From NCBI GenBank assembly GCA_019638575.1, contig JAHBTN010000002.1, positions 62,001 to 126,000 of the forward strand: 64,000 nucleotides of DNA, given 5' to 3'. The stretch is from Ferruginibacter sp. GTDB taxonomy: Bacteria; Bacteroidota; Bacteroidia; Chitinophagales; Chitinophagaceae. Position 1 is the stretch's first letter; each line of letters begins with the position of its first letter. Below the pieces are notes generated by a model. That model was not told the origin of the DNA and ran no database searches. It was given only the letters and a program-made list of their open reading frames with translations. A program made the translations under genes and the position numbers. This document shows positions 1 through 64,000 of the stretch, piece by piece.

Positions 1-60
1 ATGAACGGTAAAGTGTACCTGCTAAATGAAAAGGGGATTGATGTGTATCAAATAAAATAA
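1..60 (+). CDS. C-terminal end of an unidentified protein (partial)
   Basis: The first 60 bases read as an open frame of 19 codons ending in TAA at 58-60, giving the tail VYLLNEKGIDVYQIK. The gene would enter from the left edge, so nothing can be said about its function. It ends 2 bases before the stop of the convergent gene on the minus strand, which is a normal spacing for convergent neighbours. The in-frame ATG at position 1 is probably internal. It could also be a chance open frame. Confidence 0.4.
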   Translation: MNGKVYLLNEKGIDVYQIK

Positions 61-62
61 AC

Positions 63-581
63 TTATTGGTTCAGTATATCTATAAGTTCTTTATCCCATT
101 TACCTGTTTTGCCATATTCCACCACACGGCCCATTTCTTTTCCGTCTTTCATTACTATAATGGTTGGCACAAGCGTTACATCAAAAGCCTTAGTGATATT
201 GCCCAGCGAATTTTTTGCACGGTTTACACCAAACAGGCTGATGGCATCATCTGCCAAACCGCTTAGTTCTTGCAACTTAAAAAACTTTGGTAAAATAAAT
301 TGTGTATCCTCACACCAGGTACCACCAAAAACAACAAAATGGAATTTACCGTTTGCTCTTTTAAAAGCATTGATGGTTGCCGTATCGGGGTTATAATAAC
401 TTTGGCTGCTTTTGTACCATGCAAAAGCTGTATCATTTTTAAGTAAGTCTTTATTGATGATACCCCTCAGCACTTTCACTTCGGGATGTTTTTCATCCTG
501 GCTCACTTCGTATTGTTCCTGCGCAAAAGCCCTGCCGGCGCCACCTGCAAAAAGCAACAATATCAATAGGTACCTGTTCAT
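63..581 (-). CDS. Exported thioredoxin-fold protein with a single active-site cysteine
   Basis: 172 residues with an N-terminal signal peptide (about 1-20, cleavage after AFA). A thioredoxin-like core follows: a strand leading into GGTWCEDT at 87-93, and the cis-proline loop VPT at 138-140. The active site is W89-C90-E91-D92, so the second cysteine of the usual CXXC pair is replaced. The protein therefore cannot form the normal intramolecular disulfide. It may act as a monothiol reductase, bind a ligand, or be a redox-dead relative. It probably acts in the periplasm. The start at 581 is fixed by the signal peptide. The family assignment to the thioredoxin fold is firm, but the activity is not known. 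Confidence 0.8.
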   Translation of the reverse strand: MNRYLLILLLFAGGAGRAFAQEQYEVSQDEKHPEVKVLRGIINKDLLKNDTAFAWYKSSQSYYNPDTATINAFKRANGKFHFVVFGGTWCEDTQFILPKFFKLQELSGLADDAISLFGVNRAKNSLGNITKAFDVTLVPTIIVMKDGKEMGRVVEYGKTGKWDKELIDILNQ

Positions 582-667
582 TTTAAAATTTTAATAGAAA
601 ATAAATTGTGAGGAGTAAATATCGGTTCAAAAAAAATAACTGCATCCGCAAATATGTTAAACGGAAG

Positions 668-1189
668 TTATAAACCGGCTTTCAGTTCGTTCAAAAATCC
701 TTTCAGTTTCTTTAAAGATTCTATCAGCTCAAATTTTTCTTCGGCCCGTTTGTTTTGTTTTAAAAATTCTTTGGCGCCTTCCATGGTATATTTTCTTTCA
801 CGCAACAAATGGTAAATCAGTTTAAGATTTTTAATATCCTCGGGTCTGAAGAGCCGGTCGCCTTTGCCATTTTTACGGGGTTTTAAAATATCAAATTCGT
901 TTTCCCAAAACCTTATCAGGCTTTGGTTTACCTTAAACATATCGGCCACAATACCAATGGCATAATATTTTTTTTCAAAAAGTATTTCATCGGCCGGTAT
1001 TTCTATAAGGTCGGTGCCGGCATCTTTTTCCTTAAGGCTCATGCGGCCCCTGTTGGTTTTTTTATTATCGGTTTTTGTTTTGATTTTTATTTTGTCGGCA
1101 GGGGGCTTTGTTAAGGTATGTGTTTTGGCAGCCGGTTTATTGTTAACCGGCGTTTCATCAAAATCAAAAGATATCTGTTGTAAAGGCAT
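668..1189 (-). CDS. MerR-type DNA-binding regulator
   Basis: 173 residues. The first 70 or so are low-complexity and rich in Lys and Thr. The winged-helix MerR domain covers about 73-143 (KYYAIGIVADMF, then SLIRFWENEFDILKPRK, then RLFRPEDI). A short C-terminal helix with Glu and Lys could be a dimerisation coiled coil. No cysteines or effector domain follow, so no metal or drug sensing can be inferred. From what I know of Bacteroidota genomes, a MerR-like gene of this type commonly lies next to an M23 peptidase gene. Here the two are separated by an inserted block. The target genes are unknown. Confidence 0.85.
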   Translation of the reverse strand: MPLQQISFDFDETPVNNKPAAKTHTLTKPPADKIKIKTKTDNKKTNRGRMSLKEKDAGTDLIEIPADEILFEKKYYAIGIVADMFKVNQSLIRFWENEFDILKPRKNGKGDRLFRPEDIKNLKLIYHLLRERKYTMEGAKEFLKQNKRAEEKFELIESLKKLKGFLNELKAGL

Positions 1190-1248
1190 AGCTAAAATTA
1201 AAGAAAAGTTTCGGCTTAGTATTGAATTAAAAAAGAAAAACTAATTGT

Positions 1249-1283
1249 CAAAACTTTTGGCACTGCCGGTAGCAACAATTTTT
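1249..1283 (+). repeat. Left copy of 35-bp direct repeat (copy of the M23 gene 3' end)
   Basis: Matches 4590-4624 at 32 of 35 positions in the same orientation; both contain cactgccggtagc. Read on the minus strand it would encode KI-V-ATGSAKSFD, against KI-A-ATGSAKSFD at the true end of the M23 gene. It lies about 60 bp from the start of the MerR gene and marks the left boundary of an AT-rich block that separates the MerR and M23 genes. Confidence 0.8.
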
Positions 1284-1512
1284 TGCTGCCAAAGGTAACC
1301 ACTGTCGCCATAAGCTGTTGCCGCCGTCTGTGTCTTTGACCAACGGCATTGCATACTCTTACATTCAAAATGTAAAAAATAAATATTGATAAGGCATCTA
1401 AAAATGTTGCATTGCTTTATAAACAAATTATGTACTTTGGTACATGGTATTTAGTTATTGAATTTTTTAACCACAGGTTTTATTTAATTGTGAAATTAGT
1501 AGGAGCATAGTA

Positions 1513-1538
1513 CGCCGCTTGTTGAAAACAAGGCGGCG
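1513..1538 (+). terminator. GC-rich hairpin, possible terminator or structured RNA
   Basis: The left arm cgccgcttgtt pairs with aacaaggcggcg around a GAA loop, with one bulged G. A T-rich stretch (aaattttctccttttgctttt) follows. It stands out in AT-rich surroundings. No gene lies directly upstream on the plus strand, so what it would terminate is unclear. Confidence 0.35.
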
Positions 1539-1703
1539 GTAAATTTTCTCCTTTTGCTTTTATTAAATAGAGGTTATACTTAGTAGTTGATATTGTCAAT
1601 TACCTATAAGTGGTATATTTAAAAATACTGAGCAAATAATTTGAAAAACTCATTTTTTTTTTTTTCACTTTGCCTGAATTTTTCAATAACCAAAACTAAC
1701 TTT

Positions 1704-3103
1704 ATGAAAAAGATTATCATTTATTCACTTTGCTTGTCTTCAATTATTGCTTGTAAGAAAACAGATAATTTTTCTGAAGAAAATAAAGTACCAGTTACCA
1801 GTCAGTCTGTTCAAAAACAAATTGAATTTGGCAACAAACAGTTAAAACAAATTACCCAAGGAGTGGCAATGCTGGCAAAAGACAAAGAGTTTATATCATT
1901 TGTACACAAAGAAGTAAAAAAGAAATTTGATGGTGAATATGAAGTATTAATCCAGGATTTACAAAGAAATAGTAATTGGAGCCAAAAAATGGATTTGCCC
2001 ATTATTAACGATGCCCTAAACGCTTTTAAAAATATTGACGGGAGCAATTATTACCCTCAAATTTACATCCCTAAGTTTCAAAATGATGAAGATTTAAAAA
2101 GATAAAAAGTAATGAAGGGGCTACTAATAATGCAGCTGAGGAACAAATTGTATATATTTATTACAGTGGAGATTCAGAAGTTGATTCAGCAACTAATGAT
2201 AATGACAGTTATGCAGGATATATTTTGGATAGTAGCAATCAGTTGGTATATTGGGGAATGGTTAATGAAGAATATGCCAATGAAAATGAAGTTTGGATAA
2301 TTTCTATAAACGAATCTGTAGGTAATGAAGGAAATTTCTGCCCACCTGAAAACATTAATGGAGTTAATCAGTATTGTCCAGAATCACTCAATGGTTGTTG
2401 CGGAACAGGAGGTGGTGGTGGTGGAGATACTCCTTCAGGTTGTAATGGTGATCCAGATTGCGATTCTACTGCCTTAAGTATAGCTTGGCATCCTGACATG
2501 AATTTGCATTATCCTGTTAATTGTAAAATTGACCAAATGCTGGTTAAAGATTATAAGGAGTCTTGGCTTTCAGGTGCATCAGAAGTTTCCATTAAAGCTT
2601 CACTAAATTGCCATAACAATTTAGAAATGGGAAGGCATAGATCTATAGCTGGAAATATGCAATACAAATCGGACCAAACAAGTAATTACTTGGGAAGATT
2701 AATTAGAAAGTTTAAACGAAAAGAAATAAGACATCAAACTATTATATATAATGTTAGTTATTCTTTGCAAACTAGATGGCCAGTTCAATATTATCAATCT
2801 GACCCAATATGGTTTGATTATTTAATTTTTGAAAGAGATGCTTGGCCAGCTGCAAGAAATTTAAGTCCATATGATAATATGTATGGAAGACAAGATTTAT
2901 TAAACGCTCCATTTTCTAATGAATTTTCACCAATTTGGCATTTAACATACAGATCAAATAATAAAAATAATACAACATGGCGCTTTCCATATGCTACTGG
3001 AAGTTTATGCAGTAATATTAATTTGGTTGGTAACCAAAATCAATATTACGCTACAGGTTATGTTAATAATAGTGAAATTAGCTTTAATACCATCGGATAT
3101 TAA
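1704..3103 (+). CDS. Large putative lipoprotein split by a -1 frameshift
   Basis: From ATG 1704 a lipoprotein signal (ends SLCLSSIIAC, Cys about residue 17) leads into 131 residues that stop at TAA 2103-2105. The -1 frame is open without interruption from 2099 to 3103 and continues a similar, polar, Asn-rich protein (KIKSNEGATNNAAEEQIVY, then a Gly/Cys-rich linker CCGTGGGGGGD, then about 230 residues rich in aromatic residues). Joined at TTTAAAA (2093-2099) the product is about 466 residues. I recognise no domain. The second half has no start of its own with a signal peptide. It is either a broken gene (one base lost near an A-run) or is made by programmed frameshifting. The region is visibly AT-rich compared with neighbouring genes. 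Confidence 0.65.
2093..2099 (+). other. Slippery heptamer T TTA AAA at the frame change
   Basis: In the zero frame the codons read GAT TTA AAA AGA TAA. The heptamer has the X XXY YYZ form used for -1 ribosomal slippage, and the stop follows one codon later. Slippage gives exactly the frame that stays open to 3103. I see no strong stem-loop or pseudoknot just downstream, so an indel in the A-run remains possible. Confidence 0.5.
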
Positions 3104-3114
3104 AAACCTTGCAG

Positions 3115-3154
3115 TTAGTATTGCAACTTTAGTTAACTAAAGTTGCAATACTAA
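3115..3154. repeat. Perfect 40-bp palindrome
   Basis: Two 20-base arms (left arm TTAGTATTGCAACTTTAGTT) are exact reverse complements with no spacer, centred on GTTAAC. As RNA it could fold into an 18-bp stem with a 4-base loop, so it may terminate or stabilise transcripts between the split lipoprotein and the first barrel gene. As DNA it is long enough to form a cruciform or to bind a dimeric protein. It is AT-rich and lacks a long T-tract, so it is not a standard terminator. Confidence 0.8.
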
Positions 3155-3174
3155 TTTAAAGAATCATATTCTAT

Positions 3175-3885
3175 ATGTCATTTCTAAGAAATTATGTTTT
3201 TATCATTGCCATATTAGTTCATCATAATAGTTATGGCCAAAAAAAATCTTCGGGTAATATTTTTTTTGAACCCGGTATAGCATACAGGCAGGGGTTATTA
3301 GAGCTTAAAAACTACCCGGTAAGGGGCGGAAGAAGACAAGATGATATGGGTTACCAGTTTGGTGGTATTTCTATGTTAAGCAATGTATTTATGTTAAACC
3401 TGGTTGGCGGATATTCTTTTAATGACAAAAACAGGATACAACTCTCAAATTACTTTTACAAAAACTATTTAGTTACACTTGCTGATTCAATTAATATTCT
3501 AACGGAAAAACTTTATTCATATAAAACTGATATTTTTATTGACTATGTCCATACATTCATTGCCCGAAAGAAAAAGAAATTAATTTTTGAAATTGGTGCT
3601 GGTATTGGAATAATGAATTTAAGTAAATCATTCACCTATATTGATTATGAATATGTTTATGATGAAAACAATAATTATGTAAAGATAAAACGGGAACTTA
3701 CTGAGAATGCCTTTTCTTTCTTTGCTCCTCGTTTAATTGTAGGATTAAAATATAAACATGTCCAATTCCAATTAATAAATCATATCACTCCAGATGATGA
3801 TTTAAACAATAAAATTTCATTTTGGATTGAAGGCAGGCTGCTATATCATATAAAAGTAACCAAAAGAAATAAATTACATAGTTGA
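3175..3885 (+). CDS. Outer-membrane-beta-barrel-like protein, first of a tandem pair
   Basis: 236 residues with a signal peptide (about 1-21, ending SYG). The mature part has alternating strands such as FFEPGIAYRQGLLEL, VDYVHTF-type segments and IFEIGAGIGIMNL, consistent with a small beta-barrel of about 8-10 strands. No catalytic motif is visible. It is clearly paralogous to the next gene: FEPGIAYRQG matches FEPTIETGIAFRPG, and FEIGAGIGIMN matches FELGAGIGYMN. Both genes lie within the accessory block and are AT-rich. The function is unknown. A role in anchoring or exporting the lipoprotein upstream is only a guess from proximity. Confidence 0.6.
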   Translation: MSFLRNYVFIIAILVHHNSYGQKKSSGNIFFEPGIAYRQGLLELKNYPVRGGRRQDDMGYQFGGISMLSNVFMLNLVGGYSFNDKNRIQLSNYFYKNYLVTLADSINILTEKLYSYKTDIFIDYVHTFIARKKKKLIFEIGAGIGIMNLSKSFTYIDYEYVYDENNNYVKIKRELTENAFSFFAPRLIVGLKYKHVQFQLINHITPDDDLNNKISFWIEGRLLYHIKVTKRNKLHS

Positions 3886-3918
3886 TTTTTTATTCAATTT
3901 CACTTTATCTTATTCTTT

Positions 3919-4584
3919 ATGAAAATATTTTTTGTTACCATAATTTTTGTTTTTGGATTTTCATCAGCATATACGCAAAGCAAAATTAAATTTGAACCTA
4001 CTATAGAAACAGGAATTGCTTTCAGGCCTGGTTATATCGAAATGTCAAACTCATCAAAAATACCAGGACAGCCTTATACCACTTATGCCTATAGCAAGGC
4101 GAAGCATTTTAATAATATTAATCTGTCAATTGCTATTCAGCAATATATTCTAAAAAATAGAATAAGCCTTCAACTGGCATCATACTTCAGATATAACCAT
4201 TTGTATTATGGAAAAAATTCCCAGGGCATTTCATCAGCATCCGAAAAAGAATTCAAACGTCTTAAATATGATGTGTTTATTGACGGTCTTTATCATTTTA
4301 AAAAAAGAAAAATAAATTCAATCGGGTTTGAACTTGGTGCAGGAATTGGCTATATGAATTTTGGTACCCAATTTAAAGATTCGGCGATGGTAAATAATAG
4401 ATATATGGAAATAAAGAAAGGGTTTCGTTTTCTTGCTCCACGTTTATTGATAGGCGTCAATAAAAATAATTTTTCATTTTTTACTATAGCTCATGGTACA
4501 CCTGATGCTGACTATGAACCCAATCCAACCATTTGGCTTGAATTTAAATTAGCCTATTCATTCTCTCCTTTCAAAAAAAAATAA
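3919..4584 (+). CDS. Outer-membrane-beta-barrel-like protein, second of a tandem pair
   Basis: 221 residues with a signal peptide (about 1-19, ending SSAYTQ). The pattern is that of the preceding gene: an N-terminal IETGIAFRPGYIEM strand, a basic turn (YHFKKRKINS), a glycine-rich strand FELGAGIGYMNFG, then FLAPRLLIGVNK (compare FFAPRLIVGLKY in the partner). It starts 33 bp after the partner's stop, so the two are probably cotranscribed. Its stop ends at 4584, immediately before the stop codon of the convergent M23 gene at 4585, so the accessory block runs right up to that gene. No domain is recognised. Confidence 0.6.
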   Translation: MKIFFVTIIFVFGFSSAYTQSKIKFEPTIETGIAFRPGYIEMSNSSKIPGQPYTTYAYSKAKHFNNINLSIAIQQYILKNRISLQLASYFRYNHLYYGKNSQGISSASEKEFKRLKYDVFIDGLYHFKKRKINSIGFELGAGIGYMNFGTQFKDSAMVNNRYMEIKKGFRFLAPRLLIGVNKNNFSFFTIAHGTPDADYEPNPTIWLEFKLAYSFSPFKKK

Positions 4585-5556
4585 TTAATCAAAACTTTTA
4601 GCACTGCCGGTAGCGGCAATTTTTAATACACGGTCGTATTGTTCGGCATTAAGGTCGTTATAGAAAAAATAAACAGGGTCAACCGGGTTTCCGTTAATAT
4701 GCACTTCGTAATGCACATGCGGCCCGGTACTTGCGCCGGTGCTACCCACCCATCCAATCACTTCGCCACGATTTACATGCTGGCCAACCTTTACCTTTAT
4801 ACGCACCATGTGCATGTATTCGGTTTCGTAACCATAGCCATGGTTAATAATTACATGGTTGCCCGTGCCGTTACCCGGACCTGCTGTGGTAACAGTACCA
4901 TCGCCGGTGGCATAAATGGGCGTGCCTTGTGGCGCTGTAAAATCAAGCCCGTTGTGCATTTTAGCAATACCGTAAATAGGATGTATCCGCAATCCAAAAC
5001 CACTGGCTATCCTGGTTAGTTGTTTGTTACTGATGGGCTGTATGGCGGGTATGCTGGCAAGTTTGGTTTCCTGGTTATTGATAAGTTTTTCAATAGCATT
5101 ATAACTTTCAACCTCATAAGCCATCCTTGCTTTAATATTATTAAGTGTTTTAGCAATTTCTGCTCCCAGGTCATCACCTTTAATAAGGTTAATCTTATCT
5201 ATCTCTTTTTTCTTTTCAATGGCTTTTGTACGGGCACTATCGGTTAAGGGTGTGGCTTCAAAAATAGAACGGTACACTTCATTATCTCTTTTTTCCAACT
5301 CGGCCATCTGTTGTTGTAATACTTTGGTTGTTGCTGCCAGGGTATTATAATTATCTTTTACGATTTCGTATTTCAATTGGGCTTCTTTATCGGTAGCCCT
5401 GGGAAAAAAATTATTATATAACCAGATGATGATGGCCGATGTAACCAGCGCCGCAGATATAAAACCAAATACCCTAAGCAGTTTCACCCGCAGTGGCGTA
5501 ACCAGCTTTTCATAACGAAGCGAATGGGTGTTATAATAGTATTTGATTTTCTTCAT
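4585..5556 (-). CDS. M23-family (LytM-type) cell-wall peptidase
   Basis: 323 residues from MKKIKYYYNT. A membrane segment covers about 30-50 and a coiled coil about 55-95. The M23 domain covers about 185-300: H201-NGLDF with D205, H249 and the H280-V-H282 motif, which give the usual zinc ligands. It is expected to cut peptidoglycan cross-bridges from the periplasmic face of the inner membrane. Upstream in-frame starts exist at 5607 (MAAKV) and 5652. The promoter-like sequence at 5622-5652 rules out the 5652 start. I prefer 5556 because the protein then begins like the relatives I know. Its last 11 codons are copied at 1249-1283. Confidence 0.85.
   Translation of the reverse strand: MKKIKYYYNTHSLRYEKLVTPLRVKLLRVFGFISAALVTSAIIIWLYNNFFPRATDKEAQLKYEIVKDNYNTLAATTKVLQQQMAELEKRDNEVYRSIFEATPLTDSARTKAIEKKKEIDKINLIKGDDLGAEIAKTLNNIKARMAYEVESYNAIEKLINNQETKLASIPAIQPISNKQLTRIASGFGLRIHPIYGIAKMHNGLDFTAPQGTPIYATGDGTVTTAGPGNGTGNHVIINHGYGYETEYMHMVRIKVKVGQHVNRGEVIGWVGSTGASTGPHVHYEVHINGNPVDPVYFFYNDLNAEQYDRVLKIAATGSAKSFD
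4590..4624 (+). repeat. Right copy of 35-bp direct repeat, inside the M23 gene 3' end
   Basis: This is the native 3' end of the M23 peptidase gene (codons for KIAATGSAKSFD on the minus strand). It matches 1249-1283 with three differences. Two of these change one codon (Ala to Val) and one is silent. A repeat at a gene 3' end, with foreign-looking DNA between the copies, is the geometry left by site-specific integration. Confidence 0.8.
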
Positions 5557-5621
5557 AATCTCGTGGTGGCTTGCCGCTTGAACCTGTTTTATTACCTTTG
5601 CTGCCATTGAACAAAAGTTTA

Positions 5622-5652
5622 CAAATATAGTCCCATATACAACAAAAATCAA
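5622..5652 (-). promoter_or_regulatory. Promoter-like sequence for the M23 peptidase gene
   Basis: On the minus strand TATATTTG (5629 to 5622) fits the Bacteroidota -7 box TAnnTTTG, with TTG (5652 to 5650) 20 bases upstream as a -33 element. Transcription would begin near 5616, which is downstream of the 5652 ATG and upstream of those at 5607 and 5556. Confidence 0.5.
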
Positions 5653-5672
5653 CCCATATAAACATTTGGAAT

Positions 5673-8297
5673 ATGATGACGAGCGCTGACATACGACAAC
5701 AGTTTTTAGATTTTTTTAAATCAAAAGGACATGATATTGTACCATCAGCGCCAATTGTTGTAAAAAACGATCCCACCCTGTTGTTTACAAATGCCGGTAT
5801 GAACCAGTTCAAAGATTATTTCCTGGGTAATAAGCAGGCGCCCAACCCACGGGTAGCCGATACACAAAAATGCCTGCGTGTGAGCGGCAAGCATAATGAT
5901 TTGGAAGAAGTGGGAGTAGATACTTACCACCACACCATGTTTGAAATGCTGGGCAATTGGAGCTTTGGCGATTATTTTAAAAAAGAAGCCATTGCATGGA
6001 GTTGGGAACTGCTTACAGAAGTGTACAAGATTGACAAAGACAGGTTATACGTTACCGTTTTTGAAGGCGATGAAAGCGAAGGGCTGCCAATGGATGAAGA
6101 AGCATTTAACGAATGGAAAAAAGTTATTGAGCCGGGCAGGATATTAAAAGGAAATAAAAAAGATAATTTTTGGGAGATGGGTGATACCGGGCCATGCGGG
6201 CCATGCACCGAGATACATATTGATTGCCGAACCGATGCAGAAAGAAAAAATATAGATGGCGCTTCATTGGTTAACAAAGATCATCCGCAGGTGATAGAGA
6301 TATGGAATAATGTGTTCATACAATTTAACCGAAAAAAAGATGGCAGCCTGGAAGAATTGCCTGCCCGCCATGTAGATACTGGTATGGGCTTTGAAAGGCT
6401 GGTTAGGGTGTTGCAAAACAAATCATCTAATTACGATACAGATGTTTTTACAGGCACTATTACAACTATCGAAAAAATAGTTGGTAAAAAATATGATTAT
6501 AGCGATAGCAAAGAAGCCATCGCCTTTAGGGTAATAGCCGATCATATACGAGCCATCGCTTTTACCATTGCCGATGGGCAGTTGCCATCAAACACCGGCG
6601 CAGGTTATGTTATACGGCGTATCCTCCGCAGAGCAGTACGTTATTATTATTCGTACCTGCATTATAAACAACCGTTGCTATATCAATTACTGCCGGTTAT
6701 TGCCTTGCAGTTCGAAAAGGTTTTTCCCGAACTAAAAAAACAGCAGGATTTTGTTTCTAAAGTAGTGATGGAAGAAGAAACTGCATTTTTAAAAACGGTT
6801 GATAATGGTTTGATGATGCTGGAGCAATCAAACAAAAATATCAGTGGGCAGGAAGCATTTAAACTGTACGATACATTTGGTTTTCCGTTAGACCTAACAA
6901 AACTGGTGGCTGCCGAAAAAGGTTTGCAGGTAGATGAAAAAGGTTTTGAAGATGAAATGCAAAAACAAAAAGAACGCAGCCGGTCTGCATCTGTATTAGA
7001 AACCGAAGACTGGGTAGTACCCGTAAATGATAATAATAATACAACCGGTACCACTCAATCGGTTTTTGTTGGTTACCATACCCTGGAAACAAAAGCACAT
7101 ATTGTAAAATACAGGAAGGTTTCGGGCAAGGGTAAAAAACTTTACCAGTTGGTTTTAAACCAAACTCCTTTTTATGCCGAAAGTGGCGGACAGGTTGGCG
7201 ATACCGGCACACTAACCATTGGCAATACAGAAACAAAAATCATCGATACTAAAAAAGAAAACGACCTTATCATACATTTTGCCGAAAAAATTCCTGATGA
7301 TGTGAGCGGAGAAGTTATTGCAATGGTTGATGCTGAACGTAGAAACAGAATTGCCCTGCACCACAGCGTTACACATCTTATGCATGCTGCATTACGCAAA
7401 GTGCTTGGCACACATGTGGCACAAAAAGGAAGCCTGGTAAATGAAGAGCACCTGCGTTTCGACTTCAGCCATTTTGCAAAAGTTAGCAACGAAGAAATAA
7501 CTGCTGTAGAAAATATGGTAAACGAAAAAATAAGGCAAAACATTCCCATTGTTATAAAAGAAATGCCTAAAGACGAGGCCATTGCCCTGGGCGCCATGGC
7601 TTTGTTTGGTGAAAAATATGGCGACCGTGTACGAGTGGTAATTATGGATGAAAATTATTCTATTGAATTGTGTGGCGGCACACATGCAGGCAGTACCGGC
7701 AACCTTGGCTTTTTTAAGATAACACACGAATCAGCCGTGGCTGCAGGTGTACGCCGGTTAGAGGCAGTTTGTGGCAAGGCAGCAGAAAAATTAGTGCAGG
7801 AAAAATTTGATACGCTGCATGCAATAAGTGAATCATTAAACAGCCCTGCCAACCTGAAAAAAACTGTAGAGCAACTGGCTGCCGAAAAATCATCATTGCA
7901 AAAAAGAATTGAAAGCCTGGAAACCCGCCAACTGGTTGGCATCAGGAATTCACTTTTACACAAAGATGAAATCATCAATAATGTTTCGTTCATCAGCGAT
8001 ATTGTTGAAGTAAGTAATGCAGATGCACTTAAAAAATTATGTTTCGATATAAAACACCATGTACACGATCATCTTGTGGTACTTTGCAGCAATATAGATG
8101 GTAAGGCATTTGTTGCTATTGGTATTTCTGATACGGTGGTAAAAGCAAAAAATCTTGATGCCGGAAAAATCATAAAAGAACACATAGCGCCGCTGATAAA
8201 AGGCGGTGGCGGCGGACAAAAAAACCTGGCCACGGCAGGCGGGCAAAATGTAAGCGCTTTACAGGAAGTTATAGATAAAGTAAAATCATTGTTGTAA
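5673..8297 (+). CDS. alaS: Alanyl-tRNA synthetase
   Basis: 874 residues, the normal bacterial length. It charges tRNA-Ala with alanine in the cytoplasm. The N-terminal class II catalytic domain begins MTSADIRQQFLDFFKSKGH and continues with TNAGMNQFKDYFLG and GNWSFGDYFKKEAI. The editing domain carries H564-xxx-H568 (HSVTH) and C667-GGTH671. The C-terminal C-Ala region ends with a glycine-rich loop (KGGGGGQ) and AGGQN. Two starts are adjacent (ATG 5673 and 5676); homologues fit either. It is divergent from the M23 gene with 116 bp between the chosen starts. No sign of truncation. Confidence 0.97.
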   Translation: MMTSADIRQQFLDFFKSKGHDIVPSAPIVVKNDPTLLFTNAGMNQFKDYFLGNKQAPNPRVADTQKCLRVSGKHNDLEEVGVDTYHHTMFEMLGNWSFGDYFKKEAIAWSWELLTEVYKIDKDRLYVTVFEGDESEGLPMDEEAFNEWKKVIEPGRILKGNKKDNFWEMGDTGPCGPCTEIHIDCRTDAERKNIDGASLVNKDHPQVIEIWNNVFIQFNRKKDGSLEELPARHVDTGMGFERLVRVLQNKSSNYDTDVFTGTITTIEKIVGKKYDYSDSKEAIAFRVIADHIRAIAFTIADGQLPSNTGAGYVIRRILRRAVRYYYSYLHYKQPLLYQLLPVIALQFEKVFPELKKQQDFVSKVVMEEETAFLKTVDNGLMMLEQSNKNISGQEAFKLYDTFGFPLDLTKLVAAEKGLQVDEKGFEDEMQKQKERSRSASVLETEDWVVPVNDNNNTTGTTQSVFVGYHTLETKAHIVKYRKVSGKGKKLYQLVLNQTPFYAESGGQVGDTGTLTIGNTETKIIDTKKENDLIIHFAEKIPDDVSGEVIAMVDAERRNRIALHHSVTHLMHAALRKVLGTHVAQKGSLVNEEHLRFDFSHFAKVSNEEITAVENMVNEKIRQNIPIVIKEMPKDEAIALGAMALFGEKYGDRVRVVIMDENYSIELCGGTHAGSTGNLGFFKITHESAVAAGVRRLEAVCGKAAEKLVQEKFDTLHAISESLNSPANLKKTVEQLAAEKSSLQKRIESLETRQLVGIRNSLLHKDEIINNVSFISDIVEVSNADALKKLCFDIKHHVHDHLVVLCSNIDGKAFVAIGISDTVVKAKNLDAGKIIKEHIAPLIKGGGGGQKNLATAGGQNVSALQEVIDKVKSLL

Positions 8298-8484
8298 AGT
8301 TTTATGTGCAGGATTTATTTTATTCAGCATACCATATATGTATGAATAGTACATGTATTAATGTTCTATTGATTCTTAAGCCCCATTTATCAGTATTATT
8401 TTTTGTGTTTTATAGTTGCTTCAAAAAATTATGTTAAACCAAAAATTTTATCTCCGAAATATTTCGTAATACAAAAAAAGGTTT

Positions 8485-8492
8485 TACATTTG
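8485..8492 (+). promoter_or_regulatory. -7 box TACATTTG upstream of the PDZ protein gene
   Basis: TACATTTG matches TAnnTTTG and lies 35 bases before the start codon of the double-PDZ protein. The -33 region is weak (TTTCG at about 8462). Confidence 0.4.
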
Positions 8493-8527
8493 ACCTACTA
8501 AACATTTCGTACATAAAAAATATAGTC

Positions 8528-9613
8528 ATGAAAAAAATTGTTTTTACGGTTGCCTGTATGCTTGCAGCAGCCTTTACCACTACAGGTTTTGCACAGGATG
8601 GCAAAGCTGATAAGGATAAAAAAGAAACCCAGGAAATAATTATCCGTAAAAAAGGCGATAAGGATACAAAAGTGGTTGTTGAAATTAAAGGTGATAAAAT
8701 TACCATAAACGGAAAACCTTTATCCGAATTTAAAGATGATGAAATAACAGTTAATAAAAGAAATATCATCATTAGGGATGGCAAAGGCAATACAAGGTTT
8801 AGGATGGCGCCCGAAGATTTTGATGGTTTTAGTTTTTGGAATGATGACAGTGATAAGACCACTGCATTTTTAGGTGTTACCACAAGTGTACAAGATGAAG
8901 AAAAGAATGCAGGTGGCGCAAAGATTACGGATATAAGTGAAGGAAGTGCGGCTGAAAAGGCAGGTTTAAAAAAGGGTGATGTTATTGTAAAAATCAATGA
9001 CAAAGAAGTTAAGAACCCTGCAACCTTATCGGAAGTAGTTACCTCTTTTAAACCAAAAGACGATATTACTGTTTATTACGAACGTGATGGAAAAACATCA
9101 TCGGCAAAAGCTACACTTGGCGAGCGCAAGGAATCGAAGTTGATGACCTATTCATTTAACGGGCCCGATGGTATTGCCAGGTCGTTTACCATGCCACGTA
9201 TGAATGGTATAAATGTGTTACCCAATGATGAAATGTGGAACGACAAGGAGTTAGGTGATATGTCACCAAGAGTATGGAGCCCCGGTAAAAATTTTAATTA
9301 CGATTATGAATTTAATAATGATGCATTTCCCCGGCAGCAAAAACTGGGCATTAAAATACAGGATACCGAAGATGGCAAAGGTGTAAAAGTGCTGGATGTA
9401 GATAAAGACTCTCCTGCCGATAAAGCGGGACTTAAAAAAGATGATGTGGTTACAGAAATTGGAGGCAATAAAATAACAAATACCGATGAAGCAAGGATGC
9501 AGTTAAATTTAAACATGGGCAAAAATGCTTACAACATTAAAGCAAAACGTAATGGTAATACTATGAATTTTGATATAAAGATTCCCAAAAAGTTAAAAAC
9601 CGCCAATTTATAA
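8528..9613 (+). CDS. Exported protein with two PDZ domains
   Basis: 361 residues with a signal peptide (about 1-22, ending TTGFAQ). A charged N-terminal part (IIIRKKGDKDTKVVVEIKGD) is followed by a first PDZ domain at about 112-198 (FLGVTTS, SAAEKAGLKKGDVIVKINDK) and a second at about 270-355 (LGIKIQD, SPADKAGLKKDDVVTEIGGN). No protease domain accompanies them, so it is not a DegP-type enzyme. It probably binds exposed C-termini of envelope proteins. The start is supported by the signal peptide and the upstream -7 box. A terminator follows at 9673. Confidence 0.85.
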   Translation: MKKIVFTVACMLAAAFTTTGFAQDGKADKDKKETQEIIIRKKGDKDTKVVVEIKGDKITINGKPLSEFKDDEITVNKRNIIIRDGKGNTRFRMAPEDFDGFSFWNDDSDKTTAFLGVTTSVQDEEKNAGGAKITDISEGSAAEKAGLKKGDVIVKINDKEVKNPATLSEVVTSFKPKDDITVYYERDGKTSSAKATLGERKESKLMTYSFNGPDGIARSFTMPRMNGINVLPNDEMWNDKELGDMSPRVWSPGKNFNYDYEFNNDAFPRQQKLGIKIQDTEDGKGVKVLDVDKDSPADKAGLKKDDVVTEIGGNKITNTDEARMQLNLNMGKNAYNIKAKRNGNTMNFDIKIPKKLKTANL

Positions 9614-9672
9614 TATTGCCACAAAACAATAATTTAAGTTATAGTAATATAAGCCATGAAATAGCATGAGAG

Positions 9673-9703
9673 AATGCCCTGGTAATTTTCCGGGGCATTT
9701 TTG
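9673..9703 (+). terminator. Rho-independent terminator after the PDZ protein gene
   Basis: The stem aatgccctgg / ccggggcatt (one G-T pair) with a 7-base loop is followed by a T-rich tail. It lies 60 bases after the stop codon. Confidence 0.75.
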
Positions 9704-9764
9704 ATTTTTATATTCTCAGCCTTATTACATGATTTTTAAATGAATTATGCACTGTATTCACAAA

Positions 9765-9794
9765 TTGCCCAATGCCTGCCGCCCCTTACCTTTG
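9765..9794 (+). promoter_or_regulatory. Promoter-like sequence directly before gatB
   Basis: TTG at 9765-9767, a 19-base spacer and TACCTTTG at 9787-9794 match the Bacteroidota consensus closely. Transcription would begin about 9798-9801. This lies downstream of the first in-frame ATG (9772) and coincides with the GTG at 9799, so it decides the start of gatB. Confidence 0.6.
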
Positions 9795-9798
9795 CAAA

Positions 9799-11247
9799 GT
9801 GAAAATTAATGACAAATACCAGGCAGTTATAGGATTGGAAGTGCATACACAATTACTTACCAACAGCAAACTATTTTGTAGCGATAGCGCTGCATTCAGC
9901 ACCAATCCCAACACACATATTAGCCCAATAACACTGGCACACCCCGGCACTTTACCAAAAATGAACAGCAAAGCAATTGAGTATGCCATTAAGCTTGGCT
10001 TGGCTTTGCAATGTGATATTACACAACAAAATTATTTTGCCCGCAAAAATTATTTCTACCCCGACCTGCCAAAAGGTTACCAAATATCGCAACATACTAC
10101 CCCCATTTGTAAAAACGGGTTTGTGCCTATTGTGGTTGATGGTGCGGCACGTAATATCAGGCTTAACCGTATCCACATTGAAGAAGATGCCGGTAAGAGT
10201 TTGCATGATATAGATGAAAATTATACCGCCATAGATTTAAACCGTGCCGGAGTTTCCTTGCTTGAAATTGTTAGCGAACCTGATATACATAGCAGTGATG
10301 AAGCCTTTGCTTACATTACCGAACTGCGTAAGTTAGTAACCTGGCTGGGTATTTGCGATGGCAATATGGAAGAAGGCAGCATGCGTTGCGATGCCAATAT
10401 TTCAATACGGCTGAAAGGCGAAACCAAACTGGGCACAAGGGTTGAAGTGAAAAACCTTAACAGCATCCGCAATGTAAAAAGAGCCGTAGATATAGAAGTG
10501 CAACGCCTTATTGGCCTTGTTGAAAATAATCAACCCATCATACAGGAAACCCGAAGCTATGATGCAGACAACAACATCACTTTTTCGTTACGCTCAAAAG
10601 AAGATGCAGATGATTACCGTTATTTTCCCGAACCCGACCTCACTCCATTTCATATAACGGATGATTATCTTACTACTATAAAAAATGCCTTGACGGTTTT
10701 ACCATCAGCTTTAAAAGAGCACTATGTAAATAATTTGAAACTATCTGACTACGATGCTTCTGTTATTTGCGATGACAAAGAGCAGGCAGATTATTTTGAA
10801 GCATTAATTAAACATACAACAAATTATAAGGCTGCTTCAAACTGGATGCTGGGTCCTGTTAAAAGTTATTTAAACGAACACCAAATTACTTACAAACAGT
10901 TTTCTTTACCTGCAAGTAAGCTGGCTGCATTAATAAACCTGGTTGATGAAGGGAAATTGAGTTTCAGCATAGCAGCATCAAAAATTTTTAATGCAGTATT
11001 AAGTAACCCAAACAAGCAACCTTTGCAACTGGCAGAAGATATGAATTTGTTATTAGAGTCTGATAACATTGCAGTAGAACAATGGGTAGATGAAGCAATA
11101 GCTGCTATGCCCGATAAAGTAAAAGAATACCGAATGGGTAAAAAAGGGTTGATAGGGCTTTTTGCCGGACAGGTAAAAAAAATAAGCCGTGGCAAAGCCG
11201 ATATGCAAATAGTGAACACATTATTAGAAAAAAAATTAAACAATTGA
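9799..11247 (+). CDS. gatB: Aspartyl/glutamyl-tRNA(Asn/Gln) amidotransferase subunit B
   Basis: About 482 residues from GTG 9799, the usual family length. With GatA and GatC it converts Glu-tRNA-Gln (and Asp-tRNA-Asn) to the amidated form; GatB binds the tRNA and carries the kinase site. Typical signatures are YQAVIGLEVHTQL near the start, FARKNYFYPDLPKGYQISQ, EEDAGKS, DLNRAGVSLLEIVSEPD and DYRYFPEPDL. The C-terminal YqeY-like tail domain is present. An ATG nine codons upstream (9772) is disfavoured because a strong promoter-like sequence lies across it. The GTG would make the mRNA nearly leaderless. The next gene starts 3 bases after the stop. Confidence 0.93.
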   Translation: MKINDKYQAVIGLEVHTQLLTNSKLFCSDSAAFSTNPNTHISPITLAHPGTLPKMNSKAIEYAIKLGLALQCDITQQNYFARKNYFYPDLPKGYQISQHTTPICKNGFVPIVVDGAARNIRLNRIHIEEDAGKSLHDIDENYTAIDLNRAGVSLLEIVSEPDIHSSDEAFAYITELRKLVTWLGICDGNMEEGSMRCDANISIRLKGETKLGTRVEVKNLNSIRNVKRAVDIEVQRLIGLVENNQPIIQETRSYDADNNITFSLRSKEDADDYRYFPEPDLTPFHITDDYLTTIKNALTVLPSALKEHYVNNLKLSDYDASVICDDKEQADYFEALIKHTTNYKAASNWMLGPVKSYLNEHQITYKQFSLPASKLAALINLVDEGKLSFSIAASKIFNAVLSNPNKQPLQLAEDMNLLLESDNIAVEQWVDEAIAAMPDKVKEYRMGKKGLIGLFAGQVKKISRGKADMQIVNTLLEKKLNN

Positions 11248-11250
11248 TAC

Positions 11251-12390
11251 ATGAAAAAAACAATTACGGCAGCATTTGCCGCAGTTTCGTTGCTGGCCTG
11301 TAATAATAATACAGGCAGTGGAAAATTTTCTGTTACAGGAGATTTACATGCAGTACCCGACCAAAAGATTTACCTGGAAGAACTTTATTTCAGCGAAAGG
11401 AGGCCCGAAGTACTGGATACTGCAGAAATAAAAAATGGAAAATTTAATTTGGAAGGCATTGCCAAAGAAGAAGGTTTATACCGCCTGCGTACACAAAGTG
11501 GTAAACAAGCTTTTTATTTCGTTAATGAAGGAAGCCAAATAAATTTAAACACCGATAGCAGTTCCTCAAACCCTGTTTTTAGCGGTGCTGCTAATAGTTC
11601 GCTAAACAAACTGATGAAAACCACAGATAGTATGGGTTTGATAATTGCAAGTAAAGACAGGCTACTTTCTGAATTTGCAAAATCGGGCATTAATAAAACA
11701 GACAGCACTTTTAATGCAGTGCTTACTGAATATAATAGTTTAACAGAAGGTTTTAGCAAATACGTATTTACATACTGCGATACAGCGAAAAACCCTATTG
11801 TAGCATTATATGCAGCTACCATGGCTCCGGTTGAAATATCAAAACTTGAAATTCCGGTGGCTAACCTGGCTAAACGTTTTCCGCAGCATAAAGGTATTGC
11901 GGAAGCTCTTGCTTTTATTAAAGCAAAATCTGTAACACAAAATAATGCTGAGCCACCAGCACAATCAAGGCCGGGAGTTGGCAGTATGGCGCCTGATTTT
12001 ACCATGAACGATGTAAACGACAAACCCTTTTCATTAAGCCAGCTAAAGGGCAAATATGTACTGGTAGATTTTTGGGCAAGCTGGTGTGGCCCCTGCCGTG
12101 CCGAAAACCCTAACGTGGTACTTGCTTACAGTAAGTTTAAGGATAAGAATTTTACTGTATTGGGAGTATCGCTCGATAAGGACAAGTCTTCGTGGTTAAA
12201 AGCTATAAAAGATGATAACCTTAACTGGCCACAAGTAAGTGACTTAAAGTTTTGGAGCAGCGCTGCAGTTGGTTTATATGGTTTTGATGGCATTCCTTAT
12301 AATGTGCTTATAGATCCGCAGGGAAAAATTATTGCAACAGAATTAAGAGCCGAAGCATTACAAAACAAACTGGCCGAAGTGTTGAAATAA
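11251..12390 (+). CDS. TlpA-like thiol-disulfide lipoprotein (DUF4369 plus thioredoxin domain)
   Basis: 379 residues. The lipoprotein signal ends at AVSLLAC (Cys17). A DUF4369-like N-terminal domain (FSVTGDLHAVPDQKIYLEEL, about 26-115) is followed by a helical linker and a thioredoxin domain of the AhpC/TSA type from about 245. The active site is WASW-C279-GP-C282, and the cis-proline is in GIPYNVLID. It is expected to be a membrane-anchored reductase in the periplasm. It starts 3 bases after gatB, so the two are probably cotranscribed, though there is no functional link. It ends before a bidirectional terminator at 12571. Confidence 0.88.
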   Translation: MKKTITAAFAAVSLLACNNNTGSGKFSVTGDLHAVPDQKIYLEELYFSERRPEVLDTAEIKNGKFNLEGIAKEEGLYRLRTQSGKQAFYFVNEGSQINLNTDSSSSNPVFSGAANSSLNKLMKTTDSMGLIIASKDRLLSEFAKSGINKTDSTFNAVLTEYNSLTEGFSKYVFTYCDTAKNPIVALYAATMAPVEISKLEIPVANLAKRFPQHKGIAEALAFIKAKSVTQNNAEPPAQSRPGVGSMAPDFTMNDVNDKPFSLSQLKGKYVLVDFWASWCGPCRAENPNVVLAYSKFKDKNFTVLGVSLDKDKSSWLKAIKDDNLNWPQVSDLKFWSSAAVGLYGFDGIPYNVLIDPQGKIIATELRAEALQNKLAEVLK

Positions 12391-12448
12391 AATTCAGTTG
12401 TTGCTTTTGTGGCACACAATTCGAAAACGCAATTCGGAAACTTTTCAC

Positions 12449-12471
12449 GCAAAGAGGCAAAGGAGGCAAAG
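12449..12471 (+). repeat. Short degenerate tandem repeat of GCAAAG
   Basis: GCAAAG occurs three times at 8-9 base spacing (12449, 12457, 12466) within ttttcacgcaaagaggcaaa. Similar CACGCAAAG-type strings recur in unrelated bacterial genomes. Here it lies in non-coding DNA between convergent genes. Confidence 0.5.
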
Positions 12472-12570
12472 TAAAAAAGGAATAATTGTATTGCTTTAAT
12501 TTGGTTAGTGAGTTATCGTTTAGTTTGTATGCAACCAATCAAGCTGAAGAAATAAAAGTATTAAAATAAA

Positions 12571-12605
12571 AATGGCGCTTCCGTATAAAGAAGCGCCATT
12601 TTTTT
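12571..12605. terminator. Bidirectional terminator
   Basis: An 11-bp perfect stem (aatggcgcttc / gaagcgccatt) has an 8-base loop, T-run on the right and A-run on the left. It serves both the TlpA-like gene on the plus strand and the SusC/SusD/DUF4397 operon on the minus strand. Confidence 0.85.
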
Positions 12606-12619
12606 AAGTAATTGCTATA

Positions 12620-13411
12620 TCAATTATTCAATAACAATGTAACTGCCGAAGAAGGGTAAGTTCCTCTTGCAAAAATTGTATAGTTTCTTCCCGGAATAAT
12701 ATTAGTTGCCGCCGAAGTAGAAACAATAGTACTTGTACCTGCAATCTTTAACCTTATTAGGTAATCTGATGCAGCTACACCAACACCTGCAGAACCAGCT
12801 ACTTCGCTTGCTTTAATACTGGTATATGCAGAAAGCGTTGCTACGTTTGGTACAGCAACCGAGCCCATGTAAGGTTGGTTGCCAATGTTCACACTGTCTT
12901 TAGCAACACCACCTACTCTTCTAATCATCCACAGCTCTAATGCAGGAGATTTAGCAGAAAAATTAAGGAAGCGAACATTTGCTGTTGTAATATTTCCGGT
13001 AGGTACGCTCCTATCGGTACTAAGCAATAAACCTTTAAGTTTTCCTGCAATTAATGTATCGTAGGCAAAAAAGCTATAAGCTTTTCCGGGTTCAGTTGTA
13101 AAGCTGCCGGAAAAATATTCTGTTGTAGTAACAGTAGCATCACTAAGTGATATGGTATTGGCAGTGCTGCTGCCAAGGCCTACATAAGTACCTAAAATGG
13201 TATTATTAGCACTTACAGTACCGGCAAGTGTCTTTTTTTCTCCGTTAATGAAAAAGTTTACGGTTTTTGAACTGCCATTTACATTTGTTAATGATACAGC
13301 TGCTTCTGTATCTGTAGAACCTAATGAAGATTCGTTCTTGGTGCAACTGCTTAATAAAAGCATAGATGCACTGGCTATAGTAATAATATTTTTAAACATC
13401 GGGTTTTGCAT
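12620..13411 (-). CDS. DUF4397-type lipoprotein
   Basis: 263 residues (259 if the second ATG at 13399 is used). The lipoprotein signal ends at LLLSSC. The mature part is rich in Ser, Thr and Val and has repeated beta-strand pieces typical of DUF4397 (VNFFINGEKKTL, KAYSFFAYDTL, VRFLNFSAKSPALELWMI, PGRNYTIFARGTY), suggesting two Ig-like units. It follows SusD by 7 bases and is the last gene of the operon, so it is probably a surface lipoprotein working with the SusC/SusD pair, perhaps as an accessory ligand-binding protein. The ligand is unknown. Confidence 0.75.
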   Translation of the reverse strand: MQNPMFKNIITIASASMLLLSSCTKNESSLGSTDTEAAVSLTNVNGSSKTVNFFINGEKKTLAGTVSANNTILGTYVGLGSSTANTISLSDATVTTTEYFSGSFTTEPGKAYSFFAYDTLIAGKLKGLLLSTDRSVPTGNITTANVRFLNFSAKSPALELWMIRRVGGVAKDSVNIGNQPYMGSVAVPNVATLSAYTSIKASEVAGSAGVGVAASDYLIRLKIAGTSTIVSTSAATNIIPGRNYTIFARGTYPSSAVTLLLNN

Positions 13412-13418
13412 TTATAAA

Positions 13419-15038
13419 TTAATAACCTGGGTTTTGTTCCACAATGGGGTTTGTAATTCTTTCCTGCTGTGGTATAGGCCATAAAAAGCGGTAATCGCTG
13501 TATGGGATAGCAGCTACACCTGTAGCCGGTATGGGGCCGCTGCAAACAAATGCAGAGAGTACATTAAATCCATTGGCCATTTTTGCAGGTACACCACCTG
13601 TTCCAAATACCGGGTCTAACACTAACCTGTGAATATCGCCCCAGCGTTTTCCTTCGGCAGAAAATTCAATCCTTCTTTCTTTTAAAATTGCATTTATTAA
13701 ATCATTCTTTGTTGAAAAAGAAGCAAGGGTATATGCATCAGTTAATGGGTTTAATAAAGCCCTGTTTCGCACTGTGTTTACCAAATCAATTGCCCTTTGA
13801 GATACAGTAGCGCTATTACGGGCCTCAGCTTCTGCCTGCATCAACAATACTTCGGCATAACGTATATATGGAGTCCAGTCGCTTTGGGTAGATGCATCCT
13901 TATACTTGGTTGTAAATTTATTTTGATTATTGGTATTATCGTTACCGTTAGTAAACAACAGTGTTCTTCTTTTATCGGTACAGGTAAATTCAGGCATGTT
14001 CCAAAGTATTGGACTAATAGAACACAATCCCCTTCCGGCACCTGTTACACTTGGTGTAAACATCCTTGCCAGGGTTGCATTGGTACCGGGGTTATCTAAA
14101 GCATCATTTTTAATTGAGAAAATACTTTCTTTAGATGCATTGTCGGTAAAAGGCCCGTCAACCGTACTTGTTAATTGCCAACCACCAATTGGAGAAACAA
14201 CAGAAGTCCAGTTTTGAGGATTAATGGTTGCAGGTATCAATTTATTTCCTTCAGTAATAACACCTGCCCAATCTCCTTTATGTAATTTAATCCTCATTTT
14301 TAAAGCAATAACAGCAGCTTTGGTGGCATAATAAGTTGATTTGCCATTTCCAGCTGTTCCAGAACTGATATTAGCTTCAGCAAAATCAAGGTCGGCCAGC
14401 ATTTTAGTATAGCAGTCTGCAACCGGTTCTCTTGGTTTTGTTTTTGCTAATTCTGTAGATGCCTGCGACTCTATAGCAAAATCACGGTAAGGCACGCCTA
14501 ATGATGCACCATTATTATCAGCATAAGGTTTTGCAAAGTGCAATAACAGTTCATGGTGAGCCATGGCCCTTAAAAAACGGCATTGTGCAATATAATCGGC
14601 AGATACGGTTGGAGAAAGAACTCCATTTGCACCTGCACCTGTAAAGCCATCTATTGCAATATTTGCTTTGTTAATAAGTGCATACAATTCCTTCCACATA
14701 TTTACATTATTAGGTGAAAGCGGTGTAATTGTATTTTGATAAGTAATTGCGTAAAAAGTGGCTACATTCACCATATCTTCTCCACGCATTTCTTCCTGCG
14801 CTACAGCAGCAGCGCCAAAAGGATAACCTCTTACAGAGTTTGCACTTCCGTTTAAAGGATCATACACACCGCTTTGTGCGGCATCGTATACACCATTTAG
14901 TACAAGCAAACACCTGTCTGCAGTTTGAAAAGCAGTATTGCTTGCCAGTGAATCGTAAGGCGTTAACTCAATTTGTTTTGAGCAACTGTAAAACAAAAGC
15001 CCAAAAGCTAATGTTACTATTAAATATATTCTTTTCAT
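13419..15038 (-). CDS. SusD/RagB-type nutrient-binding lipoprotein
   Basis: 539 residues. The lipoprotein signal ends at LLFYSC (Cys19). Family features include an N-terminal segment around ELTPYDSLASNTAFQTADRC, the TPR-like helical part with AQCRFLRAMAHHELLLHFAKPY, and the C-terminal IPFSDYR/WPIPQQE-like ending (here YSDYRFLWPIPQQERITNPIVEQNPGY). It sits on the outer membrane as the lid of the SusC transporter and binds the substrate, which may be a glycan or a peptide. The gene lies 35 bases after susC. No glycosidase, peptidase, sigma factor or anti-sigma factor accompanies the pair, so the substrate cannot be inferred. Confidence 0.92.
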   Translation of the reverse strand: MKRIYLIVTLAFGLLFYSCSKQIELTPYDSLASNTAFQTADRCLLVLNGVYDAAQSGVYDPLNGSANSVRGYPFGAAAVAQEEMRGEDMVNVATFYAITYQNTITPLSPNNVNMWKELYALINKANIAIDGFTGAGANGVLSPTVSADYIAQCRFLRAMAHHELLLHFAKPYADNNGASLGVPYRDFAIESQASTELAKTKPREPVADCYTKMLADLDFAEANISSGTAGNGKSTYYATKAAVIALKMRIKLHKGDWAGVITEGNKLIPATINPQNWTSVVSPIGGWQLTSTVDGPFTDNASKESIFSIKNDALDNPGTNATLARMFTPSVTGAGRGLCSISPILWNMPEFTCTDKRRTLLFTNGNDNTNNQNKFTTKYKDASTQSDWTPYIRYAEVLLMQAEAEARNSATVSQRAIDLVNTVRNRALLNPLTDAYTLASFSTKNDLINAILKERRIEFSAEGKRWGDIHRLVLDPVFGTGGVPAKMANGFNVLSAFVCSGPIPATGVAAIPYSDYRFLWPIPQQERITNPIVEQNPGY

Positions 15039-15073
15039 TTTGGTAAATTTCTGATTTTAATAATTTTGAATGC

Positions 15074-18000
15074 TTAAAAACCAATATTAACACCCATAGA
15101 AATATTTCTAACCTGTGGTGATACACCATTATCCTGGCCATCTTCGCTATATGCTTCCGGGTCTATACCACGGTATTTTGTCCAGGCATAAACATTTTGT
15201 GCCTGTATATAAAATCTTGCACTCTTAATGGTATTATTGGTTAAGGATTGTACTTTTTTGCTGCCAAAATCATAACTCAGAGTAATATTTTGCAGTTTCA
15301 GGAAATTACCTGATTCAACAAACCTTGATATGGCTTCGCCATTTTGGTTTATAACAGCATCCTGTGCATACCATAATTTAGGAACATCTGTTACCTGGCC
15401 CGGGGTAGTCCACCTGTTTGTTAATTCTTTACCTCCATTTGCAAATTTCTGATTTAACAATATTTCCTGGCGGGTAATGTTAACAATTTTGTTACCCCAT
15501 TGGTAACGGAACATCACATCTAATGTTAACCCTGCATAAGAAATTGTGTTAGTGAAGGCGCCAAAATCTGTTGGCTGTGCACTTCCTAAAATTCTTTTAT
15601 CGGCAACAGTTAAAGTTGTTTGTGCACCCAAAGCAGGATCGCTTAAAGAGTTTGCAAAGTAATAGCCGCCATTTGAAATGTTGCGCTGTACTAAATAACC
15701 GGCTGAATTGTAATAAACAGGGTTTCCGTTTCCACTGTTTACACCGGCAAACTGGTAACCAAATATTGAGCTAATGGGCAAGCCAACACTATCAACTGTA
15801 TAGTTAGACCTAACTAAAGAAGTAGTAGGAACACCTGCTACACTAAACAGTGAAACAATTTTGTTTTTTACATGAGAATAATTAGCACTTACTCCCCACC
15901 TGAAATTTTCTGTTTGTACAATGGTTGCATCAATACTTAACTCGATACCTTTATTTTGCACCCTTCCAATATTTTGTTTGATGGTATTATTGGGGATACC
16001 AGTAGAGAATGGAGTTGGAACATCTAACACCAGGTTATCAAGGTCGTTTTTGAAATAATCAAAAGTAAGGTTTACTCTTCCCCTGAATAAAGACATATCA
16101 ACACCTACATCATATTTTTTACTTTGCTCCCATTGTAACTGAGGGTTACCAATAAGATCCGGAGATATACCTCCCACATTACCATAAGGGCTGCTACCAT
16201 ATGTACTTAAGTAAGGGAAGCCTCCTAAACGGTTACCAACACTTGCATAAGAAGCCCTGATTTTTAAATCAGATACTACTTTATTAAGTACGCTGTTTCT
16301 CCAAAATCCTTCCTGTGAAGCTCTCCAACCAACAGATACGCCAGGGAAGAGGCCGTATTTATTTCCTTCTGCTAATGAAGATTGTCCATCTCTCCTGATT
16401 GTTCCCTGAACAAAATATTTTCCTTTATAGTCATAATTCAATCTGCCAAATAATGATTCGATGGCTGATTTTGATAAATTACCACCTATACTTGGTGTGG
16501 CAACTGTACCAGAAATAACGTTGTCTTTTGCAAAAAAGATATCAGATATATTGGTACCAGATGCTCTAAAGAACCTTGAAGTGGTTTGCTGTAACTCATG
16601 CCCTACGGTAGCATAAATATTATGTGCATTATTTATCGACAGGTTATAGTTCAGGTAATTTTGAATATTTGTATTAAAAATATTTTGCTGCCCCTGGTAA
16701 ATATAACCGTTGTTGCTGGCGCCATCGCCATGGCGTGGATCCCAGGCCTGTAAGCTGTTATCAGAATAATAATCTACACCCAACTGGCTGCGGAATTTTA
16801 AACCTTTAGCCAATGTAACTTCTGCAAAAAGATTATCCAGTATCCTGTACTGGTCAGAATTATATTTATTATTATCCAATACAAAAGCAATATTGGTATA
16901 GTTATCATCAATACCACGCAGGTTTACTCCCTGGCCAAGCGAATTGGCGTTTGGTGTAATGTTATATCCTGTAGGATGCGTATTACTGTAAATGGGCACA
17001 TTTGGTAAAGCCCGGATAGCGCCTACAATTGAACCACTTAACCCGTTTGAGCTATTGTTTTGGTCAAAATCATTTTGCCTTGATGCAGCCAGGTTATTAC
17101 CTATTTTCAACCATTTGTTAACCTGTACTTCTACATTGGCTCTTACCCTGTATGCAGTACTTTTATTGGTACGCACCACACCATTATTATTTGAGTAGTT
17201 CATACTCATATAATATAAAGCTTTATCGGTACCACCGCTTAAAGCAATAGTATGGCTTGTGGTAAATGCGTTATTTACAAATACATTGTTTTGCCAGTCG
17301 GTATTTGTTCCGGCCGGGTCAAGCCTTGCAGGAGGAAGCTGTCCGGCATTGATGAATTTTTCGTTTGATATGGTTACAAAATCATTGGCATTCATCAAGT
17401 CGAACTTTTGTACCGGGCTGCTAAAGCCAACAATACCGCTGTATGTTATTGAGCTACGGCCACGGGTTCCTTTTTTTGTGGTAATCATAATAACACCATT
17501 GGCACCACGAGAACCGTAAATAGCAGTTGCAGAACCATCTTTTAAAACTTCTAATGATTCAATATCTTCCGGGTTAATATCGCCCAATGCATTGGTATTA
17601 GATACCAGGCCTAAATTACCGGTAGAAATTGGTGAACCATCTAACACAATCAATGGAGAACGGTTTTGGTTAAATGAGTTTGTACCCCTGATACGGATAC
17701 GAGCCGGTGCGTTTACCTGCCCGCTTGGTACAATAACATTTACACCTGCAGCACGGCCAGCCAATTGTTTGTCTACCGAAGGAGTAACCAATTGTGCTAT
17801 TTCCTTTGTTTCTACTTTTGATGCAGAACCGGTAAATGCTTTCTTTTGCTGGGTACCATAACCCACAACCACCACTTCTTCCAAACTAGCATCTTTAGCT
17901 TTTAAAGTGATATTCACTACTAATTGGTTTCCAAGAGATTTAGAAACAGATTCAAAATTCACATTTGAAAACCTTAATGTTTTTACTGACGGAGGAACCG

Positions 18001-18184
18001 TGATGCTGTATTGGCCATCACTACCGGTTTGTGTGCCCTGTTTACCATCGGGGCTTAATACAGAAACACCTTCAATTGGTGCCCCTTTTTCGTCGGTAAC
18101 CTTACCGGTAATGGTTCGGTTTTGAGCGGCTGCGCCTAGGATAAATACAAACACAGCCATTAAAGTTAAAATTGTTTTTCTCAT
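15074..18184 (-). CDS. SusC/RagA-type TonB-dependent outer-membrane transporter
   Basis: 1036 residues with a signal peptide (about 1-20, ending GAAAQ). A carboxypeptidase-D-like regulatory domain covers about 22-105 (ITGKVTDEKGAPIEGVSVLS). A TonB-box-like stretch EEVVVVGYGTQ follows, then the plug domain (about 115-230, with RIRGTNSFNQNRSPLIVLDG and ATAIYGSRGANGVIMITTKKG). The rest is the beta-barrel, ending VRNISMGVNIGF. It imports the substrate of the SusD partner using proton motive force through TonB. The regulatory domain is of the ordinary kind, with no extra STN domain that would point to control by an anti-sigma factor. Confidence 0.95.
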   Translation of the reverse strand: MRKTILTLMAVFVFILGAAAQNRTITGKVTDEKGAPIEGVSVLSPDGKQGTQTGSDGQYSITVPPSVKTLRFSNVNFESVSKSLGNQLVVNITLKAKDASLEEVVVVGYGTQQKKAFTGSASKVETKEIAQLVTPSVDKQLAGRAAGVNVIVPSGQVNAPARIRIRGTNSFNQNRSPLIVLDGSPISTGNLGLVSNTNALGDINPEDIESLEVLKDGSATAIYGSRGANGVIMITTKKGTRGRSSITYSGIVGFSSPVQKFDLMNANDFVTISNEKFINAGQLPPARLDPAGTNTDWQNNVFVNNAFTTSHTIALSGGTDKALYYMSMNYSNNNGVVRTNKSTAYRVRANVEVQVNKWLKIGNNLAASRQNDFDQNNSSNGLSGSIVGAIRALPNVPIYSNTHPTGYNITPNANSLGQGVNLRGIDDNYTNIAFVLDNNKYNSDQYRILDNLFAEVTLAKGLKFRSQLGVDYYSDNSLQAWDPRHGDGASNNGYIYQGQQNIFNTNIQNYLNYNLSINNAHNIYATVGHELQQTTSRFFRASGTNISDIFFAKDNVISGTVATPSIGGNLSKSAIESLFGRLNYDYKGKYFVQGTIRRDGQSSLAEGNKYGLFPGVSVGWRASQEGFWRNSVLNKVVSDLKIRASYASVGNRLGGFPYLSTYGSSPYGNVGGISPDLIGNPQLQWEQSKKYDVGVDMSLFRGRVNLTFDYFKNDLDNLVLDVPTPFSTGIPNNTIKQNIGRVQNKGIELSIDATIVQTENFRWGVSANYSHVKNKIVSLFSVAGVPTTSLVRSNYTVDSVGLPISSIFGYQFAGVNSGNGNPVYYNSAGYLVQRNISNGGYYFANSLSDPALGAQTTLTVADKRILGSAQPTDFGAFTNTISYAGLTLDVMFRYQWGNKIVNITRQEILLNQKFANGGKELTNRWTTPGQVTDVPKLWYAQDAVINQNGEAISRFVESGNFLKLQNITLSYDFGSKKVQSLTNNTIKSARFYIQAQNVYAWTKYRGIDPEAYSEDGQDNGVSPQVRNISMGVNIGF

Positions 18185-18205
18185 TACTTGAATAGTTTAA
18201 GTCGG

Positions 18206-18213
18206 CAAATATA
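18206..18213 (-). promoter_or_regulatory. -7 box TATATTTG upstream of susC
   Basis: On the minus strand TATATTTG lies 21-28 bases before the SusC start codon. A well-placed -33 TTG is not clear. Confidence 0.4.
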
Positions 18214-18329
18214 TTACAATACACAAAATATCATACATTTAAAGACAAATTTATTTTACCATTAGCTGCATTTATTTACTAATGATAAAATCTTTCGTTT
18301 TCCTTAAAAACAGGGTTGATTAAACTTTT

Positions 18330-20699
18330 TCAGGCTTTTTTGTCAATTTTTGAATTTTGACCGGGGGCTGTTAACAACAATAAAACTGGTAATAAAACCA
18401 GGTTAGTTAATGTAGCAACAAGTAAAGTAACCGAAGTTAACCAACCTAATGCTTTAGTACCTCCAAAACTGCTGCCGCAAAAAATAATGAAGCCTGCAAT
18501 TAGTACCAGGGCCGTATATACAATACTTAGCCCTGTATTTTTTATAGTAACGCTTACTGTTTGTAAAATATTGTTGTTGTATAGCGGTAGTTCCTGTTTA
18601 TAATTTACAAGAAACCTGATGGTGATATCTACAGCAATACCCAATGCCACGCTAAACACCAGCACGGTTGATGGTTTTAATGGCACACCAATCCATCCCA
18701 TGATACCGGCAGTAATTACCAATGGTATTACATTTGGCAATAACGAGCATATCAATATCCTGGCAGATTTAAACAGGTAAAGCATGCATAATGCTATCAG
18801 CAAAAATGCCCAAAAAATACTATCTTTTAAACCGTTTACTATAAAGCGGCTACCTTCTAAAAAAGTAATGCTGGTGCCGGTAAGTTGAACTTTATAATTA
18901 GCAGTATCAAATATTTCATTTGCTTTTTGTTCAATTCCATTTAAAAGAACGGGAAGTTTTTCTGTACCTATATCAGCCATGTTCATACTGATACGCAGGT
19001 ACTCTTCTGAAGAATCTACAAAAGAACCCATCAATTTAATACTGGCCGAGTCAGAAGCTGTGAGTTGGTTTAGCCGGCGCTTTTCTTTTAACTGGTTAAG
19101 CATTTTATGTACATCGTGCAATGGGTTACCAAAAGCTGGCAATGCATAAGTAGAATCTCCTTTTCCGCCACTTGCTGCCTGGTAAAAAAACTTAACGCCA
19201 TCAACTACCGATAACGGTTTGCTGATTTCTTTTTCTTTGCCTAAGATAGAATCCTGGAAAAAATCCATCTTATGTATATCAACCCTGGGGCTTAAAATTC
19301 CTTTGGGTTTTTTGGTATCAACCAATATTTCAAGCGGCATTACACCACCAAAATTTTTTTCAAAAAATTTAATATCTGTATAAATTTTATCGCCCTGGGG
19401 TAAGTCATCTACAATATATGAAACACTTTTAAGCCTGAAAATTCCGGCCAAAGAAAATATCAGTACAGCAGCAGTAATTAAGTACACCATTTTTTTATGA
19501 TGCAATACCCATCTTTCTATCCGCAATAAAAAATTAATGATGAATTTATTATTAAGGTATTTTGTTTGCGATGGTTTTGGTGCCGGCAGGTAACTTAAAG
19601 CCGCCGGCAGCAAAATAAAAGAAATGATAAAAATAAACATGATGCTAAGTCCGGCTACTACACCAAATTCTTTTAGTATAGCGCTTTTGGTTAGTGCAAA
19701 CACAGCAAAACCTATGGCCGCCGTAAGGTTGCAAAAAAGTGTTACCACACCCATTTTACTTACCATATTTACCAGCGATTTTTCCTTATCACCGCTTTCA
19801 ATATAAGAGCTATGGTATTTGTTTATAAAATAAATGCAATTAGGTATGCCAATTACCACCACAAGGCAGGGTATCAATGCGGTGAGTAATGTTATTTGGT
19901 AACCGCACAGGTACAAGATGCCCACACTCCAGATAACACCTAACACAACCACTAACAACGATAGCAGCGTAGTGCTGATGGAACGGAAGAACAATGCAAG
20001 AATTAACGTACTTAATAAAAGAGAGCCAAATAAGAAATATTTCATTTCGTTCTGAATCCTGTTGGCAACTACAGTTCGTATTAACGGAAGCCCGCTTAAA
20101 TGAACATCAATATTTGTTTTTTGAGTAAATGCATTTACTGCCGATGTAATATCATTGATAACCTTGGTACGTCCTTTTGATGCCAGTATATCTTTATTAA
20201 TACGCACAGCCACCAGGTACGATTTAGTTATGGGATTATATATGCGGCCCTTATAAAACGGAAGGCTATAAAATTCAGCGGCGGCATTGTCTAACTGTGC
20301 TTGTGTTTGCAACGTATCGGTAAATATTTTTTTTGCCGCCAGTTTTCCTGTAGCAGAATCTGTTGCCAGTGTTATAGCTGTTGGTATGCTTAACACATCT
20401 TCTACATGATTTACATTTTTTAACTGCCGGCCAAGTTCCTGGTAGGCTTTAAAATTGTGTAAACTAAAAAGGCTGTCGGTTTGTATGCCTGCCACAAGTA
20501 TATTGCCATCATCGCCAAATTTATCTTTAAAGCCCAGGTATTCTTTATACTTGGGATTATCAAGTGGTATGGCTTTCGAAAATTCGTAACTTAATTTAAC
20601 CTTGCTTGCATAAAAACCCATTATAGCTGATAGTGCTAATAAAATTATAAGCAATGGCCCCCTGAATTTTAAAACAAACTTCCCCAGCTTTTGCCACAT
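18330..20699 (-). CDS. MMPL/RND-superfamily membrane transporter
   Basis: 789 residues in two similar halves, each with one N-terminal membrane helix, a large extracytoplasmic loop and a cluster of five helices. The first half starts KFRGPLLIILLALSAIMGF and its cluster begins FLFGSLLLSTLILALFF. The second half starts KKMVYLITAAVLIFSLAGI and its cluster begins SIFWAFLLIALCMLYLF. LGIAVDITIRF in the second half corresponds to the conserved GxxxD region of the family. Such proteins export lipids, hopanoids or other hydrophobic molecules. No membrane-fusion or outer-membrane partner is adjacent, which fits the MMPL/HpnN type better than a tripartite pump. The substrate is unknown. Confidence 0.85.
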   Translation of the reverse strand: MWQKLGKFVLKFRGPLLIILLALSAIMGFYASKVKLSYEFSKAIPLDNPKYKEYLGFKDKFGDDGNILVAGIQTDSLFSLHNFKAYQELGRQLKNVNHVEDVLSIPTAITLATDSATGKLAAKKIFTDTLQTQAQLDNAAAEFYSLPFYKGRIYNPITKSYLVAVRINKDILASKGRTKVINDITSAVNAFTQKTNIDVHLSGLPLIRTVVANRIQNEMKYFLFGSLLLSTLILALFFRSISTTLLSLLVVVLGVIWSVGILYLCGYQITLLTALIPCLVVVIGIPNCIYFINKYHSSYIESGDKEKSLVNMVSKMGVVTLFCNLTAAIGFAVFALTKSAILKEFGVVAGLSIMFIFIISFILLPAALSYLPAPKPSQTKYLNNKFIINFLLRIERWVLHHKKMVYLITAAVLIFSLAGIFRLKSVSYIVDDLPQGDKIYTDIKFFEKNFGGVMPLEILVDTKKPKGILSPRVDIHKMDFFQDSILGKEKEISKPLSVVDGVKFFYQAASGGKGDSTYALPAFGNPLHDVHKMLNQLKEKRRLNQLTASDSASIKLMGSFVDSSEEYLRISMNMADIGTEKLPVLLNGIEQKANEIFDTANYKVQLTGTSITFLEGSRFIVNGLKDSIFWAFLLIALCMLYLFKSARILICSLLPNVIPLVITAGIMGWIGVPLKPSTVLVFSVALGIAVDITIRFLVNYKQELPLYNNNILQTVSVTIKNTGLSIVYTALVLIAGFIIFCGSSFGGTKALGWLTSVTLLVATLTNLVLLPVLLLLTAPGQNSKIDKKA

Positions 20700-20840
20700 A
20701 TATTTTTTTTGATTTTAGATTTTACATTTTAGATTGTGCAAAGAAAGTTAATTATAGCTGTTTTGCAGTGTAATAGTGCATTTTGTTTATTTACGAAAAA
20801 AGGAGTTTTATAAAAGCTTCTATCCTGTTAAACAAAAAAT

Positions 20841-21572
20841 ATGACTCATAAAACCAAAGGTATAGTGCTACGCAGCATTAAATATGGCGAAACCAGCCTG
20901 GTGGTTACCATATTTACCGAACTTTTTGGCATACAAACATACCTGGTTAATGGGGTACGTACTTCTAGTAAATCTTCTTCAAAAGCCAACCATTTTCAAC
21001 CAACTGCCATATTAGATTTGGTAGTATATCACAACGAAAACAAACAGATGCAACGTATAAAAGAGTTTTCGTGGGCTGTTTTATATACCAGCCTGTTAAG
21101 CGATGTAATAAAAAACAGTGTAGCATCTTTTATGACCGAACTTATTAGTAAGTGCCTTAAACAACCTGAACCTAATGCTGCCCTGTTTAATTTTTGTGAA
21201 GAAGCTTTTATTGAACTGGATAATGCCAATAAAACCATTGTGGCAAATTTTGCCTTGTTTTTTACACTGCACCTGGCCCATTTTTTTGGATTTAGAATGA
21301 CAGATAATTTTAGTGATTTAAACCGGGTACTTGATTTACAGGAAGGGAATTTTATTGATCACCTGCCCATACATCCTCATTATTTAGATGGAAATGAAGC
21401 ATCTTTAACTGCACAGTTTTTAAAAGTGATGCAACCGCAGGAACTGGCAGAATTTAAATTGAATGGTGAAATTAGAAGGTTGCTGCTTTTAAAATACCTG
21501 GATTATTATGCACTGCATATACCCGATTTTGGGCAAATGAAAACTTTAATGGTGCTGCATGAAGTATTATAA
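20841..21572 (+). CDS. recO: DNA repair protein RecO
   Basis: 243 residues, the normal length. RecO loads RecA on single-stranded DNA coated with SSB in the RecFOR recombination pathway. The N-terminal OB-fold begins MTHKTKGIVLRSIKYGETSLVVTI, with the family phrase YLVNGVRT and the basic KSSSKANHFQP. The C-terminal helical domain lacks the four-cysteine zinc site found in some RecO proteins. It is divergent from the MMPL gene with 141 bp between them. Confidence 0.9.
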   Translation: MTHKTKGIVLRSIKYGETSLVVTIFTELFGIQTYLVNGVRTSSKSSSKANHFQPTAILDLVVYHNENKQMQRIKEFSWAVLYTSLLSDVIKNSVASFMTELISKCLKQPEPNAALFNFCEEAFIELDNANKTIVANFALFFTLHLAHFFGFRMTDNFSDLNRVLDLQEGNFIDHLPIHPHYLDGNEASLTAQFLKVMQPQELAEFKLNGEIRRLLLLKYLDYYALHIPDFGQMKTLMVLHEVL

Positions 21573-21592
21573 GCTACAGGTACAATAAATCT

Positions 21593-22750
21593 TTATAAAA
21601 TTCTTTTAGAAGTGGTATTATCGGTAACAGTTAAACCTTCTACACCTTCAATCAATACAATACCGGGCTGTTTGCCTTTTTCAAAACTGCCCAAACTGCT
21701 GTTCATTTGCAAAGCCTTTGCCGCATTGCTGGTTGCCCATTGCAGCAATGTTGACAAATTTAAATCTGTAAAGTTTTTTTGAAGAGTTTTTATCTCTTCC
21801 AAAATACTAAGCTGATTGTTTGATGCAAGGCTATCGGTGCCTATTACAATTTTATCAGTATGCTTCATCAGCATATTTACATTGGGTAGCCTATTACTTA
21901 TGTATAAGTTGGCATTGGGACAAAGGCAAAACCAGGTGGGTTGTTTTTTTGCAAATTCAATATCTACTTCATTTGTACAAACATTGTGTACCATTATTAC
22001 CTGCTTGCCTTTTGTAAAATTTGGCAACCATGTTTGCAGGCTTGATTTTTTGGAGGGTTTGAAAAAAGAAATATCAATACCCAATTGCTGACACAACTGT
22101 AAAATATCTCCCTGCCCGGTTTTAAAAAATTCATTTTCAGTTTCTGATTCCTGGTTGTGGATGCTGAGCAGGTTATTACCTGAAAAATCATCAATCATCT
22201 TAAACAAGGCAGGTGATACGGAGTAGGGCGCATGTGCAACAATAGAGCATGCAGGCATTTGAGCATTAAATGATTTATAAATGTCAACCGCCTTATTAAA
22301 CCTTTCTGTTGCAACTGCAGGCGGAAAACCGCTTACTTCAATAAAATTATGGTACCTGAGTTTATGTTTTAATTTTTGTGAAAGGGTAAGGTTGTTATTG
22401 CAGATATCGCCCACGGCAACAATACCGTATTGTAACATTTCCTGTTCGGCTTTTTCAATGGCAGGTATGATTAAGTCTTCATTGGTTTGCCGCTTTGAAA
22501 TAATTGAAAGCACAAAATCAACCAGGCCTGTTTGTTTTGGTATTGTTCCTTTCAAGTGTGATAACTCCAGGTGGCAATGTGCATTTATAAAACCCGGGCA
22601 TAAAATACCATGCAGTTTTTCTATGCCATCGCCTGCATTTTCTTCCTCTGCAATATCAACTACGATACCGGCAGCATCGGTAATTAAAACCTGCTGCTGT
22701 ACAAACTGGTATCCGTTAAAAATATGTGTAGCCGTAAATTTTCTATACAA
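21593..22750 (-). CDS. Amidohydrolase of the SsnA/aminohydrolase type
   Basis: 385 residues. Metal-dependent hydrolase motifs are in order: HCHLELSH (about 59-66), HAPYSVS (about 173), HNQES (about 197), a later HN (VIMVHNVC) and GTDSLASN (about 305). The fold is a TIM barrel flanked by a small beta-sandwich made of both ends. Family members deaminate adenosine-, cytosine- or guanine-like compounds. One possibility is aminodeoxyfutalosine deaminase of the futalosine route to menaquinone, but no other mqn gene is present, so this is a guess. It is convergent with recO, and divergent from prfA. Confidence 0.8.
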   Translation of the reverse strand: MYRKFTATHIFNGYQFVQQQVLITDAAGIVVDIAEEENAGDGIEKLHGILCPGFINAHCHLELSHLKGTIPKQTGLVDFVLSIISKRQTNEDLIIPAIEKAEQEMLQYGIVAVGDICNNNLTLSQKLKHKLRYHNFIEVSGFPPAVATERFNKAVDIYKSFNAQMPACSIVAHAPYSVSPALFKMIDDFSGNNLLSIHNQESETENEFFKTGQGDILQLCQQLGIDISFFKPSKKSSLQTWLPNFTKGKQVIMVHNVCTNEVDIEFAKKQPTWFCLCPNANLYISNRLPNVNMLMKHTDKIVIGTDSLASNNQLSILEEIKTLQKNFTDLNLSTLLQWATSNAAKALQMNSSLGSFEKGKQPGIVLIEGVEGLTVTDNTTSKRIL

Positions 22751-22928
22751 AATGAATGGTTGATATATTGTAAATTTGCCGCCCGGTATTGATTAGCAAA
22801 ACATAAAAAAGCCCAATAAAGGCATACTGTACAAGAGTGCGACGCCAATGAAGCTTAATAGATGTTTGCAGCCGGGTACAAAATTATATAACAAAACACA
22901 ATAAACCCCTTTTGAAGGGAACAGAGCC

Positions 22929-23996
22929 ATGCTGGATAAATTAGATGCTATTAAAGGAAGGTTCGATAACCTGGCGGTTGCGCTTACCAATCCTGAAATT
23001 GTAAGCGACAATAAAAAATTTGCTGCCACCAGCAAGGAATACCGCAGCCTTGAAAAAATTGTGGATGCCCGCAATGCTTATGTAAAATTGCTGGATGATA
23101 TTGAGTTTAATAAAGAAGTATTGGGCGGCGATGATGAGGAAATGAGGAACCTTGCCAAACTGGAGCTGCCACTATTAGAAGAAAAAAAAGAGGAGATGGA
23201 AAAAAACCTCCGCAACATGCTTATCCCTAAAGATCCTTACGACGAAAAGAATGCTATACTTGAAATACGTGCCGGTACCGGTGGCGATGAAGCTTCGCTT
23301 TTTGCCGGCGACCTTTTAAGGATGTATTTGAAATACTGCGAAAAAAGAGGATGGAAAACCGCCATACTTAGCGAAAGCGAAGGTACCGTTGGTGGTTATA
23401 AAGAAGTGCAGGTAGAAATTACAGGCGATGATGTATATGGCACCATGAAATTTGAAAGTGGTGTACACCGTGTACAACGGGTACCCGATACCGAAAGCCA
23501 GGGCAGGGTACATACAAGTGCCGTAACAGTAGCCGTGATGCCCGAGGCCGAAGAAGTGGATTTTGAACTTAAAGAAAGTGATGTAAAAATGGAAACAGCC
23601 CGCAGTGGTGGTTCGGGTGGGCAAAATGTAAATAAAGTAGAAACTAAAGTTTTTTTAACACATAAGCCAACAGGTATAGTTGTAATGTGCCAAACAGACA
23701 GAACGCAGTTGGGCAATAAACTAAAAGCAATGGAGATGCTGCGTACAAAATTATATGATGAAGAAGTGAGGAAAGCCGAAGAAGCCATATCGCACCTGCG
23801 CAAAAGTTTAGTTAGCACCGGCGACCGAAGCGCCAAGATAAGAACCTATAATTATCCGCAGGGCCGTGTAACCGACCACCGTATTGGCTTAACTGTTTAT
23901 AATTTAGATGTTATCCTCAATGGTGATATACAGGAATTTTTGGATGCACTACAGTTTGCCGAAAATGCCGAGAAACTTACGGCGCAGGGTTCTTGA
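22929..23996 (+). CDS. prfA: Peptide chain release factor 1
   Basis: 355 residues, the usual length. RF1 recognises UAA and UAG in the ribosomal A site and triggers peptide release. The catalytic GGQ is G230-G231-Q232 ([15 protein letters not shown]). The tail [30 protein letters not shown] and [10 protein letters not shown] are typical of RF1. A purine-rich sequence (gaagggaacagagcc) before ATG 22929 may help initiation. A TAAATTTG box at 22771-22778 could be its -7 element. No frameshift is present, which is normal for RF1 (unlike RF2). Confidence 0.95.
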
Positions 23997-24056
23997 TATA
24001 TTACTAATGCATTTCATTAACTTTATCCCTTTAACCAAATACAAAACTTAAAAATC

Positions 24057-24692
24057 ATGTTAGAAGAATTATTCAACCTTGTAAAAGAACAATCAGGCGA
24101 CCCTGTAGTTAACAACCCGGCCATACCAAACGAATTAAATAATGAAGTGGTGGCAGAAGCTACGAATACAGTTGCCGGCGGTTTACGCAATATGGTAGCC
24201 GGTGGTGGTTTACAAAATATCATCTCGTTATTTACAGGTGGCGGTGATAATCAGAATAGTGGAGTTAAAGGTTTATTAAGTAATCCAATTGTAAATATGA
24301 TGATTGGGCATTTTGCCGGTAAACTAATTAGTAAATACAATATTGGCGGCTCGCAGGCAAATAATATTGCTGCTAACCTTATACCAAGTGTTATCAGTAA
24401 CCTAATCAGCAAATCAAACGATACATCAAATAGTGGATTTTCACTGGAAAACCTTTTGAATTCAATTACCGGCGGGCAAAGCGCACAGGTAGTTCAGCAG
24501 CAGCAAACAAGCGGCAACAGCGGTTTTAATTTTCAAGACCTGATAAGCCAGTTTACGGGTGCAGGCGGTGGCCAGCAAGGCGGTGGCGGCCTTATGGATA
24601 TTGTAAGCCAATTAGCCGGTGGCGCACAAGACCAACAGGCTAAAAATGGCAGTGGCGGCCTTATGGACCTGATAAAAGGCTTTATAAAATAA
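24057..24692 (+). CDS. DUF937-like protein, Gly/Gln/Asn-rich
   Basis: 211 residues, no signal peptide or membrane segment. The middle (GVKGLLSNPIVNMMIGHFAG and NIAANLIPSVISNLISK) resembles DUF937 helices. The C-terminal third is glycine- and glutamine-rich and holds two copies of GGLMD followed by a hydrophobic helix; the two copies are also nearly identical in DNA. Such compositions can be flexible or prone to assembly. The function is unknown. It starts 60 bases after prfA and ends just before a terminator, so it is probably the last gene of that transcript. Confidence 0.65.
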   Translation: MLEELFNLVKEQSGDPVVNNPAIPNELNNEVVAEATNTVAGGLRNMVAGGGLQNIISLFTGGGDNQNSGVKGLLSNPIVNMMIGHFAGKLISKYNIGGSQANNIAANLIPSVISNLISKSNDTSNSGFSLENLLNSITGGQSAQVVQQQQTSGNSGFNFQDLISQFTGAGGGQQGGGGLMDIVSQLAGGAQDQQAKNGSGGLMDLIKGFIK

Positions 24693-24715
24693 ACCGGTTT
24701 CTTTAATTTTTCTTA

Positions 24716-24746
24716 AACCACATTGAACTTTCAGTGTGGTTTTTTT
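24716..24746 (+). terminator. Rho-independent terminator after the DUF937-like gene
   Basis: The stem aaccacattga / tcagtgtggtt (one G-T pair) with loop ACTT is followed by a run of T. It lies 24 bases after the stop. Confidence 0.85.
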
Positions 24747-24916
24747 ATATAAGTATATTAATGATTTAAATGCTGGTTAATCAAAGAAAAAGAAAAATGA
24801 CAATGTATTATGAAAAGCTTAACATAAGCTTGAAAAGCTTTGGCATCTATTTTGCGTAATTTTAATCAAAAGCATAAAAATTCAAATTTTCTCATAAGCA
24901 GTTAGTTTTGGTAACG

Positions 24917-24945
24917 GCCCCTGTTTCAACAGGGGCTTCTCTTTT
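24917..24945 (+). terminator. Orphan terminator-like hairpin
   Basis: The stem gcccctg / caggggc (two further T-A pairs are possible) is followed by ttctctttt. It is separated from the upstream gene by that gene's own terminator, so it must end some other transcript or act as a leader structure for the gene at 25062. Confidence 0.55.
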
Positions 24946-25039
24946 ATTATACCCGGCAATATAAATTCGATAAAGATAACCTGGTTAAACTACTGTTAAG
25001 CGTTTTATATTTCAGCAATCTAATCACAGTTTTGTAAAA

Positions 25040-25047
25040 TAATTTTG
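25040..25047 (+). promoter_or_regulatory. -7 box TAATTTTG before the GH18/NodB/GT2 gene
   Basis: TAATTTTG fits TAnnTTTG and lies 14 bases before the ATG, implying a very short leader. No clear -33 element. Confidence 0.35.
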
Positions 25048-25061
25048 CAATAAGGTTTTTC

Positions 25062-28000
25062 ATGAGTGGTAGTACTCAAATATTTCAAACCAATAACCCT
25101 ACACGCTGGAAACGTATAAAATGGACCAGCCGTATTATTTTACTAATCATCCTTTTTTTGATTGTAGTGCTGGTTTTGGCAATAAAAAATGGCACTAACC
25201 CCGGGCTGCCTGATATTAAAAACAGGGCAAAATTTTACCAAAACAAATTAAACCCCGATAATAAATTCACCTTCAGTTCGCCATTAAATAAAAAGTACAA
25301 AGGCTTCAGGGATTTTCTTGTAAAAAGGCAAAGGGAAGATTCTTTAAAAAAATTAAATGCAGTTAAACTTCATGCATCACAAATAAGAGCGGCATTTTAT
25401 GTACCCTGGCAAACTGCTTCATTAACCGATTTACAAAAAAACGGAGATAAACTGAATACTATTTACCCCGAATGGTTCTTTATTGATCCCGTAACTTATA
25501 AGCTGCAAAGCCGTATCGACAGCGCAGGGCTGGCCACCATGAAACAAAAAAGGCTGAGCATACAACCCATTTTCACCAATTTTAACAGCAATAAAAATAC
25601 AACCGGGGTTGGTGATTTTGATGGCAGGCTGGCACATACAATCATTACAAATGCCAATGTTAGAAAATCAATCATACAGCAGCTTGTTGATACACTCAGC
25701 TATTACAAATTGCAAGGCATTAACATCGATTTTGAAGAACTGGATGAAAAAAACAATGAACCTTTTACAAGGCTATTAAAAGAATTATACGAAGCCCTGC
25801 ACAATAAGGATTTATTAATGACGGTTGATGTATCGCCAAAAAATGAAGATTACGATTACAAAAACCTGGAGCCTGTATCTGATTACGTTATTTTGATGGC
25901 TTATGACCAATATAGCGATGCAACAGGCGCCGGACCTATCTCTTCTCAAAAATGGATTGAAGAACAGTTGGACTGGCTGTCAGATAAAATTGATCCATCG
26001 AAAATAATATTAGGATTGGCAGGATATGGCAGGGATTGGGTAAACGATGACGACAGCAGTTATGTGCAGGATTTAAACTACGATGCCGTAATTGATATGG
26101 CAAAACTATCAAACTCGGCTATACAGTTTGATAACGACAGCTATAACCTGCATTTCAGTTATAACGAAACAGAAACCGATACATCGGCCGAAGCAAAACA
26201 TTCGATATGGTTTACCGATGCTGCCACAACATTTAATATACTAAGGTTTAGCGATGACTATTCAACAGCAGGCACTGCCATGTGGCACCTGGGCAGCGAA
26301 GACCCACGGATATGGAATTTTTATGGCCGCAGCTTAAGTTCCGAATCGCTCAGGAAAAACCCATTCGATTTCAGCCTGCTTGAAACCTTACCCATCAACC
26401 CCAATAAAAAACCCACCGCATCGGGTGAAGGTGAATTACTGGATGTGATTTACACACCGGTAAACGGCAACATTAAACTGGAAATAGATAATGCTGAAAT
26501 GTTAATTGCCGAACAGCACTATGTACAACTGCCATCGGGATACGTGTATGAAAAATTTGCAGAAGACAAAACACCCATGGGGCCGGGACATAAGATGATA
26601 CTTACTTTTGATGACGGGCCAAGCGCTGCATTTACTCCACAGATTTTAAAAATACTGGAAAAAGAAAAAGTGCCCGCAACCTTTTTCATTATTGGTATAA
26701 ATGCCGAAAAAAATATCCCTTTACTCAACAGGGAATACAAAGATGGCTTTGAAATTGGCAACCACACTTTCACTCACCATAACATTGCTACAATGAGCCC
26801 CGAGCGGGCCGACCTTGAATTGAAATGTACAAGGGTTTTACTGGAGTGTATCACCGGCCATTCCACCATCCTGTTCAGGGCGCCTTACAATGCAGACAGC
26901 GAGCCACATACTTTTGAAGAGATAGAGCCCATTGCACGCAGCAAAAAACATAATTACATAACCGTTGGCGAAAGTATAGACCCTAACGACTGGGATCCAA
27001 AAATGAATGCCGACAGTATTTATAACCGTACCGTTCGCCTTGCCGAAGCAAATGACGCAAGCATTATTTTACTGCACGATGCCGGTGGCGATACCCGCCA
27101 ACCCACCGTAGATGCTTTGCCCCGGATTATTGAGTATTTTAAAAAGCGAGGCTGTGAGTTTACCACGGTGGCCAATTTGATGGGCAAAACAAGAGATGAA
27201 GTAATGCCCCCGGTAAAAAGAAGCTGGATAAACTCCTTTAATTTTTTTATAGCCGAAGCATCGTACTGGGCAGGGCAGATAGTGTTTGCATTTTTTATTG
27301 TTGGTATTGCACTATCGGTGGGGCGCATGCTGTTTATGGGCATCGTCGCCTTTATACAAAAACAAAGAGAAAAAAATGAAGTTGCCGCCACGGCAAAGCC
27401 ATTGGTGAGTATAATAGTACCGGCCTACAACGAAGAAGTGAATGCCTGCCGCACCATCACCAGCCTGTTAAACCAGGATTATGAAAACCTGGTAGTGATA
27501 TTTGTAGATGATGGAAGCAAAGATGAAACATACTACAAAGTGCAAAAGGAATTTGCAAAGGTGAAAAATGTACAGGTATATACAAAACAAAACGGAGGTA
27601 AGGCATCGGCACTTAATTACGGTATCAATATAGCACAAAACGATTTTGTGGTTTGCATTGATGCCGATACACAATTGAAAAAAGATGCCGTTAGCGAATT
27701 GATGAAAAAATTCACCAGTGAAAAAATTGCTGCTGTAGCCGGCAATGTAAAAGTAGGCAACGAAGTAAACCTGATTACACGCTGGCAAAGCATCGAATAC
27801 ATTACTTCGCAAAATTTTGACCGCAGGGCTTTTGAATTGCTCAATTGCATCACTGTAATACCCGGCGCTATTGGTGTTTTTAGAAAAGAAGCCATCATTA
27901 AAGCCGGTTATTTTACTACCGATACACTTGCAGAAGATTGCGACCTCACCATGCGGCTGCACCGCTGCGGTTATAAAATAGCCAACTGCAACAGCGCCAT

Positions 28001-28496
28001 TTCATATACCGAAGCGCCTGAAACTATGAAACAATTTTTAAAACAAAGATTCAGGTGGAGCTTTGGTGTAATGCAAAGCTTTTGGAAACACAGGGATGCC
28101 ATCTTTAACCCCCGCTACAAAAATTTTGGTATGATAGCATTGCCCAATATCCTCATCTTCCAGATTTTACTGCCTTTTTTAGCTCCGCTTGCCGACCTCA
28201 TACTTGTATTGAGCCTTTTAGCTGCCGGTTTCGGCATCATTCAATCCGATATCAGCAATATCATTTTTTATTATTTTATTTTTACGCTGGTAGATGTGGC
28301 AGGCGCAGCCATAGCTTTTGCATTTGAAAAAGAAGATTACAAGAAACTGCTTTGGATGATACCGCAGCGGCTGGTTTACCGGCAGCTTATTTATTATATC
28401 CTCATCAAATCGTTTAACCGTGCATTAAAGGGCGAATTACAGGGCTGGGGAATATTAAAAAGAACAGGAAACGTAAAAAAAGTTTCAACTGCCTGA
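25062..28496 (+). CDS. Three-domain membrane protein: GH18-like, NodB deacetylase, GT2 synthase
   Basis: 1144 residues. A membrane helix (about 23-42) is followed by a GH18-like domain (about 110-425) with INIDFEEL, where E225 sits at the catalytic position. Next is a NodB polysaccharide deacetylase domain (about 510-720) with D517-D518 and H568-xxx-H572 as metal ligands and RAPYN. A helix at about 735-765 precedes a processive GT2 domain (about 778-1050) with D867-A-D869, E958-D959 and Q995-RFR-W999, then C-terminal membrane helices. This joins in one chain what poly-GlcNAc systems split between PgaB (deacetylase plus hydrolase) and PgaC (synthase). It probably makes and trims a beta-linked GlcNAc-type polymer across the inner membrane. 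The GT2 part would face the cytoplasm and the other two the periplasm. The polymer itself is not proven. Confidence 0.88.
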   Translation: MSGSTQIFQTNNPTRWKRIKWTSRIILLIILFLIVVLVLAIKNGTNPGLPDIKNRAKFYQNKLNPDNKFTFSSPLNKKYKGFRDFLVKRQREDSLKKLNAVKLHASQIRAAFYVPWQTASLTDLQKNGDKLNTIYPEWFFIDPVTYKLQSRIDSAGLATMKQKRLSIQPIFTNFNSNKNTTGVGDFDGRLAHTIITNANVRKSIIQQLVDTLSYYKLQGINIDFEELDEKNNEPFTRLLKELYEALHNKDLLMTVDVSPKNEDYDYKNLEPVSDYVILMAYDQYSDATGAGPISSQKWIEEQLDWLSDKIDPSKIILGLAGYGRDWVNDDDSSYVQDLNYDAVIDMAKLSNSAIQFDNDSYNLHFSYNETETDTSAEAKHSIWFTDAATTFNILRFSDDYSTAGTAMWHLGSEDPRIWNFYGRSLSSESLRKNPFDFSLLETLPINPNKKPTASGEGELLDVIYTPVNGNIKLEIDNAEMLIAEQHYVQLPSGYVYEKFAEDKTPMGPGHKMILTFDDGPSAAFTPQILKILEKEKVPATFFIIGINAEKNIPLLNREYKDGFEIGNHTFTHHNIATMSPERADLELKCTRVLLECITGHSTILFRAPYNADSEPHTFEEIEPIARSKKHNYITVGESIDPNDWDPKMNADSIYNRTVRLAEANDASIILLHDAGGDTRQPTVDALPRIIEYFKKRGCEFTTVANLMGKTRDEVMPPVKRSWINSFNFFIAEASYWAGQIVFAFFIVGIALSVGRMLFMGIVAFIQKQREKNEVAATAKPLVSIIVPAYNEEVNACRTITSLLNQDYENLVVIFVDDGSKDETYYKVQKEFAKVKNVQVYTKQNGGKASALNYGINIAQNDFVVCIDADTQLKKDAVSELMKKFTSEKIAAVAGNVKVGNEVNLITRWQSIEYITSQNFDRRAFELLNCITVIPGAIGVFRKEAIIKAGYFTTDTLAEDCDLTMRLHRCGYKIANCNSAISYTEAPETMKQFLKQRFRWSFGVMQSFWKHRDAIFNPRYKNFGMIALPNILIFQILLPFLAPLADLILVLSLLAAGFGIIQSDISNIIFYYFIFTLVDVAGAAIAFAFEKEDYKKLLWMIPQRLVYRQLIYYILIKSFNRALKGELQGWGILKRTGNVKKVSTA

Positions 28497-28512
28497 TTAG
28501 CCATTAGTGCTT

Positions 28513-28520
28513 TACCTTTG
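28513..28520 (+). promoter_or_regulatory. -7 box TACCTTTG before tatC
   Basis: Perfect TAnnTTTG match 51 bases before the proposed TTG start of tatC. The -33 region has no clear TTG. Confidence 0.4.
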
Positions 28521-28570
28521 CAATCCCTGCCAAAAAAATAATAAACCGGCGCAGGCAAATTTTAATATAC

Positions 28571-29455
28571 TTGGCACAAGAAGAATCAGATAGGAAAAAA
28601 TTTTTTAAACGCATTCGCAACAGGCACGATGAGGAGCCTGAAGAGATGTCGTTTGTAGGGCACCTGGAAGCATTGCGCTGGCATATCATGCGTTCGGTAA
28701 TAGCATGGCTGGTTGCTGCCATCAGCATTTTTGTATTTATAGATTGGGTGTATGATAATATTATTCTGGCGCCTGCCAGCGAAAATTTTGTAACCTATGG
28801 CGCCCTGTGCAGGTTTAGCCACTGGCTGCATATTGGCGATAGCCTTTGCATGCCACCTGTAAAAATCAAATTCCTGGTTACTGAAGTAAACGGCACTTTC
28901 ACATCGGCGCTAAGCATTGCCATGATTGGCGGCATCATAGTGGCATTTCCGTATTTATTTTGGGAGCTATGGCGCTTTGTAAAACCAGCTTTATCGGTAA
29001 AAGAAAAAAAATATGCCCGTGGAAGCATTTTCTGGGTATCACTTTGTTTTTTTACCGGCGCTGCTTTCGGGTATTTTTTACTGGCGCCCTTTACTTTTAA
29101 TTTCCTTGCATCGTTTACACTTGGTAAATCTGGCGCCATACAATACCAGCCCAGCATAAATGATTATGTAGATACGCTTAACAACCTTATACTGGGTTGC
29201 GGTATTGCATTTGAATTGCCAATATTGGCTTATGTATTAGGCAAAATTGGAATCATAAGCTCGTCTTTCTTAAAAAGATACCGCAAGTTTGCATTTGTTG
29301 TTATATTAATTGTGGCTGCTATCATCACTCCATCTCCCGACTGGACAAGTCAAACAATTGTTGCCATACCGCTTTTATTATTGTACGAAATAAGTGTGAT
29401 GATTGTAAAAAGGGTTGATAAGAAAAAAGAAAAAGAAGAAAGAGAATGGAGTTAG
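28571..29455 (+). CDS. tatC: Twin-arginine translocase subunit TatC
   Basis: 294 residues from TTG 28571 (about 269 from the later ATG 28646, MSFVGHLEALRWH). TatC is the core of the Tat translocon and binds twin-arginine signal peptides of folded proteins at the inner membrane. Six membrane helices are visible. The N-terminal FVGHLEALRWHIMRS and the FPYLFWELWRFVKPAL stretch are typical, as is ITPSPDWTSQ near the end. The N-terminal extension is highly charged (DRKKFFKRIRNRHDEEPEE). No tatA is adjacent. The start is uncertain because no ATG exists between the -7 box and 28646. Confidence 0.93.
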   Translation: MAQEESDRKKFFKRIRNRHDEEPEEMSFVGHLEALRWHIMRSVIAWLVAAISIFVFIDWVYDNIILAPASENFVTYGALCRFSHWLHIGDSLCMPPVKIKFLVTEVNGTFTSALSIAMIGGIIVAFPYLFWELWRFVKPALSVKEKKYARGSIFWVSLCFFTGAAFGYFLLAPFTFNFLASFTLGKSGAIQYQPSINDYVDTLNNLILGCGIAFELPILAYVLGKIGIISSSFLKRYRKFAFVVILIVAAIITPSPDWTSQTIVAIPLLLLYEISVMIVKRVDKKKEKEEREWS

Positions 29456-29481
29456 TGTAAGGGCCATAAGTGCAATGTATG

Positions 29482-29512
29482 TTGTGCGTTAAAATGCTTT
29501 TAAGTAACTTTG
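29482..29512 (+). promoter_or_regulatory. Promoter-like sequence for rpiB
   Basis: TTG (29482-29484), a 20-base spacer and TAACTTTG (29505-29512) fit the Bacteroidota consensus. The predicted leader is about 33 bases. It also excludes the upstream start at 29470. Confidence 0.5.
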
Positions 29513-29550
29513 AGTTGCAACTTCATCAATCAACTTTTAATAACATCATT

Positions 29551-30000
29551 ATGTCTCCCTTCAATTTAAAACTACCCATTGCCATCGGTTGCGATCATGC
29601 AGGTTTTGATTGCAAAGAAGACCTGATTTCTGTATTAGAAGGCGAGGGCCTTGCTTTTACTGATTTTGGAACATATAATAAAGACTCGGTTGATTATCCC
29701 GATTTTGCACACCCGGTTGCTTTTGCCGTAGAAAGGGGCGAAGCTGCTTTTGGCATTTTACTTTGTGGCAGCGCCAACGGCGTAGCCATCACAGCAAACA
29801 AACACCAGGGCATAAGGGCTGCCATCTGTTGGGGCGAAGAGCTTGCCGAACTGGCACGCAAGCACAACGATGCAAATATCATTTGCATACCGGCTCGCTT
29901 TGTAAGTGATGGCGATGCAGAAAAAATGCTGGACATATTTATGAACACCGCTTTTGAAGGCGGCAGGCACGAAAGAAGGGTTGAAAAGATTGCCTGTTAA
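29551..30000 (+). CDS. rpiB: Ribose-5-phosphate isomerase B
   Basis: 149 residues from ATG 29551, the normal length. It interconverts ribose-5-phosphate and ribulose-5-phosphate in the pentose phosphate pathway. Family signatures are IAIGCDHAGFDCKEDL at the start, DYPDFAHPVA, then GILLCGSANGVAITANKHQGIRAA (with the active-site Cys in LLCGSANG), and NDANIICIPAR. It keeps the DYPD-to-Cys spacing of the RpiB/LacAB family. An open frame extends 27 codons upstream to 29470, but the promoter-like sequence lies inside that extension. Confidence 0.93.
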   Translation: MSPFNLKLPIAIGCDHAGFDCKEDLISVLEGEGLAFTDFGTYNKDSVDYPDFAHPVAFAVERGEAAFGILLCGSANGVAITANKHQGIRAAICWGEELAELARKHNDANIICIPARFVSDGDAEKMLDIFMNTAFEGGRHERRVEKIAC

Positions 30001-30111
30001 TCTTTTGCATCCATCTATGCATAAACTTCAAACTACACTTCCGCCGTTCATATAAAACACAAATAGCTATTACAGCTAAATACTTATTTTGCCTTTCACT
30101 AAAATAATAAA

Positions 30112-31695
30112 ATGAAAAAATTAGTATCTATCATCTGCCTTATGGCAGTTATCAATGTATCATTTGCACAGGCCGATGCACAGGAAAAATATGCCGGCCA
30201 TATTACCGGTGAAAACCTTGCCAAACACCTTAACATAATTGCCAGCGCCGATATGGAAGGCCGTGAAACCGGTACCGAAGGCCAGCGTAAAGCAGCGGCA
30301 TATATTCAAAGCCAGTTTAAAGCCATGGGCCTAAAACCTATACCGGCATTAAACGGTTACCAGCAGTTTTACCCGCTTTACCAGGATAGCCTTGTAGAAG
30401 CAGAGCTTGAAATTAACGGTAAAGATGCAGTTAATGGTACCGATTACAACATTCCTCTTAATGGCAACCAAAGCGGAGAATTTAAAAGCAAAGAAATTGT
30501 TGTTGCCGGATACGGTATTGATGATGAAAAATACAGCGATTATACCGGGCTTAATGTAAAAGGAAAAACCGTTATCATCTTTTTGGGCGAACCTAAAAAA
30601 GACGGTAAATATTTTTTAAGTGGCAACAACCGTTTCAGCGAATGGACATTTCCGGGTATCTCAAAAAAACTGGCCACCGCTGCAGCAAAAGGCGCTGCCT
30701 GTGTGTTAATCATTAACCCCCGCCAGGAATCATTTAACGAACGGGCTGTAGCAAACGGCAAAAAAACCGGCGTGTATTATCCACGTGAAGAATCAAAAGA
30801 AAAAACAGTAAGCTATGCCATACTATCACATGCATTTGCCAAAAGACTTATCGGCGATAGTTTTGATAAGATGCTGTCAGCCGTAAAAACAAACAGCATT
30901 TTTGACAAAGAATGGTATGAAAGAAAAAAAGTAAAGGTTGAGTTGGAACTTAAAAAAGACCGCAGCATCATACAGGCAAGCAATGTAGCTGGCATTATTG
31001 AAGGCACCGATAAAAAAGACGAGTATGTTTTTTTAACAGCTCATTACGATCACCTGGGTATGCACAATGGAAAAATATATTATGGCGCCGATGATGATGG
31101 CAGCGGCACCTGTGCTGTTATCACCATGGCCGAAGCATTTATGAAAGCTGCAGCAGATGGCATTAGGCCACGTAGAACAATTGTGTTTATGACAGTTAGC
31201 GGCGAAGAGAAAGGATTATGGGGCAGCGAATATTACAGCGATCATCCTTTTTATCCGCTGGATAAAACAAGCGTTGATTTAAACACCGATATGATTGGCA
31301 GGATTGATACCGAACGCATGAAAGACGATACTTTAAATTATGTGTATGTAATTGGCCACGATAAACTGAGCAGCGACCTGCCCATCATTAACGAAGGCGT
31401 AAATAAAAAATATACTAACCTGGTATTGGATTATAAGTTTGACGACCCCGCCGATCCCAACCGTATTTATTTCCGCAGCGATCATTTTAACTTTGCCCGC
31501 AAAGGCGTACCTGTATTATTTTTTTATGATGGTATGCTGCAGGCCGATTATCATAAACCAACCGATACCGTTGATAAAATTACCTGGAACCTGTATGAAA
31601 AAAGAGCCCGTATGATTTTTCATACCGCATGGGAAATGGCCAACCGGGATGATATGCTGAAAAGAGATACGCCATTGAACATGGGAACCAGGTAA
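30112..31695 (+). CDS. Exported M28-family zinc aminopeptidase
   Basis: 527 residues with a signal peptide (about 1-20, ending VSFAQ). An N-terminal lid begins ASADMEGRETGTEGQRKAA. A PA-type inserted domain covers about 95-270. The M28 domain carries the co-catalytic zinc ligands H311 (AHYDHLG), D327 region (GADDDGSG), E365-E366 (SGEEKG), D393 (NTDMIGR) and H458 (RSDHFNF). It should remove N-terminal residues from peptides in the periplasm or outside the cell. It ends before a bidirectional terminator and is convergent with the M1-type peptidase. Confidence 0.9.
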   Translation: MKKLVSIICLMAVINVSFAQADAQEKYAGHITGENLAKHLNIIASADMEGRETGTEGQRKAAAYIQSQFKAMGLKPIPALNGYQQFYPLYQDSLVEAELEINGKDAVNGTDYNIPLNGNQSGEFKSKEIVVAGYGIDDEKYSDYTGLNVKGKTVIIFLGEPKKDGKYFLSGNNRFSEWTFPGISKKLATAAAKGAACVLIINPRQESFNERAVANGKKTGVYYPREESKEKTVSYAILSHAFAKRLIGDSFDKMLSAVKTNSIFDKEWYERKKVKVELELKKDRSIIQASNVAGIIEGTDKKDEYVFLTAHYDHLGMHNGKIYYGADDDGSGTCAVITMAEAFMKAAADGIRPRRTIVFMTVSGEEKGLWGSEYYSDHPFYPLDKTSVDLNTDMIGRIDTERMKDDTLNYVYVIGHDKLSSDLPIINEGVNKKYTNLVLDYKFDDPADPNRIYFRSDHFNFARKGVPVLFFYDGMLQADYHKPTDTVDKITWNLYEKRARMIFHTAWEMANRDDMLKRDTPLNMGTR

Positions 31696-31714
31696 TTTGC
31701 TGAATTATTTTTGT

Positions 31715-31759
31715 AAAAAAGCCACTGCAATATTCTTATAAATATGTAGTGGCTTTTTT
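31715..31759. terminator. Bidirectional terminator between peptidase genes
   Basis: An 11-bp stem aaaaagccact / agtggcttttt has a long, AT-rich loop that can itself pair. A-run on the left, T-run on the right. It lies 20 bases after the M28 stop and 30 bases before the stop of the convergent M1 gene. Confidence 0.8.
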
Positions 31760-31788
31760 AATTTTTTAAACCCATGCTGTAAAAAAAA

Positions 31789-33654
31789 TTACTTTACTTC
31801 CATTTCATTATCCTTCTTATTTATATCGGGTACATGGCTGCTGCCCAGTTTTACTAGCTTAATTTTTTTTGGCGAATTAAAATTTACAAGGCTGATTGTA
31901 TTTCCTTTTTCCCAAACAGCAATGCTTTGGTGAAACTGCTGTGCGCTGCCATCTGTATAAATAACTGTTATATCAACCGGCACAGGTTTGGTTCCCTTGC
32001 TTTGTATGGTAACCTGTTTTTTATTTCCTTTTTCAACAACTTTTGCAATGGCCAGGTCGGGTACGCCATCATCAAAAAACCATCGTTTCCAAAACCAGTT
32101 TAGGTTTTTGCCACTCCCTTCGTTCATGCTAAAGAAAAAATCGTAAGGTATGGGATGTTTGCCGGCCCAGTTGCGAAAATAATTGTGCAGGCCTTTATAA
32201 AAATCATCATCACCCAGCATATCTTTTACAAACAGGTAACCCATGGCTGGTTTAGGATAACTGTTAATGAACATAGATGTACCATTCTCCTGCGTAGTTA
32301 ATGTTACAATGGGCATATCCACTTCGTGGCCCGCCGTATGTTCTACCGGCGCCACACCGTACAGGTCAACAATACTTGTATCAATCATGGGCGATATAAG
32401 CCATTCGCCAATAGTGGCCCATCCTTCATCCATCCATCCATACTTGGTTTCGTTAATGCCCATATAAAAAGGAAACATGGTATGAAAAATTTCATGAGTG
32501 GTAAGTTCAATGCTCTCTGCCCTGTCTTCAACCGGGTTGTCGTTAACCATCATCGGGTATTCCATCTGGTCTAACCCGTCAAACACCGTTTCGTGACTGT
32601 AAGGATATGGCCATTTTGGAAAACGATAACTCATGGCTTCAATAGTTTTATGTGCATCGGAAGCCACATTAAAATAATCTTTATGAATGGGGTTATACAC
32701 TGCATCCACCCTTGTTCGGCGGCCGGTAGCCTTATCTACAACAAGGCTTGAGCTTTGCCAAACATAATGATTGCTCAATGCAAAAACGGCATCGGTAACA
32801 TTATCTGCTTCAAACACCCATGTATGTGTGTTGCAGGATTTTACAATGCCACCGGTTTTTACATCGTTGCTGTCGATGATATCAATGATGGCATCGCCGG
32901 TTTGGGCTTGCTGTATCCGCTGCAGGTATTTGCTTTCAAAAAGATCGGGTGCATTTTTTAAATCACCAGTTGCCCATACAATATAATTGCCCGGTACGGT
33001 GATGGAAGTTTTAAAATGACAGAAGTCGTTGTAAAATTCCTGTGTGCCAAGGTAAGGGTTCGTATTCCATCCATCTATATCATCATACACAGCAATACGT
33101 GGAAAATAATAAGCAATGAAGTATGCACCATCGGCTACTTCACCGGTACGTATATGCGATTTTTTATTGAGTGTGTACGAAAAACCGATGGTAAACTTTA
33201 TTGTTTTGCCGGGTGCAAGTGGTTTTATCCTAACCATCATATTGGTTGCATCAATGCGGTATTTTTTTGTATCAACCGTATCTTCATCGGCAAGTATCTT
33301 TTCTATCTGCACGCCATCGGTTACATCATCGCCTTGTATGTTCATCAGCCGGGGCGACCCTTTTTTATAGATATTGGGATAAAGTTTAAATACTACCGTC
33401 TTTAAAGTATCTGGACTGTTGTTGGTATATTTTATTTCTTCGGTACCGCTTACCAGCCTTGTTGATGGCTGAAAGTTTACGGCAATATCATACGATGCAT
33501 GGTTTTGCCAGTAGTTTTTGCCCGGCTTACCATTCATACTACGGGTGCCTTCATCAAAGGCTTTTTGTATGTTTAGTGGAATGGGTAATGTTGTTTGCGC
33601 CAATGTATTTTGCAGCATAAACATCAGCAGTACTGCACCTAAATATTTTTTCAT
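31789..33654 (-). CDS. Exported M1-family metallopeptidase
   Basis: 621 residues with a signal peptide (about 1-19, ending NTLAQ). A beta-rich N-terminal domain (SYDIAVNFQPSTRLVSGTEEIKY) is typical of M1 peptidases. The gluzincin site is H387-E388-IF-H391 with E410 19 residues after the second His (DEGWA). The usual GAMEN exopeptidase motif is replaced by MEYPMMVND, as in many Bacteroidota members, so strict aminopeptidase activity is not assured. A C-terminal part ends near KIKLVKLG. It probably acts in the periplasm or outside. It is convergent with the M28 gene. Confidence 0.88.
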   Translation of the reverse strand: MKKYLGAVLLMFMLQNTLAQTTLPIPLNIQKAFDEGTRSMNGKPGKNYWQNHASYDIAVNFQPSTRLVSGTEEIKYTNNSPDTLKTVVFKLYPNIYKKGSPRLMNIQGDDVTDGVQIEKILADEDTVDTKKYRIDATNMMVRIKPLAPGKTIKFTIGFSYTLNKKSHIRTGEVADGAYFIAYYFPRIAVYDDIDGWNTNPYLGTQEFYNDFCHFKTSITVPGNYIVWATGDLKNAPDLFESKYLQRIQQAQTGDAIIDIIDSNDVKTGGIVKSCNTHTWVFEADNVTDAVFALSNHYVWQSSSLVVDKATGRRTRVDAVYNPIHKDYFNVASDAHKTIEAMSYRFPKWPYPYSHETVFDGLDQMEYPMMVNDNPVEDRAESIELTTHEIFHTMFPFYMGINETKYGWMDEGWATIGEWLISPMIDTSIVDLYGVAPVEHTAGHEVDMPIVTLTTQENGTSMFINSYPKPAMGYLFVKDMLGDDDFYKGLHNYFRNWAGKHPIPYDFFFSMNEGSGKNLNWFWKRWFFDDGVPDLAIAKVVEKGNKKQVTIQSKGTKPVPVDITVIYTDGSAQQFHQSIAVWEKGNTISLVNFNSPKKIKLVKLGSSHVPDINKKDNEMEVK

Positions 33655-33711
33655 AGCTTTTTATTTTAAAGGTATGATAAAAGATGCGATGAAATTATTG
33701 GGTACAATAGC

Positions 33712-33741
33712 AAAGGGCGCTAAAAAAAATTAGCGCCCTTT
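33712..33741 (-). terminator. Hairpin after the deoxyhypusine-synthase-like gene
   Basis: A perfect 12-bp stem (aaagggcgctaa / ttagcgcccttt) has a six-A loop (T on the minus strand). It lies 20 bases after the stop. The T-tail beyond the stem is short on either strand, so termination strength is uncertain. Confidence 0.65.
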
Positions 33742-33760
33742 TATAAAATGTAAAATAAAA

Positions 33761-34735
33761 TTACCAACCCAGCACCCATGCAAAAATGAGCGGCGCCACA
33801 ATGGTGGCATCACTTTCTACAATAAATTTTGGTGTGTTGATATCGAGTTTGCCCCAGGTAATTTTTTCGTTGGGCACAGCGCCAGAGTAACTGCCGTAAG
33901 AAGTTGTTGAATCGCTTATCTGGCAAAAATAACTCCAGAATGGTACGTCATGCCATTCCAAATCCTGGTACATCATGGGTACAACGCAAATGGGAAAATC
34001 GCCGGCAATACCGCCGCCTATTTGAAAAAAACCCACGCCTTTGCCCGAAGAATTATTGCGGTACCAGTCGGCCAGCCAAACCATGTATTCAATGCCGCTC
34101 TTCATGGTGGTGGCTTTCATTTCGTTTTTAATAATGTAGCTGGCAAAAATATTTCCCATGGTACTGTCTTCCCAGCCGGGACAAACAATGGGGATGTTTT
34201 TTTCTGCCGCTGCCAGCATCCAACTGTTTTTTGGATCTATCTCGTAGTATTGTTTAAGCACACCGCTCAACAGCATTTTATACATGAACTCATGAGGAAA
34301 ATAACGTTCGCCTTTTTCATCAGCATCTTTCCAAACCTTATGTATATGCTGTTGAATTCTCCTGAAAGCTTCTTCTTCGGGGATACAGGTATCGGTAACA
34401 CGGTTATAATGGTTCTCCAGCAAATCCCATTCTTCCTGCGGTGATAAATCCCTGTAGTTGGGTACTCTTTTGTAATGGCTGTGTGCCACAAGGTTCATGA
34501 TGTCTTCTTCAAGATTGGCGCCGGTACAACTGATGATAGCTACTTTATCCTGCCGTATCATTTCAGCAAGGCTAATGCCCAACTCTGCCGTACTCATAGC
34601 GCCGGCCAGGGTTATCATCATTTTACCGCCTTCGTCCAAATGTGTTACATATCCTTTGGCAGCATCCATTAAAGCTGCTGCATTAAAATGCCTGTAATGA
34701 TGTTCAATAAAATTACTGATTGGTCCTTTGGTCAT
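33761..34735 (-). CDS. Deoxyhypusine-synthase-family enzyme
   Basis: 324 residues. The Rossmann-like NAD-binding family is recognised by TLAGAMSTAELGISLAEMIR, SCTGANLEEDIMNLVAH, CPGWEDSTMGN, FFQIGGGIAGDFPI and the C-terminal TWGKLD. K296 in WGK is at the position of the lysine that forms the enzyme-imine intermediate in eukaryotic deoxyhypusine synthase. Bacteria lack eIF5A, so the natural acceptor must differ. Known bacterial relatives make homospermidine or related polyamines. No other polyamine gene is adjacent. An N-terminal segment (ISNFIEHHYRHFNAAAL) fits the family ball-and-chain region. Confidence 0.85.
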   Translation of the reverse strand: MTKGPISNFIEHHYRHFNAAALMDAAKGYVTHLDEGGKMMITLAGAMSTAELGISLAEMIRQDKVAIISCTGANLEEDIMNLVAHSHYKRVPNYRDLSPQEEWDLLENHYNRVTDTCIPEEEAFRRIQQHIHKVWKDADEKGERYFPHEFMYKMLLSGVLKQYYEIDPKNSWMLAAAEKNIPIVCPGWEDSTMGNIFASYIIKNEMKATTMKSGIEYMVWLADWYRNNSSGKGVGFFQIGGGIAGDFPICVVPMMYQDLEWHDVPFWSYFCQISDSTTSYGSYSGAVPNEKITWGKLDINTPKFIVESDATIVAPLIFAWVLGW

Positions 34736-34873
34736 GATAAATTTTTTAAATGTGCCTTCTGTTAATAAGAAGGCAAAAATAATTTGTTTTTGTTAGCTGT
34801 TAAACATCTAAGCAAAGTAATAATGATGCAGTATAAAATGCAAACATGTTTTGCATGATTGGCAACTGAAAGT

Positions 34874-35227
34874 TTAATAGAAAAACTTCTCCGAAATAAT
34901 TTTACCATCCTTTACTTCGTAAAAACCTATTTCCTCCATATTAGTTCTTTCGCCACCCTTGGGTGTAAAATCCATGGTCATATAACAGGTAAAATAATTA
35001 CCGGCCACAAGCGGTTTGCCGGTGGTGCCGCCGTGCATTTCCTGTACGGTATCGGCCCATTTTTTTCCTTTTTCAAAAATTTCATCCATGCCTTTGGCTG
35101 TTCCCCAGTCGGAGCCGGGGGATTCATCGCTTGTTGCATCTTTGCTATAAAGTTCGCTGTAAATTTTGTCAAATGCACCTTGTTGCATGTACTCATAAAA
35201 ACGGTTGGCTACTTCCTGTGTTGTCAT
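34874..35227 (-). CDS. SnoaL/NTF2-like small protein
   Basis: 117 residues, cytoplasmic. The pattern of a long helix (TTQEVANRFYEYMQQGAFDKIYSELYS) followed by strands (YFTCYMTMDFTP, MEEIGFYEVKDGKIISEKFFY) is that of the SnoaL-like/NTF2-like fold. These proteins can be isomerases, small binding proteins or of unknown use; no catalytic residues can be assigned. It lies upstream of the deoxyhypusine-synthase-like gene in the same orientation with 138 bp between them. Confidence 0.75.
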   Translation of the reverse strand: MTTQEVANRFYEYMQQGAFDKIYSELYSKDATSDESPGSDWGTAKGMDEIFEKGKKWADTVQEMHGGTTGKPLVAGNYFTCYMTMDFTPKGGERTNMEEIGFYEVKDGKIISEKFFY

Positions 35228-35434
35228 TTTAATTTATTTTAAACATTAACGATGATAATAATGGCAGTGTTCCAGTTTAGAACGAACAATAAATGTATGC
35301 AATTTGGTTTGCTCTTTTAATAATTTTTTGAATCCATATCATTTAAATTATCAATCAACTTTAAAACAGGCAGTTTACTTTTTTCAATACCGGTATTTTA
35401 AAAAAACTAACGCTTTACTTAATGATAAACTAAG

Positions 35435-35442
35435 TACATTTG
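35435..35442 (+). promoter_or_regulatory. -7 box TACATTTG before the nuclease gene
   Basis: Matches TAnnTTTG, 24 bases before ATG 35466. It supports the ATG at 35466 over the open frame's upstream extension to 35304. No clear -33 TTG. Confidence 0.4.
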
Positions 35443-35465
35443 TTATTCGTTCAAAAAAATCAAGC

Positions 35466-36638
35466 ATGAAATTATTACACGGTGTTTTCATTTTGGCCAT
35501 CAGCCTATCCTTTTATTCCTGTAAAAAAAATACAGATGATTTAAAGAACACTTACCTGCCCAATATAACCACATCGGCAGTTATTAATGTGGGTTCCAGT
35601 ACGGCAACTGCCGGAGGTAATATCAGTAACGACGGAGGTTCGGCAGTTACCGAAAGAGGAGTTATATGGAGTACCGGCACTTCGGTCCCTACTAAAACTC
35701 AAACCGGTTCAGGACAAGGTAGTTTTACAAGTAACTTATCAGGCCTTGTACCTAATACTGTATATTATGTAAAAGCTTATGCAACAAATGCCAATGGTAC
35801 GGCTTATGGTAATACCATCAGTTTTACTACAGAACTAACACCACCTTCCATCCCCGGAGAGAATGACCCGATTTTTCTTGGCAACCCAACCAATGCCATT
35901 GCATCTACATCATATCCCGAAAATTATTTAAAGGATAATATTTTTTATAAAATGGCGTACAACCGTAACAGGGGTACATCGGTTTGGATTGCATGGCACC
36001 TGCAAAAAGAAGATATAGGCTCTACATCAAGACAGGATGATTACCGTGCCGACCCTAACCTGCCTATTGGATGGTACCAGGTACAAAACACAAGTTACAG
36101 TAGCAGCGGTTTCGACAGGGGGCATAACTGCCCATCGGGCGACAGAACCTCTTCCATTGCAGCTAATTCATCTACTTTTCTTATGACGAATATGATTCCA
36201 CAATCATCTACCATGAACAGCGGGCCATGGGCCGGGTTGGAAGATTTTGTACGCAACAATTTAGTTGGTACCAGCAATGAAGCTTATATTTTTATGGGTA
36301 ACTATGGACAGGGAGGTTATAACTCATCCAATACATTGGTGAATACCATCGACGGTGGCAATATAACAGTACCGGCCAAGATTTGGAAAGTGGTGGTTAT
36401 TTTACCAAAAGGTACTAACGATTTAAGCAGGATAAACAGCGCAACAACCGTATTAACCGTTAACATGCCCAATGATAACCGGCTATATACTTCAAGCGGA
36501 ACAAGTGCCTGGAGAAATTACCTTACAACCGTAAATAATTTGGAGAATGAGGTTAACTCTTATGGTATCCCGCTTAATCTTTTTCAAAGTGTGGCAGATA
36601 GCGTAAGGCCGGCATTAAAGGCAAAGCTTTATCATTGA
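35466..36638 (+). CDS. Exported DNA/RNA non-specific endonuclease (NUC1 type), lipoprotein
   Basis: 390 residues from ATG 35466. The lipoprotein signal ends at SFYSC (Cys about 18). An Ig/FN3-like domain (about 30-125, TSAVINVGSSTATAGGNIS to YYVKAYATNANGTAYGNTISF) is followed by the beta-beta-alpha metal nuclease domain (about 150-385). The catalytic motif is D217-R218-G219-H220, with NMIPQSSTMNSGPWAGLED as the following metal-binding helix. It should cut DNA and RNA outside the cell or in the periplasm, for scavenging nucleotides or clearing extracellular DNA. It is convergent with the M24B peptidase. Confidence 0.9.
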   Translation: MKLLHGVFILAISLSFYSCKKNTDDLKNTYLPNITTSAVINVGSSTATAGGNISNDGGSAVTERGVIWSTGTSVPTKTQTGSGQGSFTSNLSGLVPNTVYYVKAYATNANGTAYGNTISFTTELTPPSIPGENDPIFLGNPTNAIASTSYPENYLKDNIFYKMAYNRNRGTSVWIAWHLQKEDIGSTSRQDDYRADPNLPIGWYQVQNTSYSSSGFDRGHNCPSGDRTSSIAANSSTFLMTNMIPQSSTMNSGPWAGLEDFVRNNLVGTSNEAYIFMGNYGQGGYNSSNTLVNTIDGGNITVPAKIWKVVVILPKGTNDLSRINSATTVLTVNMPNDNRLYTSSGTSAWRNYLTTVNNLENEVNSYGIPLNLFQSVADSVRPALKAKLYH

Positions 36639-36679
36639 TTGGATGTTGTTATTCACAAAGCAATGTAGATTCAATCTGT

Positions 36680-38089
36680 TTACGATAAAGCCTGTGCCCT
36701 GATATTTTCCACTTCATCCACTGTCATTGGTAATTTTTTTCCAAGCAGTTGGCAACCTGTTTGAGTTATCAGGTAATCTTCTTCTACACGTATGCCACTG
36801 AAGTTGCGAAGATGTTCCAAAGCATCATAATTAATAAATTCTGCAAATTTATTTTCTGCTTTCCAGCTATCCATTAATTGAGGAATACAATAAACACCCG
36901 GCTCAACGGTAAGTGTAAAACCTGCTTCCAATGCCCTGCCAAGCCTCAGTGATTTCATACCAAACTGTGTACTTTTTTTCAATGTATCGGTATAGCCCAC
37001 ATAAGGCTCTCCCAAATCTTCCATATCATGTACATCAAGGCCAATCATGTGCCCAAGGCCACATTGAAAAAACATGGCATGGGCGCCTGCAGCAACAGCT
37101 TCTGCTGCATTGCCTTTCATAACAGCAAGTTGCTGCATGCCTTCTATAATTTTTTGTGCTGCATTTAAATAAACATCTTTATATAACACACCCGGTTGCA
37201 ACATAGCTACTGAACTGGTATGCGCTTGTAATACTATTTCATACACTTCTTTTTGTAATTGTGTAAATTTTTTACCTGCCGGGAAAGTGCAGGTAAGGTC
37301 GCCTGCATAATTCATATCATTAGCAGCGCCTGCATCGCATAGTACCATTTGCCCTTCTTTAATGGTATTGCCGGCATATACATTGTGCAGTGTTTCGCCA
37401 TGAATGGTTACAATTGGATGAAACGAAAGGCTTCCATTGTTTGCAAATGCAATCTCTTTCACTTTGGCCATCACTTCATATTCTTTCATACCGGGTTTTG
37501 TATAGCGCATGGCGGCAAGGTGCATATCGGCACTAATGCCTGCAGCTTTATCCATCTCTGCAATTTCACATTCCTCTTTGTATGAGCGCTGGCTAACTAT
37601 TGATTTAATTAATTGTACCGATGCTGAATCATGCACTGCACGTACTGCAATATTTAACCATTGTGCAATCTTTATCCTGTTATTGGCACGGTATGGTGGT
37701 GTAAAATGTATTTTTCTACCGCTGGTTATTGCTTTGCGTATAACGGTTTCAATATCCTTATATGGCGCTGTTTTGGTAACAGCAACTGCAGCGGCCATTT
37801 CAGCAATGGTTGGTTGCGGCCCCGTCCACACTATATCATCCATGCTTAAATCATCGCCAAAAATGGTTTCTTCGCCCGATTCTGTATCAATAATAGCAGC
37901 AAGCCCGGCAAGGTTAATACCAAAATAATACAAAAAGCAACTGTCTTGCCGGTAAGGATACCAGTTGTCTTTATAGTTCATACCAACTTCATCATTACCC
38001 ATAATAAGTATGAGCCCATCTGAAATTTTTTGTTTTAATACAGTACGCCTGTTTTTATAAACCGATGATTGAAATAGCCTGAATTGCAT
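36680..38089 (-). CDS. M24B-family Xaa-Pro aminopeptidase
   Basis: 469 residues, cytoplasmic. An N-terminal creatinase-like domain (about 1-165) is followed by the pita-bread catalytic domain. Metal ligands in order are D252 (LCDAG), D264 (AGDLT), H347 (GLGHMIG), E396 (TVEPGVY) and E436 (IRVEEDY), the full dinuclear set. It removes an N-terminal residue that precedes proline. The length and layout match PepP of Gram-negative bacteria. It has no export signal. Confidence 0.92.
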   Translation of the reverse strand: MQFRLFQSSVYKNRRTVLKQKISDGLILIMGNDEVGMNYKDNWYPYRQDSCFLYYFGINLAGLAAIIDTESGEETIFGDDLSMDDIVWTGPQPTIAEMAAAVAVTKTAPYKDIETVIRKAITSGRKIHFTPPYRANNRIKIAQWLNIAVRAVHDSASVQLIKSIVSQRSYKEECEIAEMDKAAGISADMHLAAMRYTKPGMKEYEVMAKVKEIAFANNGSLSFHPIVTIHGETLHNVYAGNTIKEGQMVLCDAGAANDMNYAGDLTCTFPAGKKFTQLQKEVYEIVLQAHTSSVAMLQPGVLYKDVYLNAAQKIIEGMQQLAVMKGNAAEAVAAGAHAMFFQCGLGHMIGLDVHDMEDLGEPYVGYTDTLKKSTQFGMKSLRLGRALEAGFTLTVEPGVYCIPQLMDSWKAENKFAEFINYDALEHLRNFSGIRVEEDYLITQTGCQLLGKKLPMTVDEVENIRAQALS

Positions 38090-38347
38090 GATACCTGTTT
38101 TAATAATTGAAGAATGAGATAATGGCTTTTGCTAAAGTTAAAACAAATTTTTACCCGGCAGTTGTAAGCTTACATCAATGGCAAATGATTTTGCATTAAT
38201 TGACGTATGCAGAAAATTTAATGAACTGTTATTTAAAAAATATAGATGCAGTGTTTGAATTTTCATACAGCTTTAACATTGTTATTCATCAAACCATTAA
38301 ACCTTTGTATAAGTATCTCATCAAAAATTATCTTAAAAAATTCATGT

Positions 38348-38932
38348 ATGAATAGTTTTACAATTAAATCCCTTGGCTTAAAATTTACCGGTTTACTCTT
38401 CCTTGCTTTTGCTGTTTTTTTAACTTCGTGCAGCAGCTCTAAATCATATTTTACGGCTGATACAAGAAATAAAATAGAACAAAATTCTATCCCATTAGAA
38501 AAACTGCAGTTTTATATTGATAAGGATGTAGAATTAAGAAGGGAACTTTCATCGGGTGATGCCACTGTAAAATCAGGCAAAGTGGTTCTTGAAAATGGCA
38601 GGTACGTTAATATCATTCAATTGAAAAAAGGAACAGCCGGTGTATGTTCCGGTGTTTATAAAAATTCGTTAGACATAGCTTTTGAAAGTGGCCAAAGCAG
38701 TTCTCTTGCATTTTCGGCAGCTAACGGCCGTAATGCCGAAGGTGCTTATCGCCTTGATGCCGAAAAATGGATAAAGCCATATAACAGTCCTGAAGTTGGC
38801 AGGGTAACTTATGATGGCGATGTATATTTTATGCGTTTTAACGGGGCACGGCCTAAATTAATGATTAAAAAAACATCTACTGATAAATACGAAGTGAATA
38901 AAAGGGTGATGAGCGGACGAAAAGTGGAATAA
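38348..38932 (+). CDS. Putative lipoprotein of unknown function
   Basis: 194 residues from ATG 38348. A positively charged start and hydrophobic stretch end at FLTSC (Cys28), a lipobox. The mature part is about 165 residues of mixed strands (LQFYIDKDVELRRELSSGDATVKSGKVVLENGRYV, YDGDVYFMRFNGARPKLMIKK) and no recognised domain. An open frame runs 34 codons further upstream, but the signal peptide fixes the ATG at 38348. A near-consensus -7 sequence (AACCTTTG) lies about 40 bases upstream. It is followed by 277 bp without a gene. Confidence 0.65.
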   Translation: MNSFTIKSLGLKFTGLLFLAFAVFLTSCSSSKSYFTADTRNKIEQNSIPLEKLQFYIDKDVELRRELSSGDATVKSGKVVLENGRYVNIIQLKKGTAGVCSGVYKNSLDIAFESGQSSSLAFSAANGRNAEGAYRLDAEKWIKPYNSPEVGRVTYDGDVYFMRFNGARPKLMIKKTSTDKYEVNKRVMSGRKVE

Positions 38933-39209
38933 CAAATAGCTAATAGCAACATTTTATTAAACTATATCCTAAACCTGCATTTCTTTTTTGCCTGATTATA
39001 TTGCTGTTCACTTTTTTAATTAAAAGGGTAGCGATTTTCTATTGTCCCTTTAATACAATACATCTTTTGTTGGCTGGTTGATGAAAATAAATGCCGGCAT
39101 ATGATTAAATGTGCAATTATTTATAAGCTCAGAAATTAAGAATTTTATTATTATATTGCTTTAGCCCTTTAGCTGCTGTTGCATTATTTTAAATGCCTTA
39201 ACAATTTGC

Positions 39210-39962
39210 ATGTTTAATTTTTTTAAAAACAATATTAAAGAAGAATCATTAGCCCTTCCTTTTACAACAGACATACATTCGCATATTTTACCCGGTATTG
39301 ATGATGGCGCTGCAGATATTGAAACATCTTTAAAACTGGTAAAAGGTTTATACAGCCTGGGTATACGCAAAGCCATTGCCACACCACATATAATTGGAGA
39401 CTTGTACCGAAACACTCCATTTATAATAAACAATGCGCTTGCAACTGTAAAAGAAGCCACAAAAAAAGCAGGTATAAAAATGGAGTTGCATGCTGCTGCT
39501 GAGTATATGCTTGATGATTATTTTATAGAATTATTGAGAAGTAAATCAGCGCTACTTACACTTCATAAAAATATTATCCTAACAGAAATATCATATTCCA
39601 CTGCACCAGATAACCTGGAACAGATACTGGCAGAAATCCTCATCGAAGGTTACCAGCCTATATTGGCTCATCCTGAGCGTTATCACTACTATCATAACAA
39701 TTATAAAAAATACCAGCAGCTAAAAGAAATGGGGTTTATGTTGCAGGTAAATATCTTATCGCTTACCGGTTATTATGGTAAGAGTGTAAAAAAAGCGGCA
39801 AAATACATACTCGAAAATAACTTAGCCAATTTGGTGGGCACCGACCTGCACCACCACAATCACCTGGCAGCACTAACCAACGTTACAAACCGTAAAACAA
39901 TTAATAAATACATGGGGCCAAAAATATATAATAACCTGGATGCTATTATAACAACCTCATAA
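39210..39962 (+). CDS. CpsB/CapC-type PHP-domain tyrosine phosphatase
   Basis: 250 residues. The PHP metal-binding motifs are TDIHSHILPGIDDGA (H23, H25), ATPH, EISY, AHPERY and GTDLHH. CpsB proteins dephosphorylate the tyrosine kinase (Wzc or CpsD) that controls length and export of exopolysaccharide. No such kinase is in this window. The gene begins the exopolysaccharide locus and lies 57 bp before the beta-helix/PnuC-like gene in the same direction. Confidence 0.88.
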   Translation: MFNFFKNNIKEESLALPFTTDIHSHILPGIDDGAADIETSLKLVKGLYSLGIRKAIATPHIIGDLYRNTPFIINNALATVKEATKKAGIKMELHAAAEYMLDDYFIELLRSKSALLTLHKNIILTEISYSTAPDNLEQILAEILIEGYQPILAHPERYHYYHNNYKKYQQLKEMGFMLQVNILSLTGYYGKSVKKAAKYILENNLANLVGTDLHHHNHLAALTNVTNRKTINKYMGPKIYNNLDAIITTS

Positions 39963-40019
39963 ACCAAAATAGAAACACAATTTGTTACAAAAAAAATTAC
40001 ATTTATTAAAAGTACTTAA

Positions 40020-42164
40020 GTGAAATACATTCGATTAATTTTTAGCTTTATTCTTATATTATTACTTCAAAACAGTTTTGCCCAAACTTATTATATAAGC
40101 CCATCGGGTAATGATGTTACAGGAAATGGAAGCATAGGCAATCCATGGAAATCATTATATAAAGCAACCAGTACTGTAACCACTGCCGGAAGTATTATAC
40201 ATGTAAAAGCAGGCGTTTATAACGAAACACTACAGTTGGTGTTGGCTGTTGGTGTAAGTATTGAAGGTGAAGGTATTTCATCGGTTATACAAAGTTCACT
40301 TGCCATCGACTGGACGGAACTGCTATCGCTCAGGTCGCCGGAAGGCACAAACGGTAACCAGGAAATTTCATTTTTAAAATTTAACGGGCAAAACCTTACA
40401 ACCTTTTGGGGCATTGCAATTGCCGGCCGCAGCAATGTAAGCATACACGATTGCATTATTGAAGATTTTAGCGACAGGGGCGTAATTTTTAATGGGCGAA
40501 ATGATAATGTGGAAGCCGCCCCGGAAATTTTTGCAACTGGCAACAAGTTTTATAACAATGTTTTGAATAACTGTGCAGCATATAATACGGCTACTGGGAA
40601 ATACGGAAGAGGTTGCCTAAATATTGGCGGGCAAGATGGGATGCTGATATACAATAATACCATTACACAAAACCAACGGCCTGTAGGCTACAATGGCTTT
40701 GCTATAAAATACAGCAATAATGGTTATTTAAAAAACATAAAGATTTACAACAACACTATCATCAAAGCTCCGTTCATGGGTAAATTTGGCGGTGATGACG
40801 GGTGGGATTTTGCCATTGAGTTTTGGAATGTACTGGGCGGTATGGAAATATATGGTAACAATATACAAGGCGCTGTTGATTTTGTAAACACAAGTAAAGA
40901 TGAGGCTGACTATGGTGTTTGGTTTCACAACAACACAATAGGCCAAAAAGTATTAAATAAACATTTTGAGAGTGGATTAATATTTGAAGTGAAAACTGAA
41001 GCTGTAGTAATTGAAAATAATATTTTTAAAAAAATTGCTGGAGGCATTATCTTTTATACCGAAGGCAACCGCAGCATGTACGATATAACTATCAGGAATA
41101 ACCGATTTGAAGATATAGGCAGTAAAAATGGTAATGGCAATAATGGCAATGGCATCAACATAAGCCCTGGAGTAGTGGTAAAGGGCGAGTACAGTTATTT
41201 TATAGATAATCTTTTAGTTCAAAATAACAGCTTTACAGCTGCAGCCGGTAACGCACCTTTATATGGTATCGAAATAAGTGGTGCAGAAGGCGCCGGTAAA
41301 ATTGTTATAAGTGATAATAACATTAAAGGATTTAATGTAGCGCCGGTTTTTGCAAACCCGGGCGAAGTAATTGATAGCCTGGTTATAGAAAAAAATCATT
41401 TAGCGGGCAATGGAAATAATAATAAGCCTTTTTTTATAAGAGGCTTGCCATCTCATCTTATTTTTAAAAAAAATGTTGTTGATGCTTCAGTACAATCACC
41501 TGGTTTTAATTTTAAACAGCAAATCATAAGGCCAGTATATTATGAATTAAAAAACAGCAACGTACTTGAATTTATTGCTATTGCCGCCTTATTGGTGGCT
41601 TTGTGGTTTTGCAGCAGCGAAAACATTTATGCGTATGTACCATTTTCATTAGCCGCTGCCATTAGCTTGTTTTTATGTGTTGATGGCGAAGTTGGTTTAT
41701 CTAAAACCATTGCTGCCGTTTTATTTATTGCACTATGCCTGTATGGATGGTGGGTATGGCGGCAGCGTGACAGGCGTGGCCACCGTATTGTACGAATTAC
41801 AAAATCATCTAAAAAAGATATAACTAAACAAATGCTTATTTTTTCTGCAGCATTTATCTGCCTTACATATGCAGGTTTCATCTCCTACAAAAATGCAGCA
41901 TTTAATAGTATAGCATTAACAGGCAATTTTGTATACGCAACATCGCTAACAGGGTTTTGGCTTACTACACAAAAAAAATTTGAAAGCTTGTATTGGTATT
42001 TGGTAAGTGGCATTGTAGCAATTGCCTATTTTTATTTAACACACTATCTTATTTTTAGCAGCAGTGTAATTATTTTGATAGCTTTTGCTATATGGTGTAT
42101 GTATGCCTGGAGAAAAAAATTAAATCGAAAAAGAATTTCATCCCAAGAAAAGTTAAGGGGCTGA
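40020..42164 (+). CDS. Exported beta-helix protein fused to a PnuC-like membrane domain
   Basis: 714 residues from GTG 40020. A signal peptide (about 1-21, ending NSFAQ) leads into a right-handed beta-helix (about 22-500), opening with the DUF1565-like TYYISPSGND and carrying many N-N-T turns (YNNTI, IENNIF). From about 515 the protein turns into a bundle of about seven membrane helices. It contains Y575-GWWVW580 and ends in WLTTQKKFESLYWYLVSG and MYAWRKK. The order and motifs resemble PnuC nicotinamide-riboside/NMN transporters (YGWW-W, then WLL-RKK-E-W). Beta-helix proteins often bind or modify polysaccharides. The joining of the two is unusual. Its beta-helix is paralogous to the gene at 44695. 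Confidence 0.7.
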   Translation: MKYIRLIFSFILILLLQNSFAQTYYISPSGNDVTGNGSIGNPWKSLYKATSTVTTAGSIIHVKAGVYNETLQLVLAVGVSIEGEGISSVIQSSLAIDWTELLSLRSPEGTNGNQEISFLKFNGQNLTTFWGIAIAGRSNVSIHDCIIEDFSDRGVIFNGRNDNVEAAPEIFATGNKFYNNVLNNCAAYNTATGKYGRGCLNIGGQDGMLIYNNTITQNQRPVGYNGFAIKYSNNGYLKNIKIYNNTIIKAPFMGKFGGDDGWDFAIEFWNVLGGMEIYGNNIQGAVDFVNTSKDEADYGVWFHNNTIGQKVLNKHFESGLIFEVKTEAVVIENNIFKKIAGGIIFYTEGNRSMYDITIRNNRFEDIGSKNGNGNNGNGINISPGVVVKGEYSYFIDNLLVQNNSFTAAAGNAPLYGIEISGAEGAGKIVISDNNIKGFNVAPVFANPGEVIDSLVIEKNHLAGNGNNNKPFFIRGLPSHLIFKKNVVDASVQSPGFNFKQQIIRPVYYELKNSNVLEFIAIAALLVALWFCSSENIYAYVPFSLAAAISLFLCVDGEVGLSKTIAAVLFIALCLYGWWVWRQRDRRGHRIVRITKSSKKDITKQMLIFSAAFICLTYAGFISYKNAAFNSIALTGNFVYATSLTGFWLTTQKKFESLYWYLVSGIVAIAYFYLTHYLIFSSSVIILIAFAIWCMYAWRKKLNRKRISSQEKLRG

Positions 42165-42170
42165 TGCAAA

Positions 42171-43715
42171 TTACACAATCGCCATTTTTTCTTTTATATG
42201 GTTTGCCAGCCTTAAACTAATAGCTACAACGGTAAGGGTTGGGTTTACAGCGCCTCCGGTTGTATAGCAGGATGAACCGGCAACATATAAATTATCTATG
42301 CCGTGAATTTTACAATTGGCATCTACCACACCATGTTTAGGATCATCACTCATTCTTGTTGTGCCAAGATGGTGCCAGCCACCACTTGTATAATCAGGTA
42401 ACTGAACATCGCCATCCAATAAAAATTCTTTTAGTTTAACACGGCCAATACCTGCAGCACCTATCTGCTGCCCCAAAAGTTTATTAATAGTAAATACGGT
42501 TTTCTTATCAATAGGCGATAAGGCCCAGAAAAGATTAGCCCTTGGTATGCCCAGTTCATCTTTTTCGTTGCTTAATACTACCCTTGATTCAGGATGAGGA
42601 AGCTGCTCTACCCGGGTAAATAAACCATAAGACTGGTAAATACTTTTTGAAAAAAATCTTTGAATAAAATTACGCTTATCAAGAGTAGAGTATTTTTTAA
42701 AAGTATCCAGGCTTTTTCGTGGGTCATCATTTGACCAAAGTTTTACAGACGGAATAGTTTTGTTCGACAATTCCAATGGCATTAATGATATTGAACCATT
42801 AAGCACTTGTAACTCTCTTTGTTTTTCAGGCGATATGGCCAACTCTGCCCTCACTTTAGTAAACTGCTCCATCAAATACAACTTCAGTTTATCGGTATGG
42901 TTCAGCCAAAGTTCGCCGGTTTTAATTTCGGCATGCTCCATAAAATACCGGCCTACCAAATCATTATCATTACCAAGTCCTTTAGGCGCTTGTTTGTTAC
43001 ATGCCAGTAAAACCCTTGCATTTTGCATAGCACTACAGGCAAGTATAAAGTTTTTAGCTTTAACGGTATGTTGCTTACCTGCATAGTTTTTTACTGTTAC
43101 CTGGGTGATGGAGTTTATGCTTTCAGTTGCATCCAAATCAACCACATTGGCATATATATGCAACTGTATGGTTTTTGAATTTACAATAGCATCCTTATAT
43201 TTTTTTCCAAAACGTGTAGGAGGGCTAAACTGCCACATCTTAGTCCAGATCACTTTTTCATCAAGTGGTAAAGGTTTAAAATCCGGATCCTGTTTCAGCC
43301 AATAATCAAGGTTCCATTCGCAGGGACCAAGATCCAAAATTGATGTAGCCTTTGGATAATATTTTGCTATATCTTCTCTTTTTATTGGCCAGCCGCTGTT
43401 TTCTACCCAATCCCTTTTTTCAAAATCAATATCATCAAATGTAGAGCACATGCCTCCCCAATGCCCGGTACTGCCTCCAAAATAGTGGAGCCTGCTTGCT
43501 TTCATGGGATAATAGGGATGACCGGTTATTTTTCCATTATATAATTCCTGGATCCTGTCATCATATTCCATGCCTCCTCCTTCCAGTAAAATTATTTTTT
43601 TGAAAGTATGTTCCAATTCAAGAGCAATACTAATTCCGGCAGCCCCTGCACCAATGATACAAATGTCGCCTTCTATTTGAGTGTTGTTTTCTAACTGCCT
43701 GGCATCAATAAGCAT
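42171..43715 (-). CDS. GMC-family flavin oxidoreductase
   Basis: 514 residues. The FAD-binding motif is IIGAGAAGISIALELE near residue 20-35, followed by GGSTGHWGGMC and the C-terminal GGWHHLGTTRM and NPTLTVVAISLRLANHI. The HH of GGWHH and Asn of NPTLT are at the catalytic positions of GMC alcohol and sugar dehydrogenases. It oxidises an alcohol or sugar hydroxyl. It follows the gluconate-dehydrogenase-subunit-3-like gene by 16 bases and forms a pair with it, though the cytochrome subunit seen in gluconate or glucose dehydrogenases is absent. It is convergent with the beta-helix gene, 6 bases from its stop. Confidence 0.88.
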   Translation of the reverse strand: MLIDARQLENNTQIEGDICIIGAGAAGISIALELEHTFKKIILLEGGGMEYDDRIQELYNGKITGHPYYPMKASRLHYFGGSTGHWGGMCSTFDDIDFEKRDWVENSGWPIKREDIAKYYPKATSILDLGPCEWNLDYWLKQDPDFKPLPLDEKVIWTKMWQFSPPTRFGKKYKDAIVNSKTIQLHIYANVVDLDATESINSITQVTVKNYAGKQHTVKAKNFILACSAMQNARVLLACNKQAPKGLGNDNDLVGRYFMEHAEIKTGELWLNHTDKLKLYLMEQFTKVRAELAISPEKQRELQVLNGSISLMPLELSNKTIPSVKLWSNDDPRKSLDTFKKYSTLDKRNFIQRFFSKSIYQSYGLFTRVEQLPHPESRVVLSNEKDELGIPRANLFWALSPIDKKTVFTINKLLGQQIGAAGIGRVKLKEFLLDGDVQLPDYTSGGWHHLGTTRMSDDPKHGVVDANCKIHGIDNLYVAGSSCYTTGGAVNPTLTVVAISLRLANHIKEKMAIV

Positions 43716-43731
43716 GTGTAAAAAGTAAATT

Positions 43732-44130
43732 TTATGTTAGTGAAAATAACGCACATTGGCGTGCTTCTGTTTGCGCAATAATCCAGCCATTTAAAACAAA
43801 AATTGAGTTTTTCTCAAAATCGTCATGTATTTGGGCATCCAGCATTTCAATCAATTCAAATGAGTCTGTCTTTTCATTATATACTTTTCCATTGTTGTCT
43901 GTAAGCAATAATTTTTTAAGCGTGGCTTTATCTTTTTCCTGTGGAACAGCTTTTCGGTAGCTTTTACCAATTTCTCTTAATGTTTTTTCATCGCAAAAGC
44001 GGCTAAGCTCATCAGGTATAACAATTGTATCGTAGTGTTTTGAACGGCCTTTGATGTATTTTATCGCAGGAATTGAAACTGCAGCCAGGGTAACTGCCGT
44101 TGCTGAAATTAAGAAAGTCCTTCTTTTCAT
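43732..44130 (-). CDS. Small subunit of a GMC dehydrogenase (gluconate 2-dehydrogenase subunit 3-like)
   Basis: 132 residues with a Tat-like signal (KRRTFLISATAVTLAAVSIPAI). The mature part resembles the gluconate 2-dehydrogenase subunit 3 family, which assists export and folding of the large flavin subunit; the companion GMC protein has no signal of its own and would be carried across with it. The tatC gene elsewhere in the window shows that a Tat system is present. It precedes the GMC gene by 16 bases. A -7 box TAAATTTG (minus strand, 44222 to 44215) lies upstream. Confidence 0.65.
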   Translation of the reverse strand: MKRRTFLISATAVTLAAVSIPAIKYIKGRSKHYDTIVIPDELSRFCDEKTLREIGKSYRKAVPQEKDKATLKKLLLTDNNGKVYNEKTDSFELIEMLDAQIHDDFEKNSIFVLNGWIIAQTEARQCALFSLT

Positions 44131-44694
44131 ATTAGGGTAACAAGTCTTGATGAAATAACCAGGTAAATAACCTGTTTATTCATATTACATTAAAATAAGT
44201 TTAGTTTAAAAAAACAAATTTATTTGAAAAATATTGCATGTGGTAATAAATTATACCAAATAAACGCTCAATTAAGCAAACATATAATATTAATTTTTAA
44301 TTAGGAGATTTTTTTTAATAGTTTCATTAAAAGTTAATTATTTGCTTATTTTATTAACATTTACAGGGTTTTTACTAACAATTTTTCGGAATTTTACTAT
44401 GGGCTAATTATTATTAATTGGGTTTAAGTTCTTCTTTTAATTATACTCATTTGTTTATATAAATAATAAAGTTGTTATATATAAAAGGTGATTTTATCTT
44501 CAAAATCCAACTTATTTGTCCCATAAAAATTTATTAATCGTAGCACTATTTTTGCCCTTCTGCACCCTTTAAAAATGTAAGGTTTTTTGTTAGGCAATAT
44601 CCTATGATTATTGAAATATTAGTAATAGTAATAAACCTATACATTTTGCGTTAATCACATTAAGAATAGTTTAAAATCCAATAATTCCAATTCA
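44131..44694. other. 564-bp AT-rich intergenic region between divergent genes
   Basis: No open frame, RNA gene or strong repeat is visible. On the minus strand TAAATTTG (44222-44215) may serve the dehydrogenase pair. On the plus strand TATTTTTG (44547-44554) may serve the beta-helix gene at 44695, with a leader of about 135 bases. It is among the most AT-rich parts of the window and is a probable regulatory region for the locus. Confidence 0.5.
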
Positions 44695-47367
44695 ATGAAA
44701 TTTTTATTACTCCTTATTTCTATTTTTTTAAGTAGTTTATCAAATGCCGCAACGTATTATATAAGTCCATCCGGAAATGATAATACCGGTACCGGCAGTA
44801 TAACCAATCCCTGGAAAACGCTTAAAAAAGCTACATCAACTGTAACTACACCCGGCAATATAATTTTTGTAAAAGCCGGCACCTATGTTGAAAACAGTAC
44901 CAGTACATTAGCAGTGGGTGTAAGTATCGAAGGCGAGGGAGCTTTGTCAATCATTAAAGCTTCATTCTCTACAGTTTTTCAAATGATAATTGAGGCTCAT
45001 AGCCCCGAAGGAACCAATGGCAACCAACATATAAGTAATATAAGTATGGACGGCCAAAACAGCACTTCCTGGGCAATTCAAATACAGGGGCGCTCAAATT
45101 TTTTAATTCATGATTGTATTATTTACAATTTTGCGCAACGTGGAATAGTATGGGGAGGAAGGGATGATAATGGCGATGCACCACCAACTATTTATGCAAC
45201 CGGTAATAAGTTTTATAATAATACAGTAACCAACTGTGCAAGTTTTGATGGTACTTACGGTTACGGCTGCCTTAATATTGGCGGACAGGATGGAATGCTT
45301 ATATACAACAACACAATTGTTACCACAGGCAATATGCCAGGCTGGCCCATCAAATTATGGAATGAAGGGCACATTAAAGGTTGTAAAATTTATAATAACA
45401 CTTTAAAAAGGCCTCCATTCCCATATCAATACAATGGCATAGGCAATTATTTTGATTTTTGTATTGAGATGTTTTATGAACAGGGGCTTGAAATTTATAA
45501 TAATATCATTGAGGGTAGTGTGGATTTAAACTACCAAACCAAGGGCGCTTATGCATACAGCGCATATATACACGATAATGTTTTTGGCAGAACTGCACAG
45601 GCTGCACATTGTGAAACCGGCATATGGCTTGAGTTTCAAACCGAAGGTTTAATAATTGAAAACAATACTTTTAAAAATATTTCGCAGCCGGTTATGTTTT
45701 CGTTAAGGCCGGGCAGTTTTATGAACGATATTACCATTCAAAAAAACCTGGCTTATAATATTGGTAAAACCGATGGTACAAGAGAAGGTTATGCCATTGG
45801 CATTATTGTTAATGACAATTCAACCAATTATAGTGCTTCAAACTGGTTTGTATATAATAATACCTTTTTAGCATTACCGGGCGCCAATGCACCTTATTTT
45901 GGTGTTAATATACCCGGAGGTAATTCATCCAATAACGTAAAACTGATAAACAACATCATTACCAATTTTAATTATTATGCGGTTAGTTGCGATTATGGAA
46001 GCCACCTGAATGGTTTGCAGGTAAGAAATAATACAAAATATAACAATGGTAGCAACAATGCTATTTTATTTGATAACGGGAACCCCTCAAATTATACAAA
46101 TACTGGTAATATAACAGTAAACCCTGTTTTAGATGCAAACCATATTCCTGTTGTTGGTTCTTCACCTTGTATAGACGCTGGTATCAATGTGGGGTTACCA
46201 TATAATGGATCGGCTCCCGAAATGGGATTTTATGAAATTGGTGTAACAAATATTCCGCCTACAGCTAATGCAGGGCCCGACCGTACTATAACTTTACCAG
46301 CAGATAGTGTACATTTAAATGGTAGTGGTAACGACCCCGACGGTAATATCACATCCTATCAATGGACAAAAATTTCGGGACCTACTGCTGGCAATATTAC
46401 CAACCCAAACTTAGCATCCACTTCAGTTACAGGATTAGTACAAGGAGTTTATAGATTTGAACTGAGGGTAACAGATAACGGAGGTGCATCTGGCAGAGAT
46501 ACTATGCAGGTTACGGTAAATGCTGCTCCTACAAATATTCCGCCTACAGCTAATGCAGGGCCCGACCAATCAATTACTTTACCTACCAATACTGTTACAC
46601 TTAATGGTAGCGGTAACGACCCCGATGGTAGCATCACAGCTTATTTATGGACAAAAATTTCAGGGCCGGCTTGCACTATTACAAACCCTAACAGCGCTTC
46701 CACTTCTGTTACCGGTATGTTGCAGGGAACTTATCTGTTTGAACTGAGAGTAACAGATAATAACGGCGCTTATGGAAGAGATACCATGCAGGTAACAGTT
46801 AATGATGTATTAAATATACCTCCAACTGTAAATGCAGGGCCCGACTTAACAGTTACATACCCAGATAATTCAGCCACTTTAAATGGTAGTGGCAATGATG
46901 CAGATGGTATCATCGCAAGATATGACTGGAGGCAACTTTCAGGTCCTACAAACAATGTACTTTTCTCATTAGTAAGTGCTGTAACTTATATTAATAACCT
47001 GGTACCAGGTGAGTATGTATTTGAATTGATGGTTACTGACAACAGGGGAGCTACAGCAATTGATACAGTAAAAGTTACTGTAACCGGGCCACCACAAATT
47101 ATTCCTGAACAAAATAAATTTAAGATATACCCTAACCCGGTGATAGATATTACTACGCTAGATATAACATCTACAAAAGCAAATGCGATAATATCAATAG
47201 TAATATTTGATTTACAGGGTAAAATAGTCTTAAAAAAATCAATTGTAGCAGGCCAGTTTAATATTACAGACAAGTTAGATCTTAGTAAACTAATGAAAGG
47301 TACATATATGGTTACTGTATTTTTTGACAATGCAGATAAACAAACACATACAATTATAAAAATGTAA
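44695..47367 (+). CDS. Secreted beta-helix protein with three PKD-like repeats and T9SS sorting tail
   Basis: 890 residues. A signal peptide (about 1-18) is followed by a beta-helix domain (about 20-510) paralogous to that of 40020 (TYYISPSGND opens both, as do KATSTVTT and SIEGEG). Then come three PKD/REJ-like repeats starting at residues 519, 615 and 708, each opening IPPT-NAGPD and containing LNGSGND-DG. A T9SS type A sorting domain (about 805-890, KIYPNPVIDITTLDI to YMVTVFFDN) closes it. It is expected to be exported by the Sec system, then by T9SS to the cell surface. It may bind or modify the polymer made by the locus. No catalytic residue is identified. Confidence 0.82.
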   Translation: MKFLLLLISIFLSSLSNAATYYISPSGNDNTGTGSITNPWKTLKKATSTVTTPGNIIFVKAGTYVENSTSTLAVGVSIEGEGALSIIKASFSTVFQMIIEAHSPEGTNGNQHISNISMDGQNSTSWAIQIQGRSNFLIHDCIIYNFAQRGIVWGGRDDNGDAPPTIYATGNKFYNNTVTNCASFDGTYGYGCLNIGGQDGMLIYNNTIVTTGNMPGWPIKLWNEGHIKGCKIYNNTLKRPPFPYQYNGIGNYFDFCIEMFYEQGLEIYNNIIEGSVDLNYQTKGAYAYSAYIHDNVFGRTAQAAHCETGIWLEFQTEGLIIENNTFKNISQPVMFSLRPGSFMNDITIQKNLAYNIGKTDGTREGYAIGIIVNDNSTNYSASNWFVYNNTFLALPGANAPYFGVNIPGGNSSNNVKLINNIITNFNYYAVSCDYGSHLNGLQVRNNTKYNNGSNNAILFDNGNPSNYTNTGNITVNPVLDANHIPVVGSSPCIDAGINVGLPYNGSAPEMGFYEIGVTNIPPTANAGPDRTITLPADSVHLNGSGNDPDGNITSYQWTKISGPTAGNITNPNLASTSVTGLVQGVYRFELRVTDNGGASGRDTMQVTVNAAPTNIPPTANAGPDQSITLPTNTVTLNGSGNDPDGSITAYLWTKISGPACTITNPNSASTSVTGMLQGTYLFELRVTDNNGAYGRDTMQVTVNDVLNIPPTVNAGPDLTVTYPDNSATLNGSGNDADGIIARYDWRQLSGPTNNVLFSLVSAVTYINNLVPGEYVFELMVTDNRGATAIDTVKVTVTGPPQIIPEQNKFKIYPNPVIDITTLDITSTKANAIISIVIFDLQGKIVLKKSIVAGQFNITDKLDLSKLMKGTYMVTVFFDNADKQTHTIIKM
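46246..46282 (+). repeat. 37-bp repeat in the PKD-like coding region, copy 1
   Basis: Identical over 37 bases to 46531-46567; both encode TNIPPTANAGPD. The identity at DNA level points to recent duplication or gene conversion of one PKD unit. Confidence 0.85.
46531..46567 (+). repeat. 37-bp repeat in the PKD-like coding region, copy 2
   Basis: Exact copy of 46246-46282, 285 bases downstream, in the same frame. The third unit (about 46816) is more divergent. Confidence 0.85.
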
Positions 47368-47390
47368 TGATTACCCTTAGTTAATTTTTT

Positions 47391-47425
47391 AAACCGTGAA
47401 TAATAATTATTCACGGTTTTTATTT
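47391..47425 (+). terminator. Rho-independent terminator after the PKD-repeat gene
   Basis: The arms aaaccgtgaataat and attattcacggttt (14 bases each) pair around one A, giving about 12 pairs with a small loop, and are followed by T-rich sequence. It lies 23 bases after the stop. Confidence 0.8.
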
Positions 47426-47571
47426 ATTAATATTTGAAAGGTTCATTTAATTACAGCCTTGTATGTTCTTTCATAATAACCTATAACCCATTTAATATTA
47501 CATATATTTTGTTCTATTTTATTTAAATGCCGTTATAGAAATAAATTATTTAAAAAAGGGTAACCTAAACC

Positions 47572-47602
47572 TTTGAAATCGGCTATTTTAAGTATATATT
47601 TG
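47572..47602 (+). promoter_or_regulatory. Promoter-like sequence for the deacetylase pair
   Basis: TTTG (47572-47575), a 19-base spacer and TATATTTG (47595-47602) match the Bacteroidota consensus fully. The first start codon lies about 180 bases away. Confidence 0.6.
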
Positions 47603-47784
47603 CCCTCAGGTCCATAATCTGTATTAAAAGTCGCCCTAAAACTAATCGAGATTTTATTTAAATCTGCTGATATTTTTCCATTTAGCTTTAGCTAAGGAAG
47701 TCTTACTCTAATTCCTATGTTACTCCTTTAAAAAAAGAATTCAATACACTGTTTGCACTAATATTTTTTAGTAAAGCGGATAAA

Positions 47785-49005
47785 ATGTTTTTATTTATGG
47801 CAAAAAGATTACTATTTATTGTTCTTGTATTATCCTTTACCAGGTTTAATGTTTGGGCTCAGCAAGATGTATCATTTTCAATACAGGCACATGAAGATGA
47901 CTGGCAGTTATTTATGAGTAGTCAAATTGTAACTGATTTATCTGCCAGTGGTAAAGTGGTATTTATTACACTAACTGCAGGCGATGCAGGAAATGGAGAT
48001 GGAGCTTATTCAGGTGGTAATCCTTTTTACTTAAGCAGGGAAATGGGCTCTGTTTATTCTGCAAAATTTGCTGCAGATATAACAAGCGGTGCTACCCCTT
48101 CGCCAGTACCCACAGCAACTATAGCCACTGTAAACGGCCATAACATTACAAAATATGTATACGGAAATACAGTTAGTTACTTTCTTCGGCTACCTGACGG
48201 AGATTTTGATGGAAATGGGTTTCCTATTACTGGCCATAAAAGCCTTCAAAAATTAAAGCAGGGCAATATTACTTCTATAACATCTGTTGAGAACTCTGCA
48301 ACCTATACAGGCTGGTCAGATTTAACCAACACCATTCAACAAATTATATTAAACGAAAAAGGAACTGATAACCAGGTTTGGATGTACACTGCCAGTCTTG
48401 ATAATAACGCCAACCCCGGCGACCACTCAGATCATTTGTATGCTGCACATGCAGGACAGGATGCAGTATCGGCCATGCTTTGGGTAGGTATTTCTGAATT
48501 TGTTGACTATGCTACTTCATCAATGCCGGCAAATTTAAACGCTACTCAACACGAAAATGCTGCGGCCATCTTTATGCTATCCGAATGGGGTATCACAGAA
48601 AAAGAATACTCAAGCAGTTTTGTTACCGATCACAAAGCCTGGCTTCCTATGGACTATTTTGCAGTAAAACGAACCCCGGTTGGCAATGCACCATTTACCA
48701 TCATTGGTGAAGAAAATAAAGTTGCCAATAAACTCACCGCCATCCCAATGATAGTTTCAATAACATACCCGGTTTATACAAATAAAGATATAAGTATGTT
48801 TTTAATCCCTTATGAAAAAGGATTATTAGAAACAGTTGTTTATGATGAAAACGGAAACAGCCTTTATAACTTACATACCGCTATTGACAGTAAAGAAGGA
48901 AAGCAAATCAATTTGGGTAAAATATTTACTCAAAAAGGAAAATATGTACTGACAAATACATTAAACGGAAAATATATTGAAACCAGGAAAATTACAGTTC
49001 AATAA
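47785..49005 (+). CDS. Exported PIG-L-type deacetylase, first of a tandem pair
   Basis: 406 residues (402 from the second Met) with a signal peptide ending NVWAQ. The PIG-L/LmbE motif normally reads HPDDE; here it is H36-E37-D38-D39-W40 (QAHEDDWQLF). The later zinc-ligand region is present as NPGDHSDHLYAAH. Known members remove acetyl groups from GlcNAc-containing molecules, using zinc. It is a different, secreted, form of the family, followed by about 100 C-terminal residues that form a beta-rich module. It may deacetylate the polymer of this locus. It precedes its paralogue by 10 bases. Confidence 0.78.
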   Translation: MFLFMAKRLLFIVLVLSFTRFNVWAQQDVSFSIQAHEDDWQLFMSSQIVTDLSASGKVVFITLTAGDAGNGDGAYSGGNPFYLSREMGSVYSAKFAADITSGATPSPVPTATIATVNGHNITKYVYGNTVSYFLRLPDGDFDGNGFPITGHKSLQKLKQGNITSITSVENSATYTGWSDLTNTIQQIILNEKGTDNQVWMYTASLDNNANPGDHSDHLYAAHAGQDAVSAMLWVGISEFVDYATSSMPANLNATQHENAAAIFMLSEWGITEKEYSSSFVTDHKAWLPMDYFAVKRTPVGNAPFTIIGEENKVANKLTAIPMIVSITYPVYTNKDISMFLIPYEKGLLETVVYDENGNSLYNLHTAIDSKEGKQINLGKIFTQKGKYVLTNTLNGKYIETRKITVQ

Positions 49006-49015
49006 CAATATTTAA

Positions 49016-50488
49016 ATGAAGATGATGAAAAGGATATTTTATATAACATTTCTAATTTGTGTAGCTTCCTTTAAGGCAAAAGCTCAGCCGGAAGTTTCTT
49101 TTTTTGTACAGGCCGATGAAGATGACTGGCAATTATATATGTGTAAACAGGTTACCGGCGATTTAGCTGCAGGCGGTAAAGTGATAATGATTACACTTAC
49201 TGCAGGCGATGAAGGTTATGGAACCGGAACTTTCAATGGGTCAACTACACCATACTACCAGGCAAGGGAAAGAGGTGCTGTTTATGCTTCAAAAGCTGTA
49301 TCCGATTTTTCATACACAGCTTACTATCCTTTTTCGTACCAGGTACCAACTTCCCAAAATGTTTTAATTAACGGTAAAAACCTGGTGAAATATACCTATG
49401 GCGATCCATCAGGTGCAGGACAAATTGTAAATTATTTTTTACGCTTACCCGATGGCGGCCCTACCGGTTCAGGTTATCCTGCTACATCTAATGTGTCATT
49501 AATGAAGTTAAAGCAGGGTATCATTACAAATATAACTTCAATTGATGGCGCCAACACATATACATGGAATGATCTTGTAAATACCATTTTATCCATCATG
49601 CTTACAGAAAGGGGTGGTGACCAACAGTTTTACCTTCATACATCAAGCCTTGATGGTGCTGTAAATCCCGGAGACCACTCAGACCATATCTATTCATCTA
49701 CTGCAGCACAGGAAGCAGTAGCATCCCACCTGGCAATTGGCATTAATGAATTTATTTTTGATTACTCATCTTCATTACCCAATAATTTAGGTGAAGGTGA
49801 TTATGAAGATGCTGCAGCTGTATTAAGTGCTTATGGCTGGAGTTTAATAATCGATAAATATCCCACTCCATTTAATAGTACCAACAGAGCATGGCTACCG
49901 CAGGAATATTCAACAATTAAACGAAGTCCTGTAGGGGTTGTACCTATAACACTTCTCAACTTTACCGGATTATTACAAAACAAAAAAGTATTATTAGAAT
50001 GGAGCACTTCTGCAGAATATAACAGTAAGCAATTTGAAATAGAAAAATCGCTTGATGGCTTTAATTATAAATTACTGCACACAACTCCTGCAGCAGGCAA
50101 CAGCACTACAGAAAAAAAATATTCTTACATAGATGCTAACGTTGCCGATATAAATTATTACAGGCTTAAAATGCTGGATATTGATGGAGGAAGTAAGCAA
50201 AGCAATGTAGTGGTTATTAAAAATAATATACTACAACAATCAATTGTTTATGCAACCAATCCATTTAACAATAAAATAAATGTACGATTTGCAAAAATAC
50301 CTCAAGGCAATATTACTGTATCATTGATTAACATGAATGGAAAACAGGTATTCACAAAAGTGATCAGCAACCCAACATCGAGGCTTGTTGAAATTGAAAC
50401 CGGCAATACTACCCTTAGCAAAGCGATGTATATTTTGAGGATAGAAAGTGAAGGCCAATTGTACAATGTTAAGATGCTGAAAGAATAA
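49016..50488 (+). CDS. Exported PIG-L-type protein with altered zinc motif and T9SS tail
   Basis: 490 residues with a signal peptide ending KAKAQ. It is paralogous to the previous gene through about residue 305 (QADEDDWQLYM, NPGDHSDHIYSS). At the zinc-ligand position His is replaced by Asp (D34-E35-D36-D37). Asp can still bind a metal, but the site is not the standard one, so activity may be altered or lost. After PITLLNFTG (about 320) comes the usual Bacteroidota C-terminal module and a T9SS sorting domain (about 410-490, ending MYILRIESEGQLYNVKML). It is probably surface-exposed, unlike its partner, which lacks the tail. Confidence 0.78.
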   Translation: MKMMKRIFYITFLICVASFKAKAQPEVSFFVQADEDDWQLYMCKQVTGDLAAGGKVIMITLTAGDEGYGTGTFNGSTTPYYQARERGAVYASKAVSDFSYTAYYPFSYQVPTSQNVLINGKNLVKYTYGDPSGAGQIVNYFLRLPDGGPTGSGYPATSNVSLMKLKQGIITNITSIDGANTYTWNDLVNTILSIMLTERGGDQQFYLHTSSLDGAVNPGDHSDHIYSSTAAQEAVASHLAIGINEFIFDYSSSLPNNLGEGDYEDAAAVLSAYGWSLIIDKYPTPFNSTNRAWLPQEYSTIKRSPVGVVPITLLNFTGLLQNKKVLLEWSTSAEYNSKQFEIEKSLDGFNYKLLHTTPAAGNSTTEKKYSYIDANVADINYYRLKMLDIDGGSKQSNVVVIKNNILQQSIVYATNPFNNKINVRFAKIPQGNITVSLINMNGKQVFTKVISNPTSRLVEIETGNTTLSKAMYILRIESEGQLYNVKMLKE

Positions 50489-50513
50489 CCTTAAATTGAA
50501 TTATACGTATAAT

Positions 50514-50547
50514 AAAAACGGGGCTAATTAAATTTAGCCCCGTTTTT
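50514..50547. terminator. Bidirectional terminator between the two arms of the polysaccharide locus
   Basis: A 14-bp perfect stem (aaaaacggggctaa / ttagccccgttttt) with a 6-base loop. It ends the deacetylase pair on the plus strand and the 13-kb synthesis operon on the minus strand. Confidence 0.9.
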
Positions 50548-50567
50548 AATACAACATTTTATACAGC

Positions 50568-52073
50568 CTATTTTTGCGTAAACCGTCTTATCCTTAAATA
50601 CCTGGTCTTACTGCGGCCATAATATAAAGTATCAGATACCATATTAAAGTGGCTGTTCAGGAAACTGTCAATCATGGGCCTGTTCATATTCCTGTTCAAT
50701 TGTATCGAATCAAAATCGTTGCTGATAAAAATGAAAGATGCTGTATTTTGCACTTTTGCCTGCAAGGAATTTTTAAGCACCACCGTATCTTTTACATTGG
50801 ATATATAGTTACTGTCGAATGTAAGTTTATTGGGCAATGGAACCATTGGGTGGCCGCCTTTATAATAGCTCGAGAATGGAAGCGCTAATTGGCTGCTGTA
50901 AAAAACGATGGGCTCATTGGGTTGTTCAATATCCTGAATATAGCCCGCTAACTTCTTATAATCATAATCCTTTACAGGAATTTTATAATAAGTGTAAAGC
51001 AAAAAAACAAAATACAATGCACAACCGGCAAATATCAAATTTTTAAATACCGGTTTAAGCGTATTAAGCAAAAGGAACCAAACAACAATTAACGGAAAAA
51101 CAATGGTAAGGTACCTGCCGGCAAATGTCAGTTGCTCTATGGTAAAAACAACACAGTATAAAATAAACAGGATACCTGTTGCAAACAACAGAGTGTTCAT
51201 AATTTTGAAAAAACCAGTATTCTCACTGTTTTGGTTTCTATATAAGTTATAATAAGCAATAAGCAGGCTAATAACTACAACAGTTTTAATAAGCCACCTT
51301 CCCCATCTGTTAAAAGGAGCTATTTGTAAAGCCAGCAAAAAATTTTGTGGCGACCTGAACATATCATTTACAATTTCCTTAAAAGGAATAGGTGCCGTGG
51401 TTTGTTGGTGCATGTGCACCTGCGTTTGTATGTATAAAAAATTGGGTAAAAAAAGCAACACTACCGGTAACAAGTAAAGGCAAAGTTTAAAAAAAGATTT
51501 CCATCCTTTATATAACAATAATGAACAGGCAAGAGCAGCCACCAATAAAGTAAAAAAATATTGGGTGTAAGCTCCTGTCAAAGCCAGAATTAAAAAAGTG
51601 AAGAGGGCAGGTTTGCTATTGTATTTATAATAGCAGATAAAATAATAGATGGCAGCCACACTCAATAAAATCATAAATGCATACAACCTTATTTCAAGCG
51701 CTGCCCATACAGTAAAAGGATTAAGTAAAAAAATAACCAACACCCAGTGATTATTTTTATTGCCTGAAATTTCTATCGTTAGTTTATGAAGTATCCTGGC
51801 AGCGAAAGCAATGCAAATGATGGAAAAGAATTTTGCGAAAATTATATCAGCACTTATTGTGCGCCAAGCTGCCATTAAAAGAAAATATACAGGAGGCTGT
51901 CCTTCAAAAGTATAAGATAACCTAACAACTTCCGAAAAGCCATGAGAAGTAGTATTTAATGTATACGACTCATCTTCCCAAATATTCAATGCAAAACACA
52001 GGTACACCAAAAAGGCAGCATACAATAACAGGAATGCATAGAAAAGAATATTGCTTGTTTTGGTTTTCATCAT
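50568..52073 (-). CDS. GT-C-fold membrane glycosyltransferase (GT39-like)
   Basis: 501 residues with about 11 membrane helices. The first periplasmic loop carries W32-E33-D34-E35-S (NIWEDESYTLN), the acidic motif of GT-C enzymes, followed by GQPPVYFLLMAAWR, typical of GT39-like and ArnT-like proteins. Such enzymes use a polyprenyl-phosphate sugar on the periplasmic side of the inner membrane. The adjacent GT2 is of the type that makes polyprenyl-phosphate sugars and is the likely donor source. It is the last gene of the minus-strand operon. Confidence 0.82.
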   Translation of the reverse strand: MMKTKTSNILFYAFLLLYAAFLVYLCFALNIWEDESYTLNTTSHGFSEVVRLSYTFEGQPPVYFLLMAAWRTISADIIFAKFFSIICIAFAARILHKLTIEISGNKNNHWVLVIFLLNPFTVWAALEIRLYAFMILLSVAAIYYFICYYKYNSKPALFTFLILALTGAYTQYFFTLLVAALACSLLLYKGWKSFFKLCLYLLPVVLLFLPNFLYIQTQVHMHQQTTAPIPFKEIVNDMFRSPQNFLLALQIAPFNRWGRWLIKTVVVISLLIAYYNLYRNQNSENTGFFKIMNTLLFATGILFILYCVVFTIEQLTFAGRYLTIVFPLIVVWFLLLNTLKPVFKNLIFAGCALYFVFLLYTYYKIPVKDYDYKKLAGYIQDIEQPNEPIVFYSSQLALPFSSYYKGGHPMVPLPNKLTFDSNYISNVKDTVVLKNSLQAKVQNTASFIFISNDFDSIQLNRNMNRPMIDSFLNSHFNMVSDTLYYGRSKTRYLRIRRFTQK

Positions 52074-52104
52074 TTTTAAAACGGGTGCGTTAAAATATCA
52101 TTCA

Positions 52105-53205
52105 TTATAAGCTGCTGTTGATTTGGGTTTCAGTATCAGCATTTATCCTCTTCTGCCTTTTTAAAGCACTACCAAGGTGAAACAATTCTTCAAAGTATCT
52201 TTTACTTTGTAATGATAAAAAGCCAACGCTTAAAAACTGAATTGAAATGATAAAAGTGATACCGCCAACCAGGAAAGTGTGTGGGCTGTTTTGAAACTGC
52301 AGAGCAAGACTATTAGAGAAAGAGGGCGCTTTACCGGCAAGCAATGTTAAATCGGGATGAGCAAGGTCTGATAATGTATTATACAATAGCCATACCAGTT
52401 GATAAAGTGAAAGCAACATCAATAAAAACCCAATTCCCAAAAAGAAAATATAAGGCCTGAAAATAAACCCCGACATTAACCCCGAAAAAAAACTTCTTAA
52501 CACTCTAAGGCTCGATGATCTTTTGCCCGCAAATTTATTTTGTTCTGTCCAGTCCAGGTGTGCAGGTATTTCTTCAATCCTTGCCCTTAATATCATTCCC
52601 TTGTAAATGATTTCGGGATTGATTTCGTAATCCCTTGTTTTTAAATTAAGGTCACGGATAAAATCAGTACGGTAAGCCCTTACCATACCAGTAAAAGTGT
52701 AATACTTATCCTGTGCAGCCATTCGCATAAATCGGTTTACCGATTTACTCATTACCCGCCTGAAACGAGGTACAGCAGTTACTTTTCCGCCTTTCATATA
52801 AGGCGAAGCCAAAACCATATCTGCAGATGTTTCAACTAACTTATCTGCAAGTTTCCCAATATTATCTTCTGCGTAACTTAAATCTATATCTATAACAACA
52901 ATAATATCACCCTTGGCATTTCTAAATCCTGTTTGCAACGCTATGCCAAGGTTAAAATTAACCGGGTGATGGCATACCCTAACATTAGAATATTTTTTTT
53001 CCAATTCATCTGCAATAATGCCGGTTTTATCTTTACTTCCATCATTTACAATAAGTATTTCCCATTTATACCTGTCTTCAATGCTGCCCAGATATTCTAT
53101 TACCGTTGCAATATTTGTTTCCAGTATAGCTTCCTCATTATAACAAGGCGCTACTACCGTAATAAAATGTTTTGGTTCAGTATTCATAATGTTATTTTGA
53201 TTCAA
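52105..53205 (-). CDS. Dolichol-phosphate-mannose-synthase-like GT2 transferase
   Basis: 366 residues (360 from the second Met at 53187). The GT-A domain (about 12-245) opens TVVAPCYNEEAILETNIATV with EILIVNDGSKDKTG and the DxD-like VIDIDLSY. Two C-terminal membrane helices follow (about 250-275 and 315-340). DPM1/ArnC-like proteins load a sugar onto undecaprenyl phosphate. It lies 31 bases upstream of the GT-C gene, which would use that lipid-linked sugar. Confidence 0.85.
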   Translation of the reverse strand: MNQNNIMNTEPKHFITVVAPCYNEEAILETNIATVIEYLGSIEDRYKWEILIVNDGSKDKTGIIADELEKKYSNVRVCHHPVNFNLGIALQTGFRNAKGDIIVVIDIDLSYAEDNIGKLADKLVETSADMVLASPYMKGGKVTAVPRFRRVMSKSVNRFMRMAAQDKYYTFTGMVRAYRTDFIRDLNLKTRDYEINPEIIYKGMILRARIEEIPAHLDWTEQNKFAGKRSSSLRVLRSFFSGLMSGFIFRPYIFFLGIGFLLMLLSLYQLVWLLYNTLSDLAHPDLTLLAGKAPSFSNSLALQFQNSPHTFLVGGITFIISIQFLSVGFLSLQSKRYFEELFHLGSALKRQKRINADTETQINSSL

Positions 53206-53248
53206 TATTTATTTTAAATCCGGTTGCTTAAAAACCAATTTACTCTCG

Positions 53249-54112
53249 TTAAATTTTTTTAAACAGGTACCATTTTAAATCTACAGCAGGGTAACGCATA
53301 TTATATTTGCCTATTGCCTTACTTAACAATTTTAAAAGCGGTTTTTTTAAAGGCAGGTTGGGCGTGCTTTCGCCAACAAGCGATAAGCCGTGGTTGATAT
53401 TTATTTTTTTAACAGGCCGGCCTTTTGAATGTAATTGAAACCCATAATACTCAAACATTTGAGACAAGGTTTTATCCGAAAACCAGGTAATTACACTTGG
53501 CGGGCAGTATTCGTGCCAGTATTTGCCTGCAATTCTTGCTGCAATACTTTTCATATTCCAGGATTCAACCAATACCAAACCATCTTTATTCAACAAACTA
53601 TTAATAATTGATAAAGATTTATCAGGATCGTATAAACTGCCAACAACCTGTATTAAATTTACCAGGTCGAATTTAATATCGGTTGTATAATCTTCTAAGC
53701 TGCCGGTTTGTATTGTTAGGTTTAGTTCTTTTCTTCCATACTCGGCCATTGTATTATTAGGCTCCACTCCGTAGCAATCCCACCCCGATTGTTCAAATCC
53801 CTTCATAATAAATCCAGCTGCACATCCTACATCTAATAATTTTCCGGGCTTTGTATATTTTGAAATAATTTTTGCATAATTAATCCCCGATTTAAGGAGC
53901 AAATCTTTTTCAAGCAAATAACCGGGGTATCCATCTTTTCCTCCAAAAAAATATTCATCTGAATATACTTTATCAAGATGCCCCTCCATTTCTTTCAGTT
54001 GGGTAAAGCGGTGCCCACAATGCGTACACTCTTTAATAGGGAATCCCTTTTTAACTAGTAATAATTTTTTTTCTTCTTTGCATGCAGCAAAAGAAGAACA
54101 AGCCTTTTTCAT
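53249..54112 (-). CDS. SAM-dependent methyltransferase with N-terminal cysteine cluster
   Basis: 287 residues. The N-terminus holds four cysteines (C5, C11, C29, C32; the last two in CTHCGHRFTQ), resembling the zinc-binding start common in this methyltransferase group but with a wider first pair. The SAM-binding motif I is LLDVGCAAGFIMKGFEQSGW (about 92-111), followed by CYGVEPN. It probably methylates a sugar or lipid-linked intermediate in polymer synthesis; the acceptor is not known. Confidence 0.85.
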   Translation of the reverse strand: MKKACSSFAACKEEKKLLLVKKGFPIKECTHCGHRFTQLKEMEGHLDKVYSDEYFFGGKDGYPGYLLEKDLLLKSGINYAKIISKYTKPGKLLDVGCAAGFIMKGFEQSGWDCYGVEPNNTMAEYGRKELNLTIQTGSLEDYTTDIKFDLVNLIQVVGSLYDPDKSLSIINSLLNKDGLVLVESWNMKSIAARIAGKYWHEYCPPSVITWFSDKTLSQMFEYYGFQLHSKGRPVKKININHGLSLVGESTPNLPLKKPLLKLLSKAIGKYNMRYPAVDLKWYLFKKI

Positions 54113-54145
54113 AATAAATATTAAAGCTTATGTAGCTAAAAAACA

Positions 54146-55198
54146 CTAATTAATAGCATTGATAAAGCCAACCATTTTAACTGTTACATTAATCCCAAAA
54201 ATATCCTGTTGGCCAGATGCTGTTTTAAAATTAATAATTTGTTCGGCAATATTTTTAGATGTGGGGTTAACCAATAAGTTCCACTTTTCTTCTACAGTTT
54301 CTACCCACTCGGTTTCTGTACGTAAGGTAATACAAGGTTTCTTTAAAATATAGGCTTCTTTTTGAATGCCTCCCGAATCGGTGATGATACGCTTAGCCGA
54401 ATGTTCCAGTGCAATAAAATCAAGATAACCTTGCGGTTCTATCATTTGTATATTTAAAGGAATTTTGTAGGCAGGTGAAAGCATTTTCCGGGTTCGGGGA
54501 TGTACAGGAAAAATAATTTTTTCGCTAAGGTTTCCTAACTGGTTCAGTAAGTTTTCAAGTACAGTATTATCATCTACATTATAATTGCGATGCAGGGTTA
54601 ACAAACTGTAATCCGCTGTTTCTAATTTCAAATTATTTAGCACAGCAGATTTTTGTAATGCAATCCTGATATTATTTGCCATGGTATCAACCATGATATC
54701 GCCGGTAAGAAAACTTTTATCGCCCAATCCCTCTTTTTGTAAAATATTAATAGCTGTTGGTGTTGGTGCAAACAGGTATTTTGAAACATGGTCGGTAACA
54801 ATGCGGTTTATTTCTTCGGGCATTGCCCTGTTGTAACTACGCAAACCGGCTTCAATATGCAGTATAGGTATATTAAGTTTTGCTGCTACCAAGGCACCGG
54901 CCAATGTAGAATTGGTATCGCCAAAAACAATAACCAGTTCTGGATTTTTATCTGTCATAGCAGTTTCGAGCCTGCTTAACATTTGTGTAAACTGTGTTGT
55001 TTGGTTGCCACCACCGGTTTCAAGGTGTATATCAGGTTCTCGTATACCAAGGTCTTCAAAAATTTTTTGCGACATAGCATAATCATAATGTTGCCCGGTA
55101 TGTACAATTATTTCCTGGTGCTGTTTTTGCAGGGCAGCAGAAAGTGGTGCAAGCTTTATAAATTGGGGGCGTGCACCTACTATTGAGAATATCTTCAT
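54146..55198 (-). CDS. wecB: UDP-N-acetylglucosamine 2-epimerase (non-hydrolysing)
   Basis: 350 residues. Signatures of the non-hydrolysing family are GARPQFIKLAPL, HTGQHYDYAMS, VFGDTNSTLAGA, HIEAGLRSYNRAMPEEINR and TDSGGIQKEAY. The common HRxEN stretch reads HRNYN here, a variation also found in relatives acting on other UDP-sugars. It converts UDP-GlcNAc to UDP-ManNAc, or a related 2-acetamido sugar. It starts 4 bases after the stop of the deacetylase gene, so the two are cotranscribed. Confidence 0.88.
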   Translation of the reverse strand: MKIFSIVGARPQFIKLAPLSAALQKQHQEIIVHTGQHYDYAMSQKIFEDLGIREPDIHLETGGGNQTTQFTQMLSRLETAMTDKNPELVIVFGDTNSTLAGALVAAKLNIPILHIEAGLRSYNRAMPEEINRIVTDHVSKYLFAPTPTAINILQKEGLGDKSFLTGDIMVDTMANNIRIALQKSAVLNNLKLETADYSLLTLHRNYNVDDNTVLENLLNQLGNLSEKIIFPVHPRTRKMLSPAYKIPLNIQMIEPQGYLDFIALEHSAKRIITDSGGIQKEAYILKKPCITLRTETEWVETVEEKWNLLVNPTSKNIAEQIINFKTASGQQDIFGINVTVKMVGFINAIN

Positions 55199-55202
55199 GT
55201 TA

Positions 55203-56177
55203 TTAATGAGCTTTAGTTTCTATAACCTTGCGGTTAACAGAAAGTTTTTTTGCAAACTGTTCCATCGGTAACAGTTCAAAATGTTTTTTAAGCATAGTGA
55301 TGGCTATTTCAAAAACTTTCATCTTTTTTTCGCTTTTAATATTCATACCCGGAAAAAATGAAAGTTGTGGCACCAAATCGCCACTGATAAGATCTAAGGG
55401 ATGCAACAGGTAGCTGGGTGGTGTTTTTGTAAGTTTACACATGAAGATGGCAAATCGTAAATACATTTTCATTAAGCCCATTGAAACACCACTGATGTAT
55501 AACAAATAACTCTGGTGAAAAGGCAGTTTAAAAAAGGGCATAGTGGTAACGGGTATTTCAAGCAAACCCTTACTGTTCCTGAATTTCCAGTTAAAGGGTT
55601 TTAACGGGTAAAAGCCTTCTTTAAATGAACCAAACAATTCTTTACGGCTTTCTTTTTCTTCTTTTGTAAGTTTCGACTTATTGAAATAATACATCCGCAT
55701 TAATGGCGAAATATAGGTGGGCAATAACGATGCATCAAAAATATAATTGCGTTTTTGCAGAACTTCAAGCAAATCGTTGCTCCAGCTAAAACCCGGGCCA
55801 CGAAACATATTGGTGCGTTTACCGGTTGCCTGTAAAATAGATTCTTCTGCCTGTTCTATCTCTGCTTCTATCTTTTCTTTAGAATAAGTTTTTAACCACG
55901 ACTCATGATGAAAGGAATGATTGCCCACTTCGTGCCCACGGTCAACAATGCTTTGCAGCACTTTTTTGTTTTTTTCTATGGCTGCATCCTGACCTACAAT
56001 AAAAAAAGTAATTTTTATGTCAAGCTTATCAAACATATCTAAAAATACGGGCACCACTATATCCAGGTACGATGGAAATGTTTCCCAGCCTTCATCACCA
56101 TGTACTTTCATATACGACCACTGATCGTCCAGGTCTAAAGAAATACTTGCAATCATTGTAGGTTTTGTTTTACTCAT
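55203..56177 (-). CDS. NodB-type polysaccharide deacetylase
   Basis: 324 residues, no signal peptide. Metal-binding residues are in SLDLDD (D17-D18) and H87-SFH-H91 (GHEVGNHSFHH). The later RGPGFSWS and the LLHPLDLIS stretch are typical of the cytoplasmic or membrane-associated PuuE/PgdA relatives in polysaccharide loci. It probably removes acetyl groups from a lipid-linked intermediate. Its start overlaps the stop of the flavin oxidoreductase by one base (TAATG), indicating translational coupling. Confidence 0.85.
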   Translation of the reverse strand: MSKTKPTMIASISLDLDDQWSYMKVHGDEGWETFPSYLDIVVPVFLDMFDKLDIKITFFIVGQDAAIEKNKKVLQSIVDRGHEVGNHSFHHESWLKTYSKEKIEAEIEQAEESILQATGKRTNMFRGPGFSWSNDLLEVLQKRNYIFDASLLPTYISPLMRMYYFNKSKLTKEEKESRKELFGSFKEGFYPLKPFNWKFRNSKGLLEIPVTTMPFFKLPFHQSYLLYISGVSMGLMKMYLRFAIFMCKLTKTPPSYLLHPLDLISGDLVPQLSFFPGMNIKSEKKMKVFEIAITMLKKHFELLPMEQFAKKLSVNRKVIETKAH

Positions 56178-57484
56178 TATGCCATTATTTGTGCAAGCTT
56201 ATCATCTGCCACTTTAATGGTTTCATTCACATTTAAAGTGCCATCCTGAATATAAGCTGTGTTTATGATATACACGCCGGGTATGGTGGTTGCCACATCG
56301 GGTAAATTACGGGAATAGCTTTCGGTTAAAACCGTTATCACATGCTTTGCCCTGGCAACACCTGCAAACTTTATATTTTCATCTGTAAGCCAGGGGTACA
56401 TCTTTTTAAAATTAGACAAGAAAAATTTCTTAATCTCTTCATCAGAATAATTAAACAGCGGATCGTAAGGGCTTACATATTTAGGCAGGTACACTAATGC
56501 GTTGTTGCCAAAATATTTCTTATCAACAAGCGCCGACATTTCAATAACACCTGTAAATGGTACCCATGAGTCGGTGATATTGGTTATGTAAAAATTGCTG
56601 ATTGGTTTATTGAGTAATACAGCTACGCAAATAACACCTAAGTATTCAATACCCTCCAGCTTTTTTATTTCTTTTACAGTAAGGCCTGTACATAATTTTG
56701 CCGACAGGCCGGCCGGTAATGTTGAAATCACTTTATCAAACTCCATTGGCTCATTTGCTGCAAAATGAATTACAGGTTTTGATGCAGGGCCGGATGTAAT
56801 TTCCCTTGCTGCATACCCGGTATGTATTTGAACCCCTCGGCTAATGAGTTTATCTTTTAGTGCCGATACAATTCTTTTATAGCCTCCGGGTAAATAACCA
56901 AACATTTCTTTTTTTAAACCGCTGCGCCTGGCGCCATACAAACGTTGTATAGTGGCCCAAATAAATACCGCCGAAGTTTTTGTATAACTATCGCCAAGTT
57001 TTGCCCGCAATAACGGTAGCCATACTTTTTGAAAAGTATTTTTACCCGACCATCTTTGCAACCAATCTGTAACAGGTATTTTCTCTAAGCGTTTCCAGTT
57101 TTTAATCCTGGATGCAACTAATATTGTAAGCCCCAGCCTGAATTTATCAATTAAGTTAAGTGTAGGAAATTTTAAAAACTCTACCGTATCAGACATGGAA
57201 TACAGTTTTCCATTCATATAGAAACCTGTTTTTGTTTCTACCCATTCTATCTTATCTTCCAGGCCAACCTGTTTTAATAAATCTCTTGTCTTAAAATCTG
57301 ATAACAATATCACATGATAAAATTTATCCCATTCCACATCATTCATTTTCCATGAACTTACCAGGCCACCCAGTTCGGGTGCTGCTTCAAAAAGCGTAAC
57401 CTTGTATCCCATTTCAGATAAACGCAATGCCAGCGTAATACCCATAATACCGCCACCAACAATTCCCCAGCTTTCAGATTTCAT
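56177..57484 (-). CDS. FAD-dependent amine-oxidase-type oxidoreductase
   Basis: 435 residues. The dinucleotide-binding motif G10-GGIMG15 opens the chain (WGIVGGGIMGITLALRLSE), with LFEAAPELGGLVSSW following and the C-terminal PGVYIINTAYIQDGTLNVNETIKVAD as the second FAD contact. It belongs to the protoporphyrinogen-oxidase/phytoene-dehydrogenase-like superfamily; members occur in Bacteroidota polysaccharide loci with unclear substrates. The cytoplasmic site is inferred from the lack of a signal peptide. It is translationally coupled to the deacetylase. Confidence 0.8.
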   Translation of the reverse strand: MKSESWGIVGGGIMGITLALRLSEMGYKVTLFEAAPELGGLVSSWKMNDVEWDKFYHVILLSDFKTRDLLKQVGLEDKIEWVETKTGFYMNGKLYSMSDTVEFLKFPTLNLIDKFRLGLTILVASRIKNWKRLEKIPVTDWLQRWSGKNTFQKVWLPLLRAKLGDSYTKTSAVFIWATIQRLYGARRSGLKKEMFGYLPGGYKRIVSALKDKLISRGVQIHTGYAAREITSGPASKPVIHFAANEPMEFDKVISTLPAGLSAKLCTGLTVKEIKKLEGIEYLGVICVAVLLNKPISNFYITNITDSWVPFTGVIEMSALVDKKYFGNNALVYLPKYVSPYDPLFNYSDEEIKKFFLSNFKKMYPWLTDENIKFAGVARAKHVITVLTESYSRNLPDVATTIPGVYIINTAYIQDGTLNVNETIKVADDKLAQIMA

Positions 57485-57496
57485 TAATCCTTTGTT

Positions 57497-58462
57497 TTAG
57501 ATAAACTGTTTTTGCCAATTAATTGTTTCAATAAGTCCCTGTTCCAAATCCCACTGGGGTTTAAAGCCAAGCTTGCTGCAAAGTTTTGTAATATCCGGCA
57601 CCCTGCGCATTACATCTTCGTAATTACCAAAAGTTGAGTAAGGGATAAAATTTAGTTTAGGTTCCGAATCTTTGCCATTTACAAGTTTCCAAATAAGTAT
57701 GGCAAGGTCTTTAATTGTTATTTCTGCATTATCCTTTGGGCCGGTATTAAATATTTCGTTGTTCGAATTTTCATTTTCAATACACGCTATCAGTGCATTT
57801 ACCGTATCTTCTACATACGTGAACGTACGGGTTTGTAACCCATCGCCATGTATATCGATGGCTTCTTTTTTAAATGCTTTTTCAATAAATACAGATTGAG
57901 GGCCTCCCCACCAGGTAAGGTTTTGGTTGGGGCCATACGAGCCAAAGAAACGAGTGATGGTATAATTCAAACCATATTCTTCGTGATTGGCAATGATGTA
58001 CTGCTCGCCATACATTTTTGATAAGGCATAAGCCCAACGTTTTACGGTAGTAGGGCCCATTACCAGGTCAGAGTTTTCGGAAAAAGGTACATTAGGATTT
58101 TTTCCGTAAACATCAGAAGTAGATGCAAATAAAATTTTTGATTTATCCATGATACATTTGTGTACCACATTACGCAGCATCAGGTAATTTTCTTCAAGTG
58201 TACGCAAAGCATTGGTATAGCGTGGAATTTTTTGCGATGCCAGGTGAATGATGATATCTGCTTTTACATCTTTTAAAATTAAAGGGTTTGCAATATCACC
58301 CATAAAAAACTGGAAATTCTTATCCTCTTTTATTGCATCTATATTTCTTAAAAAACCATAATTAAGGTTATCAATACCGGTTACATTATGCCCCCGTTGT
58401 AATAAGCTTTTTGCCAGGTTTGAACCCACAAAACCCGCCACACCTGTTATTAATATTTTCAT
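57497..58462 (-). CDS. NAD-dependent sugar epimerase/dehydratase (extended SDR)
   Basis: 321 residues. The NAD-binding motif G7-VAGFVG13 and catalytic S-T-S (114-116, ASTSDVYG) with Y145-xxx-K149 are complete. The sequence DGLQTRTFTYVEDTVNAL and FNTGPKD are typical of UDP-glucose 4-epimerase, UDP-glucuronate decarboxylase and GDP-sugar relatives, which cannot be separated here. It lies between the DegT-like enzyme and the flavin oxidoreductase. Confidence 0.85.
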   Translation of the reverse strand: MKILITGVAGFVGSNLAKSLLQRGHNVTGIDNLNYGFLRNIDAIKEDKNFQFFMGDIANPLILKDVKADIIIHLASQKIPRYTNALRTLEENYLMLRNVVHKCIMDKSKILFASTSDVYGKNPNVPFSENSDLVMGPTTVKRWAYALSKMYGEQYIIANHEEYGLNYTITRFFGSYGPNQNLTWWGGPQSVFIEKAFKKEAIDIHGDGLQTRTFTYVEDTVNALIACIENENSNNEIFNTGPKDNAEITIKDLAILIWKLVNGKDSEPKLNFIPYSTFGNYEDVMRRVPDITKLCSKLGFKPQWDLEQGLIETINWQKQFI

Positions 58463-58478
58463 CGTAAGATTATTTTGT

Positions 58479-59654
58479 TTAGTATTTGTATAAACAACTG
58501 CTAATGGTTTGCAGGTCTGTTTCTGTTAATTCGGGATAGTTACCACAATAAAATCCATTGGTATGTAAAAAATCGCTGCCCGGCAAATCGTATAAATTTT
58601 TTGCGTATTTTTTATAAAAGGGTTGATTTTGCATATTGCCTGCAATCATAGGCCTTATCTCAATACCTGCACCCGAAAACTGCGAAAGGTATTTTTCTCT
58701 TAACTCTGGTGTTTTACAAACCACCGGAAATGCAAAAGTTGACAATACATTAATATGGCTGTGATTAAGATAAACAAGATCGGGGTTTTCTTTAAATATT
58801 TTTTCGAACCGTAAATAATTGGCTTCTCTCTTCTTTATGTTTTCATCTAAAAACTGTAATTGGTATATACCCAGGAAGCCTGTAATTTCTGTAGGCCTGA
58901 AATTATATCCAAGATCATAAAAAGTATATTTAGCTTCAAACTCAGATTTGATGCCGTATTTAGTTCTCCATTTAACTTGTTGTGCTGCATTTAAATTTCT
59001 ATCCCAGCCATTTGCTCTAACAATTCGCAACATTTCAGATAAATCATCATCATCTGTGCATATCATTCCACCTTCGATAGTTGACATGTGGTGAGCCACA
59101 AAAAATGAAAAGCTTGCACCTATACTAAAGTTGCCGGCTTTCCCTTCGGGTAGTTCTGTTCCTAAAGATTCGCAATTATCTTCTATCAGTATAATACCTC
59201 TTTCTTCGCAAATCTTTTTTATCGTAGCTATATCGCCGGTAAAGCCCAGTACGTTTGTTAAAAACAGGGCTTGCAATGGTGTAGTTTTTAACCGGTCGAG
59301 CAAATGAGTGCTCATTACATTTAAGGTAGATGGTTCGCAATCTATTGCTATGGGATTCATACCCATTTGTATAATGGGCATTGTGTTAGTACTCCATGTT
59401 AATGCCGAAAATCCAACATTATCATTATCCTTTAATTTACCCAGGTTTTTTAAAGCTTGCAGTATGGCAAGGTTGGCGCTGCCACCACTGTTAAAAAGTA
59501 TGCCGTGTTTTCTTCCCTGTTTTTTTGAAAACAATACTTCAAACTCAGCACATTTGGCATCCATGCTAAGCCGGTCGCTTTTCATTATAAATTCGGATAA
59601 AGCTTTTTTAGTTTCATACTCATTTAAAAAAGCATTTTTCATTAAAGGAATCAT
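58479..59654 (-). CDS. DegT-fold PLP enzyme with His in place of the PLP lysine (ColD/RfbH-like 3-dehydrase)
   Basis: 391 residues with the DegT/DnrJ fold (FNSGGSANLAILQAL, GFSALTWSTN, IEDNCESLGTEL). At the position of the lysine that binds PLP the sequence is SFFVA-H188-H189-MSTIEGG. Replacement of the lysine by His, with HH, is the mark of the 3-dehydrases ColD (GDP-4-keto-6-deoxymannose) and RfbH (CDP-sugar), which remove the C3 hydroxyl rather than transaminate. Thus it probably makes a 3-deoxy sugar such as colitose. It overlaps the upstream GDP-fucose-synthase-like gene by four bases (ATGA). A second Met (M5) is possible as the start. Confidence 0.88.
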   Translation of the reverse strand: MIPLMKNAFLNEYETKKALSEFIMKSDRLSMDAKCAEFEVLFSKKQGRKHGILFNSGGSANLAILQALKNLGKLKDNDNVGFSALTWSTNTMPIIQMGMNPIAIDCEPSTLNVMSTHLLDRLKTTPLQALFLTNVLGFTGDIATIKKICEERGIILIEDNCESLGTELPEGKAGNFSIGASFSFFVAHHMSTIEGGMICTDDDDLSEMLRIVRANGWDRNLNAAQQVKWRTKYGIKSEFEAKYTFYDLGYNFRPTEITGFLGIYQLQFLDENIKKREANYLRFEKIFKENPDLVYLNHSHINVLSTFAFPVVCKTPELREKYLSQFSGAGIEIRPMIAGNMQNQPFYKKYAKNLYDLPGSDFLHTNGFYCGNYPELTETDLQTISSCLYKY

Positions 59655-60589
59655 ACTAAACTTGTTTTTGTTGATTTATAAATTTCAATCATTTCTTCAA
59701 TACCCTGTTGCAGGCTAATCTGTGGTTTAAAATCCAAAGCTTCCATACGGCTTACATCCATACATTTTTTAAGCATACCATCTGGTTTGGTGTCATCCCA
59801 ATGGATGGTTCCTGTAAATCCTGTTTTTTGCGCAATAGTTTCTGCCAGTTCCTTAATACTTATATCGTACCCGCAGCCAATATTAATAAATGCCGGGTTG
59901 TTATAATTTTCCATTAAGAATACAATAGCTCTTGCAACATCATGTACATGCATAAATTCACGACGGGCAATACCTGTACCCCAAAGCGTAATGCTTTCAT
60001 CATTATTTTCTGCAGCGTCCGAAAACCGTTTCACTAATGCCGATAACACATGCGAATGTTTAAGGTCGAATGAATCGTTGGGGCCGTACAGGTTACATGG
60101 CATTAAGCTAATACTGTTAAAACCGTATTGCTTGTGCATCCCATCCAACAATTTAAGCCCGGCAATTTTAGCAATGGCATAACCCTCGTTGGTGGGTTCC
60201 AGTTTACCGGTAAGCAGGTATTCTTCTTTCATAGGCTGCGGGCAGGCTTTGGGATATATACAGGAGCTGCCCAGGAATACCAGTTTTTCAACTTTTGATT
60301 TTAAAGCGGATTCAAAAATATTGTTTTGTATTTGCAGGTTATCGAGCAAGAAGCTGGCAGGGTTATCAATATTGGCCTGTATACCACCAACCTTTGCTGC
60401 AGCCATAATTACCACTTGCGGTTTTTCTTTTTCAAAAAAATTATGTACTTCCTGTTGATGTGTAAGATTTAATTCCTTGCTTGTTTTATATACCAAGTTA
60501 GTGTAATTATTTTTTTGCAGCATTTGCAAGGTAGCCGAACCAACCATTCCTTTGTGTCCTGCCACATAAATCTTTTTAGTTTTTTCCAT
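59651..60589 (-). CDS. GDP-L-fucose synthase-like epimerase/reductase (Fcl or ColC type)
   Basis: 312 residues. The NADPH-binding start is VAGHKGMVGSAT. Catalytic residues S108, Y137 and K141 are present, with C110 (SSCIYP) and H180 (KHSHVL) at the epimerising positions of GDP-fucose synthase. Family features MAAAKVGGI and PCNLYGPND are intact. It would turn GDP-4-keto-6-deoxymannose into GDP-L-fucose, or the 3-deoxy product of ColD into GDP-L-colitose. The four-base overlap with the 3-dehydrase gene favours the second. GDP-mannose dehydratase (gmd) is not in the window. Confidence 0.88.
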   Translation of the reverse strand: MEKTKKIYVAGHKGMVGSATLQMLQKNNYTNLVYKTSKELNLTHQQEVHNFFEKEKPQVVIMAAAKVGGIQANIDNPASFLLDNLQIQNNIFESALKSKVEKLVFLGSSCIYPKACPQPMKEEYLLTGKLEPTNEGYAIAKIAGLKLLDGMHKQYGFNSISLMPCNLYGPNDSFDLKHSHVLSALVKRFSDAAENNDESITLWGTGIARREFMHVHDVARAIVFLMENYNNPAFINIGCGYDISIKELAETIAQKTGFTGTIHWDDTKPDGMLKKCMDVSRMEALDFKPQISLQQGIEEMIEIYKSTKTSLV

Positions 60590-60602
60590 TATTTATTTTC
60601 AA

Positions 60603-61994
60603 TTAAAATGTGTCTTTATTTTTTGCTGCAACATGATAGATTGTTAAAAACATAATTCGAATATCTAACCAAAGACTCCAGTTTTCCAGGTACCACAAGT
60701 CTTTATTTACCCTCATCTTAATTTGTTCAACATTTGTAATTTCGCCTCTATAGCCATTAATTTGAGCCCAACCTGTAATACCGGGTTTTAAAAACTGGCG
60801 TACCATATATTCATCTACAACTTTTGAATAATCGGCTGTATGCTTTACCATGTGTGGACGGGGGCCTACAAGGCTCATATCTCCTTTAAAAACATTTATA
60901 AATTGCGGAAATTCATCAAGGCTGGTTTTACGTATAAACCTGCCTACTTTTGTAACACGGCTATCATTACGTGTTGCCTGTTTTAAATCAGCATCTTTAT
61001 TGGCCTTCATGCTTCGAAACTTTAAACAACGAAAAGTTTTTTTATTTTTTCCCGTTCGTAATTGCGAAAAAAATATTGGGCCACGAGATTCTAAAACAAT
61101 AAGAAGCCCCAGTATTGGAATCAGCCAGGATAAAATACATACAATTACCAGGGAGCTTACAATAATATCCAACACTCTTTTTTTAATGCGGTTGCCAACA
61201 TCATCCAATGGTTCTCCTCTTAACGAAAGGATGGGCAATTCGCCAAAATATTCTATATGCACATCCCTGGTTATAAAAACTGAAAGGTTTGGCACTATCT
61301 TAAACCGGATACATTCTTTTTCAGATTGATACATCAGGTTGTAGATATTCTTATCCTGTTCGGGAGTAATGGTAGAGAATATTTCCTGTATGTTTAGTTC
61401 TTTAGCAACTTGCAGGGTGTCTTTAACATTTGAAATTACCGGGTAGTGTGTAAGCTCATTCATTTTGTTTTCATCTTCAATAAAGCCTACAAGCTTTGTA
61501 TTGATGCTGTCTTCTTCAAAATATTTAGCCAGTTTTTTTGCAGTGTCGTTATAGCCCAGGATAATTACTTTTTTTTGTATCTGGTCACTATCTTTATACA
61601 GGTTTCTTATACCCAGGTATATAAATCGGTTAATTAATAACCCAATACCAAAGCCTACAATGGTGGTAGTGATAACTAAACGTGGTATATTAAACTGGTA
61701 AGTAAACAGCAGGTAGAAAAGTATAAAAATAACCCACAGCAAATAAACCTGGCTGGTGCGTTTTGTAAAATGTTCAAAACTCAGCATGTTTTTTCCCACA
61801 TAAGTTCTTAATAAAAATGCAGGAATTATCCAGCACAAATTTGCAATTAACCAGTAATTAAAATAAGAAGTTGCAAATACAGCAATAAACTTGCTTTTTA
61901 AAAATAAAAAGCTTAAAAAATATACTGTATTTAATAATGCCAGGTCTAATAAAATAAGGCTAAGCTGCAGGTATCGTTCAAATTGCCTGTTCAT
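60603..61994 (-). CDS. Undecaprenyl-phosphate sugar phosphotransferase (WcaJ type)
   Basis: 463 residues. Four or five N-terminal membrane helices (about 10-130), a CoA-binding-like Rossmann domain (about 140-250, VIILGYNDTAKKLAKYF) and a further helix (about 275-300) precede the C-terminal bacterial sugar-transferase domain (to 463). Its motifs are FRCLKFRSMKANKDAD, VTKVGRFIRKTSLDEFPQF and MSLVGPRPH. It transfers the first sugar phosphate to undecaprenyl phosphate, starting the repeat unit. The length is that of the full-size family. Confidence 0.93.
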   Translation of the reverse strand: MNRQFERYLQLSLILLDLALLNTVYFLSFLFLKSKFIAVFATSYFNYWLIANLCWIIPAFLLRTYVGKNMLSFEHFTKRTSQVYLLWVIFILFYLLFTYQFNIPRLVITTTIVGFGIGLLINRFIYLGIRNLYKDSDQIQKKVIILGYNDTAKKLAKYFEEDSINTKLVGFIEDENKMNELTHYPVISNVKDTLQVAKELNIQEIFSTITPEQDKNIYNLMYQSEKECIRFKIVPNLSVFITRDVHIEYFGELPILSLRGEPLDDVGNRIKKRVLDIIVSSLVIVCILSWLIPILGLLIVLESRGPIFFSQLRTGKNKKTFRCLKFRSMKANKDADLKQATRNDSRVTKVGRFIRKTSLDEFPQFINVFKGDMSLVGPRPHMVKHTADYSKVVDEYMVRQFLKPGITGWAQINGYRGEITNVEQIKMRVNKDLWYLENWSLWLDIRIMFLTIYHVAAKNKDTF

Positions 61995-62009
61995 TACGCA
62001 CTAAACTTT

Positions 62010-62819
62010 TTATATGTTTCCATAATTATCATTATATAGCTGCTTTGCCGGCTTTACCGGTTTCAATATTTTAAGCCTGATAAATTCTTTTGTCATTACC
62101 CAAAGAAATAAACTGTTTGTAACAGCATATCTTTTAAACAGGCGGCGGGGTTCCTGTAAAAATCTATACAACCATTCCAAAGCATATCGTTGCATCCAAA
62201 CAGGGGCTCTTTTTTGCAAACCAATGGTTACCGGCACTGCTCCACCAACCCCTGCCATTACTGCTTTCACTTTTCCTTTCATACCTGCCATCCATTTTTC
62301 CTGTTTGGGGCATCCAAGAAAAACAAAAACAATAGCAGGAGATGCAGCATTTATTTTTTCAATTATTTCATTCTTTTCATCATCGGAGAGTGGCCTGAAA
62401 GGAGGGCTATACAAACCTGAAACCACTAAGTTTGGGTATTTTTCTTTTACAAATTTATCGGTTTTATCAAGCATTTCCTGTGTACCTCCGTAAAAATAAG
62501 CAGGCAACTTTTCTTTTTCCATTCTTTGCAATAAATCAGGCAGTGTATCCATTGCAGATACCCTGTCTTGCTTTATACCATAAAACAGCCGCATCATCCA
62601 GGCCAAAGGTTGCCCATCTGGCGTAACAATATCAGATTTGTTTATAAGTTCAAGAAATTCATTATCCCGGTACGCCTCAATAAACATGTGCACATTGGCA
62701 TAATAAACCGTTGAAGAAATTTTTGCTGCAGCAAGCCTTGTTATTTCATCAATAAACAGTTCGTATTTACCTGTTGAAATAGAGAATTGCTTTAATGGCT
62801 GTTTTGGAAGTTTGGTCAA
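62010..62819 (-). CDS. WecG/TagA/CpsF-family glycosyltransferase
   Basis: 269 residues. The family is recognised by YYANVHMFIEAYRD, DIVTPDGQPLAW, FYGGTQEMLDK, FVFLGCPKQEKWMA and QRYALEWLYRFLQEPRR. These enzymes add the second sugar, often ManNAc or its uronic acid, to a lipid-linked GlcNAc. The wecB gene of the same operon would supply the ManNAc donor, which fits. It lies 15 bases upstream of the WcaJ-type gene. Confidence 0.92.
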   Translation of the reverse strand: MTKLPKQPLKQFSISTGKYELFIDEITRLAAAKISSTVYYANVHMFIEAYRDNEFLELINKSDIVTPDGQPLAWMMRLFYGIKQDRVSAMDTLPDLLQRMEKEKLPAYFYGGTQEMLDKTDKFVKEKYPNLVVSGLYSPPFRPLSDDEKNEIIEKINAASPAIVFVFLGCPKQEKWMAGMKGKVKAVMAGVGGAVPVTIGLQKRAPVWMQRYALEWLYRFLQEPRRLFKRYAVTNSLFLWVMTKEFIRLKILKPVKPAKQLYNDNYGNI

Positions 62820-62877
62820 TTTTTACTTTTTTTTGCGAACGCACATTTTATATTTAAAAGCAGTTCGGTTAATTATT

Positions 62878-63960
62878 TTAGGCAGCATTATAAATTTTAT
62901 TCAACTCGCCGATATATTTTCCAGGATTATAATTCTGTTGAATATACCCTGCCGCATTTTCACTTAATTGTTTCGTCAAAATCTCATCATTAACCAGCAA
63001 TTTAATTGCATTTGCTATTTCAATTGCAGGATTATCGTTAACTATTATCCCATTTTTACCGTTTACAATCACCTCTTTAATTGAGCCTACCGGTGTAACA
63101 ATAGGAATTAAGCCATATGACATGCTTTCGAGCAATGACATTGGCAAGCCTTCAAATAACGAAGGCAAGAGAAATATATTACATAATTTATACAAATTTA
63201 CTTTATCATTACCCGAAACAATTCCCCTGAACTCAAACCTGTTTCCCAGCATTTTTGTAAATTTTTCTATGTATAATTTTTCATCCGGCCCGGTGCCTGC
63301 CATATAAAATTTAAATGATAATTGTTGCTGTTGCAGGTTATTCAGAGCGTCTGCAATATAATCAAGCCCTTTTTCAACGGTTATCCTGCCAATAAATAAA
63401 ATATTTACTATAGTTTTTACATCATTATTACGAGTAAATATTTTTGTATCTGCTAAATCTACACAGTTAGGCAATATTTTTACATTTTTTGCGTTGTATC
63501 TTTTCTCAATCAAGCTGGCTTCCATACTGCTTAAAACAATCACCTGCGTTTTTCCTGAAAATATTTTTTTTAACAAACCACTCATCCAGGCAGGTACCTG
63601 GCTTTTTGTAAGATAATCGCCGCCATGTAAATGAATAATCATTTTTTTTTGTGCCAGTTTTGCAAATAAAATTAATGGCACATCACGTATAACGGAAGCC
63701 TTGCTTAATGCAAGATTAAAATGAACGAGGCGAATTTTTTTAAATGTAATAACGTACATCCAGTTCACTGTTTTACCCAATAACCTAAAAAACCATAACA
63801 GGTTTCTTTTTTCGTTGTCTTTTCGGCCTAATTCAAAATGCCGGTAATGCTGTTCGTTATTGTTTTTTATTATAAAATTGGCAACTGATGATATACCGCT
63901 TACATTTTCTTCGGTTTTTAAGCTGGGGCTTGTTATCAATATAGTGCCGGTATTTTTCAT
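62878..63960 (-). CDS. GT4-family glycosyltransferase
   Basis: 360 residues with the two Rossmann domains of GT-B enzymes. The GT4 signatures are NILFIGRITVEKGLDYIADAL, FYMAGTGPDEKLY and the donor-site LLPSLFEGLPMSLLESMSYG (Glu in FEG and LLES). It is cytoplasmic and adds a sugar of unknown identity to the growing lipid-linked repeat unit. It is the first complete gene of the minus-strand operon in this window; its start (63960) overlaps a possible stop of a further gene (ATGA). Confidence 0.9.
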   Translation of the reverse strand: MKNTGTILITSPSLKTEENVSGISSVANFIIKNNNEQHYRHFELGRKDNEKRNLLWFFRLLGKTVNWMYVITFKKIRLVHFNLALSKASVIRDVPLILFAKLAQKKMIIHLHGGDYLTKSQVPAWMSGLLKKIFSGKTQVIVLSSMEASLIEKRYNAKNVKILPNCVDLADTKIFTRNNDVKTIVNILFIGRITVEKGLDYIADALNNLQQQQLSFKFYMAGTGPDEKLYIEKFTKMLGNRFEFRGIVSGNDKVNLYKLCNIFLLPSLFEGLPMSLLESMSYGLIPIVTPVGSIKEVIVNGKNGIIVNDNPAIEIANAIKLLVNDEILTKQLSENAAGYIQQNYNPGKYIGELNKIYNAA

Positions 63961-64000
63961 CTGTTACGATACCGAATTAAAAATTGATAATAAGTTGTTG
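63957..64000 (-). CDS. C-terminal end of a further operon gene (partial)
   Basis: On the minus strand one frame reads TTYYQFLIRYRNR and stops at TGA (63959-63957), overlapping the GT4 start by four bases, a normal arrangement in this operon. Another frame reads NNLLSIFNSVS with TAA at 63966-63964. Either may be the end of the upstream gene; the first is preferred because of the overlap. Nothing can be said about function. Confidence 0.35.
   Translation of the reverse strand, partial: TTYYQFLIRYRNR

What the first reader, a model, noticed from the sequence alone, without database searches (positions are those of the whole stretch)
1249..4624. A 3.3-kb accessory block inserted at the 3' end of the M23 peptidase gene, with a duplicated gene end
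A 35-bp direct repeat (32 identical) flanks an AT-rich block between the MerR and M23 genes, which I expect to be neighbours. The right copy is the native last codons of the M23 gene; the left copy lies alone at the far edge. Reconstitution of a gene's 3' end with a duplicate at the other boundary is the classic result of site-specific integration, yet no integrase is present. The block carries only a lipoprotein and two barrel-like proteins, so it may be a small mobilised cassette or a remnant.
Basis: partly seen in the sequence, partly recalled or inferred. Interest (0 to 1): 0.75.

Follow-up and report, generated by a model that had tools for sequence, protein, structure and literature searches.

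The report
Gene block inserted duplicating gene's end
A small set of foreign outer-membrane-type genes has been inserted right behind a cell-wall enzyme gene, leaving a spare copy of that gene's last few codons on the far side, and relatives of the same gene set sit behind other genes in other bacteria with the same kind of scar, so this looks like a recurring way of gaining genes rather than a classic integrating element.

Summary
A close relative (G072, flanks 92-93% identical DNA) has the empty site: window 1-1215 and 4577-9000 align side by side and overlap by 26 bp. The inserted ~3.36 kb carries a frameshifted lipoprotein gene and two barrel-like genes, flanked by a 36-bp copy of the M23 3' end (33/36); a third, decayed copy abuts MerR (tentative).

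'Site-specific integration' is not supported. Homologous lipoprotein+barrel pairs lie at other, unrelated gene ends with other duplications: behind an M28 peptidase in G043 (128 nt, 85%) and behind a 129-aa gene in a Bacteroidales (85-nt gene end inside a 372-nt repeat). Two RelBE-like pairs show the same scar (108 nt; 36 nt). No recombinase was recognised in the block. G070 holds a homologous block at the same M23 site.

This matches 'insertion with long target duplication', described for restriction-modification genes in Helicobacter pylori. Likeliest route, unproven: incoming DNA carrying gene end plus cargo recombined once, by homology, in the gene end. A transposition-like route is not excluded; 9 of 14 cassettes show no flanking repeat. 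New variant of a known kind; interest moderate.

The parts
668..1189 (-). MerR-family regulator gene, native left neighbour
   Evidence: Pfam MerR_1 1.4e-17; next to M23 in 38 of 39 fetched relatives' loci
1190..1215 (-). Tentative: truncated, decayed native copy of the M23 3' end abutting MerR
   Evidence: Homology to the empty site of G072 runs to 1215 and reaches into the M23 stop and last codons, 14 of 18 bases there; 17 of 24 bases identical to the G014 empty site, reached by 3 of 625 ATG-anchored controls, two of which are this sequence and the G070 one themselves
1248..1283 (-). Orphan copy of the last codons of the M23 gene (36 bp)
   Evidence: 33/36 identical to 4589-4624
1284..1703 (.). 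Left spacer of the block; pieces 1302-1365, 1399-1494 and 1509-1543 recur at one locus on contig C34
1704..2105 (+). First part of a frameshifted lipoprotein gene
   Evidence: 66% identical to the G043 lipoprotein over 119 aa; no Pfam family
2225..3103 (+). Second part of the same lipoprotein gene, other frame
   Evidence: 53% identical to the G070 and 50% to the G043 lipoprotein; single 452-aa frame in G043
3108..3161 (.). Inverted repeat, 27-nt arms, no loop, between lipoprotein and first barrel
   Evidence: 89% complementary
3175..3885 (+). Barrel-like protein B3, nearest to the G070 barrel
   Evidence: 40% to the G070 barrel, 29% to the G043 barrel; no Pfam family
3919..4584 (+). Barrel-like protein B4, nearest to the G043 barrel; its stop codon abuts the M23 stop
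   Evidence: 54% to the G043 barrel; HP_OMP E 5e-4, 20.6 bits, just below the cut-off of 21
4585..4624 (-). Attached 3' end of the M23 gene (second copy of the repeat, with the stop codon)
4585..5607 (-). M23 peptidase gene (target gene)
   Evidence: Peptidase_M23 9.6e-36
1216..4576 (.). DNA absent from the empty site of G072, by alignment ends (includes the orphan copy 1248-1283)

Best explanation
A foreign gene block (lipoprotein + two barrel-like proteins) was inserted at the stop codon of the M23 gene, and the last ~36 bp of M23 exist twice, so M23 stayed whole and a displaced copy of its end remained on the MerR side. Shown: the empty site, the duplication, and homologous gene pairs at other gene ends with other duplications. 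Inferred: it belongs to the class 'insertion with long target duplication', and the duplication arose because incoming DNA that carried a gene end plus cargo recombined once by homology in that gene end (circularised fragment by single crossover, or linear fragment with homology at one end and an illegitimate join at the other). No dedicated integrase is needed; gene ends may be favoured because there the duplication leaves the target gene intact. Insertion with duplication of the gene end: about 0.9. The homology-anchored route: about 0.45.
For: Empty site in G072 with 26-bp overlap of the flanks, and in G092 with 20 bp. The block's proteins are absent from 39 of 39 fetched M23 loci; the lipoprotein is in 3 of 93 genus genomes. 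Homologous pair behind M28 in G043 with a 128-nt, 85% copy of the M28 end; the gene beyond that copy lies within 1.5 kb of M28 in 14 of 29 relatives' M28 loci, so there too two old neighbours were parted. Distant pair in a Bacteroidales behind a 129-aa gene, the last 85 nt of that gene (93%) recurring 8 bp behind the barrel stop. RelBE-like pairs with the same scar: G043 803-aa gene, 108 nt, and G017 regulator gene, 36 nt at 97%. Flanking direct repeats: 5 of 14 cassettes against 5 of 427 control gene pairs; without the window 4 of 13, p = 5e-5. The 20 differences between the G043 M28 copies lean to third codon positions (5, 4, 11). In E. coli, 56 of 60 Lac-minus clones from a fragment carrying a gene end gave the PCR product that marks a gene-end duplication; 14 sequenced had 109-950 bp, explained there by single crossover of a circular molecule (PMC3240628, passages).
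Against: The third-position excess is modest. In G043 the orphan of the 803-aa gene is closer to relative G021 (92/102) than the attached end is (84/102), and for M28 the reverse holds (113/132 attached, 104/132 orphan): no consistent sign of which copy is foreign. No donor genome with gene end + cargo and no orphan was found. 9 of 14 lipoprotein-barrel cassettes show no flanking repeat by the test used. The repeats at L241, and partly L246 and L244, may be dispersed repeats. No empty site was shown for the 803-aa gene or the G017 regulator or sought for L244.
Confidence: 0.55

Rival explanations
1. Transposition-like insertion with long target duplication: the block enters a staggered break, fill-in copies tens to hundreds of bp of target, and both copies are identical at birth. 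Mainly events that leave the gene whole survive.
For: Variable target copies in unrelated sequences fit what is said of restriction-modification genes (passages in PMC3874152 and PMC1643837). The G017 copies are 97% identical, and a stretch of about 150 bp inside the Bacteroidales repeat is identical.
Against: In 4 of 5 gene-end cases (M23, M28, 803-aa, G017 regulator) the repeat ends within 7 bp of the stop codon, which a random stagger would not require. No Ku family match in 7 of 7 genomes searched, so Ku-type end joining is unlikely there.
Confidence: 0.27
2. Site-specific integration by an integrase acting in trans, with attL and attR made of the M23 3' end.
For: Gene end kept, duplicate on the far side, the same site occupied in G000 and G070 with the barrel stop abutting the M23 stop in both, and possible precise loss in close relatives.
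Against: Unrelated targets for homologous cargo, repeat length from 36 to 128 nt and more, no shared core seen by eye, no integrase match among the block's frames.
Confidence: 0.08
3. The block is old, already in the ancestor of G000, G072, G014 and G070, and was lost by recombination between the repeats in G072 and G014. This concerns its age, not its nature.
For: G070 has a homologous block (lipoprotein and one barrel) at the same junction and a decayed M23-like end at the native 8-bp spacing from MerR. The rpoB tree groups G000 with G014 (100/97) and both with G070 (96/93). Recombination between the repeats would restore the empty site.
Against: G072, G014, G009 and G092 are all empty, so several losses are needed; transfer from a G070-like donor is as simple. 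G072, G009 and G092 are not in the rpoB tree.
Confidence: 0.1

Closest known systems
Insertion with long target duplication of restriction-modification genes, Helicobacter pylori (Nobusato et al. 2000; Furuta et al. 2010; neither was read, both seen only as cited in passages of PMC1643837, PMC3874152, PMC3031569, PMC3154945)
   Same: Insertion found against a related genome without it; long and variable direct target copies; genes that move without being part of a known element
   Different: Cargo here is a lipoprotein + barrel pair (or RelBE-like pairs), in Bacteroidota; the copies seen here are mostly gene 3' ends that keep the target gene whole
Homology-facilitated illegitimate recombination, and single-crossover gene-end duplication, in E. 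coli (PMC3240628, abstract and passages)
   Same: Incoming DNA with homology to one gene end integrates and leaves a duplicated gene end (109-950 bp in 14 sequenced clones)
   Different: Laboratory plasmid; here natural cargo and no known donor
Sequential displacement of type VI effector 3' ends in Vibrio cholerae and strings of orphaned 3' regions of Rhs loci (PMC5361080, passages)
   Same: New module behind a conserved upstream part, old gene end shifted downstream
   Different: There the gene end itself is exchanged; here the M23 and M28 ends are conserved and the cargo is separate
Genomic islands at gene 3' ends (dusA, trmE; PMC8409611, title and start of abstract in a listing)
   Same: Integration at the 3' end of a gene
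   Different: Fixed target and integrase (recalled); neither was found here

Membership tests
Insertion with long target duplication | Empty site in a close relative | tested here: met
   G072 and G092 for the window's site
Insertion with long target duplication | Direct copy of target DNA, tens to hundreds of bp, variable between insertions | tested here: met
   36 bp in the window; 128, 108, 85 and 36 nt elsewhere; but 9 of 14 cassettes show none
Insertion with long target duplication | Unrelated target sequences | tested here: met
   M23, M28, 129-aa gene, 803-aa gene and regulator gene ends, compared by eye
Insertion with long target duplication | Copies identical at birth (true target duplication) | tested here: inconclusive
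   Divergent copies with mixed affinity; near-identical in G017 and in part of L244
Insertion with long target duplication | Restriction-modification cargo, as in the published cases | tested here: not met
   No such family among the block's frames in Pfam; no PADLOC match for the cargo proteins given
Integrase-driven genomic island | Integrase gene in the element | tested here: not met
   No such Pfam match for the four block frames; the rest of the window was not scanned for one
Integrase-driven genomic island | One fixed attachment site for related elements | tested here: not met
   Homologous cargo at M23, M28 and a third gene
Integron gene cassette | attC site and integron integrase | not tested
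   No attC model was run; only hairpin-like repeats were noted
Single-crossover / one-sided homologous integration | RecA dependence; donor with gene end + cargo | not testable with these tools
   Needs experiment; no donor genome found

The most novel reading that the evidence does not exclude
The lipoprotein + barrel pair is itself a mobile gene unit of Bacteroidota with an unknown, transposase-free insertion route that selects gene 3' ends and keeps them whole, using the same gene end more than once (two displaced ends, and barrels of two lineages, in the window block).
Probability: 0.12. Interest if true: 0.8.

Novelty: new variant of a known kind. Interest (0 to 1): 0.5.

Why it matters
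It extends insertion with long target duplication, known to me from restriction-modification genes of Helicobacter pylori, to other cargo and another phylum, and offers a simple scar (a displaced gene 3' end behind a cargo) by which gene gain without a recognised transposase could be counted in genomes. It also marks an undescribed lipoprotein-barrel gene pair as a recurrently transferred cargo.

Tried and rejected
Dispersed repeat: rejected for the M23 end, the 36-mer occurs only twice in 463 kb. IS or composite transposon: no such gene recognised among the block's frames. Site-specific integrase: see rivals. Cargo function: no Pfam, NCBIfam or PADLOC family above cut-off for the proteins given, except the G043 barrel, which just passes HP_OMP (21.3 bits, cut-off 21), and no convincing PDB sequence match for the lipoprotein.

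Scans: of 8 gene-3'-end hits among 1022 ORFs (a 12-kb overlap is counted twice) I accept 3 (M23, M28, 803-aa). The other 5: two in repeat-rich proteins, one ORF in a non-coding repeat, one tandem paralogue pair, one 22-nt match 10.8 kb away. The gene-5'-end control gave 11 rows from 8 genes among 1021. Read: three paralogue pairs, a repeat protein, a hairpin, an intergenic repeat, a short match inside another ORF, and one ambiguous case (contig C12 150909: a 31-bp exact and a 29-nt copy upstream). Scanning 786 ORFs of part of the other loci (those of 2500 bp or more, several groups left out) gave 14 rows: repeats of the three cases, two new ones that I accept (L244, L280), and rows that I do not count: L127 (two rows, ribosomal-protein neighbours by eye), L119/L240 (one locus twice, near-tandem repeat), L213 (33 nt around a hairpin, no cargo), and in L244 a 16-nt match and a 120-nt repeat. 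Seventeen later loci (67 ORFs) showed only the G017 case again.

Rows dropped: loci L237-L240 repeat L068, L112, L118 and L119; L247, L248, L249 and L251 were left out of the 14 cassettes for short flanks or no barrel (L247 showed no repeat). The same-locus control gave 2 of 33. In one search my query for the second lipoprotein part was in a wrong frame with stops; the lipoprotein was searched again with the G043 homologue. Of the 625 controls, 3 reach 17 of 24; two of these are the tested sequences, so 1 of 623 others.

Full report
What is there. The 35-bp repeat is real and beyond chance. The right copy is the end of the M23 gene; the left copy lies about 60 bp from the start of MerR. Between them are a lipoprotein gene broken by a frameshift (1704-2105, 2225-3103), two barrel-like genes (3175-3885, 3919-4584), and a left spacer with pieces that recur on contig C34.

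Empty site. The lipoprotein is in 3 of 93 genus genomes: G000 (the window's), G043, G070, and in 5 of 394 family genomes sampled, a sample without G043. I fetched the M23 locus of 39 of the 57 genus genomes with an M23 match, G000 being one of the 57. MerR is on the contig in 38 of 39; none of the 39 has the block's proteins; in 37 of 38 the gap between the two protein matches is at most 322 nt, and G050 has a different insert of 1.95 kb. The nearest genome found, G072 (M23 97% identical), aligns at 92-93% on both sides: window 1-1215 to L297 5633-6846 and 4577-9000 to 6821-11222, overlapping by 26 bp. G092 (72-77% identical DNA) is also empty, with 20 bp of overlap. So the block is an insertion and the overlap is the duplicated M23 end.

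Three copies of the gene end. In the empty site the M23 stop stands a short spacer away from the MerR start. In the window the stretch next to MerR still aligns to the spacer and the first 18 bases of the M23 end, with 4 mismatches; then comes the full 36-bp copy, then the block, then the attached end. G070 holds a lipoprotein and one barrel at the same site, with barrel stop abutting M23 stop and a decayed M23-like end at the native spacing. The ATG-anchored match of both decayed copies (17 of 24 bases) is reached by 3 of 625 controls, two of them these sequences themselves. I read this as two rounds of displacement, tentatively. B3 is nearest to the G070 barrel (40%) and B4 to the G043 barrel (54%), which fits a composite block.

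The same cargo elsewhere. In G043 (contig length equal to JABFRP010000002.1, titled Ferruginibacter sp.) the pair sits behind an M28 peptidase gene, in the other orientation relative to the host gene, with a 128-nt, 85% copy of the M28 end on the far side. The gene beyond that copy (L068 9619-10374) lies within 1.5 kb of M28 in 14 of 29 other M28 loci, so the G043 block parts old neighbours. In a Bacteroidales MAG (L244) a distant pair sits behind a 129-aa gene; the last 85 nt of that gene recur behind the barrel, inside a 372-nt repeat at 85%. L246 has a 330-nt repeat at 80%, not at a gene end; L241 has a 41-nt repeat that may be dispersed.

Other cargo, same scar. In G043 a RelB/RelE-like pair (Pfam matches below the cut-offs) lies behind an 803-aa gene with a 108-nt, 79% copy of its end. 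In none of the other loci of this gene that I held was the following gene found, so no empty site is shown. In G017 a pair whose antitoxin is 29% identical to that one lies behind a response-regulator-like gene (name recalled, not searched) with a 36-nt, 97% copy; there too the following gene was not found behind relatives of the regulator (6 loci).

How unusual. Flanking direct repeats (E up to 1e-4, 1.5 kb each side): 5 of 14 lipoprotein-barrel cassettes; in 429 same-strand gene pairs of 1.24 Mb, 7, of which two are the window and G043 cassettes, so 5 of 427. Fisher p = 3e-6, and 5e-5 without the window, which was picked for its repeat. The same-locus control is 2 of 33. The controls come mostly from one genus, and some repeats may be dispersed, so this is support, not proof. 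Counting gene-end copies only, 3 of 14 (window, G043, L244).

Mechanism. Targets are unrelated and lengths vary, which speaks against one site-specific recombinase. Repeats end within 7 bp of the stop codon in four of five gene-end cases. A single homologous crossover of DNA carrying gene end + cargo would give this picture, and in E. coli gene-end duplications of 109-950 bp were explained so (PMC3240628, passages). For Vibrio effectors a similar displacement was proposed (PMC5361080, passages). A transposition-like insertion with long target duplication (passages citing Nobusato 2000 and Furuta 2010) remains possible. Sequence affinity of the copies does not decide. No Ku match in 7 of 7 genomes; the same search rang in 1 of 14 control genomes.

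Known or new. The search 'long target duplication' listed 19 of 19 papers; two related term sets listed 15 of 56 and 6 of 6, and two on this genus or cargo 10 of 263 and 2 of 2. In titles and starts of abstracts, and in passages of seven papers, I saw no case with this cargo. The library lacks most subscription papers. I therefore call it a new variant of a known kind. What the cargo does is unknown.

Noticed in passing
L081 (G050) 3189-5139: A different 1.95-kb insert in the same M23-MerR gap, with several reading frames by eye; the gene-end scan reported no duplicated M23 end there.
   Followed up: partly
L172 10640-14588 (G043 contig C1): RelBE-like pair between an 803-aa gene and a 108-nt copy of its 3' end; the toxin frame is interrupted.
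   Followed up: yes
L280 692-2764 (G017): RelBE-like pair between a regulator gene and a 36-nt, 97% copy of its 3' end.
   Followed up: partly
L006 8658-9284 (G000 contig C34): A small two-gene pair, by eye ParDE-like, bounded on both sides by the same ~30-bp hairpin that lies once in the window block at 1509-1543.
   Followed up: partly
window 3108-3161: Long inverted repeat without loop between the lipoprotein and first barrel genes.
   Followed up: no
L213 about 1449-1498 (G069): 33-nt near-copy of the 803-aa gene's end just behind the gene, beyond a perfect hairpin and without cargo.
   Followed up: no
G000 contig C12 150690-150940 (outside the window): 31-bp exact and 29-nt copies of a 129-aa gene's start upstream of it.
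   Followed up: no
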